DNA of 64,000 nt from Bacteroidota bacterium (GTDB lineage: Bacteria > Bacteroidota > Ignavibacteria > Kryptoniales > JAKASW01): contig JAKAGT010000006.1 of assembly GCA_021825585.1 (NCBI GenBank), forward strand, positions 62,001-126,000. Reading direction: 5' to 3'. Under the pieces are notes generated by a model that did not search any database, had not been told where the DNA came from, and saw only the letters and a program-made list of their open reading frames with translations. Of the stretch, positions 1-64,000 are shown piece after piece; position 1 is the first letter of the stretch; each line of letters starts with the position of its first letter. Position numbers and translations under genes: made by a program.

Positions 1-648
1 AACGGTTCGCGTTATTATGCCTATCTCTACGGGACACCGAAAGTCGGAGAGCAAGGGATAAGCTTCGTGACGGGGATGATCGACTTTCGCGACTATATCA
101 GACTGTCGGGGACGCTCTATACTTTTGCATGGCGATTATTTGCGGGTACATCGACCGGTTCGAGCCCGCAGAAATTCTTCATCGGCGGGATGGATAACTG
201 GATCAACGTGAGATTCGACGGCGATTTCATTCCGATCAAGAATGCTGAAGATCTCGAATTCCTTACGCCCGTCGTCCCTATGCGCGGTTATAATTACAAC
301 GCGAAATTCGGAAACAACTTCGCGCTGCTGAATATGGAACTCAGATTCCCGATGTTCGGCTTCCTTAGTGCGGGTCCGATCCCCCTTTTCCAGTCACTCT
401 TCGGAACGGCGTTTGCCGATATCGGATCGGCGTGGGGGTACGATTGGAACAACAACTATGTCAGTTTTCAGGCGTTCGACCGTGACAACAAAGGAAATCT
501 GAAAACGAGGGATCTCCTCATCGGGACGGGGTTCGGTGCGAGGATGGTCATCCTCTACTTCCTCGTCAGGCTGGACATCGCATGGAACTTCAACATGCAG
601 CACTTCTCAAGACCGCAGTACTACTTCTCGCTTGGATACGATTTCTAG
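1..648 (+). CDS. Outer-membrane beta-barrel protein, C-terminal part (surface-antigen/Omp85-like), 5'-truncated by window
   Basis: The reading frame is open from base 1, so only the last 215 residues are seen. The segment has alternating hydrophobic/polar strands, a FFIGGMDNWI motif followed by a MRGYNYN turn, and a C-terminal aromatic residue (GYDF), the usual sorting signal of outer-membrane barrels. The FIGG...RGY pattern is typical of the last strands of the bacterial surface antigen (D15/Omp85) domain. In the Bacteroidota/Chlorobiota this domain often ends large TolB/peptidase-like secreted proteins. The full domain order cannot be known here. It converges on the downstream permease gene. 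Confidence 0.6.
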   Translation, partial: NGSRYYAYLYGTPKVGEQGISFVTGMIDFRDYIRLSGTLYTFAWRLFAGTSTGSSPQKFFIGGMDNWINVRFDGDFIPIKNAEDLEFLTPVVPMRGYNYNAKFGNNFALLNMELRFPMFGFLSAGPIPLFQSLFGTAFADIGSAWGYDWNNNYVSFQAFDRDNKGNLKTRDLLIGTGFGARMVILYFLVRLDIAWNFNMQHFSRPQYYFSLGYDF

Positions 649-735
649 AAAGGTATCGTGACTGCCTGAATGAACAGGGCAGGTACCCACCGGGTAAGAA
701 CTTCTGAAGATACCTCTGAATCTCCCGCCGTGAAC

Positions 736-2145
736 TTATGCCTGCCTGGTTTCCCGCGAACGGGCAGCGCGCCAGTAAAGATATGCCGGCAGTCCCAGTA
801 GAACCAGCCCGAGTCCGAAAAGTGAATCTCGGGGATCAGTTACCACCGTATTTATTACAAACCATACCGCCACGATTACGAAGATTATCGGCACATACGG
901 ATAACCGAGTGTCTTGTACGGACGCGGAGCATCCGGCCGTTTCTTACGCAGAACAAATATCCCGAACGTACCGATTGCATAGAAAAGCCATGATGCGAAT
1001 ATGACATAAGTAAAAAGCTGGTCGTAAGTCCCGGTAAGAGTGAGGACGGAGGCCCAGAAACCCTGGACGAGCAGCGATACGTGAGGAGTTCTGTACTTCG
1101 GATGGATGGCCGAAATCCGTTTGAAGAACAAACCGTCCTTTGCCATTGCGAAGTAGACTCTCGCGGTCGTCATCGTCGTCGCGTTCACAGTCCCGAAAGT
1201 AGAAATCATCACTGCCACAGCTATCAGGGCTGCTCCGTTAGAGCCGAAGAACGTCGAAATAGCGTCCGAGGCAACAAGCTGTGAATGCGCCATTTGCCGC
1301 ACGGGGAGAACGTACATATAGGCTAAATTCGCAAAAACATAAATGATGATGACTGAAATCGTGCCAGCTACGAGCGCGATAGGAATGTTCCTCTGGGCGT
1401 TCTTCACCTCGCCTGACAGGTACGTGACGCTGTTCCATCCGTCATACGCCCAAAGCACAGCTACTAATGCTATTCCGAAAGCGCTCAGCAGTCCGCCGGA
1501 AGAGGAATGGAGACTCCCGAAGAAAGGGGTGTACAGATGGCCGGAGTGTGTCCCAAAGATGAAACAGGTTACCACGATCCCACCAATTGCGAGAATCTTG
1601 AGTGTGGTGAATATCTGTTGAATGAGGCCGCCGAACTGAACTCCGAAGTAGTTCACAGTCATGACGAAGACAATTGCCCCGATTGCCACGAGTTTAATTC
1701 CTACTTCCGGCATGACGAAAAGACCGAAGTTGATCTGGACCGCGTTCAGCCCCGGGAAGAAGAACCCGAGATATTTCGCAAATGCTACTGCGATGGCGGC
1801 AATCGAACCGGTCTGGTAGACGATGAAGGTCGTCCATCCGTAAAGAAACGCTATGAAGTCGTTGTATATCTCGCGAAAGTAGACGTACTGTCCTCCTGCG
1901 GCAGGGATCATACCGGCGATTTCGGCGTTTGTCAGTGCTCCTGCAAGCGAGAGAAGGCCACCAAAGACCCACACTGCAATTATCCACCCGGCATCGCCGA
2001 GCGTCAGGGCAATTTTCTGCGGCACCAGGAAAATTCCCGAGCCGATGATAGAGCCGATGACAACTGCTATTGCGGTCGGGAGGCCCAGCCTGTGGGCCAG
2101 CCCCGGTCGTTCTGCTTCATTCATGCGTGTCCCTATCTGTTTCAT
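736..2145 (-). CDS. APC-superfamily amino acid permease
   Basis: A 469-residue polytopic inner-membrane protein with about 12 hydrophobic segments. Near the N-terminus it carries the APC signature GSIIGSGIFLVP, which forms the broken helix 1 that binds the amino-acid backbone. Overall it resembles the LAT/SteT-like amino acid exchanger and permease group; the substrate cannot be read from sequence. The start at 2145 (MKQIGTRMNEAERPG) could be replaced by the internal Met at 2124, which is closer to family length. It is monocistronic: the next gene upstream on the same strand is 171 bases away, and the gene downstream is convergent. Confidence 0.9.
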   Translation of the reverse strand: MKQIGTRMNEAERPGLAHRLGLPTAIAVVIGSIIGSGIFLVPQKIALTLGDAGWIIAVWVFGGLLSLAGALTNAEIAGMIPAAGGQYVYFREIYNDFIAFLYGWTTFIVYQTGSIAAIAVAFAKYLGFFFPGLNAVQINFGLFVMPEVGIKLVAIGAIVFVMTVNYFGVQFGGLIQQIFTTLKILAIGGIVVTCFIFGTHSGHLYTPFFGSLHSSSGGLLSAFGIALVAVLWAYDGWNSVTYLSGEVKNAQRNIPIALVAGTISVIIIYVFANLAYMYVLPVRQMAHSQLVASDAISTFFGSNGAALIAVAVMISTFGTVNATTMTTARVYFAMAKDGLFFKRISAIHPKYRTPHVSLLVQGFWASVLTLTGTYDQLFTYVIFASWLFYAIGTFGIFVLRKKRPDAPRPYKTLGYPYVPIIFVIVAVWFVINTVVTDPRDSLFGLGLVLLGLPAYLYWRAARSRETRQA

Positions 2146-2316
2146 CTTTCGTTAAGACAGTAAAATAGTGCTACGCTTCCATGTGGAGCATCAGAAAAAC
2201 TTCTAGTTATGCTTTAAAGTAATTGAAACAGGGAAGTGAGATTCCTCGGCAGTCAAGATTCCCTTTCCATCATGATGCCGGACATGCACAGTGTGTCAGT
2301 TTGCACAAGGCCGATC

Positions 2317-2619
2317 TTATTCTTTCACTTCAGCAAAGAACAAATGTACTGTATCCCTCGCGAATCCCACGAGGTCCTTCGCGGCTGCCATCCCCTCCTG
2401 GGAAATGATGGCGGAATTCAGTGCCGTTTGATTGTCGAAATACATCTCCGCCATTCTGTAGAATTGCGGTTGAGACATGGGCGCACCGCTTACTTTGGAA
2501 ATTTCGATCCGCTTCATGCCGGGCATTTTACTGATAAGAGGTAAGTGTACTTTCTCGTAGTGCTCCTCGAACGCAGTTAAGTCGGTAGGTTTCTTAAAAA
2601 GCGCAACTAGCTTTACCAC
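2317..2619 (-). CDS. EthD-domain protein (small dimeric alpha/beta-barrel family)
   Basis: A 100-residue protein starting VKLVALFKKPTD with FEEHYEKVHLPL, PGMKRIEI and later FYRMAEMYFD. This is the EthD / ferredoxin-like dimeric alpha-beta barrel pattern. Members are cytosolic and mostly of unknown role (EthD itself assists ether degradation). The GTG at 2619 is chosen because a perfect AGGAGG lies five bases upstream and the family starts there. A longer ATG-initiated frame up to 2712 has no support. The gene stands alone and no pathway can be assigned from neighbours. Confidence 0.75.
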   Translation of the reverse strand: MVKLVALFKKPTDLTAFEEHYEKVHLPLISKMPGMKRIEISKVSGAPMSQPQFYRMAEMYFDNQTALNSAIISQEGMAAAKDLVGFARDTVHLFFAEVKE

Positions 2620-2970
2620 GAGCGCCTCCTGTTCTTTGTTTTGAGAATATAGAGACGCTGCGGGCAAAAGGCAACAATTATCGCCGGCGAATAGGCCGCG
2701 AGTTTGAACCACATGATGGTGATGTGCGTTACTGGCAACTCCACAAAGACAAATCTACCTTTGTAGATGCCAAGCCCGCATGGAGAAAAGATGACGCGGC
2801 TCATCCGCGGTGGGCTTTGCGCATTCGTGGAAGTAAAACCGCCTGATACATGCGCGCGGGGTAATCCGTGCCCGGATTAACTCAAAGGTCGAGATGCATT
2901 GGCGTGTGCCACCGTCCCGTACTTTGATTTTTACCTCCCCGTTGTGTAGATTTTTTAAAACGAGATTGAA
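2620..2970. other. Intergenic region with divergent regulatory space
   Basis: About 350 bases between the EthD gene (leftward) and nuoA (rightward). No coding sequence is convincing here. The only clear element is the promoter candidate for the nuo operon at 2924-2952, listed separately. Confidence 0.6.
2924..2952 (+). promoter_or_regulatory. Promoter candidate for nuoABCDEF
   Basis: TTGATT (2924-2929) and TAGATT (2947-2952) are separated by exactly 17 bases, a housekeeping-sigma arrangement. Initiation would fall near 2960, giving a leader of only about ten bases before the nuoA ATG. No strong Shine-Dalgarno precedes that ATG. Confidence 0.55.
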
Positions 2971-3327
2971 ATGCTAACGAATTACATCCCGATTTTTATT
3001 CTGCTCGCGGTAGCTGCTATTCTTGGCATTGTTATGGCAAATATCAATCGCTTGCTCGGCCCCCACGCCCCGACTCGGGAGAAGCTTTCCACCTACGAAA
3101 GCGGCATGGAGCCGATAAGGACTGCACGCGAGCGTTTTACAGTGAGATTTTATCTCGTTGCAATTCTCTTCATTCTATTCGACGTGGAAATTGTTTTCAT
3201 GTATCCCTGGGCAGTGAACTTTGTGTCCCTGGGATGGTTTGGATTTATAGAAATGCTGACGTTCGTTGTCATACTTTTGATCGGATATTATTATGCGATT
3301 AAGAAAGGAGCCTTGCAATGGCAGTAA
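2971..3327 (+). CDS. nuoA: NADH-quinone oxidoreductase subunit A
   Basis: 118 residues with three predicted membrane helices: near residues 5-25, around 60-80 ending in the conserved [12 protein letters not shown], and 85-107. The acidic FDVE motif lies near the quinone channel of complex I. It is a membrane-arm subunit linking the peripheral arm (NuoB/D) to the membrane. It is the first gene of the nuo cluster and overlaps nuoB by 10 bases, which suggests translational coupling. Confidence 0.97.
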
Positions 3328-3827
3328 ATAGATCGAATGAGAACGAGGGCTTCATAACGACTCGTGTCGACGCTCTTTTCAACTGGTCCTTGAAGAATTC
3401 TCTCTGGCCGATGCCGCTGGGCATTTCGTGCTGTGCGATAGAAATGATGGCCTTCGCCGGTCCGCGTTTCGACGTGAGCCGGTTCGGTGCGGAAGTGTTC
3501 AGGTTCTCTCCCCGTCAGAGCGACCTCCTGATCGTGGCGGGAACGACGACGTTTAAGATGGCTAAAGTTGTACGTAAAATCTACGATCAGATGCCTGAGC
3601 CAAAATGGGTTATCTCGATGGGTGTCTGCGCTTCGAGCGGAGGAATGTACCGCTCCTATTCCGTTGTCCAGGGAATAGACCAGTTCGTTCCCGTAGACAT
3701 CTATGTCGCAGGATGTCCTCCGCGCCCGGATTCCTTGCTCAAGGCGCTGATGGAGATCCAGCGAAAGATACAATCTGGTGAAGCCAGAACCCCTGAACAT
3801 GAACGCGAAAAAGTCCTGGTAGAATAA
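3318..3827 (+). CDS. nuoB: NADH-quinone oxidoreductase subunit B (N2 cluster subunit)
   Basis: 169 residues. It carries the terminal 4Fe-4S cluster N2, which passes electrons to quinone. The four cysteine ligands are visible: the tandem C38-C39 in [11 protein letters not shown]104 in GVCASSGG and C133 in AGCPPRPD. The length is normal. The ATG lies inside the end of nuoA; an AAGGAG precedes it. nuoC follows after six bases. Confidence 0.98.
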
Positions 3828-3833
3828 TCCTAT

Positions 3834-4385
3834 ATGAAAGAGAAAATCGAGGAGAAACTTCGGGCAGCCTTCGGGGAAGATATTCTCGCGGTTGCCGAGC
3901 ATAGAGGTGAACTGACCGTAGGAGTCAAGCGCGATAGAATTGCGGACGTCTGCAGGTTCCTGAAAGAGGATCCCGAACTGAGTTTCAACTACCTGTCCGA
4001 TATTTGCGGTTCGGACATGCTTGACTTCGAGGACCTTTCGTCCCGCAAATCCTACCTGGCCGTGGAGCACGAGCACAGACCCGAGCCGGTTCCCAATGAG
4101 GAGAGATTTGAGGTTATCTATAACATGATATCTCTCAAGAACAAATCAAGGGTCAGACTCAAGGTCAAGGTTGACGGGGAGAGCCCGGTTTGCCCGAGCG
4201 TCATCTCGGTCTACAAGTCAGCGGATTGGTACGAAAGGGAAACGTACGACATGTTCGGGATTACCTTCGAAGGACATCCCGACATGAGACGGATCTACAT
4301 GCCCGAGGAATATGAATACTACCCTCTCCGAAAAGACTTTCCTCTGATGGGCGTCCCCGGTTCTATTCCGCTACCGAGAAAATAA
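3834..4385 (+). CDS. nuoC: NADH-quinone oxidoreductase subunit C
   Basis: 183 residues. It is the 30-kDa-type hydrophilic subunit of the connecting module of complex I. The C-terminal signature is clear: SADWYERETYDMFGITFEGHPDMRRIYMP, broken here as SADWYERETYDMFG then GHPDMRRI, followed by YPLRKDFPL. It is a separate protein, not fused to NuoD. It sits between nuoB and nuoD with short gaps on both sides. Confidence 0.97.
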   Translation: MKEKIEEKLRAAFGEDILAVAEHRGELTVGVKRDRIADVCRFLKEDPELSFNYLSDICGSDMLDFEDLSSRKSYLAVEHEHRPEPVPNEERFEVIYNMISLKNKSRVRLKVKVDGESPVCPSVISVYKSADWYERETYDMFGITFEGHPDMRRIYMPEEYEYYPLRKDFPLMGVPGSIPLPRK

Positions 4386-4396
4386 GGTTTGCAAAA

Positions 4397-5653
4397 ATGA
4401 GCACATCTTCTGAAAATAAAAGAGAGATTTCGCAGATACTCAAGGTTCTCGAAGACAGAGATACGAATGTTGTGGTCGATGATCCCCTCGAGAATTATAT
4501 GGTCCTGAATATGGGACCTCAGCATCCTGCGACACACGGCGTCCTGCGGCTGCTTGTCAAACTGGAGGGTGAAACCGTTGTCGACTGCATTCCGGAGATG
4601 GGCTACCTGCACCGCGGCTACGAGAAGATAGCGGAAGCCTCCACGTACATGGAGTTCATACCTCATACCGATCGCCTCGATTATATATCTCCGATTGCCA
4701 ACAATGTTGCCATTGCTCTCGCTATCGAGAAGCTCGCGGGAATTGAGGCTCCACCCCGTGCACAGTATATAAGGGTAATCGGAGCGGAGCTCGCGAGAAT
4801 TTCTTCGCATCTCATGGCGATAGGAGCGATGGCCATGGATGTCGGGGCGATGACCGTTTTCCTTTGGGCGTTCCGCGAACGCGAGAAGTTGTATGACGTG
4901 TTCGACCTGCTGACGGGTGTACGGTTCACTACGAGCTATACGAGGATCGGCGGTGTTGCCCAGGATATGACGGACGAGACAAAGGCCGCGATCGAAAAGT
5001 TTATCGATGAGTTTCCGATACATCACCACGAAATAGAGAAGATGCTGAACCGGAACCGGATTTTCCTCGACAGGACGGTCGGCGTCGGCGTAATTAACGG
5101 TGAGACGGGGCTGGAAGTCGGACTTACCGGCGCGACTCTTCGCGCCTCCGGCGTTGAGCACGACATCCGGACTTTTTCGCCCTACCTTGTTTACGACCTG
5201 CTTTCCTTCGACGTGATTACGGAGAATGACGGCGACTGCTTCGCCAGGTACATGGTGAGAATGCGAGAGATGCTGGAGAGTGTGAAGATAGTCCGCCAGG
5301 CTCTCGACAAGATTCCTCAGGGTCCGATTAAGGCAGACATGCCCAAGAAGGTTCTTCCGAAGAAAGAACGGATTTACACCAAAATGGAAGAACTGATACA
5401 CGACTTTGTGCTTGTAAACGACGGCATCAATCCCGAACCGGGTGAAATTTACTCCGCAATAGAAGGCTCCAAAGGTGAGCTCGGTTTCTATATCAAGAGT
5501 AACGGCAGCGGGCGGCCATGGAGGCTCAAGATTCGTTCCCCTTCATTCTGCAACCTGCAGGCGCTTCCGCTCATCGTCAAAGGTCAGATGATTTCCGACG
5601 TCGTTGCCATCATAGGCAGCATCGATCCTATTATGGGCGAAGCGGATAAGTGA
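4397..5653 (+). CDS. nuoD: NADH-quinone oxidoreductase subunit D
   Basis: 418 residues, the 49-kDa-type subunit that forms the quinone cavity with NuoB. The family motifs NMGPQHPATHGVLRL (near residue 37) and EMGYLHRGYEKIAE, with the quinone-site histidine in GPQHPATHG, are present. The C-terminus ends IIGSIDPIMGEADK, matching the expected SIDPVxGExDR end. Residues 1-30 form a divergent N-terminal extension. nuoE follows after 63 bases. Confidence 0.98.
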   Translation: MSTSSENKREISQILKVLEDRDTNVVVDDPLENYMVLNMGPQHPATHGVLRLLVKLEGETVVDCIPEMGYLHRGYEKIAEASTYMEFIPHTDRLDYISPIANNVAIALAIEKLAGIEAPPRAQYIRVIGAELARISSHLMAIGAMAMDVGAMTVFLWAFREREKLYDVFDLLTGVRFTTSYTRIGGVAQDMTDETKAAIEKFIDEFPIHHHEIEKMLNRNRIFLDRTVGVGVINGETGLEVGLTGATLRASGVEHDIRTFSPYLVYDLLSFDVITENDGDCFARYMVRMREMLESVKIVRQALDKIPQGPIKADMPKKVLPKKERIYTKMEELIHDFVLVNDGINPEPGEIYSAIEGSKGELGFYIKSNGSGRPWRLKIRSPSFCNLQALPLIVKGQMISDVVAIIGSIDPIMGEADK

Positions 5654-5716
5654 CAGATGCGGATTGCTAATTGCAGCCAATTCGAATTTCGAAATCAGAA
5701 ATAAGAAATTAGGATA

Positions 5717-6196
5717 ATGTTCACAGAAGAAAATCTTCGCAAAGTAGAAGAGATCAGGAAGCGCTATCCGAAACCGATGGCGGCTTTGCTGCCGGTCCTT
5801 TGGGTGGCGCAGGAACAGTTTGGGTGGATCTCTGAAGATGTAATGCATTACATAGCCGATCTTCTCGGTCTCCCATTCAACCATGTCCTGGGTGTCGTCA
5901 CTTTCTATACCATGTACAACAGGAAGCCGGTGGGAAAGTATCATATCCAGGTTTGCGCGAATGTCTCGTGCATGCTCCGCGGCTCCGACAATCTCATCGA
6001 ACACATTGAGCACAGGCTGGGTGTAAAGGTGGGGGAGACGACTTCCGACAAGATGTTCACTCTAAGCGAGGTTGAATGTCTGGGATCGTGCGGGACGGCT
6101 CCGATGATGCAGGTAAACAACGATTACTACGACAACCTGACGGCAGAAAAGATCGATAACCTACTCGAAGAATTCAAAAGACAGGCAAATCACTGA
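5717..6196 (+). CDS. nuoE: NADH-quinone oxidoreductase subunit E (2Fe-2S)
   Basis: 159 residues. The thioredoxin-like ferredoxin domain holds cluster N1a. Its four ligands are visible as C80 and C85 (VCANVSCML) and C121 and C125 (ECLGSCGTAP). It forms the NADH-dehydrogenase module with NuoF. The stop codon overlaps the nuoF start by one base, so the two are very likely translated together. Confidence 0.97.
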   Translation: MFTEENLRKVEEIRKRYPKPMAALLPVLWVAQEQFGWISEDVMHYIADLLGLPFNHVLGVVTFYTMYNRKPVGKYHIQVCANVSCMLRGSDNLIEHIEHRLGVKVGETTSDKMFTLSEVECLGSCGTAPMMQVNNDYYDNLTAEKIDNLLEEFKRQANH

Positions 6197-7506
6197 TGTC
6201 CGAGACAACCATCACGACGAAACTGTATGCGCAGGGTGGCGACACCGCCTTTCCGAAAATCGTTCTTCCCGAAATCCCCGGACTCGCAAAGATCGAAGTG
6301 TACGAGAGCAACGGCGGTTACGGGGCTCTGAAGAAAGCAATCGGGATGCAGCCTGACGCGGTCACGGATGAAGTTAAGAAATCCGGTCTGCGAGGACGCG
6401 GTGGAGCGGCATTTCCGACCGGCCTCAAATGGACATTCATGCCTAAGCAGACAGAGAAGCCGAAATACCTTGCCATAAATGCCGACGAAAGCGAACCCGG
6501 CTCATTCAAAGACAGGCAGATTCTCGAATTCAATCCTCACCAATTGATAGAAGGGATAGTGATAGCATCCTACGCCATGGGCATCAGGACCGCCTACGTT
6601 TACATAAGAGGCGAGTATTACAAATGGATGAAGATACTCCAGGGTGCACTCGATGAGGCCTATGCGCGCGGATATGCCGGCGAGAATATTCTCGGTTCCA
6701 ATTTTTCGGTGAACATATACATCCACCGCGGTGCCGGGGCGTATATATGCGGCGAAGAATCCGGACTGATGGAGTCGATAGAAGGGAAGCGGGGGTATCC
6801 GAGAGTGAAGCCTCCTTTCCCGGCGCAGAACGGGCTCTGGGGAAATCCGACGACCATTAACAACGTGGAGACTATCGCAAATGTACCTGCCATTCTCTGG
6901 AACGGTGCCGATTGGTTCTCGAAGATCGGTGCCCAGAAGCACCCTGGCACGCTGCTATTCGGAGTCAGCGGACATGTCAATTCTCCCGGAGTGTTCGAGC
7001 TTCCAAGCGGAACGCTCCTGACCGACATCATCTACAAGTATGCCGGCGGTGTGATAGGAGAAAAGAAAATCAAGATGGTCATTCCCGGAGGTAGTTCCAT
7101 GCCGCCGCTTCGCGGCGACCAGCTTGAAGGTGTGCGCATGGACGCGGAGTCTCTCAAGAATGTCGGAAGCGCTGTAGGAACCGGCGGCGTCATCGTGATG
7201 GATGAAGATACGGATTTGGTGAAAGTTCTCTTACGAGTGACAAAGTTTTACTGGCATGAGTCATGCGGGCAATGCACGCCCTGCCGCGAGGGTACGGGCT
7301 GGATGCGAAAGATTTTGGAGCGCATGAACGATGGGAATGGAAAGGTCGAGGATCTGGATTTGCTCATCCGCGTGGCAAACAACATCGAGGGCAACACGAT
7401 TTGCGCGCTCGGAGATGCCACTGCCTGGCCTGTCAAGTTCACCATTCAACGTTTCAGGAAGGAACTGGAAGAAGAAATCTTGCGGCAGGCAAGGACCGCA
7501 GCATAG
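6196..7506 (+). CDS. nuoF: NADH-quinone oxidoreductase subunit F (NADH/FMN-binding)
   Basis: 436 residues. It binds NADH and FMN and carries the 4Fe-4S cluster N3. Seen are the glycine-rich GLRGRGGAAFPTGLKW of the nucleotide site, the GAGAYICGEES segment, and the N3 ligands C357, C360 and C363 (SCGQCTPC) with C403 (NTICALGD). It is the last nuo gene here: nuoG and the membrane subunits H-N do not follow, so the rest of complex I must be elsewhere if the enzyme is complete. Confidence 0.98.
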   Translation: MSETTITTKLYAQGGDTAFPKIVLPEIPGLAKIEVYESNGGYGALKKAIGMQPDAVTDEVKKSGLRGRGGAAFPTGLKWTFMPKQTEKPKYLAINADESEPGSFKDRQILEFNPHQLIEGIVIASYAMGIRTAYVYIRGEYYKWMKILQGALDEAYARGYAGENILGSNFSVNIYIHRGAGAYICGEESGLMESIEGKRGYPRVKPPFPAQNGLWGNPTTINNVETIANVPAILWNGADWFSKIGAQKHPGTLLFGVSGHVNSPGVFELPSGTLLTDIIYKYAGGVIGEKKIKMVIPGGSSMPPLRGDQLEGVRMDAESLKNVGSAVGTGGVIVMDEDTDLVKVLLRVTKFYWHESCGQCTPCREGTGWMRKILERMNDGNGKVEDLDLLIRVANNIEGNTICALGDATAWPVKFTIQRFRKELEEEILRQARTAA

Positions 7507-7626
7507 ATTTCTCCGGCAGTCTTAGCTTCGCCTGTAAAGTTCTTCACTTGGAATAGAGTGCTAAATCATGTCGACTCATGGAATTGGGGCCGGCGTTTTG
7601 CGGGTCATCTCCCGCAGGGAGCTTGA

Positions 7627-8079
7627 TTGAGTAATCTGCCTGTAAAGATATTCAGAATCTCCGAAGAATTTGACGATCTCCCTCTCCCAACTTATATGAC
7701 AGAGGGCTCGGCGGGTATGGATGTGTATGCTGCCGTGAATGAAACTCTGGTCATCAAACCTATGTCGACAGCCCTCGTGCCGACCAATCTGAAAATCGAG
7801 CTTCCGACCGGATATGAGGCGCAGATCAGGCCCCGGAGCGGTCTGGCAGTTCGCAACAAAATAATCCTTCCGAATTCACCGGGCACGATCGATTCCGATT
7901 ACCGCGGTGAAATAAAAGTCATCATGCTGAACCTCGGAGCCGAGCCTTTCGAGGTTAACCGCGGCGACAGGATAGCTCAGATGGTAATCTCCCCCTACGA
8001 CAGGGCGAGCTGGGAAGAGTCCGATTCGCTGGGGACGACACCCCGGGGCGAAGGCGGCTTCGGATCGACGGGAAAATGA
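7627..8079 (+). CDS. dut: dUTP diphosphatase
   Basis: 150 residues, a standard trimeric dUTPase that hydrolyses dUTP to dUMP and pyrophosphate, keeping uracil out of DNA and feeding thymidylate synthesis. Motifs seen in order: [19 protein letters not shown], a [14 protein letters not shown] active-site strand with the catalytic Asp, GDRIAQMVI, and the glycine-rich C-terminal arm [11 protein letters not shown]. The start is TTG at 7627 with an AGGGAG a few bases upstream. The stop overlaps the next gene (ATGA). Confidence 0.96.
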
Positions 8080-8801
8080 TGGCCGTCCTTGCCTACCATA
8101 AAGTCGATAACAGGTTCGAACTCGGCGTTACGACGGTCAGACCGGAAGCGTTCTTCAGACAGATCGGCGATCTGAAGAAGAGAGGTTACGAGATCCGTCT
8201 ATCGGCCGCATGTGATGCCGGCGGCGGAGTCTGCTTGACGTTCGACGATGGGTACGATTGTTTTTACAGGAACGTTGTTCCGTTTCTGACTTCGCTGAAC
8301 GTTGGTGCGACTGTCTTCATCATAACTGATTTCATCGGGAAGACGAACGAATGGGATCTCCGGCTCTCGTACAAACCGTTCGTGCACATGGATCAGAGGC
8401 AAATACGAGAGGTCGCGGAGCTCGGTTTCGAGGTCGGAAGTCACTCCTGCTCGCACAAGGATTTGACAAGACTGAGTCGCAGCACCGCATCAAACGAACT
8501 TGTGAGATCTAAAAAACAGATTGAAGACATGATCGGAAGGGAGGTGCGATCCGTTTCATTTCCGTTCGGGAGACACAATGCTGAAGTAGCCGCCCTCGCT
8601 CGCGAAGCCGGTTATGAAATGCTCTATGGTCTCGGATCATCTGTCGGGGATGGAGTCATCCCAAGGATGCCCGTTTACCGGTTCGACAATTCTGCGGCAG
8701 TGCGGCGTAAGGTCGAGATGAATAGAATTGAAATAGTGAAGGGTGATTTAGTCCATTCATTTTCATATCTTTCGGCATTGCTATCAGTCAGGCGTGCATG
8801 A
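8076..8801 (+). CDS. Polysaccharide deacetylase (NodB-homology domain)
   Basis: 241 residues. It has the NodB-type metal-dependent de-N-acetylase fold (carbohydrate esterase family 4). The catalytic Asp pair D57-D58 in LTFDDGYD, the metal-binding histidines H123 and H127 in [10 protein letters not shown], and FPFGRHN are visible. No signal peptide is seen, so the protein may be cytosolic or act on a lipid-linked glycan; the substrate is unknown. It overlaps dut by four bases. The alternative in-frame ATG at 8079 changes only one residue. Confidence 0.88.
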
Positions 8802-8831
8802 AAAACCGTAAAAAATGAACAAACCGACCAT

Positions 8832-10088
8832 ATGACACTGCAGGAAGACGAAGTTGAATCGACCCAGAAGGGCGAGAAGGAAGTCCGCACTTTGTCTGCG
8901 CTGATGTCCGGCAGACGCGAATGGTTATTGTTCGTCGTATCCCTTCTTCTGCTGGTTGTTTTGGGTTATACTGTCCGTGAGGTTTTCAGCCCTATCATAG
9001 TGTACGTGATCTTCCTCGTCGCCACTTACCCAATGCGTCACGAGACCATAGTTCGCCATCTTATCCTTCTCGCGACGCTTTTATTCGGGATATGGTTTAT
9101 AGTCGAGGTTGCAGGCGCGGTTCTTCCGTTTGTCGTTGCATTCCTGATAAGCTTCATCTTCTCGCCGGTCGTCGAGATGCTGGCGGGCAAGAAGATCCCG
9201 CGGTCGATTTCCATCATCGGAATCCTGTTGACACTTTTCGGCGCGCTCATCGCCCTGACCGTTGTCCTCCTGCCGATGGTGTTCCAGCAGTTTCAGAACT
9301 TTCTCACTTCGATTCCTACATTGACCAGCGAGGTCAGCAACTCGCTCAACAGTCTCATAAACCGCGGCTTCCTCGGTTTCAGCCCGGAGAATCAGAACCT
9401 GCAGCAGGCCGTTATCGCGGAGATCTCGAGCAGGATTGAGGACGTTACGCGCGCGATTCCAAACGGCATACTGAATTTCGTTGCACAGTCCGCTTCCGCT
9501 CTGACCAAGATGCTGAACCTTGTGCTGGTACCCTTCTTAAGCTTCTACATCTTGAAGGATTTCGAGCTGATCAAATACCGGGTGAAAATGCTCTTCCCGC
9601 GGCGGTACCGCCAGCGTGCATCGGAGATTTACACCATAGTGGACAGGATCCTCGGCAGCTATCTGCGCGGCGCGCTGACGGTTGCATTTATCAACTCGAT
9701 AGTCATCTCTTCTCTGATGTCGATATGGGGAGTCAAGTATCCTCTCGTCATCGGGCTCATATCCGGCCTTCTGGACATGATACCGTATTTCGGAATCATC
9801 GTCAGCATGTCAGTTGCGGTGCTGATCGCGCTGTTCGGGGACAGTCCGGGTTTTCAGGTCGCCATGGTCGTGGTTTCGTTTCTCGGAATGAATCTGACTG
9901 AAACTACGATTCTTTATCCGAGGATTATCGGTTCGAAGATTGGGGTACATCCGGTTCTGCTGATCCTGGCACTGCTGGTGTTCGGATACTTCATGGGATT
10001 CCTCGGACTACTGGTCGCCGTACCCACTACGGCAATCCTCATCGCCCTCAGGAAATACTACGAACGGAACCTCAGGCCTGCGCATTGA
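8832..10088 (+). CDS. AI-2E family transporter (PerM/TqsA-like)
   Basis: 418 residues with about eight membrane helices and a soluble central segment. The family signature is clear in the second half: FYILKDFELIKYRVKMLFP, then GSYLRGALTVAFIN, GLLDMIPYFG and a terminal GLLVAVPTTAIL. These proteins export AI-2 or other small solutes, and some act as Na+/H+ antiporters; the substrate cannot be told from sequence. It has a hydrophilic 30-residue N-terminal tail. The TGA overlaps the TTG start of the downstream gene. Confidence 0.9.
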   Translation: MTLQEDEVESTQKGEKEVRTLSALMSGRREWLLFVVSLLLLVVLGYTVREVFSPIIVYVIFLVATYPMRHETIVRHLILLATLLFGIWFIVEVAGAVLPFVVAFLISFIFSPVVEMLAGKKIPRSISIIGILLTLFGALIALTVVLLPMVFQQFQNFLTSIPTLTSEVSNSLNSLINRGFLGFSPENQNLQQAVIAEISSRIEDVTRAIPNGILNFVAQSASALTKMLNLVLVPFLSFYILKDFELIKYRVKMLFPRRYRQRASEIYTIVDRILGSYLRGALTVAFINSIVISSLMSIWGVKYPLVIGLISGLLDMIPYFGIIVSMSVAVLIALFGDSPGFQVAMVVVSFLGMNLTETTILYPRIIGSKIGVHPVLLILALLVFGYFMGFLGLLVAVPTTAILIALRKYYERNLRPAH

Positions 10089-10768
10089 GCTCGACGCTCT
10101 ACATTGTTTCGACGCCGATAGGAAATTACGACGACATTACTCTGCGGGCATTAAATGTCCTTAAGGGAGCCGACTTCGTAATCTGTGAAGAGTTCAAACT
10201 GGGCAACAGGCTTCTCCGGTATTACGGCATCGACAAGCCGCTCGAGTCGCTTAACGAACACAACGAATTGCGGGATGCGGAAGTGGTTGCCGGCCGCATC
10301 AGGGACGGCGCGGACGCGGCATTGATCTGCGACGCAGGCACACCCGTTCTTGCCGACCCCGGTGGAACGCTCGTCCGAATTGCACTCAAACTCGGTGTCA
10401 AGGTCGTACCAGTTCCCGGTGCCTCTTCGATCCTTGCCGCCCTCGTCGTCTCCGGTTTCGACATCGGCAGGTTTCACTACGCCGGGTTCCTGCCGCGCAA
10501 GAAGGAGGAACGGATAAAGGCATTGGAAGAACTTCGGACGCTTGAGACAGTATCGGTCATAATGGAAGCGCCTTATAGATTTGCGCCGTTGATCGAGGAC
10601 TGCGTGGCCGTTTTCGGAAAAGGGAGACGCGCGATTGCGGCGGTCGATCTTACTTTGCCCGGTGAAAGAGTTTTGCGGGGAAGTCTCGGCGAAATCAGAA
10701 GAGAATATGCGAAAACGCCCTTCAAGGCAGAATTTGTGCTCGTGGTAGATGGCTCTAAGAAGAATTAG
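10085..10768 (+). CDS. rsmI: RsmI-like 16S rRNA C1402 ribose methyltransferase, short form
   Basis: 227 residues of the tetrapyrrole (SAM-dependent) methylase fold. The N-terminus LYIVSTPIGNYDDITLRAL and the later DAGTPVLADPG and VPVPGASSILAAL follow RsmI closely. RsmI 2'-O-methylates 16S rRNA C1402 in the ribosomal P site. Two departures are seen: the usual CEDTR after the first domain motif reads CEEFKLGN, and the protein stops after the catalytic domain while typical RsmI has about 50 more residues. It could be a diverged relative with another substrate. The TTG start overlaps the upstream stop; its end overlaps the next gene by 20 bases. Confidence 0.8.
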   Translation: MSSTLYIVSTPIGNYDDITLRALNVLKGADFVICEEFKLGNRLLRYYGIDKPLESLNEHNELRDAEVVAGRIRDGADAALICDAGTPVLADPGGTLVRIALKLGVKVVPVPGASSILAALVVSGFDIGRFHYAGFLPRKKEERIKALEELRTLETVSVIMEAPYRFAPLIEDCVAVFGKGRRAIAAVDLTLPGERVLRGSLGEIRREYAKTPFKAEFVLVVDGSKKN

Positions 10769-11072
10769 CCTTGTTGTTTTGTCCGCGCTGGCGCTTCAGG
10801 CATGCTCTCAAAAAACGACTTTTTCCCAGAAAAACTTCGTGGGGTTCTATGTCCAGCTTCAGCTGACCGATGTCCAGTATGGAAACCAACCCGCAGTGAA
10901 GAAAGTGAAAGTGGATTCCCTCATGTATGCCTTCAACCTGAATGACAGCCTGGTAAACTCGGCGCTGGCCTGGTATGGGGAGAAACCGGAACGGTGGGAG
11001 AAGTTCGTCGCCGACGTGCAGGCGAGGGTCGACGAGATGAGGAAACATTACGTTAAGCCGAAGTCCCGATGA
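10749..11072 (+). CDS. Small lipoprotein, DUF4296-like
   Basis: 107 residues. The N-terminus has a lipoprotein signal with an LQAC lipobox, so Cys19 would be lipidated. The remaining 88 residues are helical and resemble the Bacteroidota DUF4296 family, with a pattern of VDSLMYAFNL and YGEKPERWEKFV and a final EMRKHY. Function is unknown. The gene begins inside rsmI and its last 20 bases overlap the convergent recQ end, which is unusually compact. Confidence 0.65.
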   Translation: MALRRISLVVLSALALQACSQKTTFSQKNFVGFYVQLQLTDVQYGNQPAVKKVKVDSLMYAFNLNDSLVNSALAWYGEKPERWEKFVADVQARVDEMRKHYVKPKSR

Positions 11073-13650
11073 GTGTCGACACGAGCATCACTTCTGCCAA
11101 TTCGCAGTCCTGGACTGCACGGTGCGCCGACACAACGTCGCCGGTTTCCTTCAACTTCTTCTCTATCAACGCAAACACATCCTTCTTTATCAGCCGCCGC
11201 AAATCTATATCGAAGTTTCTGCTTCTCAGACTTTCGAGAATCTCAATTACATTTTGTGCTGACGTGCCGAGCACTTCAGATATCTCCGCGGCGGTCAATC
11301 CTTCAACGAACAATTCATAGACTTTGAGTTCCGCGTCCGAAAGATTGCCTTCGTCCAATGGCTTGAAGTCGAGGCAGACCTGAAGCAGCCCGTCTGTAAT
11401 CTTATCGGTATGAATTCCCTTGTCGGCGAGGTACTTCGCGATTTCGTTCCTGCTGACCGGATGCTCGTTCGCCATTCTGACCAGGGAGGAATCCGAACAA
11501 ACGCCGAACACAGGTATTTGCAGGTCGACCGCAATTGTCCGCCTCTCGTCGCGGAGCGCCTTGTACAGCGGCTTCCTGAACGAATAGGGTTTATGGACCG
11601 GTTTTGAAAATCCGCTTTTCAGGTAATCCTTTCCTTCTTCCGTAATCGATACGGTAGAATACAGCAGGTTCGCTTTGGAGAGGTATTTTCTGGAGAGAAG
11701 GAAATCGAATGCGAAGTAAACCGCCTGCGGCGGAAGATCTTTCAACTTACCATCGAATTCCTGCCTGAGCTTGTCCGAAAGATCCTTCTTAGAATCTTCC
11801 TTCAGAAGAATCTTGCAGTAGGTCGTCCTGCCGTATCTGCCGCCGGTTGCGTCGACCAACGAAAGGATGGTTCGGTGGATCTCATGCGCGCTCGGGATCG
11901 ATGCATCCTTGGAGACTTCCTGAAGATATACCCGGCTCACCGTGCAGTTATCGCAGTTTCCGCATCCGCTTTGAATCTCCTCCGTGCCGAAGTACGACAG
12001 GATGAAGTTGGTGCGGCAGGTCGTCGTCTTTGCATAGTCTACGATCGCCCGCAATCGGTCCTGAGCCCTATTCGCAAGAAGTGCAATCTGTCCGAAGTCT
12101 ATCGGGAGCCTTTCCGGGTCCTCACGGCTTGTCAGCATCCTGAAGCTGATGCCTTCGGCGGGCGGTTTGTACTCCAGCACTCCGGACCTCTGGAGGATGG
12201 AAAGTGTTCGATTGACGGTGGAAGCGCTGAGACCGGATTTGTGCGCGATGTCTTCGATCGTGACGGGCCTGGCGTCCGTAAAAATGGAGGTGCCGTAGAG
12301 CCGCAGAAGAGTATCGAGCACAGACCGCGTGTCGTTGGAAGAAGTACGGTCCATCGCGCGTCTGTATGCTACCACGTCCACGGTTGAACGAACGTAGGCT
12401 TTTGCCGAAATGCTCGGGATTAGCTGTATGATGCCGTTTTGCGATAGTATTCTGAATACGGAGTCGACCGTCCTCGCGTCGAGCTTCGTCAGTTCCACAA
12501 TTTTCTGCGACGAAACCGACTGGTATTCCTTCGCGGTTGTGCCGACCGGGATCGACAGGGAATCGAAGATGGCGGAGTAGGCCTTGATGAATGCGTCTTT
12601 TTCGGGATACAGCGTACGTATGAAATATTCCTGAACCATCAAGTCCCTCTTGTTGAAAAGGAGGACACATTCCGCCAGCTTCCCGTCCCGTCCCGCTCTC
12701 CCAGCCTCCTGATAATAGGCTTCGAGGGTGCCGGGGACTTCGTAATGAATCACATACCTCACGTCCGCCTTGTTAATACCCATCCCGAATGAATTTGTGG
12801 CTACCATCACCCGGTCATTCTTGAGAAATTCCACCTGTGAATTTGTGCGTTCCACCCCCGTCAGACCGGCATGGTAGCGGAGCGCATTCATCCCCTTGGA
12901 CTTCAGGAGGCCATGTATCTCGTCGACACTCTTCCGCGTCGCAGCGTATACGATTCCCGGTCCCTCGTGGTTCTCTATATACTTGAGCACCGAGTGTGTC
13001 TTGCTCGTCTCCACGATTACCTGGAGAGACAAGTTCTCCCTCGCGAACCCGCTAACATAAACCCTCGGTGATCTCATCTTGAGCTGTGCCACTATGTCGT
13101 CCTGGACATCAGGAGTGGCCGTGGCCGTGAGTGCAAGGAGGGTAGGGGTGCCGATTGCCGCGGAGAATTCTGAAATCCTGGTATAGTGCGGGCGGAAGTC
13201 GTGTCCCCACTGGCTGATGCAATGCGCTTCATCCACTGCCAGTATAGAGACGCGCGTTTTGGAAATTGCGTTGATGAATCTCGCACTCTCGAGCCGCTCC
13301 GGTGCGACATACAGGAGCTTCACCCTCTGTGATGCTACAAGTTGAAGCCTATCCCTTATTTCGTCCAGCTCAAGGGTGCTGTCGAGTTGAGTAGCGACAA
13401 TTTCCTTCCTGTTTATCTGTGCAACCTGATCCTTCATCAGGCTAATCAAGGGAGTGACGACGATTGTTAGCCCGTCCGAAAGAAGTGCCGGAAGCTGGTA
13501 ACATACTGATTTCCCGCCCCCGGTTGGCATCACTGCAAGAGTATCGAATCCGTTCATGACAGAATTGATGATCTCCAGCTGTCCTGCGCGGAATTCCTTT
13601 AACCCGAAAAACTTTTCGAGACCTTTCCGGAGACGATCGGTGGAAGCCAT
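11053..13650 (-). CDS. recQ: ATP-dependent DNA helicase RecQ, long form with HTH tail
   Basis: 865 residues from the ATG at 13650, where family similarity starts (ASTDRLRKGLEKFFGLKEF). Walker A is TGGGKS (43-48) and Walker B DEAH (140-143). The helicase C-domain contains ATNSFGMGINKADVRYVIHYEVP and QEAGRAGRDG. A segment of about 170 residues with winged-helix character follows, then the zinc site ending CGNCDNC, a further winged-helix region, an HRDC-like domain, and a C-terminal HTH (AAEISEVLGTS) of the HTH_40 type. RecQ unwinds 3'-tailed and structured DNA in recombination repair. No convincing Shine-Dalgarno is seen. Confidence 0.93.
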   Translation of the reverse strand: MASTDRLRKGLEKFFGLKEFRAGQLEIINSVMNGFDTLAVMPTGGGKSVCYQLPALLSDGLTIVVTPLISLMKDQVAQINRKEIVATQLDSTLELDEIRDRLQLVASQRVKLLYVAPERLESARFINAISKTRVSILAVDEAHCISQWGHDFRPHYTRISEFSAAIGTPTLLALTATATPDVQDDIVAQLKMRSPRVYVSGFARENLSLQVIVETSKTHSVLKYIENHEGPGIVYAATRKSVDEIHGLLKSKGMNALRYHAGLTGVERTNSQVEFLKNDRVMVATNSFGMGINKADVRYVIHYEVPGTLEAYYQEAGRAGRDGKLAECVLLFNKRDLMVQEYFIRTLYPEKDAFIKAYSAIFDSLSIPVGTTAKEYQSVSSQKIVELTKLDARTVDSVFRILSQNGIIQLIPSISAKAYVRSTVDVVAYRRAMDRTSSNDTRSVLDTLLRLYGTSIFTDARPVTIEDIAHKSGLSASTVNRTLSILQRSGVLEYKPPAEGISFRMLTSREDPERLPIDFGQIALLANRAQDRLRAIVDYAKTTTCRTNFILSYFGTEEIQSGCGNCDNCTVSRVYLQEVSKDASIPSAHEIHRTILSLVDATGGRYGRTTYCKILLKEDSKKDLSDKLRQEFDGKLKDLPPQAVYFAFDFLLSRKYLSKANLLYSTVSITEEGKDYLKSGFSKPVHKPYSFRKPLYKALRDERRTIAVDLQIPVFGVCSDSSLVRMANEHPVSRNEIAKYLADKGIHTDKITDGLLQVCLDFKPLDEGNLSDAELKVYELFVEGLTAAEISEVLGTSAQNVIEILESLRSRNFDIDLRRLIKKDVFALIEKKLKETGDVVSAHRAVQDCELAEVMLVSTLIGTSA

Positions 13651-13850
13651 TGATTGAAATTTAACAACGGAGAGCCAAATAGAGAACAGATGGGCGACGA
13701 CTTCTTTTGCGGATGAATTGTCGTGGCGAAAGCATGTCTGTGTCGATCCCGGTGACATGCGGATTCATGGTTCCATTCATGCTTTTCTCTTACATTACAC
13801 GAACTTCAATCGAGTACCAATAAAATACTTTCCAGCATGAAGGTGAATGA

Positions 13851-14954
13851 ATGGACTATAATTCTGACAAAAGAATCGTAATGACATTAGATGCGGGGGG
13901 AACGAACCTCGTCTTCACCGCCATTCAGGGGAACCGGCAGATAGCCGATGAGATCGCTCTTCCTTCCAACGGTGATAATCTGGATAAGTGTCTTTCTGCA
14001 ATCGTCGAGGGATTCAGCAAGGTGAAGGAAAGACTCAATGAGAGACCCGCGGCAATCAGTTTCGCTTTTCCGGGACCGGCCGATTATCCGGACGGCATAA
14101 TCGGCGATCTTCCCAATATGAAGGGGTTTCGCGGGGGTGTTGCGCTGGGGCCGTTCCTGGAAGAAAAATTTGGTCTGCCGGTTTTCATTAATAATGATGG
14201 AGACCTGTACGCCTATGGCGAAGCGATTGCCGGGTATTTGCCGTACATAAACGGGCTGCTGGAACAGGCGCGAAGTCCGAAGAGGTACAAGAATCTATTG
14301 GGGCTGACTCTCGGGACAGGCTTCGGGGCCGGCATAGTCCACGATGGTGTCCCGCATCTCGGGGACAATTCAATCGCGGGCGAGATCTGGCTTCTGAGGA
14401 ATAAGATGAATCCGGCCATGAATATCGAAGAACATGTCAGTATCCGGGGAGTGAGGAGAGTCTACGCCCATGAAGCAGGAATGGGGTTCAAAGACGCACC
14501 TTCGCCGAAGGACTTATATGAGATTTGTGTGGGCGAGAGGGATGGGAATAAGGCTGCCGCTCTTAAGGCATTTCAAGAAATGGCGGAGGCAGCCGGCGAC
14601 GCCATATCAAACGCGATAACGTTGATAGACGGGCTTGTAGTGATCGGCGGAGGATTGTCGGGGGCCTCGGGTGTCTTCCTCCCTCAGTTGGTCAAGGAGA
14701 TGAACAGCTACTTCACAATGCCCGATGGAAGCCCCCTTAAGAGGCTGGCGGCAAACGTCTATAACCTGGAAGACCATGAAGAGTTGTCGAAATTCCTGAA
14801 GGGATCGGTTAGAGAACTGACCGTCTATGGCACCGACAAAAAGGTAATGTACGATCCTGAGATGAAAATAGGGGTCGGCATATCCAGGATCGGCACAAGC
14901 AGGGCGATCTCAATCGGCGCTTATGTTTTTGCATTGAGCTCGCTCGACAGGTAG
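13851..14954 (+). CDS. ROK-family sugar kinase or regulator-like protein
   Basis: 367 residues. The actin-like ATPase start TLDAGGTNLVF is the phosphate-1 motif. NNDGDLYAYGE carries the ND pair in which Asp acts as catalytic base in glucokinases, and GLTLGTGFGAGI with VVIGGGLSGAS complete the fold. The zinc motif CxCGxxGC found in most ROK proteins is absent. No N-terminal winged helix exists, so a kinase is likelier than a repressor. The substrate is unknown; glucose or another hexose is possible. GGTG lies just before the start. It is a single gene between divergent recQ and a convergent operon. Confidence 0.85.
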   Translation: MDYNSDKRIVMTLDAGGTNLVFTAIQGNRQIADEIALPSNGDNLDKCLSAIVEGFSKVKERLNERPAAISFAFPGPADYPDGIIGDLPNMKGFRGGVALGPFLEEKFGLPVFINNDGDLYAYGEAIAGYLPYINGLLEQARSPKRYKNLLGLTLGTGFGAGIVHDGVPHLGDNSIAGEIWLLRNKMNPAMNIEEHVSIRGVRRVYAHEAGMGFKDAPSPKDLYEICVGERDGNKAAALKAFQEMAEAAGDAISNAITLIDGLVVIGGGLSGASGVFLPQLVKEMNSYFTMPDGSPLKRLAANVYNLEDHEELSKFLKGSVRELTVYGTDKKVMYDPEMKIGVGISRIGTSRAISIGAYVFALSSLDR

Positions 14955-15033
14955 CCGCCCGCTGTCAGGAAGTGTGAACCCACAAAACGCTTAGACCGAG
15001 GCCTCGCCGGTCCCGCCCGAAGCCTGAGAATTG

Positions 15034-15909
15034 CTAAAGAGAATCTACTACTTTCCTTGCTTCCTCAATGTGTGCCGGTGTGGTTCCGCAGCATCCGCCG
15101 ATCATCTCGATACCGATCTTCGAAACGCTTCTGACGAATTCCGCGAATCCTTTCGGGGAACCCGAATATTGCACGACATTATTCTCGACCGTCGGGACAC
15201 CGGCATTCGGCTGGATCAAGACCGGCAGCCTGGTTGAGCGCCGGATCTCTGTCGCGACAAGCATCATGTCCTCGAATCCGCTCCCGCAGTTAGAGCCGAC
15301 GAAGCTTGCACCTGCCTTCTCGAGTCTGCGCACGCAGTCAGCAGCCGATTCGCCGAAGGCCGTCCGGACTTCATCTCCCGATCTCTGGAAAGTCATCGTG
15401 ACGCCGACCTCCGATGCTCCGGCCGACTTGGCGCCTTCGAGCGCGACCAGCGCCTCATCGAGCGAGATCATTGTCTCGATCAGGATAGTCTGGACCCCGT
15501 AGGTTCTCAATGTCTCGACCTGTTTCCTGAACATCCCGGCTGCATCTTCTTTGCTGATGTCTCCGTAAGGTTCGATCAGACTGCCGAGTGGTCCGACTGA
15601 GCCGACCACTGCCGCCGTCTTTCCTGCCGCTTCAAGCGCGATCTTGGCGCCGGTTGAATTCACCGAGTCGACGAATTCCACGGCGCCGCTCCTCTCGAGC
15701 CGGCTCTGCGTCCCACCGAAGGTATTCGTCTCAACGACCTGCGAACCGGCCCTGATATAGTCCAGATGTACCTGGCGAACCACTTCCGGTTTTTCAATAT
15801 TCCAAAGGTCCGGCGGGCTTCCGACGGCCAGTCCCCTATTCTGAAGCTCGGTGCCCATCGCGCCATCAAACAATACAGGTTTACTCGATAACAAATCTAG
15901 AAGCGACAT
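15034..15909 (-). CDS. Homocysteine S-methyltransferase family protein
   Basis: 291 residues forming a zinc-dependent TIM barrel like the N-terminal module of MetH and betaine-homocysteine methyltransferase. The start VLFDGAMGTELQ and ETNTFGG are typical. The zinc ligands are C208 (GSNCGSG) and the pair C273-C274 (GGCCGTTPAHI). It would transfer a methyl group from the corrinoid protein to homocysteine, or work in the reverse direction. It is the last gene of a three-gene operon, two bases after the corrinoid protein gene. Confidence 0.9.
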   Translation of the reverse strand: MSLLDLLSSKPVLFDGAMGTELQNRGLAVGSPPDLWNIEKPEVVRQVHLDYIRAGSQVVETNTFGGTQSRLERSGAVEFVDSVNSTGAKIALEAAGKTAAVVGSVGPLGSLIEPYGDISKEDAAGMFRKQVETLRTYGVQTILIETMISLDEALVALEGAKSAGASEVGVTMTFQRSGDEVRTAFGESAADCVRRLEKAGASFVGSNCGSGFEDMMLVATEIRRSTRLPVLIQPNAGVPTVENNVVQYSGSPKGFAEFVRSVSKIGIEMIGGCCGTTPAHIEEARKVVDSL

Positions 15910-15911
15910 TC

Positions 15912-16295
15912 CTAATCTTCCTTTCTTTCGGATATGATCTTCGTGATAAGTTCAACTGCTTCGGCGGCATTCCTGACGTAGCCTGCCGCGCCTATATCAT
16001 CCGCAAACTTCTGATTGATCGGGGCGCCTCCGATAATTATCGGAACCATAAGCGGTTCGAGTATTCTCATTGAAGTCTTCATCGCCCTGGCGGAAATCAG
16101 GACCTGCGGCAGAAAAATATGGTTATCTCTGAATCGCCTTCCCACGACATCCATGCCGGGGAGGATCCCTTTCTCCAGAATCTCGCCCGGCAGAACGGAT
16201 TCATCGATCAGCTTCGCAGTCAAATCGCCCGCCTCGACATGTTTGCCGGCAATGACAGCGCCGGCCAACATCCCGAACTCTTCACTTATCCCCAT
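15912..16295 (-). CDS. Corrinoid methyltransfer protein with most of the cobalamin-binding domain missing
   Basis: 127 residues. Residues 1-82 are the complete four-helix cap domain of MtaC/MtbC-like corrinoid proteins (PGMDVVGRRFRDNHIFLPQVLISARAM, here cut as PGMDVVGRRF and FLPQVLISARAM). From about residue 84 the sequence jumps to the last strand and helix of the Rossmann domain (IIIGGAPINQKFADDIGAAGY). The part between, about 80 residues in relatives, is gone, including DxHxxG whose His ligates cobalt. The frame is intact across the joint near 16043-16050. As written the protein could not hold cobalamin normally. It overlaps the upstream gene by 10 bases. It may be a true deletion or an assembly collapse. 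Confidence 0.85.
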   Translation of the reverse strand: MGISEEFGMLAGAVIAGKHVEAGDLTAKLIDESVLPGEILEKGILPGMDVVGRRFRDNHIFLPQVLISARAMKTSMRILEPLMVPIIIGGAPINQKFADDIGAAGYVRNAAEAVELITKIISERKED

Positions 16296-17410
16296 CGTTC
16301 AACTGCCTCTTTTAGCAGGAGTATTTTTTCGCGTTTCACTCTCGGTGCTATCGAGCAGGCAGTGCTCAGAATGAACCCACCGACCTTCTTCCCGATTTCG
16401 ATTCTGTCCTTTGCATCAGACGTTATGTCGCCGTCCGTTCCAAGGAGTAGAGTGTTCACCGAATCGACGTTGCCTTTGATAAAACCCTTTTTGCTTGCAA
16501 TCTTCATTGCTTCCTCAAGTTCGACATTCCCCAGCGGCGGTGGGTCCAGGCATTCGATGCCTGAAGCACCGGTGTCGAACATCAATTCAAGCCTGTCTCT
16601 GACTGCGCCGCACGTATGAAGGTATACATGAACACCCTTCTTGCGTATCGAGTGCGATATTCGGGCCTCGAACGGCGCCACGAATTCCCTGTAGAAGGCG
16701 GGTGAGATAAAGCCTGAACCGGCAAAAGGCGAGGAAACCTTAATCGCGTCGATGCCAGTGTCGCACATTTCAACAGCGAGATCCTCTATCAGTCCCGCGA
16801 AATGCGCCAGTATCTTCTTCGACTTCTCCCGATCGTCGATCAGGGCCATCAACCCGTCCTGGTGTCCCAGTAAATCAAGGAAGTAATCGAACGGGGATGT
16901 AATTTCACCATGTATCGAATACTCTTTACCCGCTCGTTTCACGATAGTGTCGATGACGCCGAACTTGTTCCGGGGATCAATTCTGAAATGCAGTCCCTGG
17001 GAAACAGGGATATAGTCAAGAGATTTTGGAAGGTCTTCCAGGTTTATCTCTGCCAGCCCGGGTTTCGGCGCCTCTTGCATGTCAACCTGGGGAAGGTCGT
17101 CATTGCCGAAGATCATCGTCGTACCGTCCTTAAGGCGAACGACCTCTCCGTCTTCCGAGTTGCCACGTTCGACGATTTGATTCCTCCAATTCGGATCATG
17201 TCCGTGCAGACTGATTAGTATGCCGTCGAATCCATAAATTTCCCGGAGCGAAAGGAGTCCTTCCGCAAACGTATCGCCGTCGAACCAGAATTCGACCGGG
17301 GAAACCGGCAGTTGCTGAAGCATGTGTCCGATGCTCATCTGGCACATAAGAGGGACTCTATCAGGTGTCTTGAGATCCATGGCTGCCTTCACGCGTTCCT
17401 TCGAATTCAT
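16286..17410 (-). CDS. Uroporphyrinogen decarboxylase-family corrinoid methyltransferase (MtaA/CmuA-like)
   Basis: 374 residues from the ATG at 17410, supported by AAGGAAG six bases upstream. The start MNSKERVKAAMDLKTPDRVP is that of UroD-fold methyltransferases, not of heme-pathway HemE. Zinc-ligand candidates for thiol or methyl transfer are H265 and C267 (LHTCGAV) and C352 (STACSIAP). Relatives move methyl groups between a corrinoid protein and a thiol or a methylated substrate. It is the first gene of the operon with the corrinoid protein and homocysteine methyltransferase. The methyl donor is unknown, and no corrinoid-reactivating protein (RamA-like) is adjacent. Confidence 0.88.
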   Translation of the reverse strand: MNSKERVKAAMDLKTPDRVPLMCQMSIGHMLQQLPVSPVEFWFDGDTFAEGLLSLREIYGFDGILISLHGHDPNWRNQIVERGNSEDGEVVRLKDGTTMIFGNDDLPQVDMQEAPKPGLAEINLEDLPKSLDYIPVSQGLHFRIDPRNKFGVIDTIVKRAGKEYSIHGEITSPFDYFLDLLGHQDGLMALIDDREKSKKILAHFAGLIEDLAVEMCDTGIDAIKVSSPFAGSGFISPAFYREFVAPFEARISHSIRKKGVHVYLHTCGAVRDRLELMFDTGASGIECLDPPPLGNVELEEAMKIASKKGFIKGNVDSVNTLLLGTDGDITSDAKDRIEIGKKVGGFILSTACSIAPRVKREKILLLKEAVERWG

Positions 17411-18164
17411 TGGTCTTCCTTCGTTTTTCGTTAGTGACGTACCATTAGTCAATTAGACTCGGGCTAATACGCCGTACCTATGACAACATTCTAAGTCCTC
17501 TTGAGTACCACTCAAACTGTTGAGTCAATTAGAAAGCGAACAGACCAACCAACACTATTTGAATCGTCTGATCGCTCAACTTGTGCTCTATATTGGTTCT
17601 GCGTTCATCTGGAATCGGTCGGGTCAATCGTTATTGTCAGATCGGTTTCTTGCACCAAGTTATGACTCGCGGGCCCAAAAATGCAATCGTCATCCACGCA
17701 GCCGTTCACGCTCTTCGTTCTGTATCTCTCTGATGAGTTGTTCAACACCGCAGGCGTGAGCCAGACTGAAAAGCGGCATTATGGTGTGAAGAAATTGGGC
17801 GTCTCTTTAAAAGGAAGGACGTCTGTCCTAAAAAGCTGCACAAACAAAACGTATGATGTCATTTCTCACAGAGCTGTTGGAATACTCCACAGAGTAATTA
17901 ATCCGCAATCTACACCGCGCAAAATTCCACATAACAGTCCACGGGAATCCCTTTTGAATCAAATTCGCCTCATACCGTGGCACACTTACTGCATTTGTTG
18001 GTTATGCAAAACAGTGGACAAACGTAAACGAACATCCGGCCGACAATTCCTCACAAACGATATCTGAAATACAAGAGTTGGAGAGCTGAACCGGGATTTA
18101 CTCTCGCACTCTGTGGATCAGTGTCTCTGCGGCCGGTACTCCAGAAGAAAGGATCATTAAGAAC
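17411..18164. other. Long intergenic region between divergent corrinoid operon and octaheme cytochrome
   Basis: About 750 bases with lower GC. Short frames exist (for example at 17681-18067 on the plus strand) but none has recognisable protein character. An inverted repeat lies at 17501-17515, and AGTCAATTAGA occurs twice (17447-17457 and 17523-17533). A weak 5-bp hairpin sits at 17816-17829. The region probably holds promoters for both flanking units; an RNA gene or decayed gene cannot be excluded. Confidence 0.5.
17501..17515. promoter_or_regulatory. Inverted repeat, possible operator
   Basis: TTGAGT-ACC-ACTCAA is a perfect 6-bp dyad with a 3-base centre. It lies about 90 bases upstream of the corrinoid methyltransferase operon start, a position suited to a dimeric regulator. 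No regulator gene is adjacent. Confidence 0.3.
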
Positions 18165-19658
18165 ATGAAAATTCGTACGCTCAGTTTAGGAATTCTATTT
18201 TTACTGAGCGGGTATGCAAGGGCGCAACAAAATAATATGTTATTTAAGAAATGGGTTCACCCTGGTTACGACGCCATAAAAGAAGGCGGTTATCAGGGAG
18301 CGCAAACCTGCGCGATGTGTCACCAGGATGCGCTTGACGAGATAACACACTCTGTACACTGGAATCTGACTTCACCTGTGAAAAATGTGCAGGGATTGCC
18401 CGACAGTTCACAATGGGGGATGGACAACAGGGAGTGTGCGCTGGCCGGTTCGACGTGTTTTGCGAACTGGACGGCCTCCACTGAGGGCAAATTCACCGTG
18501 CAGTCGGCGGGTTGCGGACTGTGTCACATCGGTTCTCTTCCGGCGCCGCCAATGCCAGGGAAGGCCCCGACGGAAGCAGAAGCGAACACCGTAGATTGCC
18601 TCGTTTGTCACGCTAAGGATTACAACTGGCAGATGCGAGCGACGCTGGTGAAAGACCAGACGGGCGTGCATTGGGGAGAGGACACTACGCTGGCGGCCGC
18701 GCTGAGCATAACGAAGACCCCCACGAATGAAGCCTGCCTGAGATGTCACGAACACGCTTTCTCGGATGACTACAAGCGAGGGACGCCTTTTACGCCGTCG
18801 AACGATGTCCACGCAGCTGCAGGGCTCAGCTGTGTGACTTGCCATGTAACCGAACACCATAAGATTGCGAAAGGGCAGGACGAGTCGGACATGGTCGCAA
18901 ACGATTTGCCGGACGTGCCGGTCACCTGTTCGAAGTGTCATGGCGACAATCCGCATCCCGGGAAGATCGGCCGGATACTGAATGAGCACACTTCGAAGAT
19001 TGCATGTCAGACCTGTCACATCACACAGGTGAGCGGTATCGTCTCCGAGAACTGGGGGAAACCGGTCAAGGACGATATCAACGGTCAGTACAGCGAGCTT
19101 TCGAAATATGATAAGATTCCGTCTATTCACGGACTCTATGTACCCACCGACGTAATTGTGAAAGGACGTCCTTCATATATCTGGAGGGTGGCCAACAAAG
19201 ACGATGAAAAGAACGCGCAGAGCTGGATGGCGTTCGAGACTTCGAACATCAACACGCCAGGCGCAAAGATCTACCCGGTTAGAGGACTTGCACAAATTAT
19301 GCTTTTCGACAAGAAGCTGAAGATGTGGCAGGCCCCGGGAATGGCTTTCCTGAAGGACAACCCGCAGATGGCGAACTTCCCGCTTCTGCTCGCCCCGAAC
19401 AGGGAAGTATACAACAAGACCGGCGACGTGAAATCCGCGATCGACGCAGGCATGAAACCGTACGAGGCGATGGGCCTCAAATGGAGCGGTGAGTGGATGG
19501 CGATGCAGGTACCCGGCACCTCCTACATCTCCGTCAATCACGGAGTGAAGAAGGTCGGCCTTTCATGCAGCGATTGTCACTCGACTAATGGCGTCATGGA
19601 CTTCAAGACGCTCGGCTACACGCCGCAACAGGTAAAGGCGCTCGAGAAAACAGAGTGA
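18165..19658 (+). CDS. Octaheme c-type cytochrome, tetrathionate-reductase-family-like
   Basis: 497 residues with a signal peptide (cleavage likely after YARA, residue 20), so periplasmic. Eight CxxCH heme-c sites start at residues 49, 117, 145, 191, 223, 255, 281 and 468. The layout (HW after the first heme, VDCLVCHAKDYNW, NEHTSKIACQTCH, and a final GLSCSDCHSTNGVMDFKTLGY) follows the octaheme tetrathionate reductase family of Shewanella. The substrate is not assured; such enzymes also reduce nitrite or hydroxylamine, or work in the oxidative direction. AAGGATC precedes the ATG. It is monocistronic with its own terminator. Confidence 0.85.
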   Translation: MKIRTLSLGILFLLSGYARAQQNNMLFKKWVHPGYDAIKEGGYQGAQTCAMCHQDALDEITHSVHWNLTSPVKNVQGLPDSSQWGMDNRECALAGSTCFANWTASTEGKFTVQSAGCGLCHIGSLPAPPMPGKAPTEAEANTVDCLVCHAKDYNWQMRATLVKDQTGVHWGEDTTLAAALSITKTPTNEACLRCHEHAFSDDYKRGTPFTPSNDVHAAAGLSCVTCHVTEHHKIAKGQDESDMVANDLPDVPVTCSKCHGDNPHPGKIGRILNEHTSKIACQTCHITQVSGIVSENWGKPVKDDINGQYSELSKYDKIPSIHGLYVPTDVIVKGRPSYIWRVANKDDEKNAQSWMAFETSNINTPGAKIYPVRGLAQIMLFDKKLKMWQAPGMAFLKDNPQMANFPLLLAPNREVYNKTGDVKSAIDAGMKPYEAMGLKWSGEWMAMQVPGTSYISVNHGVKKVGLSCSDCHSTNGVMDFKTLGYTPQQVKALEKTE

Positions 19659-19733
19659 CTCTTAACCGGCATAACCTATCGGACTTGGTGTTCCAGGGAA
19701 AGTAGTCTCAAGGGGAGAAGGATCGACTTGGCG

Positions 19734-19775
19734 ATGGCTGTCTCATGCAAGACGTGAGGCAGCCATTTCCTTTTT
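19734..19775 (+). terminator. Rho-independent terminator of the octaheme cytochrome gene
   Basis: ATGGCTGTCTCA (19734-19745) pairs with TGAGGCAGCCAT (19755-19766), a 12-bp stem with a single G-U pair and a 9-base loop, followed by a T-rich tract ending TTTTT at 19775. Confidence 0.85.
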
Positions 19776-19876
19776 GGTACTCGAAACAAGAAACACCGTC
19801 CTCCCTTGAACGCGACAGCTCTGCCCATGAAATTATTTTATTCGACAACAATTGAGATTGTAGGGAGCAGGAGAGA

Positions 19877-20599
19877 ATGGCCGAATTGAACATCGAGGAC
19901 GAGATAACGAGAGCGAAGCGCGGAATGATGTGGGTCAAGCTCGAAGAATCGCTTGACGGCGCCGGATGTCCGGTTTGCAATCAAGTTGGGAGGAGCGAGG
20001 CGCACTACCTGGAGAGCATGCTGTATGAGTACGTGCTGGATGCAGGGGTAAGGAAGAAGCTGCACCATTCACACGGATTTTGTACCCGGCATGCAGCAAC
20101 TGCACTCGAGGCGGAGAAGAAGCTTAACAGCGATGGACTCCACCTTGCGACGATGTATGACAGCGTACTCGACGAAGGCCTACGCATATTGAAGAACCAG
20201 ATCACAGCCCTGGAAGAGCTCGAAAAGGAAAAGAGAAGGCGGAGACCGGAGAAGCAGGTCCACCCGGCTCATGCCTCGAAGTGTTTTGTGTGTGAATTTG
20301 CCGCCGAGGCGGAAGCCGGAGCCGTGCACGGTCTCCTTTATTTTTCCCGCGACCGGGATTTTCTGAAAATGTATGCCGCATCGAAAGCGACAATCTGCTT
20401 CAGGCACATCGAGGCGCTGGTTAAGGAGAGAGTCGGGCTGGAACTCGTGAGCGAGACTGTGCAAAAAGTGGAGAAACTGAAGGTGAATCTGTCCGAGTTC
20501 ATACGGAAGCACGACCATCAGTCTGCTCACGATTACCGTGAAGACGAGCTGAACAGCTACGTATCCGCGGTGAGATTCTTTGCGGGGAGCTGCAGGTGA
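19877..20599 (+). CDS. DUF6062-type protein with duplicated CxxC/CxRH metal-site motif
   Basis: 240 residues, cytosolic. Two matching cysteine/histidine sets are visible: C31-P-V-C34 with C69-T-R-H72, and C136-F-V-C139 with C174-F-R-H177. Each set could bind one metal ion, probably zinc. A charged linker (EELEKEKRRRRPEK) separates the halves. The layout matches DUF6062, whose function is unknown. AGGAG lies just before the ATG. It stands alone after a terminator. Confidence 0.7.
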   Translation: MAELNIEDEITRAKRGMMWVKLEESLDGAGCPVCNQVGRSEAHYLESMLYEYVLDAGVRKKLHHSHGFCTRHAATALEAEKKLNSDGLHLATMYDSVLDEGLRILKNQITALEELEKEKRRRRPEKQVHPAHASKCFVCEFAAEAEAGAVHGLLYFSRDRDFLKMYAASKATICFRHIEALVKERVGLELVSETVQKVEKLKVNLSEFIRKHDHQSAHDYREDELNSYVSAVRFFAGSCR

Positions 20600-20869
20600 G
20601 GACGGTATCGAAATTATGGAACCATGATAGCATCGCTGGTGCAGCAGGGGCATGGATAGATGGGGAGAACGAAACTTCCGGTGTTTTGACGATCGGGAAA
20701 AAACGGAACCGTCCTGCTATTTCCACGAAGAGGATACGGTATTAAATTCTGAAAGGCCTCGAACAAAAAAGTATGAGGATGTCAATCAACCGGTGTTGTC
20801 CGGGAGGGACAGTGGTGTATTCAGGCGGAGGCCTGAAAAAGTTCGGACCTCTAAATAATGGAGACTGCA
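20600..20869. other. Intergenic region upstream of the DUF190 gene
   Basis: 270 bases without a credible gene. The one structure noticed is a 6-bp hairpin TCAGGC-GGAG-GCCTGA at 20821-20836, 33 bases before the DUF190 start. It is followed by A residues, not T, so it is not an intrinsic terminator on this strand. It does not match the fluoride riboswitch consensus. Confidence 0.4.
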
Positions 20870-21223
20870 ATGAAACTGGAAGGTGAAGGAAAGCTTCTCC
20901 GGATATTTGTAGGAGAGAGCGACCGCTATATGAAGAAACCCGTCTATCAGGTTGTAGTGGAGGAGGCAAGGAAATCGGGGATGGCGGGGGCGACGGTAAT
21001 CCGCGGAGTGGAGAGTTACGGCGCGGCGAGCAGAATCCACACTGCAAGGCTCCTCGAGCTCAGCGAGGACCTCCCGATGGTAGTCGAGATTGTCGACACG
21101 CCAGAAAGGATCGACGGATTCCTGTCAACCGTGGAGGGAATATTCGAGAAGGCGGGCTGTGGCGGAATGATAACCGAAGAGAAGGTCACTGTGATAAGGT
21201 ACACCCACGGGACGAAGTCATGA
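20870..21223 (+). CDS. DUF190 domain protein (PII-like fold)
   Basis: 117 residues from the ATG at 20870, which has GGAG six bases upstream and gives the standard family start MKLEGEGKLLRIFVGESDR. A second ATG 12 bases earlier lacks a ribosome site. Family features are GESDRYMKKPVYQVVVE, AGATVIRGVESYG and a VEIVDTPERID strand. DUF190 proteins resemble PII and are often next to the fluoride channel CrcB; no crcB is seen here. A ligand-sensing role is possible but unproven. Confidence 0.88.
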   Translation: MKLEGEGKLLRIFVGESDRYMKKPVYQVVVEEARKSGMAGATVIRGVESYGAASRIHTARLLELSEDLPMVVEIVDTPERIDGFLSTVEGIFEKAGCGGMITEEKVTVIRYTHGTKS

Positions 21224-21361
21224 CGGATGGTTTCGAGCCGAACAAGCTGGTTTAAGATTCAGCCGCTGAGAATTCGAACCCGGGTGGTTATAAGAAGAGA
21301 TAAGCGGGCGAGGCACACTAATTTGAAAACGGTAATTTTCCTGTTTGTCTCTATCCGCAGT

Positions 21362-22378
21362 CTATTCCCACCAGTCCGCTATCAGATACTTGCCGATAAC
21401 CTGATTGGCTGCCTCGTCTAATGCCTGGCTGCTATACTGGATCGTCGAATTGCCGGACTGCGAATATGAAGTGTTGTCTCCGGCTATGATCATGGCGCCG
21501 TATAGTGTTGATTGTCCGGTGGTTTGAATTGAGATGTTCGTGTTTCCGTAGGCTATTATCAGCCCGTGAAATGTGAACTGCCCCGACATATTGAGGTTCC
21601 CGTTTACAATCAAGATGCCGGAGCCGGAGAAAGTGCCGGTCATCGTGGAATTGCCTGTGATGTAAGATATCTGTGGCGATGTGTCGCTGCCTAGGGAGGG
21701 ACTGCTGGTGCTGAAAGTCTGTCCAGTGTACACTTTTGCGAGCCTTATCATTTCGTCAGCAAAAGCCGTGTAGTCCGGGAGACTTGCTACTCGTTCCGTG
21801 TCCGGATTGATAGTGCCGTTTCCGGTTACGCTTGCCGTGGCGCTTATGCTGATGTCGTTGCTCGGATTTGTGAGATTAATCGCTATCCCGGCGACTGTGT
21901 GCGGGGGCGAGGCGAGGGACCCGTTCAAGTTGACATCCTGCCCGCTCGTAAGGGCGTTTCCGCTAATTTTGATTGTCGCAGATTTTCCGGCAGACAAGCC
22001 CACCGCGCCATAAATTGGCGGAATCTGTCCATGTACCGCATAGAGCTCGTTCTTGACGGTATCCTCGGTTCCGTTGTAAGTGCCGACACTGCTCATCAAC
22101 AGCGTGTCGTTGTTTCCGGATACTTTTTGAGAAATGTCGACTGTTGCCTCTCCATTCATGATCGCGGGAATCGTGAAAGTGCCGAGGAGCGTCGGATTGT
22201 CTTTCAGTTTAAGTATATAAATCTCTACGGCGCTGGACGCAATATTTTTCGCAACGATGCCATCATAGTAACCGGCATAATTTTGGACCGCGTCGTTTGT
22301 TCGCCTGTTCAAGGAATAGCCCACGATGCCCAGCACAAACAGCAGAGTCAGGACCGACAACATTGCTACCTTACCCAT
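21362..22378 (-). CDS. PilX-like membrane-anchored pilus-associated protein
   Basis: 338 residues. A single N-terminal helix (AMLSVLTLLFVLGIVGYSLN) has a three-residue cytosolic head. The exterior part has short repetitive beta strands rich in G, S, T and N, including SGSGILIVNGNLNMSGQFTFHGLIIAYGN, best described as SGSGILIVNG then FTFHGLIIAYG. This resembles the DUF7305-type region of PilX-like minor pilins. It is the last gene of a three-gene leftward cluster, 18 bases after the PilW-like gene. The classical GxxxxE prepilin cleavage motif is not obvious. Confidence 0.65.
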   Translation of the reverse strand: MGKVAMLSVLTLLFVLGIVGYSLNRRTNDAVQNYAGYYDGIVAKNIASSAVEIYILKLKDNPTLLGTFTIPAIMNGEATVDISQKVSGNNDTLLMSSVGTYNGTEDTVKNELYAVHGQIPPIYGAVGLSAGKSATIKISGNALTSGQDVNLNGSLASPPHTVAGIAINLTNPSNDISISATASVTGNGTINPDTERVASLPDYTAFADEMIRLAKVYTGQTFSTSSPSLGSDTSPQISYITGNSTMTGTFSGSGILIVNGNLNMSGQFTFHGLIIAYGNTNISIQTTGQSTLYGAMIIAGDNTSYSQSGNSTIQYSSQALDEAANQVIGKYLIADWWE

Positions 22379-22396
22379 CGAATCATCCTTTCCCCG

Positions 22397-22981
22397 TCAC
22401 ATCAGGGTTTGCAGGTTCTTGGGAGTGATGAAAACCTCCCAGTAGGTCTTCGCATAACTTGAGTCGACCAGCGTCGCGCTTTGAAAGAGGATAGTCACCT
22501 GGATGGACTTTATTTTTGACAGAATACTCTGATCGCCCGTGCCGCCTGGCGGTATAGATATCAACGAACCTGTACTGTCGTAGTAATCCAGATTGAACGA
22601 GGTTACTCCCAGGCTTGCGCCGCGGATCGGTTCGCTGTTCTTGATTCGGTACAGAGTGCGCCAGTTCGGGTTGACCAACGGAGTAGACACCGTGCTGCTG
22701 AGCCAATAACGAATCGTGTCCACGATCCCATCATTGTCCATCTGTGCCAGGAATGTGATGGCAGACGTGTCGGCAAAGATAATCCCCGGAGAAGCTTTGT
22801 ATCCTATCTTGTAGAAATCATAGGCCACTGTGTTTGCGATCGTGGTGGCGTTCTCCTGCGTTATCACTTCAACGTTTGTATCCGAATCGGTGGAAGACAG
22901 TGTGGAGTTCATCTTCAGTACCGAAAGGAGAAGCATCCCTGCGATTAGAGTCGAGCTGATTATGTCGAGCATATCTCCCAT
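22397..22981 (-). CDS. PilW-like membrane-anchored pilin-like protein
   Basis: 194 residues. The start MGDMLDIISSTLIAGMLLLSVLKMNS gives one short hydrophobic segment, with the remainder exported. The body has NATTIANTVAYDFYKIGYKA and later beta-rich sequence, a pattern seen in PilW-like minor pilins. Function is inferred from position between PilX-like and PilV-like genes. It follows the PilV-like gene by eight bases. Confidence 0.55.
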   Translation of the reverse strand: MGDMLDIISSTLIAGMLLLSVLKMNSTLSSTDSDTNVEVITQENATTIANTVAYDFYKIGYKASPGIIFADTSAITFLAQMDNDGIVDTIRYWLSSTVSTPLVNPNWRTLYRIKNSEPIRGASLGVTSFNLDYYDSTGSLISIPPGGTGDQSILSKIKSIQVTILFQSATLVDSSYAKTYWEVFITPKNLQTLM

Positions 22982-22989
22982 AGATGCCT

Positions 22990-23499
22990 CTAGTCCTTGT
23001 ATCTGTAGGAGACCAGCCTTGACAGCTCGATCTCATGATTTGGAGTGCCGATGTAGGGATTGTAGATTGATATGTCGATTCTCTTTATGAATGTCTGTGT
23101 CTCTGCGTTAACATCAGGGTTATCTGCTGTCACATAGTAAACAGAACATGTTCTCTTGTAATAGCCGAATCTCGGGGTGGCCACTGAGTCCACATATCCG
23201 TTGTAATCATCGATGTCGTTGAAATCTGACACGCTGGTTTCTCCCGGATCGGGACCGAGGTCGCTTGGGCTGGTGAGAACGTTTACCGAGTCGGTACTAT
23301 AAGGAGGCGGCAGGTTTTGATCGAATCGCTTGAGCAGTATCTGTTCGATTTCAGCCTGACCTACCGCTGTCCCCGTTATGACCGCTTCTGAATTGAGGAC
23401 GATAGTGCTCGAACTCAACATCGTCTTGTTCGCTGAGATTGATATGAGCCCGAGTATCGTCAAAGCAGCCAGTACCAGGAGTGTCTGTGACGAACCCAT
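22990..23499 (-). CDS. PilV-like membrane-anchored pilin-like protein
   Basis: 169 residues with an N-terminal hydrophobic helix (TLLVLAALTILGLISISAN) directly after MGSSQ, then a soluble exterior part. It is the first gene of the cluster. Size and order (V-W-X) suggest minor pseudopilins of a type IV pilus or type II secretion-like system, but no assembly ATPase or prepilin peptidase is in the window. No strong Shine-Dalgarno is seen upstream. Confidence 0.5.
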   Translation of the reverse strand: MGSSQTLLVLAALTILGLISISANKTMLSSSTIVLNSEAVITGTAVGQAEIEQILLKRFDQNLPPPYSTDSVNVLTSPSDLGPDPGETSVSDFNDIDDYNGYVDSVATPRFGYYKRTCSVYYVTADNPDVNAETQTFIKRIDISIYNPYIGTPNHEIELSRLVSYRYKD

Positions 23500-24133
23500 A
23501 TGTGATGCCTACTGTTCCTCTTGAGTTTGTTCTTCTCGCTATCTCGCTTTTGCCTTGCCGTACGTCCGTTCAGAGTTCCGAAACTCTCGGAGATATCATG
23601 CCACGGTTCAGGCACTTTTGACTCCACCACTTCCCGGATTATGATTCACCAAGACCGTGCCATATTGGGGGAAACTGTCGTCGACGTCCTAACTAAGCGA
23701 GCAAGAGAGAGTTATGCGGTCATGCGACGAAATGATTGAAGGGAGTGGTCAGACACTCAGGAATTTCTGACTGCCATGATGGAAAATTTACCTGGTTCTT
23801 GGTTTGTCTGCCGGAGGTGTGGGGAGAGGAAGGAATGTGGCGATCCAGATTCGGGAATTTCCTAAGCCAGATTGGGCCAAGAGAAGGCATTCGGGAACCT
23901 GATCATTTTGGTTCGCGCGTGTGCGTGGCTTATTTTGTGATCAGTCGTGTGTTCTCTCATAATTACGTAGCAGGGGATGGGTTACAAACAGCGAGCCGAA
24001 GGTGAGATTCTGTGCGGATGCTGTGTGCAAAACAAGTGCGTAATCCCTTGATTTTTGGAGACTTTCGTGGGGGTGATTTTCACCTTGACTTTTTGGCAAT
24101 TTTTGCTAAATTTATTAGCTCAAAATATAATAT
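23500..24133. other. Intergenic region before the tRNA/secE operon
   Basis: About 630 bases between the divergent pilin-like cluster and the first tRNA. Small frames (23521-23739, 23736-24005) lack recognisable protein features. The last 60 bases hold a small hairpin (GGTGA-TTT-TCACC, 24072-24084) and the promoter at 24085-24112. Nothing else is identified. Confidence 0.55.
24085..24112 (+). promoter_or_regulatory. Promoter candidate for the tRNA-rpmG-secE-nusG operon
   Basis: TTGACT (24085-24090) and TAAATT (24107-24112), spacer 16 bases. Initiation near 24119 would leave about 14 bases before the first tRNA, a normal leader length. This is the strongest -35 match in the area. Confidence 0.65.
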
Positions 24134-24206
24134 GCTGGCGTAGCTCAGTTGGTAGAGCAGCTGACTTGTAATCAGCAGGTCGGGGGTTCAAATCCCTTCG
24201 CCAGCT
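24134..24206 (+). tRNA. tRNA-Thr (anticodon TGT)
   Basis: 73 bases. The acceptor stem GCTGGCG pairs with CGCCAGC (24199-24205), with T as discriminator. The anticodon loop CTTGTAA gives TGT. The T loop is TTCAAAT. CCA is not encoded. First gene of the tRNA cluster. Confidence 0.96.
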
Positions 24207-24255
24207 CGGCTGCGTGGTGGAGCAGGATGGTACGCAGGCATGTTTTGTAGCATTT

Positions 24256-24339
24256 GGGCGGACGCCGGAGTTGGAGAGCCGGGGCGGACTGTAAATCCGT
24301 TGGCTTACGCCTTAGAGGGTTCGAATCCCCCGCCGCCCA
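24256..24339 (+). tRNA. tRNA-Tyr (anticodon GTA)
   Basis: 84 bases with the long variable arm of class II tRNAs. The anticodon loop CTGTAAA gives GTA. The acceptor GGGCGG pairs with CCGCCC and A is the discriminator. Two mispairs are seen (A7-G66 in the acceptor and A50-C64 in the T stem). It lies 49 bases after tRNA-Thr. Confidence 0.92.
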
Positions 24340-24503
24340 CCGCTTGTTTGCCTCGCGTCGCTTCGAGCGGGCGGCGCAGATTTTGTCCGCGAGAGGGAGC
24401 AGCTCGAAAGAGAGAGGCCCTCCGGCGCCGGATGTAAGACCGAAGCCGGGAGCGGGTCACGCGATGTTCCCGAAGTATTTCTTTGGAAATTTGAAGCAGA
24501 AAC

Positions 24504-24576
24504 GCGGGAGTAACTCAGTTGGTAGAGTCACAGCCTTCCAAGCTGTTGGTCGCGGGTTCGAGTCCCGTCTCCCGCT
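24504..24576 (+). tRNA. tRNA-Gly (anticodon TCC)
   Basis: 73 bases. The acceptor GCGGGAG pairs with CTCCCGC, with T as discriminator. The anticodon loop is CTTCCAA. The T loop TTCGAGT is standard. CCA is not encoded. Confidence 0.96.
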
Positions 24577-24662
24577 CTCGAGGCGTGGCTGCGCACGCTT
24601 TTGGTCCGTTTGGCCGGACTACGGCGTGCGGACACGTGCCGTTCCTTTTTGATGTTGTGTCC

Positions 24663-24735
24663 GCTGACGTAGCTCAGCTGGTAGAGCAACGCCTTGGTAA
24701 GGCGTAGGTCACGGGTTCAAATCCCGTCGTCAGCT
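24663..24735 (+). tRNA. tRNA-Thr (anticodon GGT)
   Basis: 73 bases. The acceptor GCTGACG pairs with CGTCAGC, with T as discriminator. The anticodon loop CTTGGTAA region gives GGT. Together with the TGT species upstream it covers the Thr codons. rpmG follows after 53 bases. Confidence 0.96.
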
Positions 24736-24788
24736 CGCTATATATTCCTGATAGGTTCAGGATGGTGAAGCTAAACTAAGGAAAGAAG

Positions 24789-24938
24789 ATGAGAGACATA
24801 ATCACACTCGAGTGCACCGTCTGCAAGCATCGTAACTACACCACGACGAAGAACAAAAGAAAGCAAACGGGTAGAGTTGAATATAAGAAGTACTGCAACT
24901 TTTGCCATAAGCACACTCCGCACAAGGAGACCAAGTAA
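24789..24938 (+). CDS. rpmG: 50S ribosomal protein L33
   Basis: 49 residues starting [17 protein letters not shown]. Zinc ligands are C9, C12, C36 and C39, so this is the zinc-binding (C+) form. It lies in the 50S subunit near the E site. GGAAAGAAG precedes the ATG. It sits between tRNA-Thr and tRNA-Trp, the place where tuf stands in many bacteria. Confidence 0.95.
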
Positions 24939-24998
24939 CGGGTCGGAATTTTCGCCTCATAATTTTCAATTCGGTGTTGGAAGTTGTGAAGGCTAAAT

Positions 24999-25071
<73 letters not shown>

Positions 25072-25089
25072 CACAATGAGGGATGAAGA

Positions 25090-25272
25090 ATGAAAGAGAA
25101 AATCATCGGGTTTTTTGAAGACGTTGTCAAGGAAATGAAAAAGGTCACCTGGCCAACCAAAGACGAGTTGAAGGATTTTACCACGGTTGTTCTTGTTGCT
25201 ACCTTGATAATGGCTGTCTTTGTCTATGCAGTGGATACGATCGTTAATGTCGCGCTAAGAGCAATTCTATGA
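25090..25272 (+). CDS. secE: Preprotein translocase subunit SecE
   Basis: 60 residues, the short single-helix form. An amphipathic part contains EDVVKEMKKVTWPTKDEL, and the membrane helix covers about residues 35-57. It clamps the two halves of SecY. The stop overlaps the nusG start by four bases. Confidence 0.95.
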   Translation: MKEKIIGFFEDVVKEMKKVTWPTKDELKDFTTVVLVATLIMAVFVYAVDTIVNVALRAIL

Positions 25273-25823
25273 GCGAAGAGAAGGTTACCACGAAGAAGTG
25301 GTACGTGGTGAGGACATACTCGGGACAGGAAAGCAAGGCGGTCGCCTACCTTGAGAGTCAGCTTAAAGATTCCGACCTCAAGGAAAGGTTTGGCGAGATC
25401 GTCATACCTACTGAGAAGGTGCCGACCATAAGCGAGACCGGAAAGAAGCGTGTAAAGACGCGCAATTTCATGCCGGGTTACGTTATGATCGAGACCGAGA
25501 TGGACGACCGTGTGAAGGGTTTTATTCTGAGCGTTCCCTCGATAATCAGTTTCGTCGGCCCGAAAGGAGATCCGAGTCCTCTCCGTCCCGATGAAGTGGT
25601 GAGATTGAAGGGGAGAATAGACGAACACGAGGAACGCCAGGTGATGGAGGTTCCTTTCAAGATTAACGACAAAGTCAAGGTAATTAGCGGTCCTTTTTCG
25701 ACGTTTAAGGGCGAAGTTTCAGAAGTAAACGAAGACAGGATGAAGTTAAAGGTGACTGTCACGATATTCGGACGTCCCACTCCGGTCGAATTGAGTTTTA
25801 CGGAAGTTGAATTAGAAAGATAA
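25269..25823 (+). CDS. nusG: Transcription termination/antitermination factor NusG
   Basis: 184 residues. The N-terminal NGN domain starts KKWYVVRTYSGQESKA, binds RNA polymerase and has the FMPGYVMIE strand. The C-terminal KOW domain (KVKVISGPFSTFKGEV) contacts ribosomal protein S10 or Rho. No additional domain is inserted. It is coupled to secE and followed by rplK after ten bases. Confidence 0.97.
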   Translation: MSEEKVTTKKWYVVRTYSGQESKAVAYLESQLKDSDLKERFGEIVIPTEKVPTISETGKKRVKTRNFMPGYVMIETEMDDRVKGFILSVPSIISFVGPKGDPSPLRPDEVVRLKGRIDEHEERQVMEVPFKINDKVKVISGPFSTFKGEVSEVNEDRMKLKVTVTIFGRPTPVELSFTEVELER

Positions 25824-25833
25824 CTGGTGAACA

Positions 25834-26259
25834 ATGGCTAAAAAGGTCGTAGGTTTTGTCAAGTTACAGATACCCGCCGGGCAAGCTACTCCGGCCCCCC
25901 CGGTTGGGCCTGCCTTAGGGCAGAAGGGCGTTAACATCATGGAGTTCTGCAAGCAGTTCAACGCCCGCACGCAGGATAAGCAAGGACTTATCATTCCGGT
26001 GGTCATAACCGTGTATTCGGACAAGTCCTTCACGTTCATAACCAAGACACCCCCGGCCTCGGTGCTTCTTGTCAAGGAGGCGAAGATTGAGAAGGGGTCG
26101 GGAGAACCGAATCGCAATAAAGTAGCCAAAGTGACGCGCGATCAGGTCAGGAAGATTGCCGAATTGAAGATGCCGGATCTCAACACGACCGATGTCGAGG
26201 CTGCTGTCAGCATGGTGGCCGGCACTGCGCGAAGCATGGGAATTCTGGTCGAAGGTTAA
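25834..26259 (+). CDS. rplK: 50S ribosomal protein L11
   Basis: 141 residues, normal length. The N-terminal domain contains [23 protein letters not shown] with the conserved proline-rich joint; the C-terminal domain binds the GTPase-centre region of 23S rRNA. It pairs with rplA as the usual L11 operon. Confidence 0.98.
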
Positions 26260-26280
26260 TAAGAAGAAGAGTCTACTAAA

Positions 26281-26982
26281 ATGAAACGAAGCAAACGATT
26301 TACAGAGGCAGATAAGCAGATTGACCGGTCTAAGGAGCTTACCATCGAAGAAGCTATAGAGAAGGTCAAGGCGACTGCAAAAGCGAAATTTGATGAAACG
26401 GTCGATATAGCCGTACGTCTGGGTGTCGACCCGCGGCATGCGGATCAGGCAATCCGTGGAACGGTTTCCCTTCCGAACGGGATTGGAAAGTCTGTCCGTG
26501 TTCTGGTCCTGACGAAGCAGGCACAGAAGCAGGAAGAGGCCAAGGAAAGCGGGGCTGACCATGTCGGTTTCGATGATTACATCAAGAAGCTCCAGGATGG
26601 CTGGTCTGATATAGATGTGATCGTTGCCACGCCGGATGTCATGGCAGATGTCGGGAGACTCGGAAAGGTCCTTGGTCCGAAGGGTCTGATGCCTAATCCG
26701 AAAAGCGGAACCGTGACCGCTGACGTCGCCAAAGCCGTAAAGGAAATAAAGGCAGGAAAGATAGAGTTCAGAGTCGACAAAGCAGGAAATCTTCATTCTA
26801 TAGTCGGCAAGGCTTCCTTTGACAAGGAGAAGCTGGTTGAGAATGTCACTGCCTTTCTCGGCGCAATAAACCGCCTGAAGCCTTCATCGTCCAAAGGCCA
26901 GTATATAAGGAATGTCTCCATTTCGTCGACGATGGGGCCGGCAGTCAAAATCGACAAATCGCTTGCTTCGGGAATACACTGA
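26281..26982 (+). CDS. rplA: 50S ribosomal protein L1
   Basis: 233 residues. Motifs include [20 protein letters not shown] near residue 42, the conserved [14 protein letters not shown], and a terminal [13 protein letters not shown]1 forms the mobile stalk at the E site and in many bacteria represses its own operon by binding mRNA. It is followed by a structured leader before rplJ. Confidence 0.98.
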
Positions 26983-26993
26983 GTTTACGCACT

Positions 26994-27061
26994 TGCGCCG
27001 CGAGGCGCATCAGCCACAGGCTGAGAATGCTTCTAAGCTCCCCCGAAGGCTCTACTTCGGG
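26994..27061 (+). promoter_or_regulatory. Structured rplJ leader (L10-leader-like), three hairpins
   Basis: Three adjacent hairpins fill the gap between rplA and rplJ: TGCGCC-GCGA-GGCGCA (26994-27009, GNRA tetraloop), TCAGCC-ACA-GGCTGA (27010-27024), and CCCGAAG-GCTCTA-CTTCGGG (27042-27061). In many bacteria the L10-(L12) complex binds the rplJ leader and represses translation. Position and structure fit; the L10 kink-turn has not been verified. Confidence 0.6.
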
Positions 27062-27092
27062 AATCGAATAAGTTCAAATACCTGAGGAAAAG

Positions 27093-27623
27093 ATGAAAAG
27101 GAATGAAAAGGAACAGGCTGTCGCAGAAGTCGCGGAGCTGATGTCTAATTCAACAAGCCTTTTCTTCACGGACTTTGTGGGAATGACGGTTGCGGAGAGC
27201 AACGAGCTGCGCCGCGAATTCCAGAAGAATGGTGTGAAGTACCGGGTCGTCAAGAACACTTTGATAAAGAAGGCGATGCAAACGCTCTCGTCCGATGATA
27301 AGAGCTACAAGTATCTGGTCGGACAGACGGGGATCGCCTTCGGAGTTGAGGATCCGATTGCACCGGCAAAAGTCTTGAAGAAATTTTTCGATAAGATTCA
27401 GAAACCTTCGACAAAGGCGTTTGTAGTCGACAAACAAGTGTTCGAAGGGAAAAGGCTGAATGAATTTGCATTGATGCCCTCAAAGCCTGAGATGATCGCT
27501 TCGATTCTGGGAAGTCTGCAATCGCCGATTTCCGGAATTGCTGGATCGGTCTCGGCCGTGATGCGGGATCTTGTTTCGGTGCTTGACGCCGTGGAGAAGA
27601 AACTCCCGGCACAGGCTTCGTAG
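27093..27623 (+). CDS. rplJ: 50S ribosomal protein L10
   Basis: 176 residues. The RNA-binding N-domain contains FTDFVGMTVAESNELRREF and YRVVKNTLIKKAM; the C-terminal helix holds L7/L12 dimers. AGGAAAAG precedes the ATG. rplL follows after 33 bases. Confidence 0.97.
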   Translation: MKRNEKEQAVAEVAELMSNSTSLFFTDFVGMTVAESNELRREFQKNGVKYRVVKNTLIKKAMQTLSSDDKSYKYLVGQTGIAFGVEDPIAPAKVLKKFFDKIQKPSTKAFVVDKQVFEGKRLNEFALMPSKPEMIASILGSLQSPISGIAGSVSAVMRDLVSVLDAVEKKLPAQAS

Positions 27624-27656
27624 ATTTCAAAAGAATTTCAAAAGGAGAAACATAAA

Positions 27657-28043
27657 ATGTCGGAAGTAGTCCAAGAATTAGTAGAAAAGATAAGTAAGCT
27701 TACTCTCTTAGAAGCATCTGAGCTGAAGAAAGCTCTCGAAGATAAGTTCGGCGTGACGGCAGCGGCCCCCGTTGTCGTGGCCGGAGCGGCCGCCGGTGCA
27801 GCGGCTGGCGCAGCGGCAGCAGCCGAAGAGAAGACCGAATTTGACGTCCACCTGACCGGAGTCGGTGCGCAGAAGATCAACGTCATTAAGGTAGTCCGGG
27901 CTGCCACGGGTCTGGGTCTCAAAGAAGCCAAGGACCTCGTTGACGGAGCTCCCAAAGTCGTAAAGGAAGCGATGTCAAAACCAGACGCCGAGAAACTGAA
28001 AAAGGAACTGGAAGAAGCTGGCGCAACAGTCGAGTTGAAGTAA
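27657..28043 (+). CDS. rplL: 50S ribosomal protein L7/L12
   Basis: 128 residues. The dimerising N-domain is followed by an alanine-rich hinge (residues about 38-58) and the C-domain with [10 protein letters not shown] and [16 protein letters not shown], which recruits translation GTPases. An AAAGGAG lies upstream of the ATG. Expected four or six copies per ribosome. Confidence 0.98.
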
Positions 28044-28098
28044 CTGAACTTTTGCAGGCTTTTGATCGTTTCACTATTAGTGAAAAGGGCTATGTTGG

Positions 28099-28121
28099 TA
28101 ATCCGCTCCGGGAGCGGATTA
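28099..28121 (+). promoter_or_regulatory. Perfect inverted repeat between rplL and rpoB (attenuator or processing hairpin)
   Basis: TAATCCGCTCC (28099-28109), a single G, then the exact complement GGAGCGGATTA (28111-28121). The folded stem has nine or more pairs. It is not followed by a T run. In Escherichia coli this intergenic region holds a partial attenuator and an RNase III site that lower rpoBC relative to rplJL; a similar role is inferred. Confidence 0.6.
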
Positions 28122-28226
28122 CCCGTCTTTATACGGTTCTCGCCGCGTCACAAGGTAGCTTCGGTCGCGGCTTACAGGTGTGTCTGTGATCAATTCTCTC
28201 TCGGAAAAAATATCTACTAAAGGAGT

Positions 28227-31200
28227 ATGACTACGTTGAAGAATGTCAATTCTAACGGGCAGGACGCGGTGCGTATAAGCTTTGCCAAGATTCCTCAAAG
28301 GGTTGATTATCCGGATTTGCTTGATGTGCAGATCCAGTCTTTCAAGAAGTTCCTCCAAGAGGATGCCCCGGTAAAGAAAAGAAAGTCGACGGGATTGCAG
28401 GGCGTGTTCCAGATGAATTTTCCCATCTACGACAACAAAGAACATTTTGCCCTCGATTTTGTCGAATACAGCATCGAGAAACCGCGCTACGGAGTAGACG
28501 AGTGCATTGAAAAGGGACTGACCTACTCAGTGACCCTCAAGGCCAAACTGCGTTTGGCGAGCAAGGATTCCGATCCGGGTAAGGAAGGATTCATGGAGGC
28601 GAAGGAGCAGGAGGTATACCTCGGCTCGATTCCTTACATGACCGACCGCGCGACATTTATCATTAACGGCGCCGAGCGTGTTGTGGTCAGCCAGCTTCAC
28701 CGCTCCCCAGGGGTCTTCTTCGTCGAGACGGAACATCCTAACGGAGCCAGGATTTGGAGCTCGCGTGTCATCCCGATGCGGGGTGCGTGGCTTGAATTTA
28801 CGACGGACATAAACAACGTCCTCTGGGTCTATATCGACCGTAAGAAGAAGTTCTATGCGACGACACTCCTCCGCGCTCTCGGTTACGAGAAGGATGAAGA
28901 CATACTCCAGCTCTTCAGCCAGGTTGAGGAAGTAAGCCTGGCAAAGACTGATCCGAATACCCTCCTCGGCAGAAGAGTCGTCAGCGACGTCGTCGATACC
29001 AAGACCGGCGAAATCATAATTGATACTGACGGTGCGTCCCTCGAGGAACTGAAAATCACTGAAGAACACCTTGAACTTCTTCAGAAGGCGAATGTAAAGA
29101 AAATCCGCCTGTTGAAAGCGACCAGGAAAGGTGACGACCCGATCCTGTTCAACACGATACGTCAGGATTCGACGAGTTCCAGCGAAGGCGCCCTGAAGAA
29201 GATTTACGAGGAGCTCCGTTCCGTCGAAGCACAGGACACCGAAACCGCACGCGGATTACTGGAGAAGATGTTCTTCAGCGAAAAGCGTTACGATCTCGGC
29301 AACGTGGGACGTTACAGGATGAACGCGAAACTGACTCTGGATATCCCGACTACAACGACCGTTCTCACGAAGGAGGACATCGTCGCCATCATCGATTACA
29401 TGCTGAAGCTTCGCCGCGACGAGGGACAGATCGACGATATCGATCATCTCGGAAACAGGCGCGTGAAGACCGTCGGCGAGCAGCTTGAGTCACAGTTCAA
29501 CCTTGCTCTCACCAGAATGGTCCGCAACGTGAAGGAGCGAATGAACATCCATGACGAGGAAAATTTCACTCCCCAGGGTTTGGTGAACGCACGCGTGATC
29601 ACGACGGTGTTGAATTCGTTCTTCGGCACGAGCCAGTTGTCGCAGTTCATGGATCAGACGAATCCGCTGGCGGAAATGACGCATAAGCGCAGGATGAGCG
29701 CCCTCGGACCTGGCGGTTTGACGAGAGAGCGCGCGGGATTTGAGGTCCGTGACGTGCATTACACGCACTACGGCCGCCTTTGCCCTATTGAAACACCGGA
29801 AGGTCCGAACATCGGATTGATTTCTTCGCTCGCCGTACATGGAAGAGTCAACGACTTCGGATTCATTGAGACACCGTACTTCAAGGTTGTCAATGGGATT
29901 GCAAGCGAAGAGATAGTGTTCCTTAGCGCGGCTCAGGAAGATGAGTATAAGATAGCGCAGGCGAATACTCCGGTCGATGAAAAGGGGAAAATTACGACGG
30001 ATCGTGTCCGCGCGAGATTCCACGGTGATTTCATTCTGGAGAAACCTTCCGAGATTCAGTTCATGGATGTCGCGACGAACCAGATCGTCAGTCCGGCCGC
30101 GGCGTTGATACCCTTCCTGGAGCACGACGACGCCAACCGCGCGTTGATGGGTGCAAACATGCAACGGCAGGCGGTTCCGCTTATTAACAGCGAGTCGCCT
30201 GTTGTCGGGACTGGACTTGAGAAAAAAGTCGCTGCCGACTCCAGGACGCTGGTCATTGCAGAGCACGAAGGAGTGGTGCAGTATGTCGACGGCAGCAGGA
30301 TCATCGTGAAATACGACATAAACGAAAAGTCGGATGAGGTAATCGCAAGTTTTGAGGACCTGCGAACAGCCGAGTACAGACTCCGCAAGTTCTTCAGAAC
30401 AAACCAGGATACCACAGTCAACCAGAAGCCGCTCGTCAAGGTCGGCCAGCGATTCAAGAAGGGCGAAGTCCTTGCGGACGGATGCTCCACTCAAGATGGC
30501 GAGCTCGCGCTCGGCAGAAATATCATGGTTGCATTCATGCCCTGGCACGGATACAATTTCGAAGATGCAGTTATCGTCAGCGAGGATCTCGTCGCAAACG
30601 ATGCCTTCACGTCGCTTCACATTCAATCCCTCGAAACGAGTGTAAGGGATACCAAGCGCGGAGAAGAAGAACTGACCCGGGACATCCCTAACGTGTCCGA
30701 AGAGATGACGAAGGATCTTGACGACAACGGAATCATCAGGGTCGGCGCCGAGATCATGGAGAATGACATACTCGTCGGGAAGATTACCCCGAAGGGAGAG
30801 ACGGATGTAACTCCGGAGGAGAAACTCCTGCGTGCAATATTCGGAGACAAGGCGGGCGACGTCAAGGATGCCTCCCTCAAGGCGCCTCCCGGAATGCGCG
30901 GAGTAGTAATCGACACCAAGCTCTTCTCAAGGAAGAAGAAAGACGCAGAGTCGAAAAAGGAAGAGAAGAAGAGGCTGGAGGAAATTGAAAAGTGGCTGAA
31001 GACGGCCAAGGCGGAAGTGCAGGACAAGCTGATCGATAAGCTTGGGACAGTGCTCGACGACGAAGTGTCGACCGGTATCCGCGCAAAAGACGGCTCGGTC
31101 GCAATTAGAAGCGGTACGGCCTTGAAGAAGGAGACGTTTCTGAAGTTCGACGATCTCGACAAGCTCGATTTCACCGAACCCTGGGTCGAGAGTGCGCGGA

Positions 31201-32078
31201 AGAACAAGTTGATCGAACAGATCTACAGGAACTATCATGTGAGGATCCTGGATCTTGAGGAAGAAGCGCGCCGCGAGAGAAATAAAGCGATCACCGGCGA
31301 CGAACTCCCCCCCGGAATTGTCCAACTCGCGAAAGTGTATGTGGCTTCCAAGCGCAAACTTCAGGTCGGCGACAAGATGGCCGGGCGGCACGGGAATAAG
31401 GGTGTCGTTTCCATTGTGGTTCCCAGAGAGGATATGCCGTTCCTGCCTGACGGTACGCCGGTCGAGATGGTGTTGAATCCGCTTGGCGTGCCCTCTCGTA
31501 TGAACATCGGACAGCTCTATGAGACCGCTCTCGGTTGGGCCGCGAAAAGGCTCGGTGTCAAATACGCCTCTCCAATCTTCGATGGAGCCACATGGGAGGA
31601 AGTACAGGGCGAACTGCGTAAAGCCGGACTCAGCGAGAGCTCGAAGACGGTTCTCTTTGACGGGAAGAGCGGAGAGAAGTTCACCAACGAAGTGACTGTC
31701 GGATGTATGTATATGATGAAGCTCGACCACCTGGTCGAGGATAAGATCCACGCGCGTTCCACCGGGCAGTATTCTCTGATTACACAGCAGCCTCTCGGAG
31801 GAAAAGCGCAGTTCGGCGGACAGAGATTCGGAGAAATGGAAGTGTGGGCGCTTGAAGCTTATGGTGCCTCTCATATATTGCAGGAAATGCTCACGGTGAA
31901 GAGCGATGATGTTCCCGGCCGTTCCAAGCTGTTCGAATCTCTCGTGAAAGGCGAAAACACGCCCGAGCCCGGAATTCCGGAAGCATTCAGCGTTCTTGTG
32001 CGCGAGCTACAGGGACTAGGACTAGAAGTGAAGGTTATGCACGATGGTGAATTTGCACGCAGCGAAGAAGTGAAGTGA
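28227..32078 (+). CDS. rpoB: RNA polymerase beta subunit
   Basis: 1283 residues. Landmarks are the fork/rifampicin region (SQLSQFMDQTNPLAEMTHKRRMSALGPGG, seen in part as FMDQTNPLAEMTHKRR), RPIETPEG as CPIETPEGPNIG, and GDKMAGRHGNKG near the C-terminus. A lysine-rich coiled insertion (SRKKKDAESKKEEKK) precedes the catalytic C-part, as in the lineage-specific beta insertion. An AGGAG lies only one base before this ATG, so the TTG at 28236 may be the true start. Confidence 0.97.
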   Translation: MTTLKNVNSNGQDAVRISFAKIPQRVDYPDLLDVQIQSFKKFLQEDAPVKKRKSTGLQGVFQMNFPIYDNKEHFALDFVEYSIEKPRYGVDECIEKGLTYSVTLKAKLRLASKDSDPGKEGFMEAKEQEVYLGSIPYMTDRATFIINGAERVVVSQLHRSPGVFFVETEHPNGARIWSSRVIPMRGAWLEFTTDINNVLWVYIDRKKKFYATTLLRALGYEKDEDILQLFSQVEEVSLAKTDPNTLLGRRVVSDVVDTKTGEIIIDTDGASLEELKITEEHLELLQKANVKKIRLLKATRKGDDPILFNTIRQDSTSSSEGALKKIYEELRSVEAQDTETARGLLEKMFFSEKRYDLGNVGRYRMNAKLTLDIPTTTTVLTKEDIVAIIDYMLKLRRDEGQIDDIDHLGNRRVKTVGEQLESQFNLALTRMVRNVKERMNIHDEENFTPQGLVNARVITTVLNSFFGTSQLSQFMDQTNPLAEMTHKRRMSALGPGGLTRERAGFEVRDVHYTHYGRLCPIETPEGPNIGLISSLAVHGRVNDFGFIETPYFKVVNGIASEEIVFLSAAQEDEYKIAQANTPVDEKGKITTDRVRARFHGDFILEKPSEIQFMDVATNQIVSPAAALIPFLEHDDANRALMGANMQRQAVPLINSESPVVGTGLEKKVAADSRTLVIAEHEGVVQYVDGSRIIVKYDINEKSDEVIASFEDLRTAEYRLRKFFRTNQDTTVNQKPLVKVGQRFKKGEVLADGCSTQDGELALGRNIMVAFMPWHGYNFEDAVIVSEDLVANDAFTSLHIQSLETSVRDTKRGEEELTRDIPNVSEEMTKDLDDNGIIRVGAEIMENDILVGKITPKGETDVTPEEKLLRAIFGDKAGDVKDASLKAPPGMRGVVIDTKLFSRKKKDAESKKEEKKRLEEIEKWLKTAKAEVQDKLIDKLGTVLDDEVSTGIRAKDGSVAIRSGTALKKETFLKFDDLDKLDFTEPWVESARKNKLIEQIYRNYHVRILDLEEEARRERNKAITGDELPPGIVQLAKVYVASKRKLQVGDKMAGRHGNKGVVSIVVPREDMPFLPDGTPVEMVLNPLGVPSRMNIGQLYETALGWAAKRLGVKYASPIFDGATWEEVQGELRKAGLSESSKTVLFDGKSGEKFTNEVTVGCMYMMKLDHLVEDKIHARSTGQYSLITQQPLGGKAQFGGQRFGEMEVWALEAYGASHILQEMLTVKSDDVPGRSKLFESLVKGENTPEPGIPEAFSVLVRELQGLGLEVKVMHDGEFARSEEVK

Positions 32079-32122
32079 AGAATATGCGATGGACGCTGCA
32101 ACAAAAATTGGAGGTTTTCTAA

Positions 32123-35100
32123 ATGCCTAACGTAGAATTTCGCCGCGAATTACAGCAAACGCGCAGGGTTGTTACCGCGATTCGTGTCAGCCTTGCCTCT
32201 CCCGATTCGATTATTGATCGATCGCACGGTGAAGTCACAAAACCGGAGACAATAAACTATCGCTCATATCGTCCTGAGAAGGACGGGCTTTTCTGTGAGA
32301 AGATATTCGGACCGGTGCGGGATTGGGAGTGTCACTGCGGCAAGTATAAGAAGATCAGGTACAAGGGAATCGTATGCGATAGATGCGGAGTGGAAGTCAC
32401 CCAGAAGAGTGTTCGCCGCGAACGGATGGGACACATCACTCTCGCCACTCCCGTCGTCCATATATGGTATCTGCGTTCTCTTCCAAGCAAGATCGGCAAT
32501 CTTCTCGGCATGTCGACCAAAGAGCTCGAAAAAATAGTATACTACGAGGCTTACGTTGTCGTTCAGGCCGGAGCTGCCACGGAATTGAAAGAGAAGCAGC
32601 TGTTGACGGAGGAAGCGTATTATGAGCTTCAGGAGAAATTTCCGCACAACAGCGAACTCGACGACTCAGACGGCAGAAAAATCATCGTTAAGATCGGCGG
32701 CGAGGCAGTCAAGGAAATGTTGAAGCGCGTCGATGTGGATATGTTGAGCGAAACGCTCAGAGTTTCAGCACGCACTGAAAAATCAGAACAGAAGAGAATA
32801 GATGTTTTGAAAAGGCTTAAGGTCGCCGAGGCGTTCCGTAACAGAGAGGGCGACGAGTTCATCAACAAACCGGAATGGATGGTGCTGGAAGTTATTCCGG
32901 TTATTCCGCCTGAACTTCGTCCACTCGTCCCGCTCGAAGGCGGGAGATTCGCGACAAGCGATCTTAACGATTTGTACCGCAGGGTGATTATCCGGAACAA
33001 CCGTCTCAAGAGACTGATCGACATCAAAGCTCCCGAAGTCATCTTGAGGAATGAGAAGCGCATGTTGCAGGAAGCAGTGGATGCGCTGCTGGACAATAGC
33101 CGTCGGATCAGCGCCGTCAATTCAGACAGCCAGCGCGCGCTCAAATCGCTGTCGGACGTTCTGAAGGGAAAACAGGGACGTTTCAGGCAGAACCTTCTCG
33201 GCAAACGTGTCGACTACAGCGGAAGGTCAGTCATTGTCGTAGGCCCGGAGCTGAAACTTCATCAGTGCGGTCTGCCGAAGGATATGGCGGTCGAGCTTTT
33301 CAAACCGATGATTATCAGGAAGCTTCTCGAGCGCGGTGAAGCAAAGACTGCAAAGACGGCCAGAAGGCTTGTCGATAGGAAGGTCAAGGAAGTTTGGGAA
33401 GTCCTCCCCTCAATTGTTGATGGACACCCGGTAATGTTGAACCGTGCACCGACACTTCACAGACTCGGTATCCAGGCGTTCCAGCCTGTGCTGGTGGATT
33501 CCAAGGCGATAAAGCTTCATCCGCTCGTTTGCACGGCATTCAATGCGGACTTTGACGGCGACCAGATGGCCGTTCACGTCCCGCTTTCATACGAAGCCCA
33601 GATCGAAGCCCGAATCCTGATGCTATCGAGCCACAACCTGTTGTCTCCCGCACACGGGAAGCCGATAGTCCATCCGACGCAGGATATGGTTCTCGGCCTC
33701 TATTACCTGACCAAGATCAGGAAGGCGGCCCAGGAGGCTACGAAACATTACTCATCCGTCGACGAGATCCGCATGGCGATCGAGATGAAGAAGATGAGCT
33801 ATCATGACCCGATCAAATTCAAATTCAACGGCGAGTTTATCGACACCACTCCGGGACGTGCCCTATTCAACGAGATAGTCCCGGTAGAGCTCGGTTTCAT
33901 CAACGAAGTTCTGACGAAGAGCAAAATCATTTCGATCATCGCCGAGTCTTACAAGAAGGCCGGTCCGCTGAAGACCGCTAATTTTCTCGATGACCTGAAG
34001 GAGCTGGGTTTTGAATCGGCGACTGCCGCCGGCCTTTCGATTAACGTCAACGACGTCATAATTCCGGACGTCAAGCGGAAATTCATCGATATTTCAGACC
34101 GGGAAGTCAAGGAGATAGAGGCGAGTTACGAAGGAGGCTTCATAACCGCCGGCGAAAGATATAACAAGATCATAGACGTCTGGCAGCGCGCGACCAACCT
34201 TGTCAGCGATGCCGCGTACAAAACGCTTTCCGCCTCAAAAGAGGGATTTAATTCCATCTGGATGATGCTTGACTCGGGTGCCCGAGGTTCGAAGGATCAG
34301 GTCAAGCAGCTCGCCGCAATGCGCGGTCTCATGGCGAAACCTCAGAAGTCGCTGACCGGACAGGTAGGCGATCTGATAGAGAACCCGATTATAGCAAACT
34401 TCCGTGAAGGACTCTCCATCCTGGAGTACTTCATCTCTACTCACGGCGCCAGGAAAGGACTGGCAGACACGGCCTTGAAAACAGCCGATGCCGGTTACCT
34501 GACGAGAAGACTTGTCGACGTATCCCAGGATGTGGTCATTGCGAGCGACGACTGCGGTACGATCAGAGGAATCTCGGTGAGCGCAATCAAGGACGGTGAA
34601 CGAGTGCAGGAAACGCTCGTTGAACGTATACTCGGCCGCGCCGCTCTCTACGATGTCATTGATCCGCTGAGTAACGAAGTCATCGTGAAGGCTAACGCAG
34701 AAATTACAGAAGATCTTGCGGAGAAGATCGCCAACACGGCAATCGACAGCGTGGATATCAGATCCGTGCTTACCTGCGAAGCATCGCACGGAGTCTGCGC
34801 CAAGTGTTACGGACGCAATCTAGCAACAGGAAACATGGTTGAGATCGGAGATGCGGTCGGAATCATCGCTGCACAGAGTATCGGGGAACCCGGTACGCAG
34901 CTCACGCTGCGTACGTTCCACACCGGCGGTACTGCCAGCGTGGAATCCCAGGAGTCAAACGTCATTGCGCCGATAGATGGCAGACTGAAGTTCGAGAATA
35001 TGCATCCGCTGGTCGATTACACGAACCGGACGACGGGTAAGCCGGAGAAGGTTCTTCTCGGCCGCCACGGCGTAATACAGATCCTGGACAAGGACAATCG

Positions 35101-36397
35101 TGCTATAAAGAAGATGGACGTGCCGCAGGGCGCACATCTTATGCTGGGAGAAGGCGATGCGGTCAACAAAGGCGACCTTGTTTACCAGTGGGATCCCTAC
35201 AACACCCTCATCTTGACCGAATTCAGCGGCAAGATTCGCTGGAGCGACCTGAAAAAGGATGTCACCTACCGCGAGCAAACCGATGAGCAGACCGGACAGG
35301 TCGAGAAAGTCGTGATCGAGAGCGTTGATAAGAATATGACTCCTTCGCTCGAAGTAGTCCACGGAAGCAAGTTAAGACGGACATACAACCTGCCCGTCGG
35401 CGCGCATATAGTCGTCGACGACGGCGAGGAAGTGCAGTCGGGCGAGACCCTGGCGAAGAAGCCGAAGGAGTTGTCCCGTGTTCGCGACGTGACCACCGGT
35501 CTTCCGAGGGTGCAGGAATTGTTCGAAGCTCGTGCGCCGCAGGATCCGGCGACCGTCAGCGAGATCGACGGCTATGTAAGCTTCGGCGGCCAATCGCGCG
35601 GAACAAAGGAAGTCATCGTAACCAGCGCGGACGGCAAGGACCGCAAGACTTACAAGGTCTCGCTGCGCCAGCACATCCTGGTACAGGAGAATGACTTCGT
35701 AATAGCGGGTGAACGGCTGACCGACGGTTCTGTAGACCCGCATGACATCCTGCGCATAAAAGGACCTGCAGACGTGCAGAAGTACCTGCTCGATGAAATA
35801 CAGGAAGTCTACCGCCAGCAGAACGTGAACATAAACGACAAGCACATCGAAGTGATCGTCAGACAGATGTTCCAGCGAGTGAGAGTCGTCGATTCGGGCG
35901 ACACTCCGTTTCTCGAGGGCGACATAGTTGATGTGCACAGGATGCGCGACGAGAACGCCTCGATAAGCAAGAAAATAGTTGTCACGGCGAAGGGTGACTC
36001 GAAATACAGAGTCGGCCAGCTGGTCGAGCGTGCGCTTGTTATGGCTAAGAATCGCGACATGCGGAGAGCGAAGAGAAAGGTCATCGAATTCCGGGACGCT
36101 GTCCCCGCGACATCGGAGGACGTGCTGCTCGGCATCACTTCAGCCGCACTTTCAACCGACAGCTTCATTTCCGCCGCCTCCTTCCAGGAGACGACCAAGG
36201 TGCTTACCGATGCTTCCGTCGAAGGGAGGCTCGATAAGCTCGCCGGCCTGAAGGAAAACGTGATCATAGGCCAGCTTATTCCCGCAGGCACGGGCCTGAA
36301 GAAGTTCCGCGATCTCATCCTGACCGAGGAGGAAATGGTGGAGAAGGCGGAAGAGGAAGCCGAGGAGGAAGTGCCGACCCAGAAAGTGGCTTCCTGA
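32123..36397 (+). CDS. rpoC: RNA polymerase beta' subunit
   Basis: 1424 residues. The N-terminal zinc site is C-H-C-G...C-D-R-C ([17 protein letters not shown]). The catalytic NADFDGDQM carries the three Mg-binding aspartates. The bridge helix and trigger loop region includes [14 protein letters not shown], and a second zinc site has [20 protein letters not shown] lies eight bases before the ATG. It is followed by a hairpin that probably separates the rpoBC and str units. Confidence 0.98.
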
Positions 36398-36416
36398 AAG
36401 TAATCGGAGAGTTAGG

Positions 36417-36440
36417 TTGGGAGAAAGAAATTTCTCCCAA
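36417..36440 (+). terminator. Terminator-like hairpin after rpoC
   Basis: TTGGGAGAAA (36417-36426), loop GAAA, TTTCTCCCAA (36431-36440): a perfect 10-bp stem with a GNRA loop. There is no clear T tract downstream, so termination may be partial or factor-dependent. Confidence 0.55.
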
Positions 36441-36457
36441 CAATTAAGCCGAAATTC

Positions 36458-36486
36458 TTGATTGTTTAGCTTATGTATTTTATATT
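36458..36486 (+). promoter_or_regulatory. Promoter candidate for the str/S10 superoperon
   Basis: TTGATT (36458-36463) and TATATT (36481-36486) with a 17-base spacer. Initiation near 36493 gives a 34-base leader with TTGGAGG before rpsL. This is one of the best sigma-70-like matches in the window. Confidence 0.7.
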
Positions 36487-36526
36487 TTTATCTCTATGAT
36501 GAAGGTACGTATTTTGGAGGAACACA

Positions 36527-36907
36527 TTGCCGACAATTAACCAACTGATAAGGCAGGGGAGAGAGAAACTCCTTTACAAAGGTAAATCCCCCGCGCTTCA
36601 GGGAAACCCGCAAAAGCGAGGTGTATGCACTCGCGTCTACACCACCACACCTAAGAAGCCGAATTCGGCTCTCCGTAAAGTTGCGCGCGTCAGGCTGACA
36701 AATGGAATAGAAGTGACGGCCTACATCCCTGGGGAGGGACATAATCTTCAAGAACACTCTATCGTTTTGATAAGAGGCGGCCGTGTAAAGGATCTTCCCG
36801 GCGTGCGTTACCACATCATAAGAGGCACTCTCGATACTGCAGGCGTAACTGACAGGAAGCAGGGCAGATCGAAGTACGGTGCCAAGAAGCCCAAAGCTTC
36901 AGCATAA
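36527..36907 (+). CDS. rpsL: 30S ribosomal protein S12
   Basis: 126 residues with a TTG start supported by GGAGG six bases upstream. The decoding-site loops [11 protein letters not shown] (K43, K44) and [13 protein letters not shown] (K88, D89) are wild-type at positions where changes give streptomycin resistance in other bacteria. First gene of the str operon. Confidence 0.97.
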
Positions 36908-36928
36908 AAATAACAAGAAGAGTTTGAG

Positions 36929-37396
36929 ATGAGAAAAAAGCGCTCTGACAGGCGTCAGGTATTTCCTGACCCGAAATACAATGATGTGTATGTCGCTAAG
37001 TTCGTGAACAACGTCATGGACTCAGGCAAGAAGCATCGTGCACGGAGGATACTCTACGATGCATTCGACATTATTGAGCAGCGTACCAAACAGAACCCCC
37101 TTGATGTTTTCCGGAAAGCGGTGAACAACGTACAGCCTATCATCGAAGTCCGGGCCCGCCGTGTTGGCGGTGCAACCTACCAGGTGCCGAGTGAAGTTCG
37201 CCCTGAAAGAAGTCTCGCTCTGGGAATGAGGTGGCTTATCAGGTATGCGAGAGAACGCAAAGATAAGTCAATGTCCCTGAAGCTGGCTGCGGAGATAATT
37301 GCAGCCTCGAATGGTGAAGGAAGCGCTATAAAGAAGCGCGAGGACACTCATAAAATGGCTGAAGCCAACAAGGCTTTTGCCCACTATAGATGGTAA
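36929..37396 (+). CDS. rpsG: 30S ribosomal protein S7
   Basis: 155 residues. Starts [19 protein letters not shown] and ends with AHYRW. It nucleates assembly of the 30S head and in other bacteria is the translational repressor of the str operon. Normal length; 21 bases after rpsL. Confidence 0.98.
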
Positions 37397-37424
37397 TTAA
37401 GATTGGAAGGTTGTAGATAGATTT

Positions 37425-39518
37425 ATGGCTCGTGAATATCCGTTAGAACGAACGCGCAACATAGGCATTATGGCGCACATTGACGCCGGTAAGACCACAA
37501 CGACGGAAAGAATACTTTTCTATACAGGAAAGACTCACCGCATCGGAGAGGTTCATGACGGTGCGGCAACTATGGATTTTATGGAGCAGGAGAAGGAACG
37601 CGGTATTACGATCACTTCTGCGGCAACTACCTGCTTCTGGAGAGACCACAGGATTAACATCATCGACACGCCCGGACACGTCGATTTTACGATCGAGGTT
37701 GAGCGTTCTCTGCGCGTTCTCGACGGCGCGATCGCTCTTTTCTGTGCCGTGGGCGGGGTCGAGCCTCAATCCGAAACCGTGTGGCGCCAGGCCGACAAAT
37801 ACGGCGTACCACGCATCGCGTTTGTGAATAAGATGGACCGCGTAGGAGCCGATTTCTTCAACGTCATAAAGATGATGCATAACAGGCTGAAGGCAAACGC
37901 AGTGCCTATCCAGCTTCCTATAGGGGAAGGCGACCTCTTCGCGGGGGTCATCGACCTTATTAAGATGAAGGCCGTCATGTACAGTGAGTCCAACCTCGGC
38001 ACGACGTGGGAAGAGTACGATATTCCCCATGATCTGCAGAAGCTGGCCCAGGAGCACAGGACCAAGCTCCTTGAAGCAGTCTCCGACGTGGATGATACGC
38101 TTCTGGTGAAGTACCTGGACGGTAAAGAGATTTCAGAGAGTGAAATTAATGCAACCATAAGAAGGGCGACGATCGAATCGAAGATAGTCCCCGTTGCATG
38201 CGGCACTGCCTTCAAGAACAAGGGCGTTCAGAGGTTGCTTGACTGCATCGTCGATTTTCTGCCTTCCCCGCTCGATGTTGGCGGCACGCACGGGCACGAT
38301 GCAGAGGGAAATCAGATCGAGCGCAGACCCGCAGACGATGAGAAGTTTTCTGCGTTGGCATTCAAGATAATGAGCGATCCCTATGTCGGAAAGCTGACGT
38401 TCTTCAGGGTTTACAGCGGTACGCTCGGCGGTGGATCGTATGTTTATAATTCGATCACGGGCAGGAGAGAGAGAATCGGCAGAATCCTGAGGATGCACGC
38501 GAATCACCGCGAAGATATCGACATGGCTTACACCGGCGATATTGTCGCGGCGGTCGGACTGAAGTACACGAAAACCGGCGACACGCTGTGCGATGAAGGT
38601 GGCCCGATCATTCTGGAGAAGATGGAGTTTCCTGAGCCTGTCATACATATCGCAATCGAGCCGAAGACCAAGGCTGACCAGGAGAAGCTCGGCGATTCGT
38701 TGCAGAAACTCACCGAGGAGGATCCTACTTTCCGCATGGCCACCAATGAAGAGACGGGTCAGACGATCATCAGCGGAATGGGAGAGCTTCATCTCGAGAT
38801 TATTGTCGATAGGCTGAAGCGCGAGTTCAAGGTCGAGGCAAACGTCGGCCGGCCGCAGGTTGCCTATAGGGAGACGATCAAGAAGAAGGTCGTACAGGAA
38901 GGAAAGTTCATCAGGCAGTCCGGCGGACGCGGGCAGTACGGACACGTTTGGCTTGAAGTTGAACCCAATGAGAAGGGAAAAGGATACGAGTTTACAAACG
39001 CTATAGTCGGCGGCGTAATCCCGAAGGAGTACATCCCGGCGGTATCTGAAGGCATTCACGAGGCTCTCCAGAGCGGTGTCCTCGCAGGTTACCCGGTGGT
39101 TGATGTGAAGGTTAAGCTCTTCGACGGTTCGTTCCATGATGTCGATTCGAGCGAGATGGCATTCAAGATCGCAGGAAGCATCGGTTTCAAGGAAGCCGCC
39201 AAAAAGGCTGACCCGGTTTTACTCGAGCCTATTATGGATGTCGAGGTCGTGACTCCCGAGGAATATCTTGGTGATGTCATGGGAGATTTGAATTCCCGCC
39301 GCGGAAGAATCGAAGGTATTAGTTCTAGAAGGGATGCTCAGGTGGTAAAGGCGATGGTTCCGCTGTCCGAGATGTTCGGTTACGCGACGTCGCTTCGTTC
39401 GATGACGCAGGGACGCGCTATCTTCACGATGCAGTTCGCACACTACGATGAGGTGCCGCGCAGCATTGCAGAGCAAATTGTTGAAAAGGTCCGCGGTAAG
39501 GAGTCTGTTGCCGCATGA
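37425..39518 (+). CDS. fusA: Elongation factor G
   Basis: 697 residues, all five EF-G domains. G1 is [15 protein letters not shown]2 includes [12 protein letters not shown]3 DTPGHVDF, G4 NKMD. It drives translocation using GTP. The domain IV segment ([18 protein letters not shown]) is complete. It is a single copy here in the str order. Confidence 0.98.
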
Positions 39519-39591
39519 GTGATTTGTCTTCCCTTTATCCAACTGCGTCGGGTTCAGTTAATCGGTTGAAAAAATCATAAGGAGAATTTAA

Positions 39592-40806
39592 ATGGCTAAG
39601 GAGAAGTTTGACCGCAGTAAGCCGCATATCAATGTGGGTACGATCGGGCACATCGACCACGGCAAGACGACCCTAACATCGGCAATTACATTAGCGCTGG
39701 CAAAGAAAGGTTTGGCCTCGGCACGGAGTTTCGATAGTATCGATAACGCGCCGGAAGAAAAAGCGCGCGGTATTACTATCGCTACGGCACACGTTGAATA
39801 TCAAACGGCAACCAGGCACTACGCACACGTAGACTGTCCGGGACATGCAGACTATATAAAGAACATGATTACCGGCGCAGCCCAGATGGACGGCGCAATC
39901 CTGGTCGTCGCGGCGAATGACGGCCCTATGCCTCAGACCCGTGAGCACATCCTTCTGGCTTACCAGGTCGGCGTACCGCGTATCGTCGTTTTCATGAATA
40001 AGGTTGACATGGTGGATGATCCCGAACTTCTCGAGCTCGTTGAAGTCGAAGTCCGCGACCTGCTGAAGAAGTACAACTTCCCCGGCGACGAGATACCCAT
40101 AATCCGCGGAAGCGCTTTGCAGGCCATGGAAGCGGGCAACGATCCCAACGCCAATGCGGATGATCCCCGGTTCAAGCCGATCTATGAGCTTATGGATGCC
40201 GTGGACAGCTACATCCCGCTGCCCCAGCGCGACATCGACAAGCCGTTCATCATGCCGGTCGAAGACGTTTTCACGATTACCGGCCGCGGTACGGTGGGAA
40301 CCGGTCGTGTCGAGCGCGGCAAGGTTAAGGTCGGTGAGGAAGTTGAGATCATCGGTCTCGGTGCGCACAAGAAAGCGGTCTGCACGGGACTCGAAATGTT
40401 CCGTAAAGAACTCGACGAGGGAATTGCCGGCGACAATATCGGTGTTCTCCTGCGCGGTGTTGAGAAGACCGAACTCGAGCGCGGAATGGTCATCGCGAAG
40501 CCGGGTTCAATTACTCCCCATACGAAGTTTATCGCCCAGGTTTACGTACTGAGCAAGGAAGAAGGCGGACGTCACACTCCGTTCTTCAAAGGCTATCGTC
40601 CCCAGTTTTACTTCCGCACTACTGACGTGACGGGTTCGGCCACCGAATTCCCCGAAGGGACCGAAATGGTTATGCCGGGTGACAACGTCGACAACCTGAA
40701 GATTGAGCTGATTACGCCCATAGCGATGGAGGAAGGTCTCCGGTTCGCTATCCGCGAAGGCGGCCATACGGTTGGAGCCGGTGTCGTAACGAAGATTATT
40801 GAGTAG
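39592..40806 (+). CDS. tuf: Elongation factor Tu
   Basis: 404 residues. G1 is [11 protein letters not shown] (Ile where many bacteria have Val), G2 RGITI, G3 DCPGHADY, G4 NKVDM. It delivers aminoacyl-tRNA to the ribosome. AAGGAG precedes the ATG. This is the only tuf in the window; the second usual site next to tRNA-Thr (24.7 kb) lacks one. Confidence 0.98.
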
Positions 40807-40866
40807 AGACACAAAATGCCGTGTTTCCACTTGAACGCTGACAAAATAATTGATGTGAGGTAAGTT

Positions 40867-41175
40867 GTGGCAGGTCAGACTATCAGGATTAAGTTGAAAT
40901 CCTATGATCATGCTCTGATTGACAAGTCGGCAGAGAAGATCGTCCGTACAATAAAGTCAACCGGAGCCGTCGTCTCCGGACCTATTCCGTTGCCGACAAG
41001 GAAAACGGTGTACACCGTCCTTCGTTCACCGCATGTCGACAAGCGAAGTCGGGAACAGTTTGAGCTCCGGCAGCACAAGCGCTTGATCTATATATTCAAT
41101 GCATCTTCGAAGTCGGTGGATTCATTGACCAAGCTCGACTTGCCCGCAGGCGTTGATGTTGAGATGAAAGTCTAA
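40867..41175 (+). CDS. rpsJ: 30S ribosomal protein S10
   Basis: 102 residues with a GTG start ([18 protein letters not shown]). GAGGTAAG is just upstream. It is part of the 30S head and, as NusE, the transcription-translation coupling partner of NusG. It opens the S10 gene order, 60 bases after tuf with no new promoter recognised. Confidence 0.97.
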
Positions 41176-41213
41176 TCTGCAGAGTCTATAAAATGAAATT
41201 GGAGTTTTAGATA

Positions 41214-41840
41214 ATGAATGGTCTGCTTGGCAAGAAACTTGGCATGACTAGCGTCTTCGACGAAAAAGGGAACTCGATCTCTGTGACCGTAATCGAGGCC
41301 GGGCCCTGTCCCGTTACGGCCGTCAAGACGAAGGAGCGGGATGGTTACGAAGCCATTCAGCTTGCCTTCGGGGAAAAGCCGGAACGTAACGAAACCAAGG
41401 CGATGAAGGGCCATTTCGCAAAGGCAGGAGTAAAGCCTGCCAGGGTGTTGTGCGAATTCGACGGTTTCAATGTGGGCGATTACAAGATCGGCGACGTGAT
41501 CATCGTGGACAAGGTGTTCAGTGTTGGAGACAAGGTGTCTGTTACCGGAACCTCAAAAGGAAAGGGGTTTCAGGGAGTTGTTAAACGCCACCACTTCGGA
41601 GGCGGTGCAATAACCCACGGTCAGAGCGATAGAACGCGTGCGCCGGGTTCGGTCGGCAGCTCATCATACCCGTCAAGAACCTTCAAAGGTCTGAGAATGG
41701 CAGGCAGGATGGGAGGAAAAAGGTCGACCATGAAAAGCCTGAAAGTTGTGCGTCTGATTCCCGCTTCGAACCTGATACTGGTCGAAGGTTCGGTGCCCGG
41801 TCCGACCAATGGATACCTTGAAATCTGTCGCGAAAAGTGA
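41214..41840 (+). CDS. rplC: 50S ribosomal protein L3
   Basis: 208 residues. Starts MNGLLGKKLGMTSVFDEKG; the long loop near the peptidyl transferase centre contains HHFGGGAITHGQSDRTRAPGS, in part GGGAITHGQSDR with the Gln that is methylated in other species. Early 50S assembly protein. Confidence 0.97.
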   Translation: MNGLLGKKLGMTSVFDEKGNSISVTVIEAGPCPVTAVKTKERDGYEAIQLAFGEKPERNETKAMKGHFAKAGVKPARVLCEFDGFNVGDYKIGDVIIVDKVFSVGDKVSVTGTSKGKGFQGVVKRHHFGGGAITHGQSDRTRAPGSVGSSSYPSRTFKGLRMAGRMGGKRSTMKSLKVVRLIPASNLILVEGSVPGPTNGYLEICREK

Positions 41841-41854
41841 AAGAGGTTGTGAAG

Positions 41855-42517
41855 ATGCAGTTGGATGTGTTGAAAATTGATGGGAGCCTCTCGGGAGAGA
41901 AAGTTGAACTCTCGCCCGCGGTGTTTGAGATCGAGCCCAATGACCATGCGATTTACCAGGTTGTGACTGCTCATCTGGCGAATGCCCGACAGGGAACTCA
42001 CAAGACGAAGACCCGCAAAGATGTAAGCGGCGGCGGCAAGAAGCCGTGGAAACAGAAGCACACCGGCAGAGCGCGCAGCGGCTCGATCCGGAATCCTGTA
42101 TGGGTCGGCGGCGGAACGATATTTGGCCCCAAGCCGCATACATACGAGAAGAAGGTCAATGACAAGGTTCGCATTCTAGCTGAGAAATCCGCACTGACTT
42201 ACAAAGCTAAAGAAAGCGGCGTAATAGTGGTTGAGGATTTTTCACTGGAAGAAATAAAGTCGAAGAAGGTCATTGAAATCCTGAACTCGCTTGGCCTTAA
42301 GGGAAAGAAGACGCTGATGCTTATCCCGAACAAGGACAAGAGAATAATGCTCTCGACCCGCAACCTCCCGAAAGTGTTTGCGAAGGAAGCAGTAGAAGCG
42401 TCGGTATACGAGATTCTCAACAATGAAGTTATTGTTTTCCAGAGGAGCGCACTGACCGCTTTGCAGGATAAGCTGACTCGTTCTAAGGCAAAGTCAGGGA
42501 TTGGAGAAGCTAGATGA
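41855..42517 (+). CDS. rplD: 50S ribosomal protein L4
   Basis: 220 residues from the ATG at 41855, which has GAGG eight bases upstream and begins MQLDVLKIDGS. A GTG at 41837 overlapping the rplC stop would add six residues and cannot be excluded. The exit-tunnel loop contains GGGKKPWKQKHTGRARSGS. In Escherichia coli L4 also represses its own operon. Confidence 0.94.
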   Translation: MQLDVLKIDGSLSGEKVELSPAVFEIEPNDHAIYQVVTAHLANARQGTHKTKTRKDVSGGGKKPWKQKHTGRARSGSIRNPVWVGGGTIFGPKPHTYEKKVNDKVRILAEKSALTYKAKESGVIVVEDFSLEEIKSKKVIEILNSLGLKGKKTLMLIPNKDKRIMLSTRNLPKVFAKEAVEASVYEILNNEVIVFQRSALTALQDKLTRSKAKSGIGEAR

Positions 42518-42804
42518 GCGCTGTAATTATCAGACCCCTGTTAACGGAAAAGAACACAAAACTTCAGGAGCAGCATCAGTACGTCTTCGAGGTTGTCCGG
42601 AGCTCCAACAAAATCGAGATTGCCCGGGAAATTGAAAAGCGGTTTAACGTCAAAGTGAAAAGCATTCGTACGGTTGTCGTAGAAGGGAAAATGATCGGCA
42701 CGCTCACGAAAAGAGGAAAGTTTGAGGGAAGACGTCCTGAGAGAAAGAAGGCGATCGTCACGCTGATGGAAGGTTACACGATCGACCTGCTCGGGGCAGC
42801 TTAG
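42514..42804 (+). CDS. rplW: 50S ribosomal protein L23
   Basis: 96 residues. It lies at the tunnel exit and docks trigger factor and SRP. Motif IIRPLLTEKNTKLQE at the start is typical. The start ATGA overlaps the rplD stop by four bases. Confidence 0.97.
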   Translation: MSAVIIRPLLTEKNTKLQEQHQYVFEVVRSSNKIEIAREIEKRFNVKVKSIRTVVVEGKMIGTLTKRGKFEGRRPERKKAIVTLMEGYTIDLLGAA

Positions 42805-42821
42805 TCTGAAAGGATTTTGAG

Positions 42822-43649
42822 ATGGGATTAAAGAAACTAAAACCAAATACGCCGGCCACCCGATTCTACACTGTTTCGACTTTCGAGGAAGTCACCAAGA
42901 CAGAGCCGGAGAAGAGCTTGATCGTTCCTATTAAGAGCAGCGGCGGCAGGAACAATCAGGGGCGAGTTACCTCGCGTCATCGCGGCGGCGCGCATAAGAA
43001 GTTCTATCGAGTAATAGATTTCAAGAGGGAGAAGATCGGCATCGATGCCAAAGTCGCTTCGATCGAATATGACCCTAACCGGAACGCAAGGATTGCACTC
43101 CTTCATTACGTCGACGGAGAGAAGAGGTACATTATAGCTCCCGACGGCCTGAAGGTAGGCAATGTGGTTCAGACGGGGGAGAACGCTGAGATCAAAGTCG
43201 GCAACTCGATCCCTCTCAGAAACATCCCGGTCGGTACGACGATTCACTGTATCGAGATGAAGCCGGGGAAGGGTGCACAGATGGCCCGCAGTGCCGGAAA
43301 CTCGGCCCAGCTTGCGGCTAAGGAAGGTTCATACGCGACGCTGAAATTACCTTCGGGCGAAATGAGAATGATAAGGCTCGATTGCAGGGCGACGATCGGA
43401 GTCGTCGGCAACGCCGAGTATGAGAACATAAGCTGGGGAAAAGCCGGAAGGCTCCGGTGGCTCGGAGTCAGACCGCAATCGCGCGGAGTGGTGATGAACC
43501 CCGTGGATCACCCGCACGGCGGTGGTGAAGGCAAATCTCCGCAGGGAAATCCGCACCCGGTATCTCCGTGGGGCTGGAAGACCAAGGGAAAGAAAACCCG
43601 CAAGAGAAATAAGCAGTCCAACAAGTATATAGTCAAACGAAAAAAGTGA
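42822..43649 (+). CDS. rplB: 50S ribosomal protein L2
   Basis: 275 residues. Features are [14 protein letters not shown] and the peptidyl-transferase loop [18 protein letters not shown], whose histidine is conserved. Terminal [18 protein letters not shown] is shortened in other lineages. It is a core 23S rRNA-binding protein. Confidence 0.98.
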
Positions 43650-43662
43650 CGGTTGAGATTAT

Positions 43663-43950
43663 ATGGCGCGCTCAGTAAAAAAAGGTGTCTTTGTTGATCC
43701 GAAGCTTGTCAAGAAGGTTGAGGATCTCAACAAGAAGAATCAGAAGAAGGTCATCAAGACCTGGGCTCGGGACAGCATGATCGTTCCTGATTTTGTAGGC
43801 CACACTTTTGCGGTCCACAACGGGAACAAATTCATTCCGGTGTATATCATCGAGGCTATGGTCGGCCACAGACTCGGTGAATTTGCAGCCACTCGCACGT
43901 TCAGGGCCCATCCGGGAGTGAAATCAGAGAAAACCGTAAAGCCTGCATAA
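43663..43950 (+). CDS. rpsS: 30S ribosomal protein S19
   Basis: 95 residues. Conserved [24 protein letters not shown] and [16 protein letters not shown]. It forms the top of the 30S head with S13 near the A-site tRNA. Thirteen bases after rplB. Confidence 0.97.
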
Positions 43951-43963
43951 GGAGTTCGAATAA

Positions 43964-44308
43964 ATGGAAACGCGCGCAGTTGCGAGATATATTGGGTCGT
44001 CCCCTAGAAAGATGCGATTGGTAGTAGATCTGATCAGGGGTAAGAGTGTAGGTCAGGCCCTCTCTATTCTTCACTTTTCACCGAAGCATGCGGCACGTGA
44101 TGCGGAGAAAGCTGTCCGCTCGGCGGTTGCCAACATAATGAACAGGGATGACGTCGGGAAAGTGGACGAAGAGAGTCTGTACGTGAAAGAGATTTTTGTC
44201 GATGGCGGTCCCGTCGCGAAGAGAGTGTTGCCCGCGCCGCAGGGACGAGCGTATCGCATAAGGAAAAGAAGCAATCATATTACCGTAGTTGTGGCAACAA
44301 GAGAATGA
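43964..44308 (+). CDS. rplV: 50S ribosomal protein L22
   Basis: 114 residues. The sequence YIGSSPRKMRLVVDLIRGKSV starts the fold, and the tunnel hairpin follows at about residues 75-100 (GPVAKRVLPAPQGRAYRIRKR). Variants of this hairpin give macrolide resistance elsewhere; nothing unusual is seen here. AAGGAG precedes the ATG. Confidence 0.97.
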   Translation: METRAVARYIGSSPRKMRLVVDLIRGKSVGQALSILHFSPKHAARDAEKAVRSAVANIMNRDDVGKVDEESLYVKEIFVDGGPVAKRVLPAPQGRAYRIRKRSNHITVVVATRE

Positions 44309-44365
44309 AGTTAATCTACTATACGATCCCGACTGAACCGGGACGGAGTGACTCAGGAGGAACTT

Positions 44366-45007
44366 TTGGGACAAAAGACTAATCCTATCGGCTTTAGGCT
44401 AGGAATTACGCGTGATTGGGATTCGACATGGTTTGAGCGCAAGGGATATTCCAAGTTATTGAAGGAAGATGAGAAGGTAAGGAACTACTTGCGGAGTCGT
44501 CTCGATAAGGCGGGCGTTTCGCGTCTTGTCATCGAGAGAAAAGGGAGTCAGATGACGGTTTCCATACACACGAGCCGCCCGGGAATAGTAATCGGCAAGA
44601 GCGGAAAGGATGTAAACCAGCTCGAGGCTGAGTTGAAGAAGCTGACCGGAAGAGAAGCCGTGAAGATCAAGACTTTTGAGATCAAGCGACCGGAGCTGGA
44701 CGCGTATCTGGTTGCCGAGAATATAGCCAATCAGCTTGAAGGAAGAATCAATTTCCGACGGGCGATGAAGAACGCAATCACATCGGCTTCGAGAATGGGA
44801 GCAGAAGGAATCAGGGTGATGTGCGCAGGCAGGCTCGGCGGTGCAGAAATTGCCAGGACGGAACAGTACCGTGAGGGAAGAGTTCCGCTGCATACGCTAC
44901 GTGCCGACATTGATTACGCCAGTGTAGCCGCAAGAACGATCTACGGGCTCATCGGCGTGAAAGTCTGGATCTGCCGCGGTGAAGTCTACGGACCATTGCC
45001 ACGATAA
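44366..45007 (+). CDS. rpsC: 30S ribosomal protein S3
   Basis: 213 residues from TTG at 44366, five bases after a perfect AGGAGG, giving the family start [16 protein letters not shown]-started frame from 44348 would add six residues that no relative has. The KH domain contains [13 protein letters not shown]; the C-domain ends [10 protein letters not shown]. It lines the mRNA entry channel. Confidence 0.95.
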
Positions 45008-45025
45008 TTTGAAGGAGACGCAGAA

Positions 45026-45445
45026 ATGTTAATGCCCAAAAGAGTAAAGTACAGGAAGACTCAGCGCGGAAGGATGCGCGGCAAGGCGCAGCGTGGCAGT
45101 ACAATCTCGTTCGGCGATTTCGGCCTGAAGGCATTGGAGCCCGGTTGGATTACAGCGCGTCAGATTGAGGCGGCGCGTGTCGCATTGACGAGAGAGATGA
45201 AGCGTGACGGGAAGATCTGGATCAGAATTTTCCCGGACAAGCCGGTCACGAAGAAGCCGGCGGAAACCAGAATGGGAAAAGGCAAAGGCATGCCGGAGTT
45301 TTGGGTGGCAGTTGTGAAGCCGGGACGAATAATGTTCGAGATCTCGGGTATCTCATCGACGCTCGCCGAGGAGGCACTCAGGCTCGCTGCTCACAAGCTT
45401 CCCATTAAAACCAAGTTTGTAGTTAGAATGGATTACGAGGGTTAG
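45026..45445 (+). CDS. rplP: 50S ribosomal protein L16
   Basis: 139 residues. Starts [21 protein letters not shown] and contains [19 protein letters not shown]. It helps position A-site tRNA. AAGGAG precedes the ATG. Length and motifs are normal. Confidence 0.97.
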
Positions 45446-45449
45446 GAAA

Positions 45450-45719
45450 ATGTTGAAGCCCCATGAAGTCCGCCCGATGTCCGAGAAGGAAATCAACCAG
45501 CGAATAAAGGACAATCTCGAAGCGCTGGACAAGATGAAGTTCCAGAAGGCAGTCGGGGGAGAGGTAAAGAATCCGGTCCAGATGCGGTTCCTGAGAAAGG
45601 AAATCGCGATGATGAAGACGATTCTTCATGAGCGGGAGATCGATGCGAAGAAGAACTCCGACCAGAACCGGGAGAAAAAAGCCTCTGCAGGTGAAGCAGA
45701 GAAGAGCGAGGTTGCCTGA
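45450..45719 (+). CDS. rpmC: 50S ribosomal protein L29, with charged C-terminal tail
   Basis: 89 residues where typical L29 has about 65. The core ([26 protein letters not shown], and [19 protein letters not shown]) is followed by a lysine/glutamate-rich tail of about 25 residues. It lies at the tunnel exit. Its last base is the first of rpsQ. Confidence 0.93.
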
Positions 45720-45988
45720 TGGAAAGTTCGACTGAAAAAAGAAGTCTTAGAAAGACCAAGATCGGGAAAGTAGTCAGCAACAAGATGCAGAAGTCGGTTG
45801 TCGTCAGCATCGAACGTCTGGTACCGCATCCGATATACAAGAAATATTTTAAAAGAACCACGAAGCTCATGGCGCACGACGAGAAGAACGAAGCCCGGAT
45901 CGGCGACATTGTGAAGATAATGGAGACCCGGCCGCTTTCTAAGAGCAAGAGGTGGCGCCTGGTTGAAATTGTCGAAAAAGCGAAGTGA
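45719..45988 (+). CDS. rpsQ: 30S ribosomal protein S17
   Basis: 89 residues. It has the OB-fold features [26 protein letters not shown] and [31 protein letters not shown]. Early 30S assembly protein. Its start overlaps the rpmC stop by one base. Confidence 0.97.
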
Positions 45989-46002
45989 CGGAGGTTTAGA
46001 AA

Positions 46003-46371
46003 TTGATCCAAGAAGAGACGAATCTCGTTGTCGCCGACAATTCCGGCGCGAAGAAAGTCAGATGTATCAGGGTGCTCGGCGGCCATGACAGGCGATATGC
46101 AGGGCTCGGAGACTTGATCGTTGTTGCTGTCAAGCAGGCGATTCCCGGCGCCGAAGTGAAGAAGGGCGATGTTTCGAAGGCGGTTGTCGTCCGTACGAAG
46201 AAGGAGTACAAGAGGCCGGACGGGACATTCATCCGGTTTGATGAAAACGCGGCCGTTCTTTTGAACCAACAGGGCGAGCCGAGAGGGACTCGCATATTCG
46301 GGCCCGTGGCACGGGAACTTCGCGACAAGCAATTCATGAAAATTGTCTCACTGGCACCTGAAGTCCTTTAG
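46003..46371 (+). CDS. rplN: 50S ribosomal protein L14
   Basis: 122 residues with a TTG start ([26 protein letters not shown]), preceded by GGAGG. It contacts 16S rRNA at the intersubunit bridge and is the target of the silencing factor RsfS in other bacteria. Length is exactly standard. Confidence 0.97.
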
Positions 46372-46385
46372 GAGAGGTTTCTATA

Positions 46386-46706
46386 ATGCACGTTCATAAG
46401 AATGACATGGTTCTGGTAATAAGCGGAAACTCGCGTGGGAAGACAGGCAAAGTCCTTCGCGTTATCCCTGAGAAGCAGAAGATACTCGTGGAAGGCGTCA
46501 ACATAAGAAAGCGACACACGAAGCCGACTACGAAGATGCCCGCAGGCGGGATTATGGAACGCGAGATGCCTGTGCACTCATCCAACGTGATGGTCGTTTG
46601 TCCCAAGTGCAACAATGCAAGCCGTATCGGCTATACCACCGTAGCAGGGGTGGGCGGGCGCAAACAGAAGATGAGAGTCTGCAAGAACTGTAACGAAATG
46701 TTTTAA
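46386..46706 (+). CDS. rplX: 50S ribosomal protein L24 with zinc-ribbon-like tail
   Basis: 106 residues. The KOW motif DMVLVISGNSRGKTGKVL opens the protein. The second half has CPKC and CKNC (VVCPKCNNASRIGY ... VCKNCNEMF), a four-cysteine zinc-ribbon candidate present in C+ forms of L24. Assembly initiator. GGAGAGG precedes the ATG. Confidence 0.96.
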   Translation: MHVHKNDMVLVISGNSRGKTGKVLRVIPEKQKILVEGVNIRKRHTKPTTKMPAGGIMEREMPVHSSNVMVVCPKCNNASRIGYTTVAGVGGRKQKMRVCKNCNEMF

Positions 46707-46719
46707 TTGAGTCCTAGAA

Positions 46720-47376
46720 ATGGCTAAAGAGAAAAAAGAAAAGAAACCGAAAACCGAGGCTCCTGAAAAGCAAGCCGTCGAGGTGGTGGAAGAGAAAGTC
46801 ACGCCACGACTCGTAGAACTCTACAAGAAAGAGATCATCCCGTCGTTGATGAAGAGATTCGGCTACGCGAATGTGATGCGGGTGCCCAGGCTCGAGAAGA
46901 TCTCCATCAATTGCGGTGTAGGAGAAGCTACGCAGGATCAGAAGATACTTGAGACGGTAGTTCGCGAGATGACGGTGATTGCCGGTCAGAAGCCGAAGAT
47001 CACGCGTTCGAAGAAGGCGATCTCGAACTTCAAGCTCAGGGAGAAAATACCGATAGGTTGTAAAATAACGCTCCGCAGGGAGAAGATGTTCGAGTTCATG
47101 GATCGCCTGATAAGCCTTGCCATTCCGCGCGTGCGCGATTTTCGCGGAGTGCCCGACAAGTCGTTTGACGGCCGCGGGAATTACACACTCGGTTTGAAGG
47201 AACAGATAATCTTTCCGGAAATCGATGTAGACAAGGTCGAGAGAATCTTCGGCATGGACATCACTTTCGTGACCACTGCGAAGACCGATGAAGAAGCTTA
47301 TGAGCTGCTGAAAGGTTTCGGAATGCCTTTCAGGAAACGTGAAGCATCCGAAGGTTCCTTCGGAGAAGCTGCTTAA
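46720..47376 (+). CDS. rplE: 50S ribosomal protein L5, N-terminally extended
   Basis: 218 residues, about 35 more than usual. The extra N-terminus is a K/E/P-rich low-complexity stretch ([15 protein letters not shown]). The conserved part runs from [11 protein letters not shown] through [16 protein letters not shown] to [13 protein letters not shown]5 binds 5S rRNA and P-site tRNA. A later start inside the extension is possible but no Met or GTG there fits better. Confidence 0.93.
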
Positions 47377-47395
47377 TTTCGAAAGGAGTATTTGA

Positions 47396-47581
47396 GTGGC
47401 GCGAACAGCAATGATCGTAAAATCCCAGAGAGAGCCGAAGTATAAAGTGCGGAAACACAACCGATGCACGATATGCGGCCGTCCGCGGGCGTATTATCGC
47501 AAGTTCGGCGTATGCCGGATTTGTTTCCGCAAGCTAGCACTGGACGGGTTAATACCCGGAATAAAGAAAGCAAGTTGGTAA
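47396..47581 (+). CDS. rpsN: 30S ribosomal protein S14, zinc-binding short type
   Basis: 61 residues, the short type Z form, with CTIC and CRIC ([21 protein letters not shown]) as zinc ligands. GTG start with AAAGGAG upstream. It forms part of the 30S head near S3 and S10. Confidence 0.97.
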
Positions 47582-47603
47582 TTTAATTTAGGAGTGGAAG
47601 TCG

Positions 47604-47999
47604 ATGTCGATGACTGACCCTATTGCTGATTTCCTCACAAGATTGAGAAATGCAGCAACTGCACGCCAAAGACGAGTAGATGTACCTGCGAGTAATTTGA
47701 AAAAGGCCATAGCGAAAATTCTCTACGAGCAGCACTACATAGACAAATACACTGAGCTTCAATCGAATTCGCAAGGGACGATAAGAATTTACTTGAAGTA
47801 TTACAACGGGAGACCCGTACTCTCCGGCTTGAGACGAATTTCGGTCCCGGGGCGCCGTGTTTATGCCGGTGCGGGCGAGATGCCTCGCGTACTCAACGGG
47901 CTCGGTGTAGCTATTGTCTCGACCAACAGAGGCGTGATGACAGACAAGGATGCGCGCCGCCTGAAGGTCGGTGGAGAAATAATCTGTTACATTTGGTAA
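47604..47999 (+). CDS. rpsH: 30S ribosomal protein S8
   Basis: 131 residues starting MSMTDPIADFLTRLRNA and containing STNRGVMTDKDARRLKVGGEIICYIW at the end. It binds the central domain of 16S rRNA and represses the spc operon in Escherichia coli. TTAGGAG lies upstream. A second ATG six bases downstream could also serve. Confidence 0.97.
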   Translation: MSMTDPIADFLTRLRNAATARQRRVDVPASNLKKAIAKILYEQHYIDKYTELQSNSQGTIRIYLKYYNGRPVLSGLRRISVPGRRVYAGAGEMPRVLNGLGVAIVSTNRGVMTDKDARRLKVGGEIICYIW

Positions 48000-48017
48000 C
48001 GACAAGGAGTTTGTAAA

Positions 48018-48563
48018 GTGTCACGAATTGGAAAGAAGCCGGTGCCGATCCCCAAGGGGGTGACGGTTCAGGTATCCGAGAGCGTACTGAAAGTGAAGGG
48101 TCCGAAGGGCGAGCTTTCGGCCACAATGCATCCGGCAGTTTTGGTAGATGCCGGTGCCGAAGAGGCCGTTGTCAAGATTAAGAGCGGCGGAGGCAATACC
48201 GATGCACTGCACGGCCTGTGGAGGGCGCTCTTGAACAATATGGTCGAAGGCGTGACCAAGGGATATGAGAAGAAACTGGAGATAATCGGAGTCGGATATC
48301 GTGCCGAAATGAAAGGCCCGAATGTTCAGCTGATTCTGGGCTTTTCACATCCGATATTATTCAGGCCGCCGCAGGGAGTGAAGATAGAGACACCCTCGCC
48401 GACGAACATAGTGATTTCCGGAATGGATAAACAGCTTGTCGGACAGATTGCCGCGAAGCTCCGGTCGTTCCGTCCACCTGAACCCTACAAGGGTAAAGGC
48501 GTTAAGTATGAAAATGAGTTTGTCCGTCGAAAAGCCGGAAAAGCAGCGGCAGCGGCAAAATAA
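48018..48563 (+). CDS. rplF: 50S ribosomal protein L6
   Basis: 181 residues with a GTG start (SRIGKKPVPIPKGVTV) and AAGGAG upstream. Two L6 domains; the C-part holds PEPYKGKGVKYENEFVRRKAGKA. It lies near the sarcin-ricin loop and GTPase centre. Confidence 0.97.
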   Translation: MSRIGKKPVPIPKGVTVQVSESVLKVKGPKGELSATMHPAVLVDAGAEEAVVKIKSGGGNTDALHGLWRALLNNMVEGVTKGYEKKLEIIGVGYRAEMKGPNVQLILGFSHPILFRPPQGVKIETPSPTNIVISGMDKQLVGQIAAKLRSFRPPEPYKGKGVKYENEFVRRKAGKAAAAAK

Positions 48564-48582
48564 GAATTCGGAGGTTTGAGCA

Positions 48583-48954
48583 ATGGGACGTCTTGAGACG
48601 AAAAGAACGCGCCACGATAGAGCAAAACGTGGACTGCGGAAGAAGATAAAAGGAACGGTGGAACGCCCCCGTCTGGTAGTGTTCAGAAGTCTGAAGCACA
48701 TCTATGGCACGATCATAGATGATGTCCAGGGAAAGACGATATTGCAGGTGTCGAGTCTGAACAAAGAGATTGCAGATGAATTGAAAGCTGCTAAAGGCAA
48801 GACGAATGTCAGCAAGATTGTAGGAAAGGCTTTAGCAAAGAAGGCGTTGGAAAACAATATTCAGCAGGTAGTTTTCGACAGGGGCGGTTTCCTGTACCAT
48901 GGCCGCTTGAAGGCTTTTGCTGAAGGTGCCCGCGAAGGCGGCTTGAAATTTTAA
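48583..48954 (+). CDS. rplR: 50S ribosomal protein L18
   Basis: 123 residues. Basic N-terminus, then RPRLVVFRSLKHIYGTIIDD and the C-terminal FDRGGFLYHGRLKAFAEGAREGGL. It binds 5S rRNA with L5. GGAGG lies upstream. Confidence 0.97.
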   Translation: MGRLETKRTRHDRAKRGLRKKIKGTVERPRLVVFRSLKHIYGTIIDDVQGKTILQVSSLNKEIADELKAAKGKTNVSKIVGKALAKKALENNIQQVVFDRGGFLYHGRLKAFAEGAREGGLKF

Positions 48955-48969
48955 GAGGGTATTTGACAG

Positions 48970-49548
48970 ATGAAACTAAAAGACCTTAAGAGTGTGCAAA
49001 GAGTCAAGCCAGATCAGACTGAACTGAAAGAGAAGCTGGTTCATATAAACAGGGTCGCGAAGGTAGTGAAGGGCGGCCGCCGGTTCAGCTTCAATGCGAT
49101 TGTCGTCGTCGGAGACGGGAAAGGGAGCATCGGAGTCGGACTTGGCAAGGCCAACGAGGTGAATGACGCCATCAGCAAGGGTGTCGACGATGCGAAGAAG
49201 AACGTAGTGCACGTCGCGGTTCGGAAAGGGACGGTTCCTCATTCTGTAATCGGCAAATTCGGCGCGGCAAAAGTCCTGTTGAAGCCCGCTACCCCGGGTA
49301 CCGGCGTAATTGCCGGCGGAGGCGTGCGTGCGGTTCTGGAATCAGCAGGTGTTCAGGACGTTCTCACCAAGTCGATGGGGTCGTCGAATCCTCACAACGT
49401 AGTGAAGGCGACCATGAGAGCGCTGTTGAATCTGTCGGATGCCCGAATGGTTTCCGAAAAACGTGGAATGCGTCCTAGGGATCTGTTCGACGACGAACCG
49501 GCCGAGAAGCAGGCTCCGGATTCCACACAAGAACCAGGACAGGTGTAA
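48970..49548 (+). CDS. rpsE: 30S ribosomal protein S5
   Basis: 192 residues. Motifs [22 protein letters not shown] and [29 protein letters not shown] are standard. The last 25 residues are an acidic/polar tail. It shapes the mRNA channel and affects fidelity. Confidence 0.97.
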
Positions 49549-49551
49549 GTC

Positions 49552-49740
49552 ATGAGCGACACTAAGAAGATTAGAATAACTCAAATCAGAAGTACAATCG
49601 AAAGGCCTGAGAGACAGAAACTCACCATCGAAGCTCTCGGTCTTGGAAAGATCAGAAAGTCGGTTGTAAAGACCGATACGCCTCAGATAAGAGGAATGAT
49701 CGCGAAGATTCAGCATTTAGTTCGCGTCGAAGAGGTTTAG
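49552..49740 (+). CDS. rpmD: 50S ribosomal protein L30
   Basis: 62 residues. KKIRITQIRSTIERPERQKLTIEALGLGK is the family start, ending with MIAKIQHLVRVEEV. Only three bases separate it from rpsE. Confidence 0.96.
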   Translation: MSDTKKIRITQIRSTIERPERQKLTIEALGLGKIRKSVVKTDTPQIRGMIAKIQHLVRVEEV

Positions 49741-49750
49741 GAGAGCTTAA

Positions 49751-50215
49751 ATGAATATCCTTGGAAATTTGAAATATGCACCCGGCGCGCGAAAGAAGGT
49801 CAAGCGTATCGGGCGTGGAGTTGGCTCAGGACACGGGAAGACGGCAGGTAAGGGCCATAAAGGACAGAGGTCGCGGTCCGGAGATCAGATAAGGCCGTGG
49901 TTCGAAGGCGGCCAGATGCCTCTGAATCGGCGCATCCCGAAGTTCGGCTTCAAAAGCCCGTTTCGAATCGAGTTTCAGATAGTGAACGTGTCTACATTGA
50001 ACAAACTAGCCGAGTCCGGAAAACTATCCGACGGAGTGGTGACTCCCGAAGTGTTGTACGCCTTGGGGGCGGTTTCGAAAAAGTCACAGCCGGTGAAGAT
50101 TCTCGGAGACGGCGCTTTGTCCGCAAAGCTAGCCGTGTCGGCAAATTCGTTCAGCAAGACAGCATCGGACAAAATAACAGCAGCAGGCGGCACAGTAAAA
50201 ACACTCGAGTCATAA
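49751..50215 (+). CDS. rplO: 50S ribosomal protein L15
   Basis: 154 residues. Glycine-rich N-terminus GRGVGSGHGKTAGKGHKGQRSRSG, then FEGGQMPLNRRIPKFGF. The stop lies three bases before secY. Late-assembly protein of the 50S subunit. Confidence 0.97.
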   Translation: MNILGNLKYAPGARKKVKRIGRGVGSGHGKTAGKGHKGQRSRSGDQIRPWFEGGQMPLNRRIPKFGFKSPFRIEFQIVNVSTLNKLAESGKLSDGVVTPEVLYALGAVSKKSQPVKILGDGALSAKLAVSANSFSKTASDKITAAGGTVKTLES

Positions 50216-50218
50216 CAA

Positions 50219-51565
50219 ATGTCGAGACTAACCGATAGCTTAAGAAATATTTTTAAGGTGGAGGATCTGCGAAAGCGGATTCTCTATACCGCGGGCGTAC
50301 TCATCGTGGTACGCATAGGATCGCACATCACTCTTCCGGGAGTCGATGCGTCTTTGCTTGCTGAGGCCACCAAATCGCAGGCTCAGAACACTCTCTTCGG
50401 CCTTTATGATTTGTTCGCGGGCGGCGCTTTCCAAAACGCTGCGGTCTTCGCCGAGGGAATAATGCCGTACATCAGCGCATCGATTGTAATCCAGCTGCTC
50501 GGCGCTGTCGTACCTTATTTCCAGAAGCTGCAGAAAGAAGGCGAGGAAGGGCAAAAGAAGATTACACAGCTCACTCGCTACGGCACAGTGCTGATCGCGG
50601 CGCTCCAGGGATGGGGAATAAGCGTACGGCTTCAAAGCATGACCGCACCGGGAAGCGGACTTCCCGTCATTCCGGATGCCGTTCGAGGGCTTGGATTTAC
50701 AATATCCACGGTCATCGCACTGACCGCCGGGACCATATTCATCATGTGGCTGGGCGAACAGATAACGGACAAGGGAATCGGCAACGGTATTTCTTTGATA
50801 ATCACGATAGGCATCATCGCGAGGTTCCCGAATGCCATACTCGACGAGTATCAGCTCGTCAGCTCGGGAGCGAGGAGCTTCATCTCCGAGCTGGTTGTGG
50901 TTGCGCTGATGATAGGCATTATCGCATCGATAGTATACGTGACGGAGGGTACTCGAAAAGTCCCGGTCCAGTATGCCAAGAGGGTCGTCGGGAGAAAAGT
51001 GTACGGAGGCGTTACCCAGTACATACCGATCAGGGTAAACACCGCCGGCGTTATGCCTATCATATTTGCACAGTCGATAATGTTCGTTCCGCAGACGATT
51101 CTTACGTTTTTCCCGAATAATGAGTTCATGCAGAGCATTGCGGGCTATTTTTCGTTCACGTCGTTTGTTTATTCGTTCATCTATGCGTTGATGATCATAT
51201 TCTTTACATATTTTTATACCGCGATCGCTTTCAATCCGAAGGACGTCGCGGACAATATGAAGAAGCAGGGAGGTTTCGTCCCGGGCATCAGGCCGGGCCA
51301 GCACACTGCCGACTTCATGGATAACATTCTGACTAAGATCACTCTTCCGGGATCGATCTTCCTGGCCATCGTCGCGATACTTCCCGCTTTCATGACGCGT
51401 TTCGGTGTGAGCCCGAGTTTCTCCGCGTTCTTCGGCGGCACGAGTCTGCTGATCATTGTTCAGGTTGGACTTGAAACGGTGCATCAGATCGAGTCGCATC
51501 TGGTCATGCACCACTACGACGGTTTCATGAAGACCGGGAAGCTGAAGAGCCGGCGGTATTCCTGA
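50219..51565 (+). CDS. secY: Preprotein translocase subunit SecY
   Basis: 448 residues, ten membrane helices. Characteristic parts are the plug region (ATKSQAQNTLFGLYDLFAGGAF), ISASIVIQLL, and ADNMKKQGGFVPGIRPG in the loop that contacts SecA and the ribosome. It forms the protein-conducting channel with SecE and SecG. No Shine-Dalgarno is apparent; translation is probably coupled to rplO. Confidence 0.97.
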   Translation: MSRLTDSLRNIFKVEDLRKRILYTAGVLIVVRIGSHITLPGVDASLLAEATKSQAQNTLFGLYDLFAGGAFQNAAVFAEGIMPYISASIVIQLLGAVVPYFQKLQKEGEEGQKKITQLTRYGTVLIAALQGWGISVRLQSMTAPGSGLPVIPDAVRGLGFTISTVIALTAGTIFIMWLGEQITDKGIGNGISLIITIGIIARFPNAILDEYQLVSSGARSFISELVVVALMIGIIASIVYVTEGTRKVPVQYAKRVVGRKVYGGVTQYIPIRVNTAGVMPIIFAQSIMFVPQTILTFFPNNEFMQSIAGYFSFTSFVYSFIYALMIIFFTYFYTAIAFNPKDVADNMKKQGGFVPGIRPGQHTADFMDNILTKITLPGSIFLAIVAILPAFMTRFGVSPSFSAFFGGTSLLIIVQVGLETVHQIESHLVMHHYDGFMKTGKLKSRRYS

Positions 51566-51572
51566 CGAGAAT

Positions 51573-52340
51573 ATGATCAGCGTGAAAACGCCCCGCGAAG
51601 TTGAATTGATGCGCGAAGTCGGCGCCGTGGTGGCTGGAATTCTCGACACTGTTGAAAAGGCGATCAAGCCGGGCGTCACTACGAAAGAGCTTGACGAGAT
51701 TGCAGAAGATTATGTTCTTTCACAAGGTGCGAAACCCGCATTCAAGGGTTACGGGTTCGACAGGAAGAATCTTTTTCCTGCGACGGTTTGCCTGTCGCTC
51801 GACGACCAGGTAGTCCATGGCATACCGGGTCCCCGAAAGATTGAGGAAGGACAGCTGGTGTCAGTCGACGTCGGTGCGATAAAGAACGGTTATTATGGCG
51901 ATGCGGCGAAGACGTTTGCGGTAGGAACCGTTACCGACGAAAAGAAGAAATTGATGGAAGTGACAGAGAAAGCTCTTTACATCGGAATTGAAAATGCCGT
52001 CGGTGGAAACCACGTCGAAGATATTTCTCAGGCGGTTCAGGATTACGTCGAGGAAAACGGCTTTTCCGTCGTACGCGACCTTGTAGGGCACGGGATAGGG
52101 ACGAAGCTTCACGAAGACCCGCCCGTACCCAATTATGGAAAAAGAGGAAGAGGACCTTTGCTTAGAAACGGAATGACGATCGCGATTGAGCCCATGGTAA
52201 ACGCGGGATCATATAGAGTGTATACGGCGAGAGACGGTTGGACAGTTTACACATCAGACGGCAAACCGTCCGCTCATTTTGAGCACACTGTCGTCATCAC
52301 AGATGGAAAACCAGAAATATTGACATTGTCTAATGGCTAA
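51573..52340 (+). CDS. map: Methionine aminopeptidase type I
   Basis: 255 residues. Pita-bread fold metalloprotease removing N-terminal Met. The five metal ligands are visible as D in [19 protein letters not shown] (two Asp), H in [18 protein letters not shown], and Glu in IAIEPMV and FEHTVVI. Adenylate kinase, usual between secY and map in many bacteria, is absent. The end overlaps infA by eight bases. Confidence 0.97.
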
Positions 52341-52551
52341 GCAAGGGCAGATTAAGGTTGACGGGACGATTACCGAGACTTTGCCTAATGCAACTTTTCG
52401 TGTGAAGCTCGATAACGGTCACGAAATTTTCGCGCATATCTCAGGTAAAATGAGAATGAACTTCATAAAGATTCTTGTCGGAGATAAGGTAACGGTCGAG
52501 CTTTCGCCGTATGACCTTAGCAAGGGCAGAATCGTATATCGGTACAAGTAA
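52333..52551 (+). CDS. infA: Translation initiation factor IF-1
   Basis: 72 residues, one OB fold: [43 protein letters not shown] and [15 protein letters not shown]. It binds the A site of the 30S subunit. Overlaps map, so coupling is likely. Confidence 0.98.
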
Positions 52552-52562
52552 GGAAATCGGAA

Positions 52563-52679
52563 ATGAAAGTCAGAGCATCAGTCAGGAAACTCTGTGACAA
52601 CTGCAAGATAATTAAGCGCAAAGGTGTTGTCAGGGTTATTTGCAAGAAGAATCCGAAACACAAACAGCGCCAGGGATAA
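52563..52679 (+). CDS. rpmJ: 50S ribosomal protein L36
   Basis: 38 residues, [21 protein letters not shown] with [15 protein letters not shown]. Zinc ligands C11, C14, C27 and H33 make it the zinc-binding form. It lies eleven bases after infA. Confidence 0.97.
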
Positions 52680-52708
52680 CCAGGATCTAAGGATTAAGGA
52701 GAAGAAAG

Positions 52709-53092
52709 TTGGCGAGAATCTCAGGAGTTGACTTACCGAAAAACAAGAGGGCCGAGTACGGTCTGACCTATATTTACGGAATAGGTCACGCCGCTGCGGT
52801 CGAAATTCTAGGTAAGGCCGGCATCGACCCGGCGAAGCATATCGGCGAATTGAGTGACGAGGAAGTTGCGAGAATCCGGCAGGTTATCACAACAGAATAC
52901 AAAGTCGAAGGTGCGCTGCGCAGCGAGAACCAGATGAACATCAAACGACTGATGGACATAGGGAGTTATCGCGGCTTGAGACACAGAAGAGGCCTTCCCG
53001 TCAGAGGTCAGAGGACAAGGACCAATTCGCGGACGCGTAAAGGCAAGAGACGCACAGTCGCGGGCAAGAAAAAAGCTGCAGCTAAGAAGTAG
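52709..53092 (+). CDS. rpsM: 30S ribosomal protein S13
   Basis: 127 residues with a TTG start ([25 protein letters not shown]), AAGGAGAAG just upstream. The C-terminus contains [22 protein letters not shown]. It touches the P-site tRNA and bridges the subunits. Confidence 0.97.
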
Positions 53093-53114
53093 TAAAGCAT
53101 AGGAGGTTTAAGAT

Positions 53115-53501
53115 TTGTCAAAGGTCGCAGGAAAGAAGCGAAAGAAAACATCTGTTGATGCTCACGGTATAGCCCATATAAAGGCAACCTTCAACAATAC
53201 GGTTGTTGCGCTGACAGATATTTACGGAAACGTGGTTTCGTGGTCGTCGGCCGGAAAGATGGGATTCAAGGGTTCAAGGAAGAGTACCCCGTTCGCGGCG
53301 CAGGTCGCAGCCGAAGCTGCCGCCAAGGAAGCGGCGAACCTCGGAATGAAGAAGGTGGAAGTCCTTGTGAAAGGGCCGGGTTCGGGCCGGGAAGCGGCAA
53401 TCAGATCCCTGCAGACCGGCGGTCTTGAAATAACGAGTATCCGCGATGTTACGCCTATACCGCACAACGGCTGCAGGCCTCCTAAGCGGCGCAGAGTATA
53501 A
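53115..53501 (+). CDS. rpsK: 30S ribosomal protein S11
   Basis: 128 residues with a TTG start preceded by AGGAGG. Motifs [23 protein letters not shown] and a terminal [18 protein letters not shown] are standard. Part of the 30S platform. Confidence 0.97.
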
Positions 53502-53524
53502 ATTTAAATCTTTCGGAGTAGTAG

Positions 53525-54157
53525 ATGGCAAGATATGTAGATGCGAGTTGCAGACTTTGCAGAAGAGAAAGGCAAAAGCTGTTCTTAAAGGGAGTCAAGT
53601 GCTATACGGATAAGTGTCCGTTGGAGAGGAGAAATTATGCACCGGGACAGCACGGACTTCGCAGGAGAGTGAAGGTAAGCGAGTACGGTGTACAGCTTCG
53701 TGAGAAGCAGAAGGTGAAAAGGATCTACGGCGTGTTTGAGCAGCAGTTCAGGCATTACTTCGAGATGGCGACACACCAGAAGGGAAGAACAGGCGAGAAC
53801 CTTCTCAGGCTTCTCGAACGAAGACTCGATAATGTACTGTACCGGCTTGGATTTGCTCCGTCAAGGAAATCCGCCAGGCAGCTTGTACTTCATGGTCATT
53901 TCACAGTAAACAGCAGGCGGGTCGACATTGCCTCCTACCTGGTAAAAGCCGGCGATGTCATAAGGGTCGCCGAGGGCAGCAATCAGCTTGATGTGATTCA
54001 CTCTTCTATCAAGAGGGTGAAAGACGGAATGCTGCCGTCTTACTTACAGCTAGACAAGGCGCAATTGACTGGAACGTTCCTGCAGGTTCCGGAGCGGTCC
54101 GAAATACCTCTGCCGGATGTCAATGAACAACTCATCGTCGAGTTGTATTCGAAGTAA
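53525..54157 (+). CDS. rpsD: 30S ribosomal protein S4, zinc-type
   Basis: 210 residues. The N-terminal C-x2-C and later C-x4-C ([25 protein letters not shown], in part CRLCRRE and KCYTDKC) mark the zinc-containing form. S4 domain: [30 protein letters not shown]. Initiates 30S assembly and represses the alpha operon in Escherichia coli. Confidence 0.97.
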
Positions 54158-54244
54158 TATCAGGGTTGCCAGGATTCGTGAGACAGTCGAAATCCTGGCG
54201 GTCCAGGCAAGCATGGTTATAAATTTAATTGAGGTGAAAATCTA

Positions 54245-55234
54245 ATGAGCGCTGTGAAATTGCAAATGCCAGAAACAATAGTCTTGGATCAGTCAAGTTA
54301 TAGCAATACGTTTGGACGTTTTATCGTGGAGCCGCTCGAACGCGGGTATGCCACGACGTTGGGGAATTCATTCAGGAGAGTCCTGCTTTCCTCTATTCCC
54401 GGATGGGCGTTCACTCATTTCAGGATACCTGGTGCGCTTCATGAATTTTCCACTATAAAGGGAATGTCCGAGGATCTGGTCGACTTCACACTGAATCTGA
54501 AGGGTGTCCGCGTGAAGTTAATCGACAAGAAATTGAACAAGATAAGCCTGAAGCTGCAGGGCCCAATGGAGTTCACGGCCGGCGAAATGCAGCGCCAGTA
54601 CCCGCAGATCGAGGTGCTCAATCCCGAGCATCACGTTGCGACGATGAGCGATTCGAAGGAGATCGAGGTCGAGTTGCGCATTGGGCGGGGAAAAGGATAT
54701 GAACCTGCCGAAGACCATAAACTGGCCGAGGCCCCGGAAGACCTGGTATCCATAGATGCCCTTTTTTCGCCGATAAGGAACGTGAGATATTTCGTGCAGC
54801 CGACCGGTGTCGGTGAGAAGACGACTCTCGAGAGATTGACTCTCGAGGTCGAGACGGACGGTTCTATAACTCCTGAAGATGCCGTGACGACTGCCGCGAA
54901 GATGATACAGGATCATGTACAGCTCTTCCTGAACCTGGGAATTCACCAGGAGGCCTCTGAAGAAGGATCGGCTCAGGAGGAAGAGGCGGCACGAATCAGA
55001 AAGCTTTTGAAGATGTCGGTAGATGAACTGGAGCTTTCGGTCCGAGCACACAATTGTTTGAAAGCTGCGAACATTCATACTATTTCCGAACTTGTGAACA
55101 AGGACGAGTCCGAGTTGCTTCGATTCAGGAATTTCGGACGGAAGTCACTTGCCGAGCTTGCGGAGAAGATTGGAAGCATGGGTTTGAATTTCGGGATGGA
55201 TGTCAGCAAGTATTTGAAAGACGACAACGAGTAA
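54245..55234 (+). CDS. rpoA: RNA polymerase alpha subunit
   Basis: 329 residues. The N-domain (FGRFIVEPLERGYATTLGNSFRRVLLSSIPG) dimerises and holds beta and beta'. The C-domain (LSVRAHNCLKAANIHTISELVNKDESELLRFRNFGRKSLAEL) contacts UP elements and activators. It is preceded by 87 bases after rpsD that may hold a regulatory site. Confidence 0.98.
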   Translation: MSAVKLQMPETIVLDQSSYSNTFGRFIVEPLERGYATTLGNSFRRVLLSSIPGWAFTHFRIPGALHEFSTIKGMSEDLVDFTLNLKGVRVKLIDKKLNKISLKLQGPMEFTAGEMQRQYPQIEVLNPEHHVATMSDSKEIEVELRIGRGKGYEPAEDHKLAEAPEDLVSIDALFSPIRNVRYFVQPTGVGEKTTLERLTLEVETDGSITPEDAVTTAAKMIQDHVQLFLNLGIHQEASEEGSAQEEEAARIRKLLKMSVDELELSVRAHNCLKAANIHTISELVNKDESELLRFRNFGRKSLAELAEKIGSMGLNFGMDVSKYLKDDNE

Positions 55235-55249
55235 GCGGAGTTTATTGAA

Positions 55250-55714
55250 ATGAGACACCTGAATTCGGGCAGGAAATTAAAGAGAACCGCCAGCCATCGC
55301 AAGGCTTTGATGGAATCACTGGCGACAAGTCTGATTCTATACAAGCAAGTCAGAACTACGCTTGCCAAAGCAAAAGAGACACGCGTTTTCATTGAACCGT
55401 TGATCACGAAGGCGAAGAAGGACAGTGTACCTGCTCGCCGGCACGTGTCGCGTTTCATCAAGGATAGAGAAGCCGTCAAGATCCTCTTCGGAGAGATTGC
55501 CCCTAGGGTGCAGGACAGACCGGGTGGCTATACCCGGGTTGTCAAGCTCGGCCAACGGCACGGTGACGGCGGGGAAGTGGCTATAATCGAACTTGTCGAT
55601 TTCAATGCCGCCGATGAAGCGGAGAAGCGCAGAAAGGCTCCGAAGGAGAAGGAAGCTGGAACCCCGCAGGAGCAAGCGAAAGAAGAGAAGAAGGAAGCCG
55701 CATCGGCGGAATAG
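55250..55714 (+). CDS. rplQ: 50S ribosomal protein L17, with charged C-terminal tail
   Basis: 154 residues. The conserved core is MRHLNSGRKLKRTASHRKALMESLATSLI and GGYTRVVKLGQRHGDGGEVAIIELV; about 35 further residues are K/E/A-rich. Last gene of the superoperon; sits at the tunnel exit. Confidence 0.95.
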   Translation: MRHLNSGRKLKRTASHRKALMESLATSLILYKQVRTTLAKAKETRVFIEPLITKAKKDSVPARRHVSRFIKDREAVKILFGEIAPRVQDRPGGYTRVVKLGQRHGDGGEVAIIELVDFNAADEAEKRRKAPKEKEAGTPQEQAKEEKKEAASAE

Positions 55715-55883
55715 CAAACCTTCCATCGTTTACATCCCTTCTTCAATTCATCCGGGAAGTATATCTCCATTTTTGAGCTATATCTGGCGCCAAATGAGTC
55801 GCCGCGGGCAGCTGTGGGCCTGCGACAAAATTGTAACTGATCCCAGGCATCCATTAAAAATGGACGCTTGGCGCGAGACGCGA

Positions 55884-55901
55884 AACCCCCTACGGGGGGT
55901 T
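55884..55901 (+). terminator. UACG-capped hairpin after rplQ, terminator candidate
   Basis: AACCCCC-TACG-GGGGGTT forms a perfect 7-bp GC-rich stem closed by a UNCG-class tetraloop (C-UACG-G), one of the most stable RNA loops. No T run follows, so it may act as a 3' stabiliser or a factor-assisted terminator for the superoperon transcript. Confidence 0.5.
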
Positions 55902-55979
55902 GGGCACTCTCCAGCCGTTCATTTCAATGAATGGCGATGGCTTCACAAATTTGTCGCACACCCGGCGGCTGTGGATACG

Positions 55980-56008
55980 TTGAGAATCTTATAATTTTTT
56001 CTTAAATT
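55980..56008 (+). promoter_or_regulatory. Promoter candidate for engB
   Basis: TTGAGA (55980-55985) and TAAATT (56003-56008), spacer 17 bases. Initiation would be about 30 bases before the ATG at 56045. Confidence 0.6.
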
Positions 56009-56044
56009 GTGTGCGTGATTAAATTTTAATGGGGATATAGCCCG

Positions 56045-56638
56045 ATGAAGATTGAAGCGGCAAAATTCGTTACAAGTGCTGTAGACTATACGCAGGTACC
56101 GGACACCGATTTGCCGGAAGTGGCTTTCATTGGAAGGTCCAATGTAGGAAAGTCATCACTGATAAACAAGATCTGCAGCAAGAAGAACCTTGCGCAGGCA
56201 AGCTCCACCCCCGGCAAGACCCGCTCGCTCAACTTCTTCCTTATCAACGATGAGCACTACTTTGTAGACCTTCCGGGGTACGGGTACGCGATCGCACCCG
56301 AACACATGAAATCAAGCTGGGCAAAACTTGTTGAGACTTACCTTCAGGAAAGGAAGCAACTGAAGCTTGTCATCCAGATCCTGGACGCGCGCCACGAACC
56401 GATGGAACTCGACAAGATCATGATCGGCTGGCTGGAATTCTACAAGATTCCGTACGTAATAGTAATGACGAAAGCAGACAAGCTTTCTCAGAACAAGATG
56501 AATACTCACATGGCACGTGCGAAAGCCCAGCTTCCGAATCTCAAATACTGTCAGTGCTTTCTCCCGTTCTCTGCGGTATCAGGCCAGGGTAGGCCCGAGC
56601 TTGTGAAACTTATCGAGGATTTTACTCAACCGGATTAA
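56045..56638 (+). CDS. engB: Ribosome biogenesis GTPase EngB (YihA/YsxC)
   Basis: 197 residues. G1 GRSNVGKSSLIN, G3 DLPGYGYA, G4 TKADK. It is a small TRAFAC GTPase required for late 50S assembly. It stands alone with its own promoter right after the ribosomal superoperon and converges on the cytochrome genes. Confidence 0.96.
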   Translation: MKIEAAKFVTSAVDYTQVPDTDLPEVAFIGRSNVGKSSLINKICSKKNLAQASSTPGKTRSLNFFLINDEHYFVDLPGYGYAIAPEHMKSSWAKLVETYLQERKQLKLVIQILDARHEPMELDKIMIGWLEFYKIPYVIVMTKADKLSQNKMNTHMARAKAQLPNLKYCQCFLPFSAVSGQGRPELVKLIEDFTQPD

Positions 56639-56686
56639 GCTACCGCTAAATGGGCTGGCTATTCAGCGCGTGGCGCCGCCGGCATA

Positions 56687-57832
56687 TCACTTAACCTGTA
56701 TTTCCTCCGCTCCCCTTTTTTCAACCTCAGCAATTTTTGCAATCATCCATCCAACGACGGTCAGCCCTATCACGAAGAGGAGCAGAAACACAATCATCGG
56801 ACTCCACTGCACCTGCACCGGGAGCTGAGAGACATCCTTGAATTTAAATATCTCCTCGTTCTGAACCCATTGCCTGCTGACCGCATTCAACGTGATGACA
56901 AAGACCTGGAGGGTCCCGGCCGTTATCGTCGTGGCCTTTCTCAAACCCTTCCTCTGTGCGAAGAGTGCGATCCAGACAAGCCCGGGGGAAATCGCCGTCA
57001 GGGGGAAGAGGATTTTCATGAAGGAACTTTGACCTATGGGATTGAGTACCGATTCCCCGAGAGCGCCGAAAACGTACCAGCTTCCCATGACGGCGTACAC
57101 AACGATACCTAAGGTGTAAAAGGCAAACGCAAATTTGCCTGCCCACTTCCTGTAGTTATCAGACGTGTCTTTTCTCTTGAAGAATACTGCATCAAAGACG
57201 ATGAAAACCGCGGTTGTGGTTATGGCAATCCCGAACATCATAAGCCATCTTGGTATCAGAGTCGGATCCGCCGTGTTGAGCCCAGTCCCGAGAGCGGCTC
57301 CGCTTTCGGACGTCCTGGTGTAGATATGAATCCAGTCGTTGACGTTAGCCATCAGGCTGAAGTTGTTCGCGAAGAGGAAACTAATAAGGACAAACGCAAT
57401 TGAACTGATCCACGCGGATGTCAGGGCGAACTTCGTCCGCCGGTTGCTTCGAACGCTGAGTGAATAGACGTAGACTCCATAATATGCAAACAGCAGTATA
57501 ACGATTACGCTGAACCAGGCCCGGGCCATCAGAACTCCGGCAGGGTAATAGAATTGGTAATATCCGACCTGTGTGAAGAGGAGCGGGACTATTCCGAGGT
57601 TGATGCCGAGTGCGACAACCGCGGGCATTGTCCTCGAGAGACGATGTGCAAGTTCAAGCGAATGGTTCTTTCCGAATGTCGAGAAGACCGCGACCAGGAT
57701 CATTCCGGCGAACCACACATTCATCGGAATCATGTGAAGAATTAACCCCAGAACTTTGAAAAATGTGATGAACCAAAATGGCGCAGGGTTGCCGAGCGGC
57801 GACGCCGGCCCGATCAGATCTGTGGGATTCAT
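56687..57832 (-). CDS. Cytochrome bd-superfamily second membrane subunit (CydA-like, distinct from CydB)
   Basis: 381 residues, about nine membrane helices and almost no soluble part. H33 in LILHMIPMNVWFAG occupies the place of the CydA N-terminal heme-ligand His, suggesting a CydA-related subunit rather than CydB. It overlaps the upstream fused subunit by four bases (ATGA), so they form one complex. Surveys of the bd superfamily describe such two-CydA-like enzymes with cytochrome c; the substrate direction is uncertain. Confidence 0.75.
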   Translation of the reverse strand: MNPTDLIGPASPLGNPAPFWFITFFKVLGLILHMIPMNVWFAGMILVAVFSTFGKNHSLELAHRLSRTMPAVVALGINLGIVPLLFTQVGYYQFYYPAGVLMARAWFSVIVILLFAYYGVYVYSLSVRSNRRTKFALTSAWISSIAFVLISFLFANNFSLMANVNDWIHIYTRTSESGAALGTGLNTADPTLIPRWLMMFGIAITTTAVFIVFDAVFFKRKDTSDNYRKWAGKFAFAFYTLGIVVYAVMGSWYVFGALGESVLNPIGQSSFMKILFPLTAISPGLVWIALFAQRKGLRKATTITAGTLQVFVITLNAVSRQWVQNEEIFKFKDVSQLPVQVQWSPMIVFLLLFVIGLTVVGWMIAKIAEVEKRGAEEIQVK

Positions 57833-59262
57833 CTGTCACTCTCCTCTCTGGCCGCCAGGTTTGACGTTTTTTCCTTTTCGGAGCTCTCTTCCTCCGAGAA
57901 TTTCATTCCAGCCGGAGTCGGTTCCGAAAGGGATTGTATGAATTCCGTAATGAGAACCGCCTCGGCATCGTTTCCGCACCAGGGCGGCATGAAGTAGTGT
58001 GCCTTGTTCAGATGGGTGACCACAGTACTAATCATATCCCTGGTCCACCCCTGAGTCAGTCTGTCGAGGCCCGAGAAGCCGTTCGTGGAGTGGCAATCGT
58101 TGCAGTGGTACTGGAACAATACTTTGCCGACTTTTACCTGTTCTGCAACCGGCAGCTTCAGCATCTCGGCGTAGTCAATATTACCGTCTTTCGTAACGGC
58201 CTGAGGGTATTGTTCTTTCAAATACGCCCTGGTCCACACGCCCCCGTTCAGGTAGCCGGATGCCTGCAACTTAGGGATCTCAGAAACCAGAACGTTATTC
58301 CCCGTCACGTAATTGTACACGATGTACGGCTTTCGTGCGCCCTCGCGTATAAACTCTCCGGTCCCGGTTGCGGCAATTCCGAGCAGGAAATAGAGAATGG
58401 CAAATCCTGGGTTCAGCCATCCGGGATGCCTGTAAGGACCGAAGTATAACATGAAGAACACGACCGCAGAAGCAAGGAATATCAGAGCCGTGAGAATGTT
58501 GAGGGCGCTTGCCCCGGCAAGAGCGGACTTTGCACTCTCCGGGATATTGACGTACCACCATGCACCACCCGCTGTTACGAGTGCAGCCCCTGCCATGCCC
58601 CATTTTGAGACGCGATTTTCAACGAGAGAACGAAGGTGGACGTCATTCCTGAGTTTGAAGGCGGCATGCAAATAGATGTAGAGCGATGCAAGCAGAAGCG
58701 CGGCACCGGAGCGCGCCATGATTTGCGGGATTGTCTGGGGATTGAAGAATGCGGTCCACATCCCCTTCTCGGGGGTCCAGTTGCCTATGTCGAGTTGAAA
58801 AGCCGTGATTCCGGTTATAAGAACTAGGCTGATATATGCGGAAATTGCATAGATCCAGCCGATGGCGGCGTGTGTCTTCGGGTCCAGTCGCCCCCAATAA
58901 TAATGGAATACGAAAGCGGATACGATCTCGATAACGAAGAAAACATACTCCATCGCCCAGCCGAAGACAAAGATGTGTATCAAAGACTCTGTAGCCAGGG
59001 GAGATGCGAGCCCGATTGTCCACCAGATCCCGACACCGGTGATTGCGCCAAAAACGACCGTGAGCAGAATGAAGAAAAGTGTGTGGGTCCTGAGGTAATC
59101 AAGCATCGGTCTATCGTTGGACTTGTAGGCATGAGATACCTCTCCGGCCAGCACGATTCCCCCGCCGACCGCGTAAAGGGAAACGAATACGTGAATTGTA
59201 GCGATGCCTGCAATCAACATGGGAGCCGTGAAGTTCGGAACGTACCACCAGGGATAATGCAT
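57829..59262 (-). CDS. Cytochrome bd-superfamily subunit I fused to cytochrome c
   Basis: 477 residues. About nine membrane helices resemble the N-terminal part of CydA; H24 (IATIHVFVSLY) matches the high-spin heme ligand and E41 lies one helix turn group below. The quinol-binding Q loop of true CydA is missing. From about residue 370 a soluble cytochrome c domain follows with CNDCH at 387-391 and the likely Met ligand M425 in HYFMPPWCG. Electrons thus likely come from or go to a c-type carrier, not quinol directly. GGAGGAG precedes the ATG. Confidence 0.85.
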   Translation of the reverse strand: MHYPWWYVPNFTAPMLIAGIATIHVFVSLYAVGGGIVLAGEVSHAYKSNDRPMLDYLRTHTLFFILLTVVFGAITGVGIWWTIGLASPLATESLIHIFVFGWAMEYVFFVIEIVSAFVFHYYWGRLDPKTHAAIGWIYAISAYISLVLITGITAFQLDIGNWTPEKGMWTAFFNPQTIPQIMARSGAALLLASLYIYLHAAFKLRNDVHLRSLVENRVSKWGMAGAALVTAGGAWWYVNIPESAKSALAGASALNILTALIFLASAVVFFMLYFGPYRHPGWLNPGFAILYFLLGIAATGTGEFIREGARKPYIVYNYVTGNNVLVSEIPKLQASGYLNGGVWTRAYLKEQYPQAVTKDGNIDYAEMLKLPVAEQVKVGKVLFQYHCNDCHSTNGFSGLDRLTQGWTRDMISTVVTHLNKAHYFMPPWCGNDAEAVLITEFIQSLSEPTPAGMKFSEEESSEKEKTSNLAAREESDR

Positions 59263-59421
59263 TTACTCCTCCATGCGGTTTGAAGTGCCTCTGAAACTTT
59301 TCAGACGGCGATTACAACGTCGCTCGTCCGCGGAAGCTGAAATCCTTCTCAGAAACCAGGATCTTTGTTCTTGAGGATATCTCGGTGGTGCTGCGGGTTG
59401 GAAATCATATCAAGGAGAAGG

Positions 59422-59469
59422 CGCAGGGGTTTGTAGTTTATAGGGCAACTATGGATCTGTTCCCCTGCG
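59422..59469. repeat. Long-armed inverted repeat of unknown role
   Basis: CGCAGGGG (59422-59429) and its exact complement CCCCTGCG (59462-59469) enclose 32 bases that include a small ATAG...CTAT dyad. It lies between the divergent start of the bd-like operon and the 3' end of tRNA-Ser. It could be a terminator for the leftward tRNA-Ser transcript or an RNA element. Confidence 0.35.
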
Positions 59470-59552
59470 TATGTGGTGTCATGAAGCTTGTTGGACCGGG
59501 GCAAATGCCCACCGGGTCTTTCAGAATCACATGAGTTCGTTCAGATGTCTCG

Positions 59553-59639
59553 CGGAGAGGGAGGGATTCGAACCCTCGATACCCCTAAGGGTATTCCGGT
59601 TTTCAAGACCGGTCGATTCAACCACTCTCGCACCTCTCC
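59553..59639 (-). tRNA. tRNA-Ser (anticodon TGA)
   Basis: 87 bases on the minus strand with the long variable arm of tRNA-Ser. The acceptor GGAGAGG pairs with CCTCTCC, with G as discriminator. The anticodon loop CTTGAAA gives TGA. The T loop is TTCGAAT. CCA is not encoded. Confidence 0.96.
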
Positions 59640-59852
59640 AACGTATGTCATTAGTGAGCACGGCAGCGCATAATACTAGTGGAACGATCCTGCGCCTGCG
59701 ACTTTTCGTTCCCTAATGCTTTGTCGCCACATACCCGCCGGTGTGGGCGAAGGCATATCTGCTAACTAACTGCTGCTGACGCCATGAATGTCGGTATAAA
59801 TTTACAAACCGGCGGTCCAAGTTACAAAATCTTTCCACCGCAGTAGAAAAGA

Positions 59853-60503
59853 CTAGCGCGGAAGCGGCTCAATCCTCAGGCTCTGGTGTCTCATGAATAT
59901 TGCATAGTACATACCGAGGTGCAACGGCTGGGTATACATGTTAACTCGCAGCTTCTGGAGTTCTTGCTGTATGTCCTCGGAAAACTGACGGATATCGATC
60001 TCACCGAGATAACCGCTGTTGATAACAGAACCGCTCGGTGGAATCTCACTGATCAACGAATCGAAGCTCATACCGTTCTGCAGGGCGTTGTAAGCAGAGT
60101 CGGCTTCTGCGGGTGTCCTGCAGATAATTTGTGACAGGATCATCGTGAGAGGAGGAGTGTGAACGATATGAGCAACCTGCGAGATCCTCATTTGAATCGG
60201 GTTCCCGTTCAGAGTGGCCGGAGAATACTTCCAGGTCATGATGCTATTTACTGCCATCGAATCCCATTCCGGGTCTCCACTGGAGTTCATGAGCTCCGCA
60301 CGGACTACCGAACCTGTCCTGCTGACGATTAGGTCGGTCCTTAGATCGAAAGTCCTTGAGGAAATATTAGAAGGGAGCGGCGGGAAGGGTGTCTTTTGGA
60401 TCAATACTGGCGGCACCGCATTTGAGCTGAGTCCACCAAACATCGAACATCCAAACAGAAGGATAGAAAACAATGGCAGCTGCAGAATTCTTGGCACTGA
60501 CAT
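59853..60503 (-). CDS. Lipoprotein combining TonB-C-like and parvulin-like regions
   Basis: 216 residues from the ATG at 60503 (AAAGGGGG upstream). The lipoprotein signal has LLFGC, lipidated at Cys19. Residues about 50-113 look like a TonB C-terminal domain (LRTDLIVSRTGSVVRAELMNSSG then MTWKYSPATLNGNPI). Residues about 120-206 look like a PpiC/parvulin rotamase (ILSQIICRTPAEADSAYNALQNGMSFDSLI, GYLGEID). Both assignments are by pattern only. It might be an envelope folding factor or use the TonB fold for protein binding. A longer upstream ATG (60584) lacks support. Confidence 0.6.
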   Translation of the reverse strand: MSVPRILQLPLFSILLFGCSMFGGLSSNAVPPVLIQKTPFPPLPSNISSRTFDLRTDLIVSRTGSVVRAELMNSSGDPEWDSMAVNSIMTWKYSPATLNGNPIQMRISQVAHIVHTPPLTMILSQIICRTPAEADSAYNALQNGMSFDSLISEIPPSGSVINSGYLGEIDIRQFSEDIQQELQKLRVNMYTQPLHLGMYYAIFMRHQSLRIEPLPR

Positions 60504-60610
60504 AAAATCCCCCTTTCTTAGCTCAGATATCACCCCAACTTTACTAAAAGAACTCAACGAATGCAAATGAGGGAGAAGGTGCACGTGCCTGCAGATGAAA
60601 CCCTGAAGGG

Positions 60611-60639
60611 TTGAAAAAGTAATTGTTTGGAGCTATATT
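60611..60639 (+). promoter_or_regulatory. Promoter candidate for rimP-nusA-infB
   Basis: TTGAAA (60611-60616) and TATATT (60634-60639) with a 17-base spacer. Initiation near 60646 gives a leader of about 48 bases that contains the terminator hairpin at 60660-60686. Confidence 0.7.
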
Positions 60640-60659
60640 TTAACTGACTCCGACGCTCG

Positions 60660-60686
60660 GCCCGGATTTTCTGGGCTATTTTTTTT
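60660..60686 (+). terminator. Intrinsic terminator in the rimP leader (attenuator candidate)
   Basis: GCCCGGA (60660-60666), TTT loop, TCTGGGC (60670-60676) with one G-U pair, then TA and eight T residues (60679-60686). It lies between the promoter at 60611-60639 and the rimP ATG at 60694, so readthrough is needed to express the operon. In Bacillus subtilis NusA represses its own operon through a leader terminator; the same logic is inferred here. Confidence 0.75.
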
Positions 60687-60693
60687 AGAGGAC

Positions 60694-61152
60694 ATGGAAA
60701 AGACAGAGAAAATACGAGAATTGAAGGCACTTCTAAGTCCCGCTATCGAACGCCAGGGAGCCTTTCTAGTCGAGCTGGCGATCAAGGGCGATAGCAAGAG
60801 GGAATTGCTTGAAGTGTTCTGTGACACAGAGAAAGGGATTACAATCAATCAGTGCGCGGAAATCAGCAGGGAAATTCTCCCGCTGGTCGATGCTTCACAA
60901 ATTCTAGGCGGCAACTTTCGATTGGAAGTCTCCTCGCCGGGAGTTGGTGTTCCTCTGAGGGACAGGAGGCAGTACAAGAGCAACATGGGAAGGCTCATGT
61001 CCGTGAAATTCAGAGATGGCTCGGAGGTTAAAGATATTGAAGGTGACTTAACTGATTTGACTGATGAGACTATAGTGTTGAAAACGGAAACGGCTTCGGT
61101 TGAGCTAGGATTTGATTCGATAATTGAAGCGAGAGCAAAAATAAGATGGTGA
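60694..61152 (+). CDS. rimP: Ribosome maturation factor RimP
   Basis: 152 residues, two domains. The N-domain has GAFLVELAIKGDSKRELLEVFCDTEKGITINQCAEISREI; the motif VSSPGVGVPLRDRRQYKSN follows. It assists 30S maturation. AGAGGA lies just upstream, adjacent to the leader terminator. First gene of the rimP-nusA-infB operon. Confidence 0.95.
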   Translation: MEKTEKIRELKALLSPAIERQGAFLVELAIKGDSKRELLEVFCDTEKGITINQCAEISREILPLVDASQILGGNFRLEVSSPGVGVPLRDRRQYKSNMGRLMSVKFRDGSEVKDIEGDLTDLTDETIVLKTETASVELGFDSIIEARAKIRW

Positions 61153-61163
61153 TAGGAGGATAA

Positions 61164-62471
61164 ATGCACGCTGAGAAGAATGAGATCATATCTGCCGCGG
61201 CAGAAATCGCGAAAGAGAAGGGCATCGACAAAGAGGTCGTTTCTGAGATACTGGAAGAAGTCTTCTCGGGAATCGTGAAGAAGAAATACGGTGAAGATGT
61301 CGAGACGGACATCGTGACGAACGTAGATCGCGGTGAGATTGAGATATATGTAATCAAGGATATTGTAGAGAATGTGGAGAACCCGGGCAAACAGATCAGC
61401 CTTGAGGCTGTCAGGCAAATCGAGCCTGACGGCGACTTCGATATAGGCGACCAATATCCCGAAGAGGTGTCACCGGAAGAACTGGGGAGGCGTCTTGTGG
61501 TATTTGCGCGGCAGACCTTTCTCCAGAGGCTTCATGAGTACGAAAAGAATGTCATCTACGACGAGTACAATAAGATGATCGGCGAAATCGTCGTCGGTGA
61601 AATCTACCAGGTCAAGCGGGACTTCATACTGGTGAACCACAATAGACGCGAGCTTTTCCTGCCGAGATCGGAACAGATTTCTAACGAACACTACAGAAAG
61701 AATTCCACCGTCCGCGCGGTCGTGAAGGAAGTCCGGAAGGGAACATCCGGCCCCCAGGTTATAATCTCGAGAGCAGATCCGATGTTTCTCAAGAAGCTTT
61801 TCGAGATGGAGATCCCCGAAATTTTCGACGGAGTTGTCGAGATAAGAGCCATTGCGCGCGATCCCGGAAAAAGGGCGAAAGTCGCGGTTCTATCCACCGA
61901 TTCCAGAGTCGACGCTGTAGGCGCATGCGTCGGCATGAAAGGGGTGAGGATACACTCAATCGTTCGCGAGTTGAACAACGAGAATATCGACGTCCTGCTG
62001 TTCTCTGAAGAGCCTGCCATGTTCGTCGAGCGTTCACTGACGCCTGCCAAGGTGACGAAGGTCACAGTTGATCTGGCCGGCCGAAAGGCGCAAGTATGGG
62101 TTGATAACAACCAGGAATCGATTGCCATCGGGAAAGAGGGCATCAACGTCAAGCTGGCATCGAGGCTGACGGGATTCGACATAGACCTCATGCGCGAAGG
62201 CGTCGCCCCGGAATCGAAGGGTCAGGGACGGGAGAAGCAGGAAGCCGAGGAGTACGATATAGATCTGTCAGAATTCAAGGAAGAGCTCGGCGAAGAACTT
62301 CTGACAAAGTTTCTCGATGCCGGTTACCTCACCGCAAGGAACGTATTGGATGCTACGGAAGATGAGATAAGATCCGACGTCGACATTCCGGTAGAAGAAG
62401 TGCAGAGATTCAAAGAAATGATGCGGAAAGAACTCGAAGAGGAACCTGAAAACGAATCGCAAGATGAATAG
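61164..62471 (+). CDS. nusA: Transcription elongation/termination factor NusA
   Basis: 435 residues. The N-domain, S1 domain (GEIYQVKRDFILVNHNRRELFLP), KH1 (RDPGKRAKVAVLSTD, GACVGMKGVRI), KH2 (KVTVDLAGRKAQVWVDNNQESIAIGKEGINVKLASRL) are in order. A short C-terminal helix-hairpin region (AGYLTARNVLDATEDEI) and acidic tail follow instead of the two long AR domains of Escherichia coli. Eleven bases after rimP, with GGAGG before the ATG. Confidence 0.96.
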   Translation: MHAEKNEIISAAAEIAKEKGIDKEVVSEILEEVFSGIVKKKYGEDVETDIVTNVDRGEIEIYVIKDIVENVENPGKQISLEAVRQIEPDGDFDIGDQYPEEVSPEELGRRLVVFARQTFLQRLHEYEKNVIYDEYNKMIGEIVVGEIYQVKRDFILVNHNRRELFLPRSEQISNEHYRKNSTVRAVVKEVRKGTSGPQVIISRADPMFLKKLFEMEIPEIFDGVVEIRAIARDPGKRAKVAVLSTDSRVDAVGACVGMKGVRIHSIVRELNNENIDVLLFSEEPAMFVERSLTPAKVTKVTVDLAGRKAQVWVDNNQESIAIGKEGINVKLASRLTGFDIDLMREGVAPESKGQGREKQEAEEYDIDLSEFKEELGEELLTKFLDAGYLTARNVLDATEDEIRSDVDIPVEEVQRFKEMMRKELEEEPENESQDE

Positions 62472-62496
62472 GTCCTAAAGAAAGGCTACCCTCAGC

Positions 62497-64000
62497 ATGG
62501 CTGAAACTGCAACTAAGAAAAAACTCGTGACAAAAGTCGCCTCTGAATTTCAGGTCTCTGCAGACCAGATAGTGGACTTTTTGAAGAGCAAAGGGCATGA
62601 TAAAGTGAAGCGTACGTCCTCGGTTGACGAGCATATGTATGCCGAGCTTTCCGCGCACTTCAAGAAGGAGTTGGACCAGGTAGGGAAGCGCCAGAAGATC
62701 AAAGAGCAACTGAGCGAGAAGCAGGAAGAGAAAGTTGTAGTAAAGAAGCTCGTCGACACCGTCACAGTTGAAAAACAGCCGGTTGTCGAGTCGAAGTTAG
62801 AGACACCGCCGGTTTCGGGGATCGTGGGTCACGGGGAAGGAACAAGCCGGAAGGAAACTGAGGCACCTGTGGCCGAGACTCAGGTCGCCGGAGGGGAGAT
62901 CGAGACCGCAGAGCACGCGGAAATCACGACTCCCACTGAAGAACAGCCCGAAATCGGTGTTGGACCGACAACCATAGAGGCTCACGAAGCAAGTGTGCCT
63001 CTTCAGGAAATGCCAGCCGCGAGGGAGCCCGACCTCAAGCCGGTGGAAGCGCGCGCAGGGGGGGAAGCGGCCAAGACGGAAATTCCCGCTGCTCAACCCG
63101 AGATTAAGGAAGAGAAGATCACCGCGCCGAAAACTGCCGAGACTGTTGCGAAGACTGCCGTACAGGAGCCGCCTCCCAAGGAGGAAAAAGGACTCAAGAT
63201 CCGGGGAAGAATAGATCTTCAGACGGGTCAGAGAATAACCGAAGAGGAGATGCGCCTGCGGAAGGAACTGGAAGAGGCTCAGAAGAAAACGAAAGAGGCC
63301 GCGGCTCAACTTGAAACCGAGACTCAGGCTCATAAGAAGAAGAAGAAGAAGAGAAAGAAGATACGCGAAGAGAGTACCACTCCGGAAACCCCGGCGGTGG
63401 CCCCGGTAGTGTCCGATGAAGACCTCAAAAAACGCAAGAAGAAGAAGGGAAAACATCCTGACGTGGACCAGGCGGAAGTTGAACTGGCGTTCCAGCGCAC
63501 GATGGCGAACCTGGAGGACGGCGGAGAGAGCGACCGTGCTGCGCTTCGCAAGAAGAAAAGAAAAGAGAAATTTGAGGCCCAGCAGCGTGAGATAGAAAAA
63601 CAGGAAAGCGAGAAACGCAAGCTGAAACTCACGGAATTCGTTTCGGTCGGAGAACTGGCGAAGCTGATGAGTGTGGATGTCGCCGAGGTGATCTCCAAAT
63701 GTATTTCGTTCGGACTCATGGTTTCGATAAACCAGAGACTTGACCTGGAAACGATCACGCTTCTGGCTGACGATTTCGGCTACGAAGTCGAATTGCAAGA
63801 AGAGTACACGGACGAAGTACTGGAAGACAAGCCGGATCCGCTGGAGACCCTGAAGCCGCGTCCGCCGGTCGTGACAATTATGGGACATGTCGACCACGGA
63901 AAGACTTCGCTTCTGGATTTCATCAGGCAGGCAAATGTCGTAGCCGGAGAGGCAGGCGGTATAACACAGCACATCGGTGCATATCAGGTTAAGCTCCCCA
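62497..64000 (+). CDS. infB: Translation initiation factor IF-2, 3'-truncated by window
   Basis: 501 codons are seen and the frame is open at the end. The IF2 N-terminal domain ([22 protein letters not shown]) is followed by a long K/E/P/A-rich linker (about residues 80-370), then a second IF2_N-like domain ([33 protein letters not shown]) and the G1 motif [14 protein letters not shown] near residue 466. It delivers initiator tRNA. Last visible gene of the nusA operon. Confidence 0.95.

Follow-up and report, generated by a model that had tools for sequence, protein, structure and literature searches.

Does a corrinoid protein that has lost its cobalamin-binding core still have a part to play between the two methyltransferases that flank it? 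The question is raised by a gene in the window (the whole stretch of DNA analysed, 64,000 nucleotides) from the genome under study, G000, in which three adjacent, co-directional genes encode a UroD-superfamily methyltransferase, a corrinoid protein and a homocysteine methyltransferase, the middle one being truncated. The closest congener is G006, whose syntenic ortholog is used as the reference. An earlier note on this DNA left three explanations side by side, a natural adaptor, a recent strain-level deletion and an assembly collapse; the recent deletion fits best and the adaptor finds no support. The features of the locus are as follows.

15034..15909, minus strand: homocysteine S-methyltransferase (PF02574), 291 amino acids (Pfam, 213.6 bits).
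15912..16295, minus strand: truncated corrinoid protein, 127 amino acids (open reading frame and translation), its orthologs in G006 and G003 being 267 bp longer.
15915..16046, minus strand: retained C-terminal Rossmann part beginning VPIIIGGAP, residues 84-127 (identity to G006).
16043..16050, minus strand: deletion joint, at which 89 ortholog codons are gone, including DxHxxG and the conserved Ser149 of G006 (alignment).
16047..16295, minus strand: retained helical cap (PF02607), residues 1-83 (Pfam, AlphaFold and Foldseek).
16286..17452, minus strand: UroD-superfamily (MtaA/CmuA-like) methyltransferase, 388 amino acids (Pfam PF01208, 109 bits).

The gene lies where the earlier note placed it, between a UroD-type and a homocysteine methyltransferase gene. 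Both neighbours are intact and 87% identical to their G006 counterparts, with the order unchanged, and this order is common to G000, G006, G003, G045, G160, G182 and others. The UroD protein retains an H-x-C (279-281) and C366 zinc-type motif, its match to TIGR01463 falling below the cut-off of that family, and the homocysteine methyltransferase retains a zinc-type motif made up of Cys208 and Cys273-Cys274. The start of the corrinoid gene overlaps the UroD stop by 10 nt (16286-16295) and the homocysteine methyltransferase gene starts 2 nt past the corrinoid stop codon, so the three genes are probably translated together. No cobalamin riboswitch or other RNA family was found near the locus.

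The cap domain (PF02607) matches residues 10-80 of the 127-residue protein with 73.4 bits, against a cut-off of 23. The B12-binding domain (PF02310) gives no match in this protein at E-values up to 1. Both domains are present in the G006 ortholog (216 amino acids), where PF02310 scores 89.2 bits. The tail still carries GGAP and the last helices, and there are no stops or frameshifts in the retained codons. An AlphaFold model built from a three-sequence alignment has a four-helix cap with a pLDDT of about 88-98 and a 44-residue tail of low confidence (about 41-59). In Foldseek the predicted cap matches those of known corrinoid proteins, fitting that of 3ezx at 1.0 Å over about 80 residues. Going by this model the cap may fold, and the tail would be unable to form the Rossmann sheet. 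The cap had been given as residues 1-82 in the earlier note; it is indeed complete, ending at residue 83.

Alignment of DNA and protein with the G006 and G003 orthologs reveals a single in-frame gap in the G000 gene, 267 bp or 89 codons long. The earlier note was therefore right that the core had been deleted in frame and that DxHxxG is lost at 16043-16050; its estimate of roughly 80 residues (about 240 bp) was too low. In G006 numbering the gap contains GDVHDIG, with Asp102 and His104 (DxHxxG spans residues 102-107), and SALLTTT, with Ser149. The DxHxxG motif with its cobalt-ligating histidine is inside the gap and hence missing from the 127-residue protein. In CobDH of Desulfitobacterium hafniense, Asp100, His102 and Ser147 are cofactor contacts that keep the cobalt and the lower base in position, the serine touching the lower base (PMC3727330). 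G006 Asp102, His104 and Ser149 align to these, and all three cobalamin-positioning residues of this solved relative are missing from the G000 sequence. The cap is 85% identical to that of G006 and the tail 79% identical (G006 residues 173-215). These identities, together with those of the neighbouring genes and the shared gene order, rule out a chance match.

The search for other copies of the short form covered 60 relatives, then samples of 391 genomes of the class and 395 of the phylum, with one genome per species compared. About 100 relatives turned out to have the corrinoid cap. Each relative locus that was inspected has DxHxxG at its corrinoid match, and the smallest open frame at the cap matches is 190 amino acids among the matches listed. 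No second genome with the short form was found in the 391 class and 395 phylum genomes sampled, and no match bridges the joint in the 60 relatives or in the class and phylum samples. Full-length orthologs are present in the congeners G006, G003 and G011 and also in G045; more distant full-length relatives number only two from the scan of named genomes. The short form is limited to G000 in the class and phylum samples and does not make up a conserved family of cobalt-free adaptors. The suggestion of a cobalt-free methyl carrier serving the neighbours is thus not borne out, every relative found with the gene having the full-length DxHxxG form. The orthologs of 127 residues that the earlier note looked for in relatives are likewise missing, every locus found coding for the full-length protein, an outcome it had named as contrary to its reading.

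Measured pairwise against G006, dN/dS comes to 0.10 in the cap and 0.27 in the tail, or 0.14 for the two together; in the neighbouring genes it is 0.06-0.08 (0.06 for the homocysteine methyltransferase). A neutral state after breakage, if there was one, could account for no more than about 0-29% of the branch leading from the G006 split, a bound that varies with the assumed dS and background ratio. Judged by their codons, the retained parts have undergone no clear loss of constraint, and the short product may be under constraint. This leaves a recent deletion or a constrained short product, of which the first is favoured by the absence of the short form elsewhere. Two further measures were set aside. 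A four-taxon codon model of branch-specific selection had saturated branches and gave a similar or stronger weak signal in neighbouring genes. Parsimony on the G000 branch, as a sign of relaxation, counted 6 synonymous and 11 nonsynonymous changes, the corresponding methyltransferase counts being 32 and 9, with a saturated outgroup.

The best explanation, and in our judgement a probable one, is that a recent deletion of 267 bp, private to the species or strain, removed the cobalamin-binding core of an ordinary methyl-carrying corrinoid protein. From its sequence the product would neither bind cobalamin nor carry a methyl group, making this a null allele, and the middle step of the module would be broken in G000. 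With the frame kept, ribosomes would read on through to the next gene, and the homocysteine methyltransferase is therefore likely to be produced still. This enzyme and the UroD protein would then either have no work to do or rely on a different corrinoid protein. The module is probably not needed for methionine synthesis, since a split MetH is intact elsewhere (L077, G000:C39:285000-299000). This is encoded by adjacent genes for a 613-residue homocysteine and pterin half and a 585-residue B12-binding and activation half, in which DVHDIG is present. One random deletion in three preserves the frame, so frame preservation says little either way. A broken allele would matter little beyond annotation; the cobalamin-binding label that annotation tools give would be wrong for this gene in G000.

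It is unlikely, though worth weighing, that the true genome is full-length and that 267 bp were dropped in assembly, for example through a strain-variant bubble or a chimeric read. The assembly is a draft in 88 contigs whose contamination is estimated at 4.02%, which leaves room for mixed strains, and G000 alone among the genomes examined has the deletion. With one genome per species, fixation, strain variation and assembly error are indistinguishable. The joint, however, is in frame and well within C77, a long contig of 191 kb. The other contigs do not carry the missing segment: a search of all G000 contigs for a second copy or fragment returned as best matches paralogs 50% and 44% identical, the closer one in a methanol-type operon. 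Among about 50 ortholog pairs in the window only the corrinoid gene has a large internal deletion, the next largest gap being 17 amino acids in a 1283-residue protein, which argues against a general erosion of the assembly in this region. Repeat-mediated collapse was considered and rejected. The longest exact words shared by the deletion ends are 5 and 7 nt (G006 and G003), against a shuffled mean of about 6, so a collapse of this kind is unlikely. A perfect 8-nt palindrome, TCCGATAATTATCGGA, adjoins the joint, and a near-palindrome is also present in the intact relatives.

A further reading, compatible with a recent private deletion but itself doubtful, is that the loss is real and the module works in trans through another full-length corrinoid protein. 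The paralog on contig C50 is a candidate, being full-length with DxHxxG and sharing 49% identity with the G006 protein; MtaB and a further UroD are encoded next to it. Against this, it is part of a separate operon of the methanol type and has diverged far. The congeners G007 and G008 offer some precedent. Their UroD orthologs (L082:5779-6936 and L083:6078-7346) are 67-70% identical and are found apart from the usual corrinoid gene: in G007 neither a corrinoid nor a methyltransferase gene adjoins, and in G008 there is none in the 459 bp from the UroD ortholog to the contig end. Yet both genomes encode a different corrinoid protein and a homocysteine methyltransferase elsewhere. The module is patchy in the genus, and thus probably dispensable there.

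The reading that survives least well is a natural cobalt-free adaptor, its cap docking the UroD enzyme and the homocysteine methyltransferase as a scaffold or regulator while the methyl group passes via another carrier or directly. Its cap is conserved and predicted to fold, its neighbours are intact with low dN/dS, its frame is preserved and the unlinked UroD gene of G007 suggests that UroD may have another partner; we nevertheless regard it as very unlikely, as no second genome with the short form was found, the tail, modelled at low confidence, would not make up a Rossmann sheet, and a very recent deletion predicts a low dN equally well. The known role of the cap in corrinoid proteins is to cover the cofactor, and here that cofactor is gone. 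That the 127-residue protein is a fixed and functional docking subunit joining the two enzymes, the methyl group moving on another carrier, is highly improbable. Were the short form functional, it would represent a corrinoid methyltransferase system that lacks the carrier of its cofactor.

The protein can be compared with three known systems. Cognate corrinoid proteins (TIGR02370; MtgC, MtbC, MttC and MtaC; structures 1y80, 3ezx and 7xcn; CobDH) have the same PF02607 cap and Rossmann end and likewise share an operon with a UroD-superfamily methyltransferase. The 127-residue protein differs from them in lacking the 89 residues with DxHxxG and the serine contact, and with PF02310 undetected it should be unable to carry cobalamin as they do. 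The B12-binding module of MetH shares the architecture of cap and Rossmann domain with the full-length orthologs and also adjoins a homocysteine methyltransferase. Here, in contrast, the gene is separate and small, the partner is a UroD protein instead of a pterin-binding one, the core is deleted in G000 and the genome has its own split MetH.

The mlp gene clusters, which contain MtaA-like UroD proteins, a corrinoid protein and a reductive activase, have the same His-Cys-Cys UroD methyltransferase beside a corrinoid protein (PMC10418091). The G000 module differs in having one UroD protein, not several, and in including a homocysteine methyltransferase. The RACo/RamA C-terminal domain (PF14574) was found neither in G000 nor in 12 relatives, though corrinoid methyltransferase genes are present; a control search found it in Methanosarcina acetivorans.

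UroD-superfamily enzymes methylate or demethylate corrinoid proteins, and for members with His-Cys-Cys a role as S- or Se-methyltransferases has been proposed (PMC10418091). The intact three-gene module recurs across the class and looks like a route from a methyl donor to methionine. In the likely path the methyl group would pass from the donor via UroD to the corrinoid protein, and from the methylated corrinoid protein to homocysteine, giving methionine, with the homocysteine methyltransferase as the presumed acceptor enzyme. A limited literature search found no paper describing this module.

Contig C50 also carries a second system (L043, G000:C50:96000-108000), an operon of UroD, corrinoid protein and MtaB-type (PF12176) genes, which is of the methanol type. 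A MetE-like Meth_synt_2 protein is encoded downstream of it.

The module, or its UroD gene alone, is often found beside sugar genes (L042, L079, L040, L082 and the window). These surroundings hint at demethylation of methylated sugars feeding methionine; a literature search found nothing on a sugar O-demethylation route with homocysteine. A ROK-type kinase gene is present near the module in the window (13851-14954), and a ROK-type kinase gene is also present in L082. SSF symporter genes are found in L040 and L042, with a similar ORF in L079. GATase1-like and PhyH genes are present in L042, with similar ORFs in L079, and NagB-like ORFs occur in both L042 and L082.
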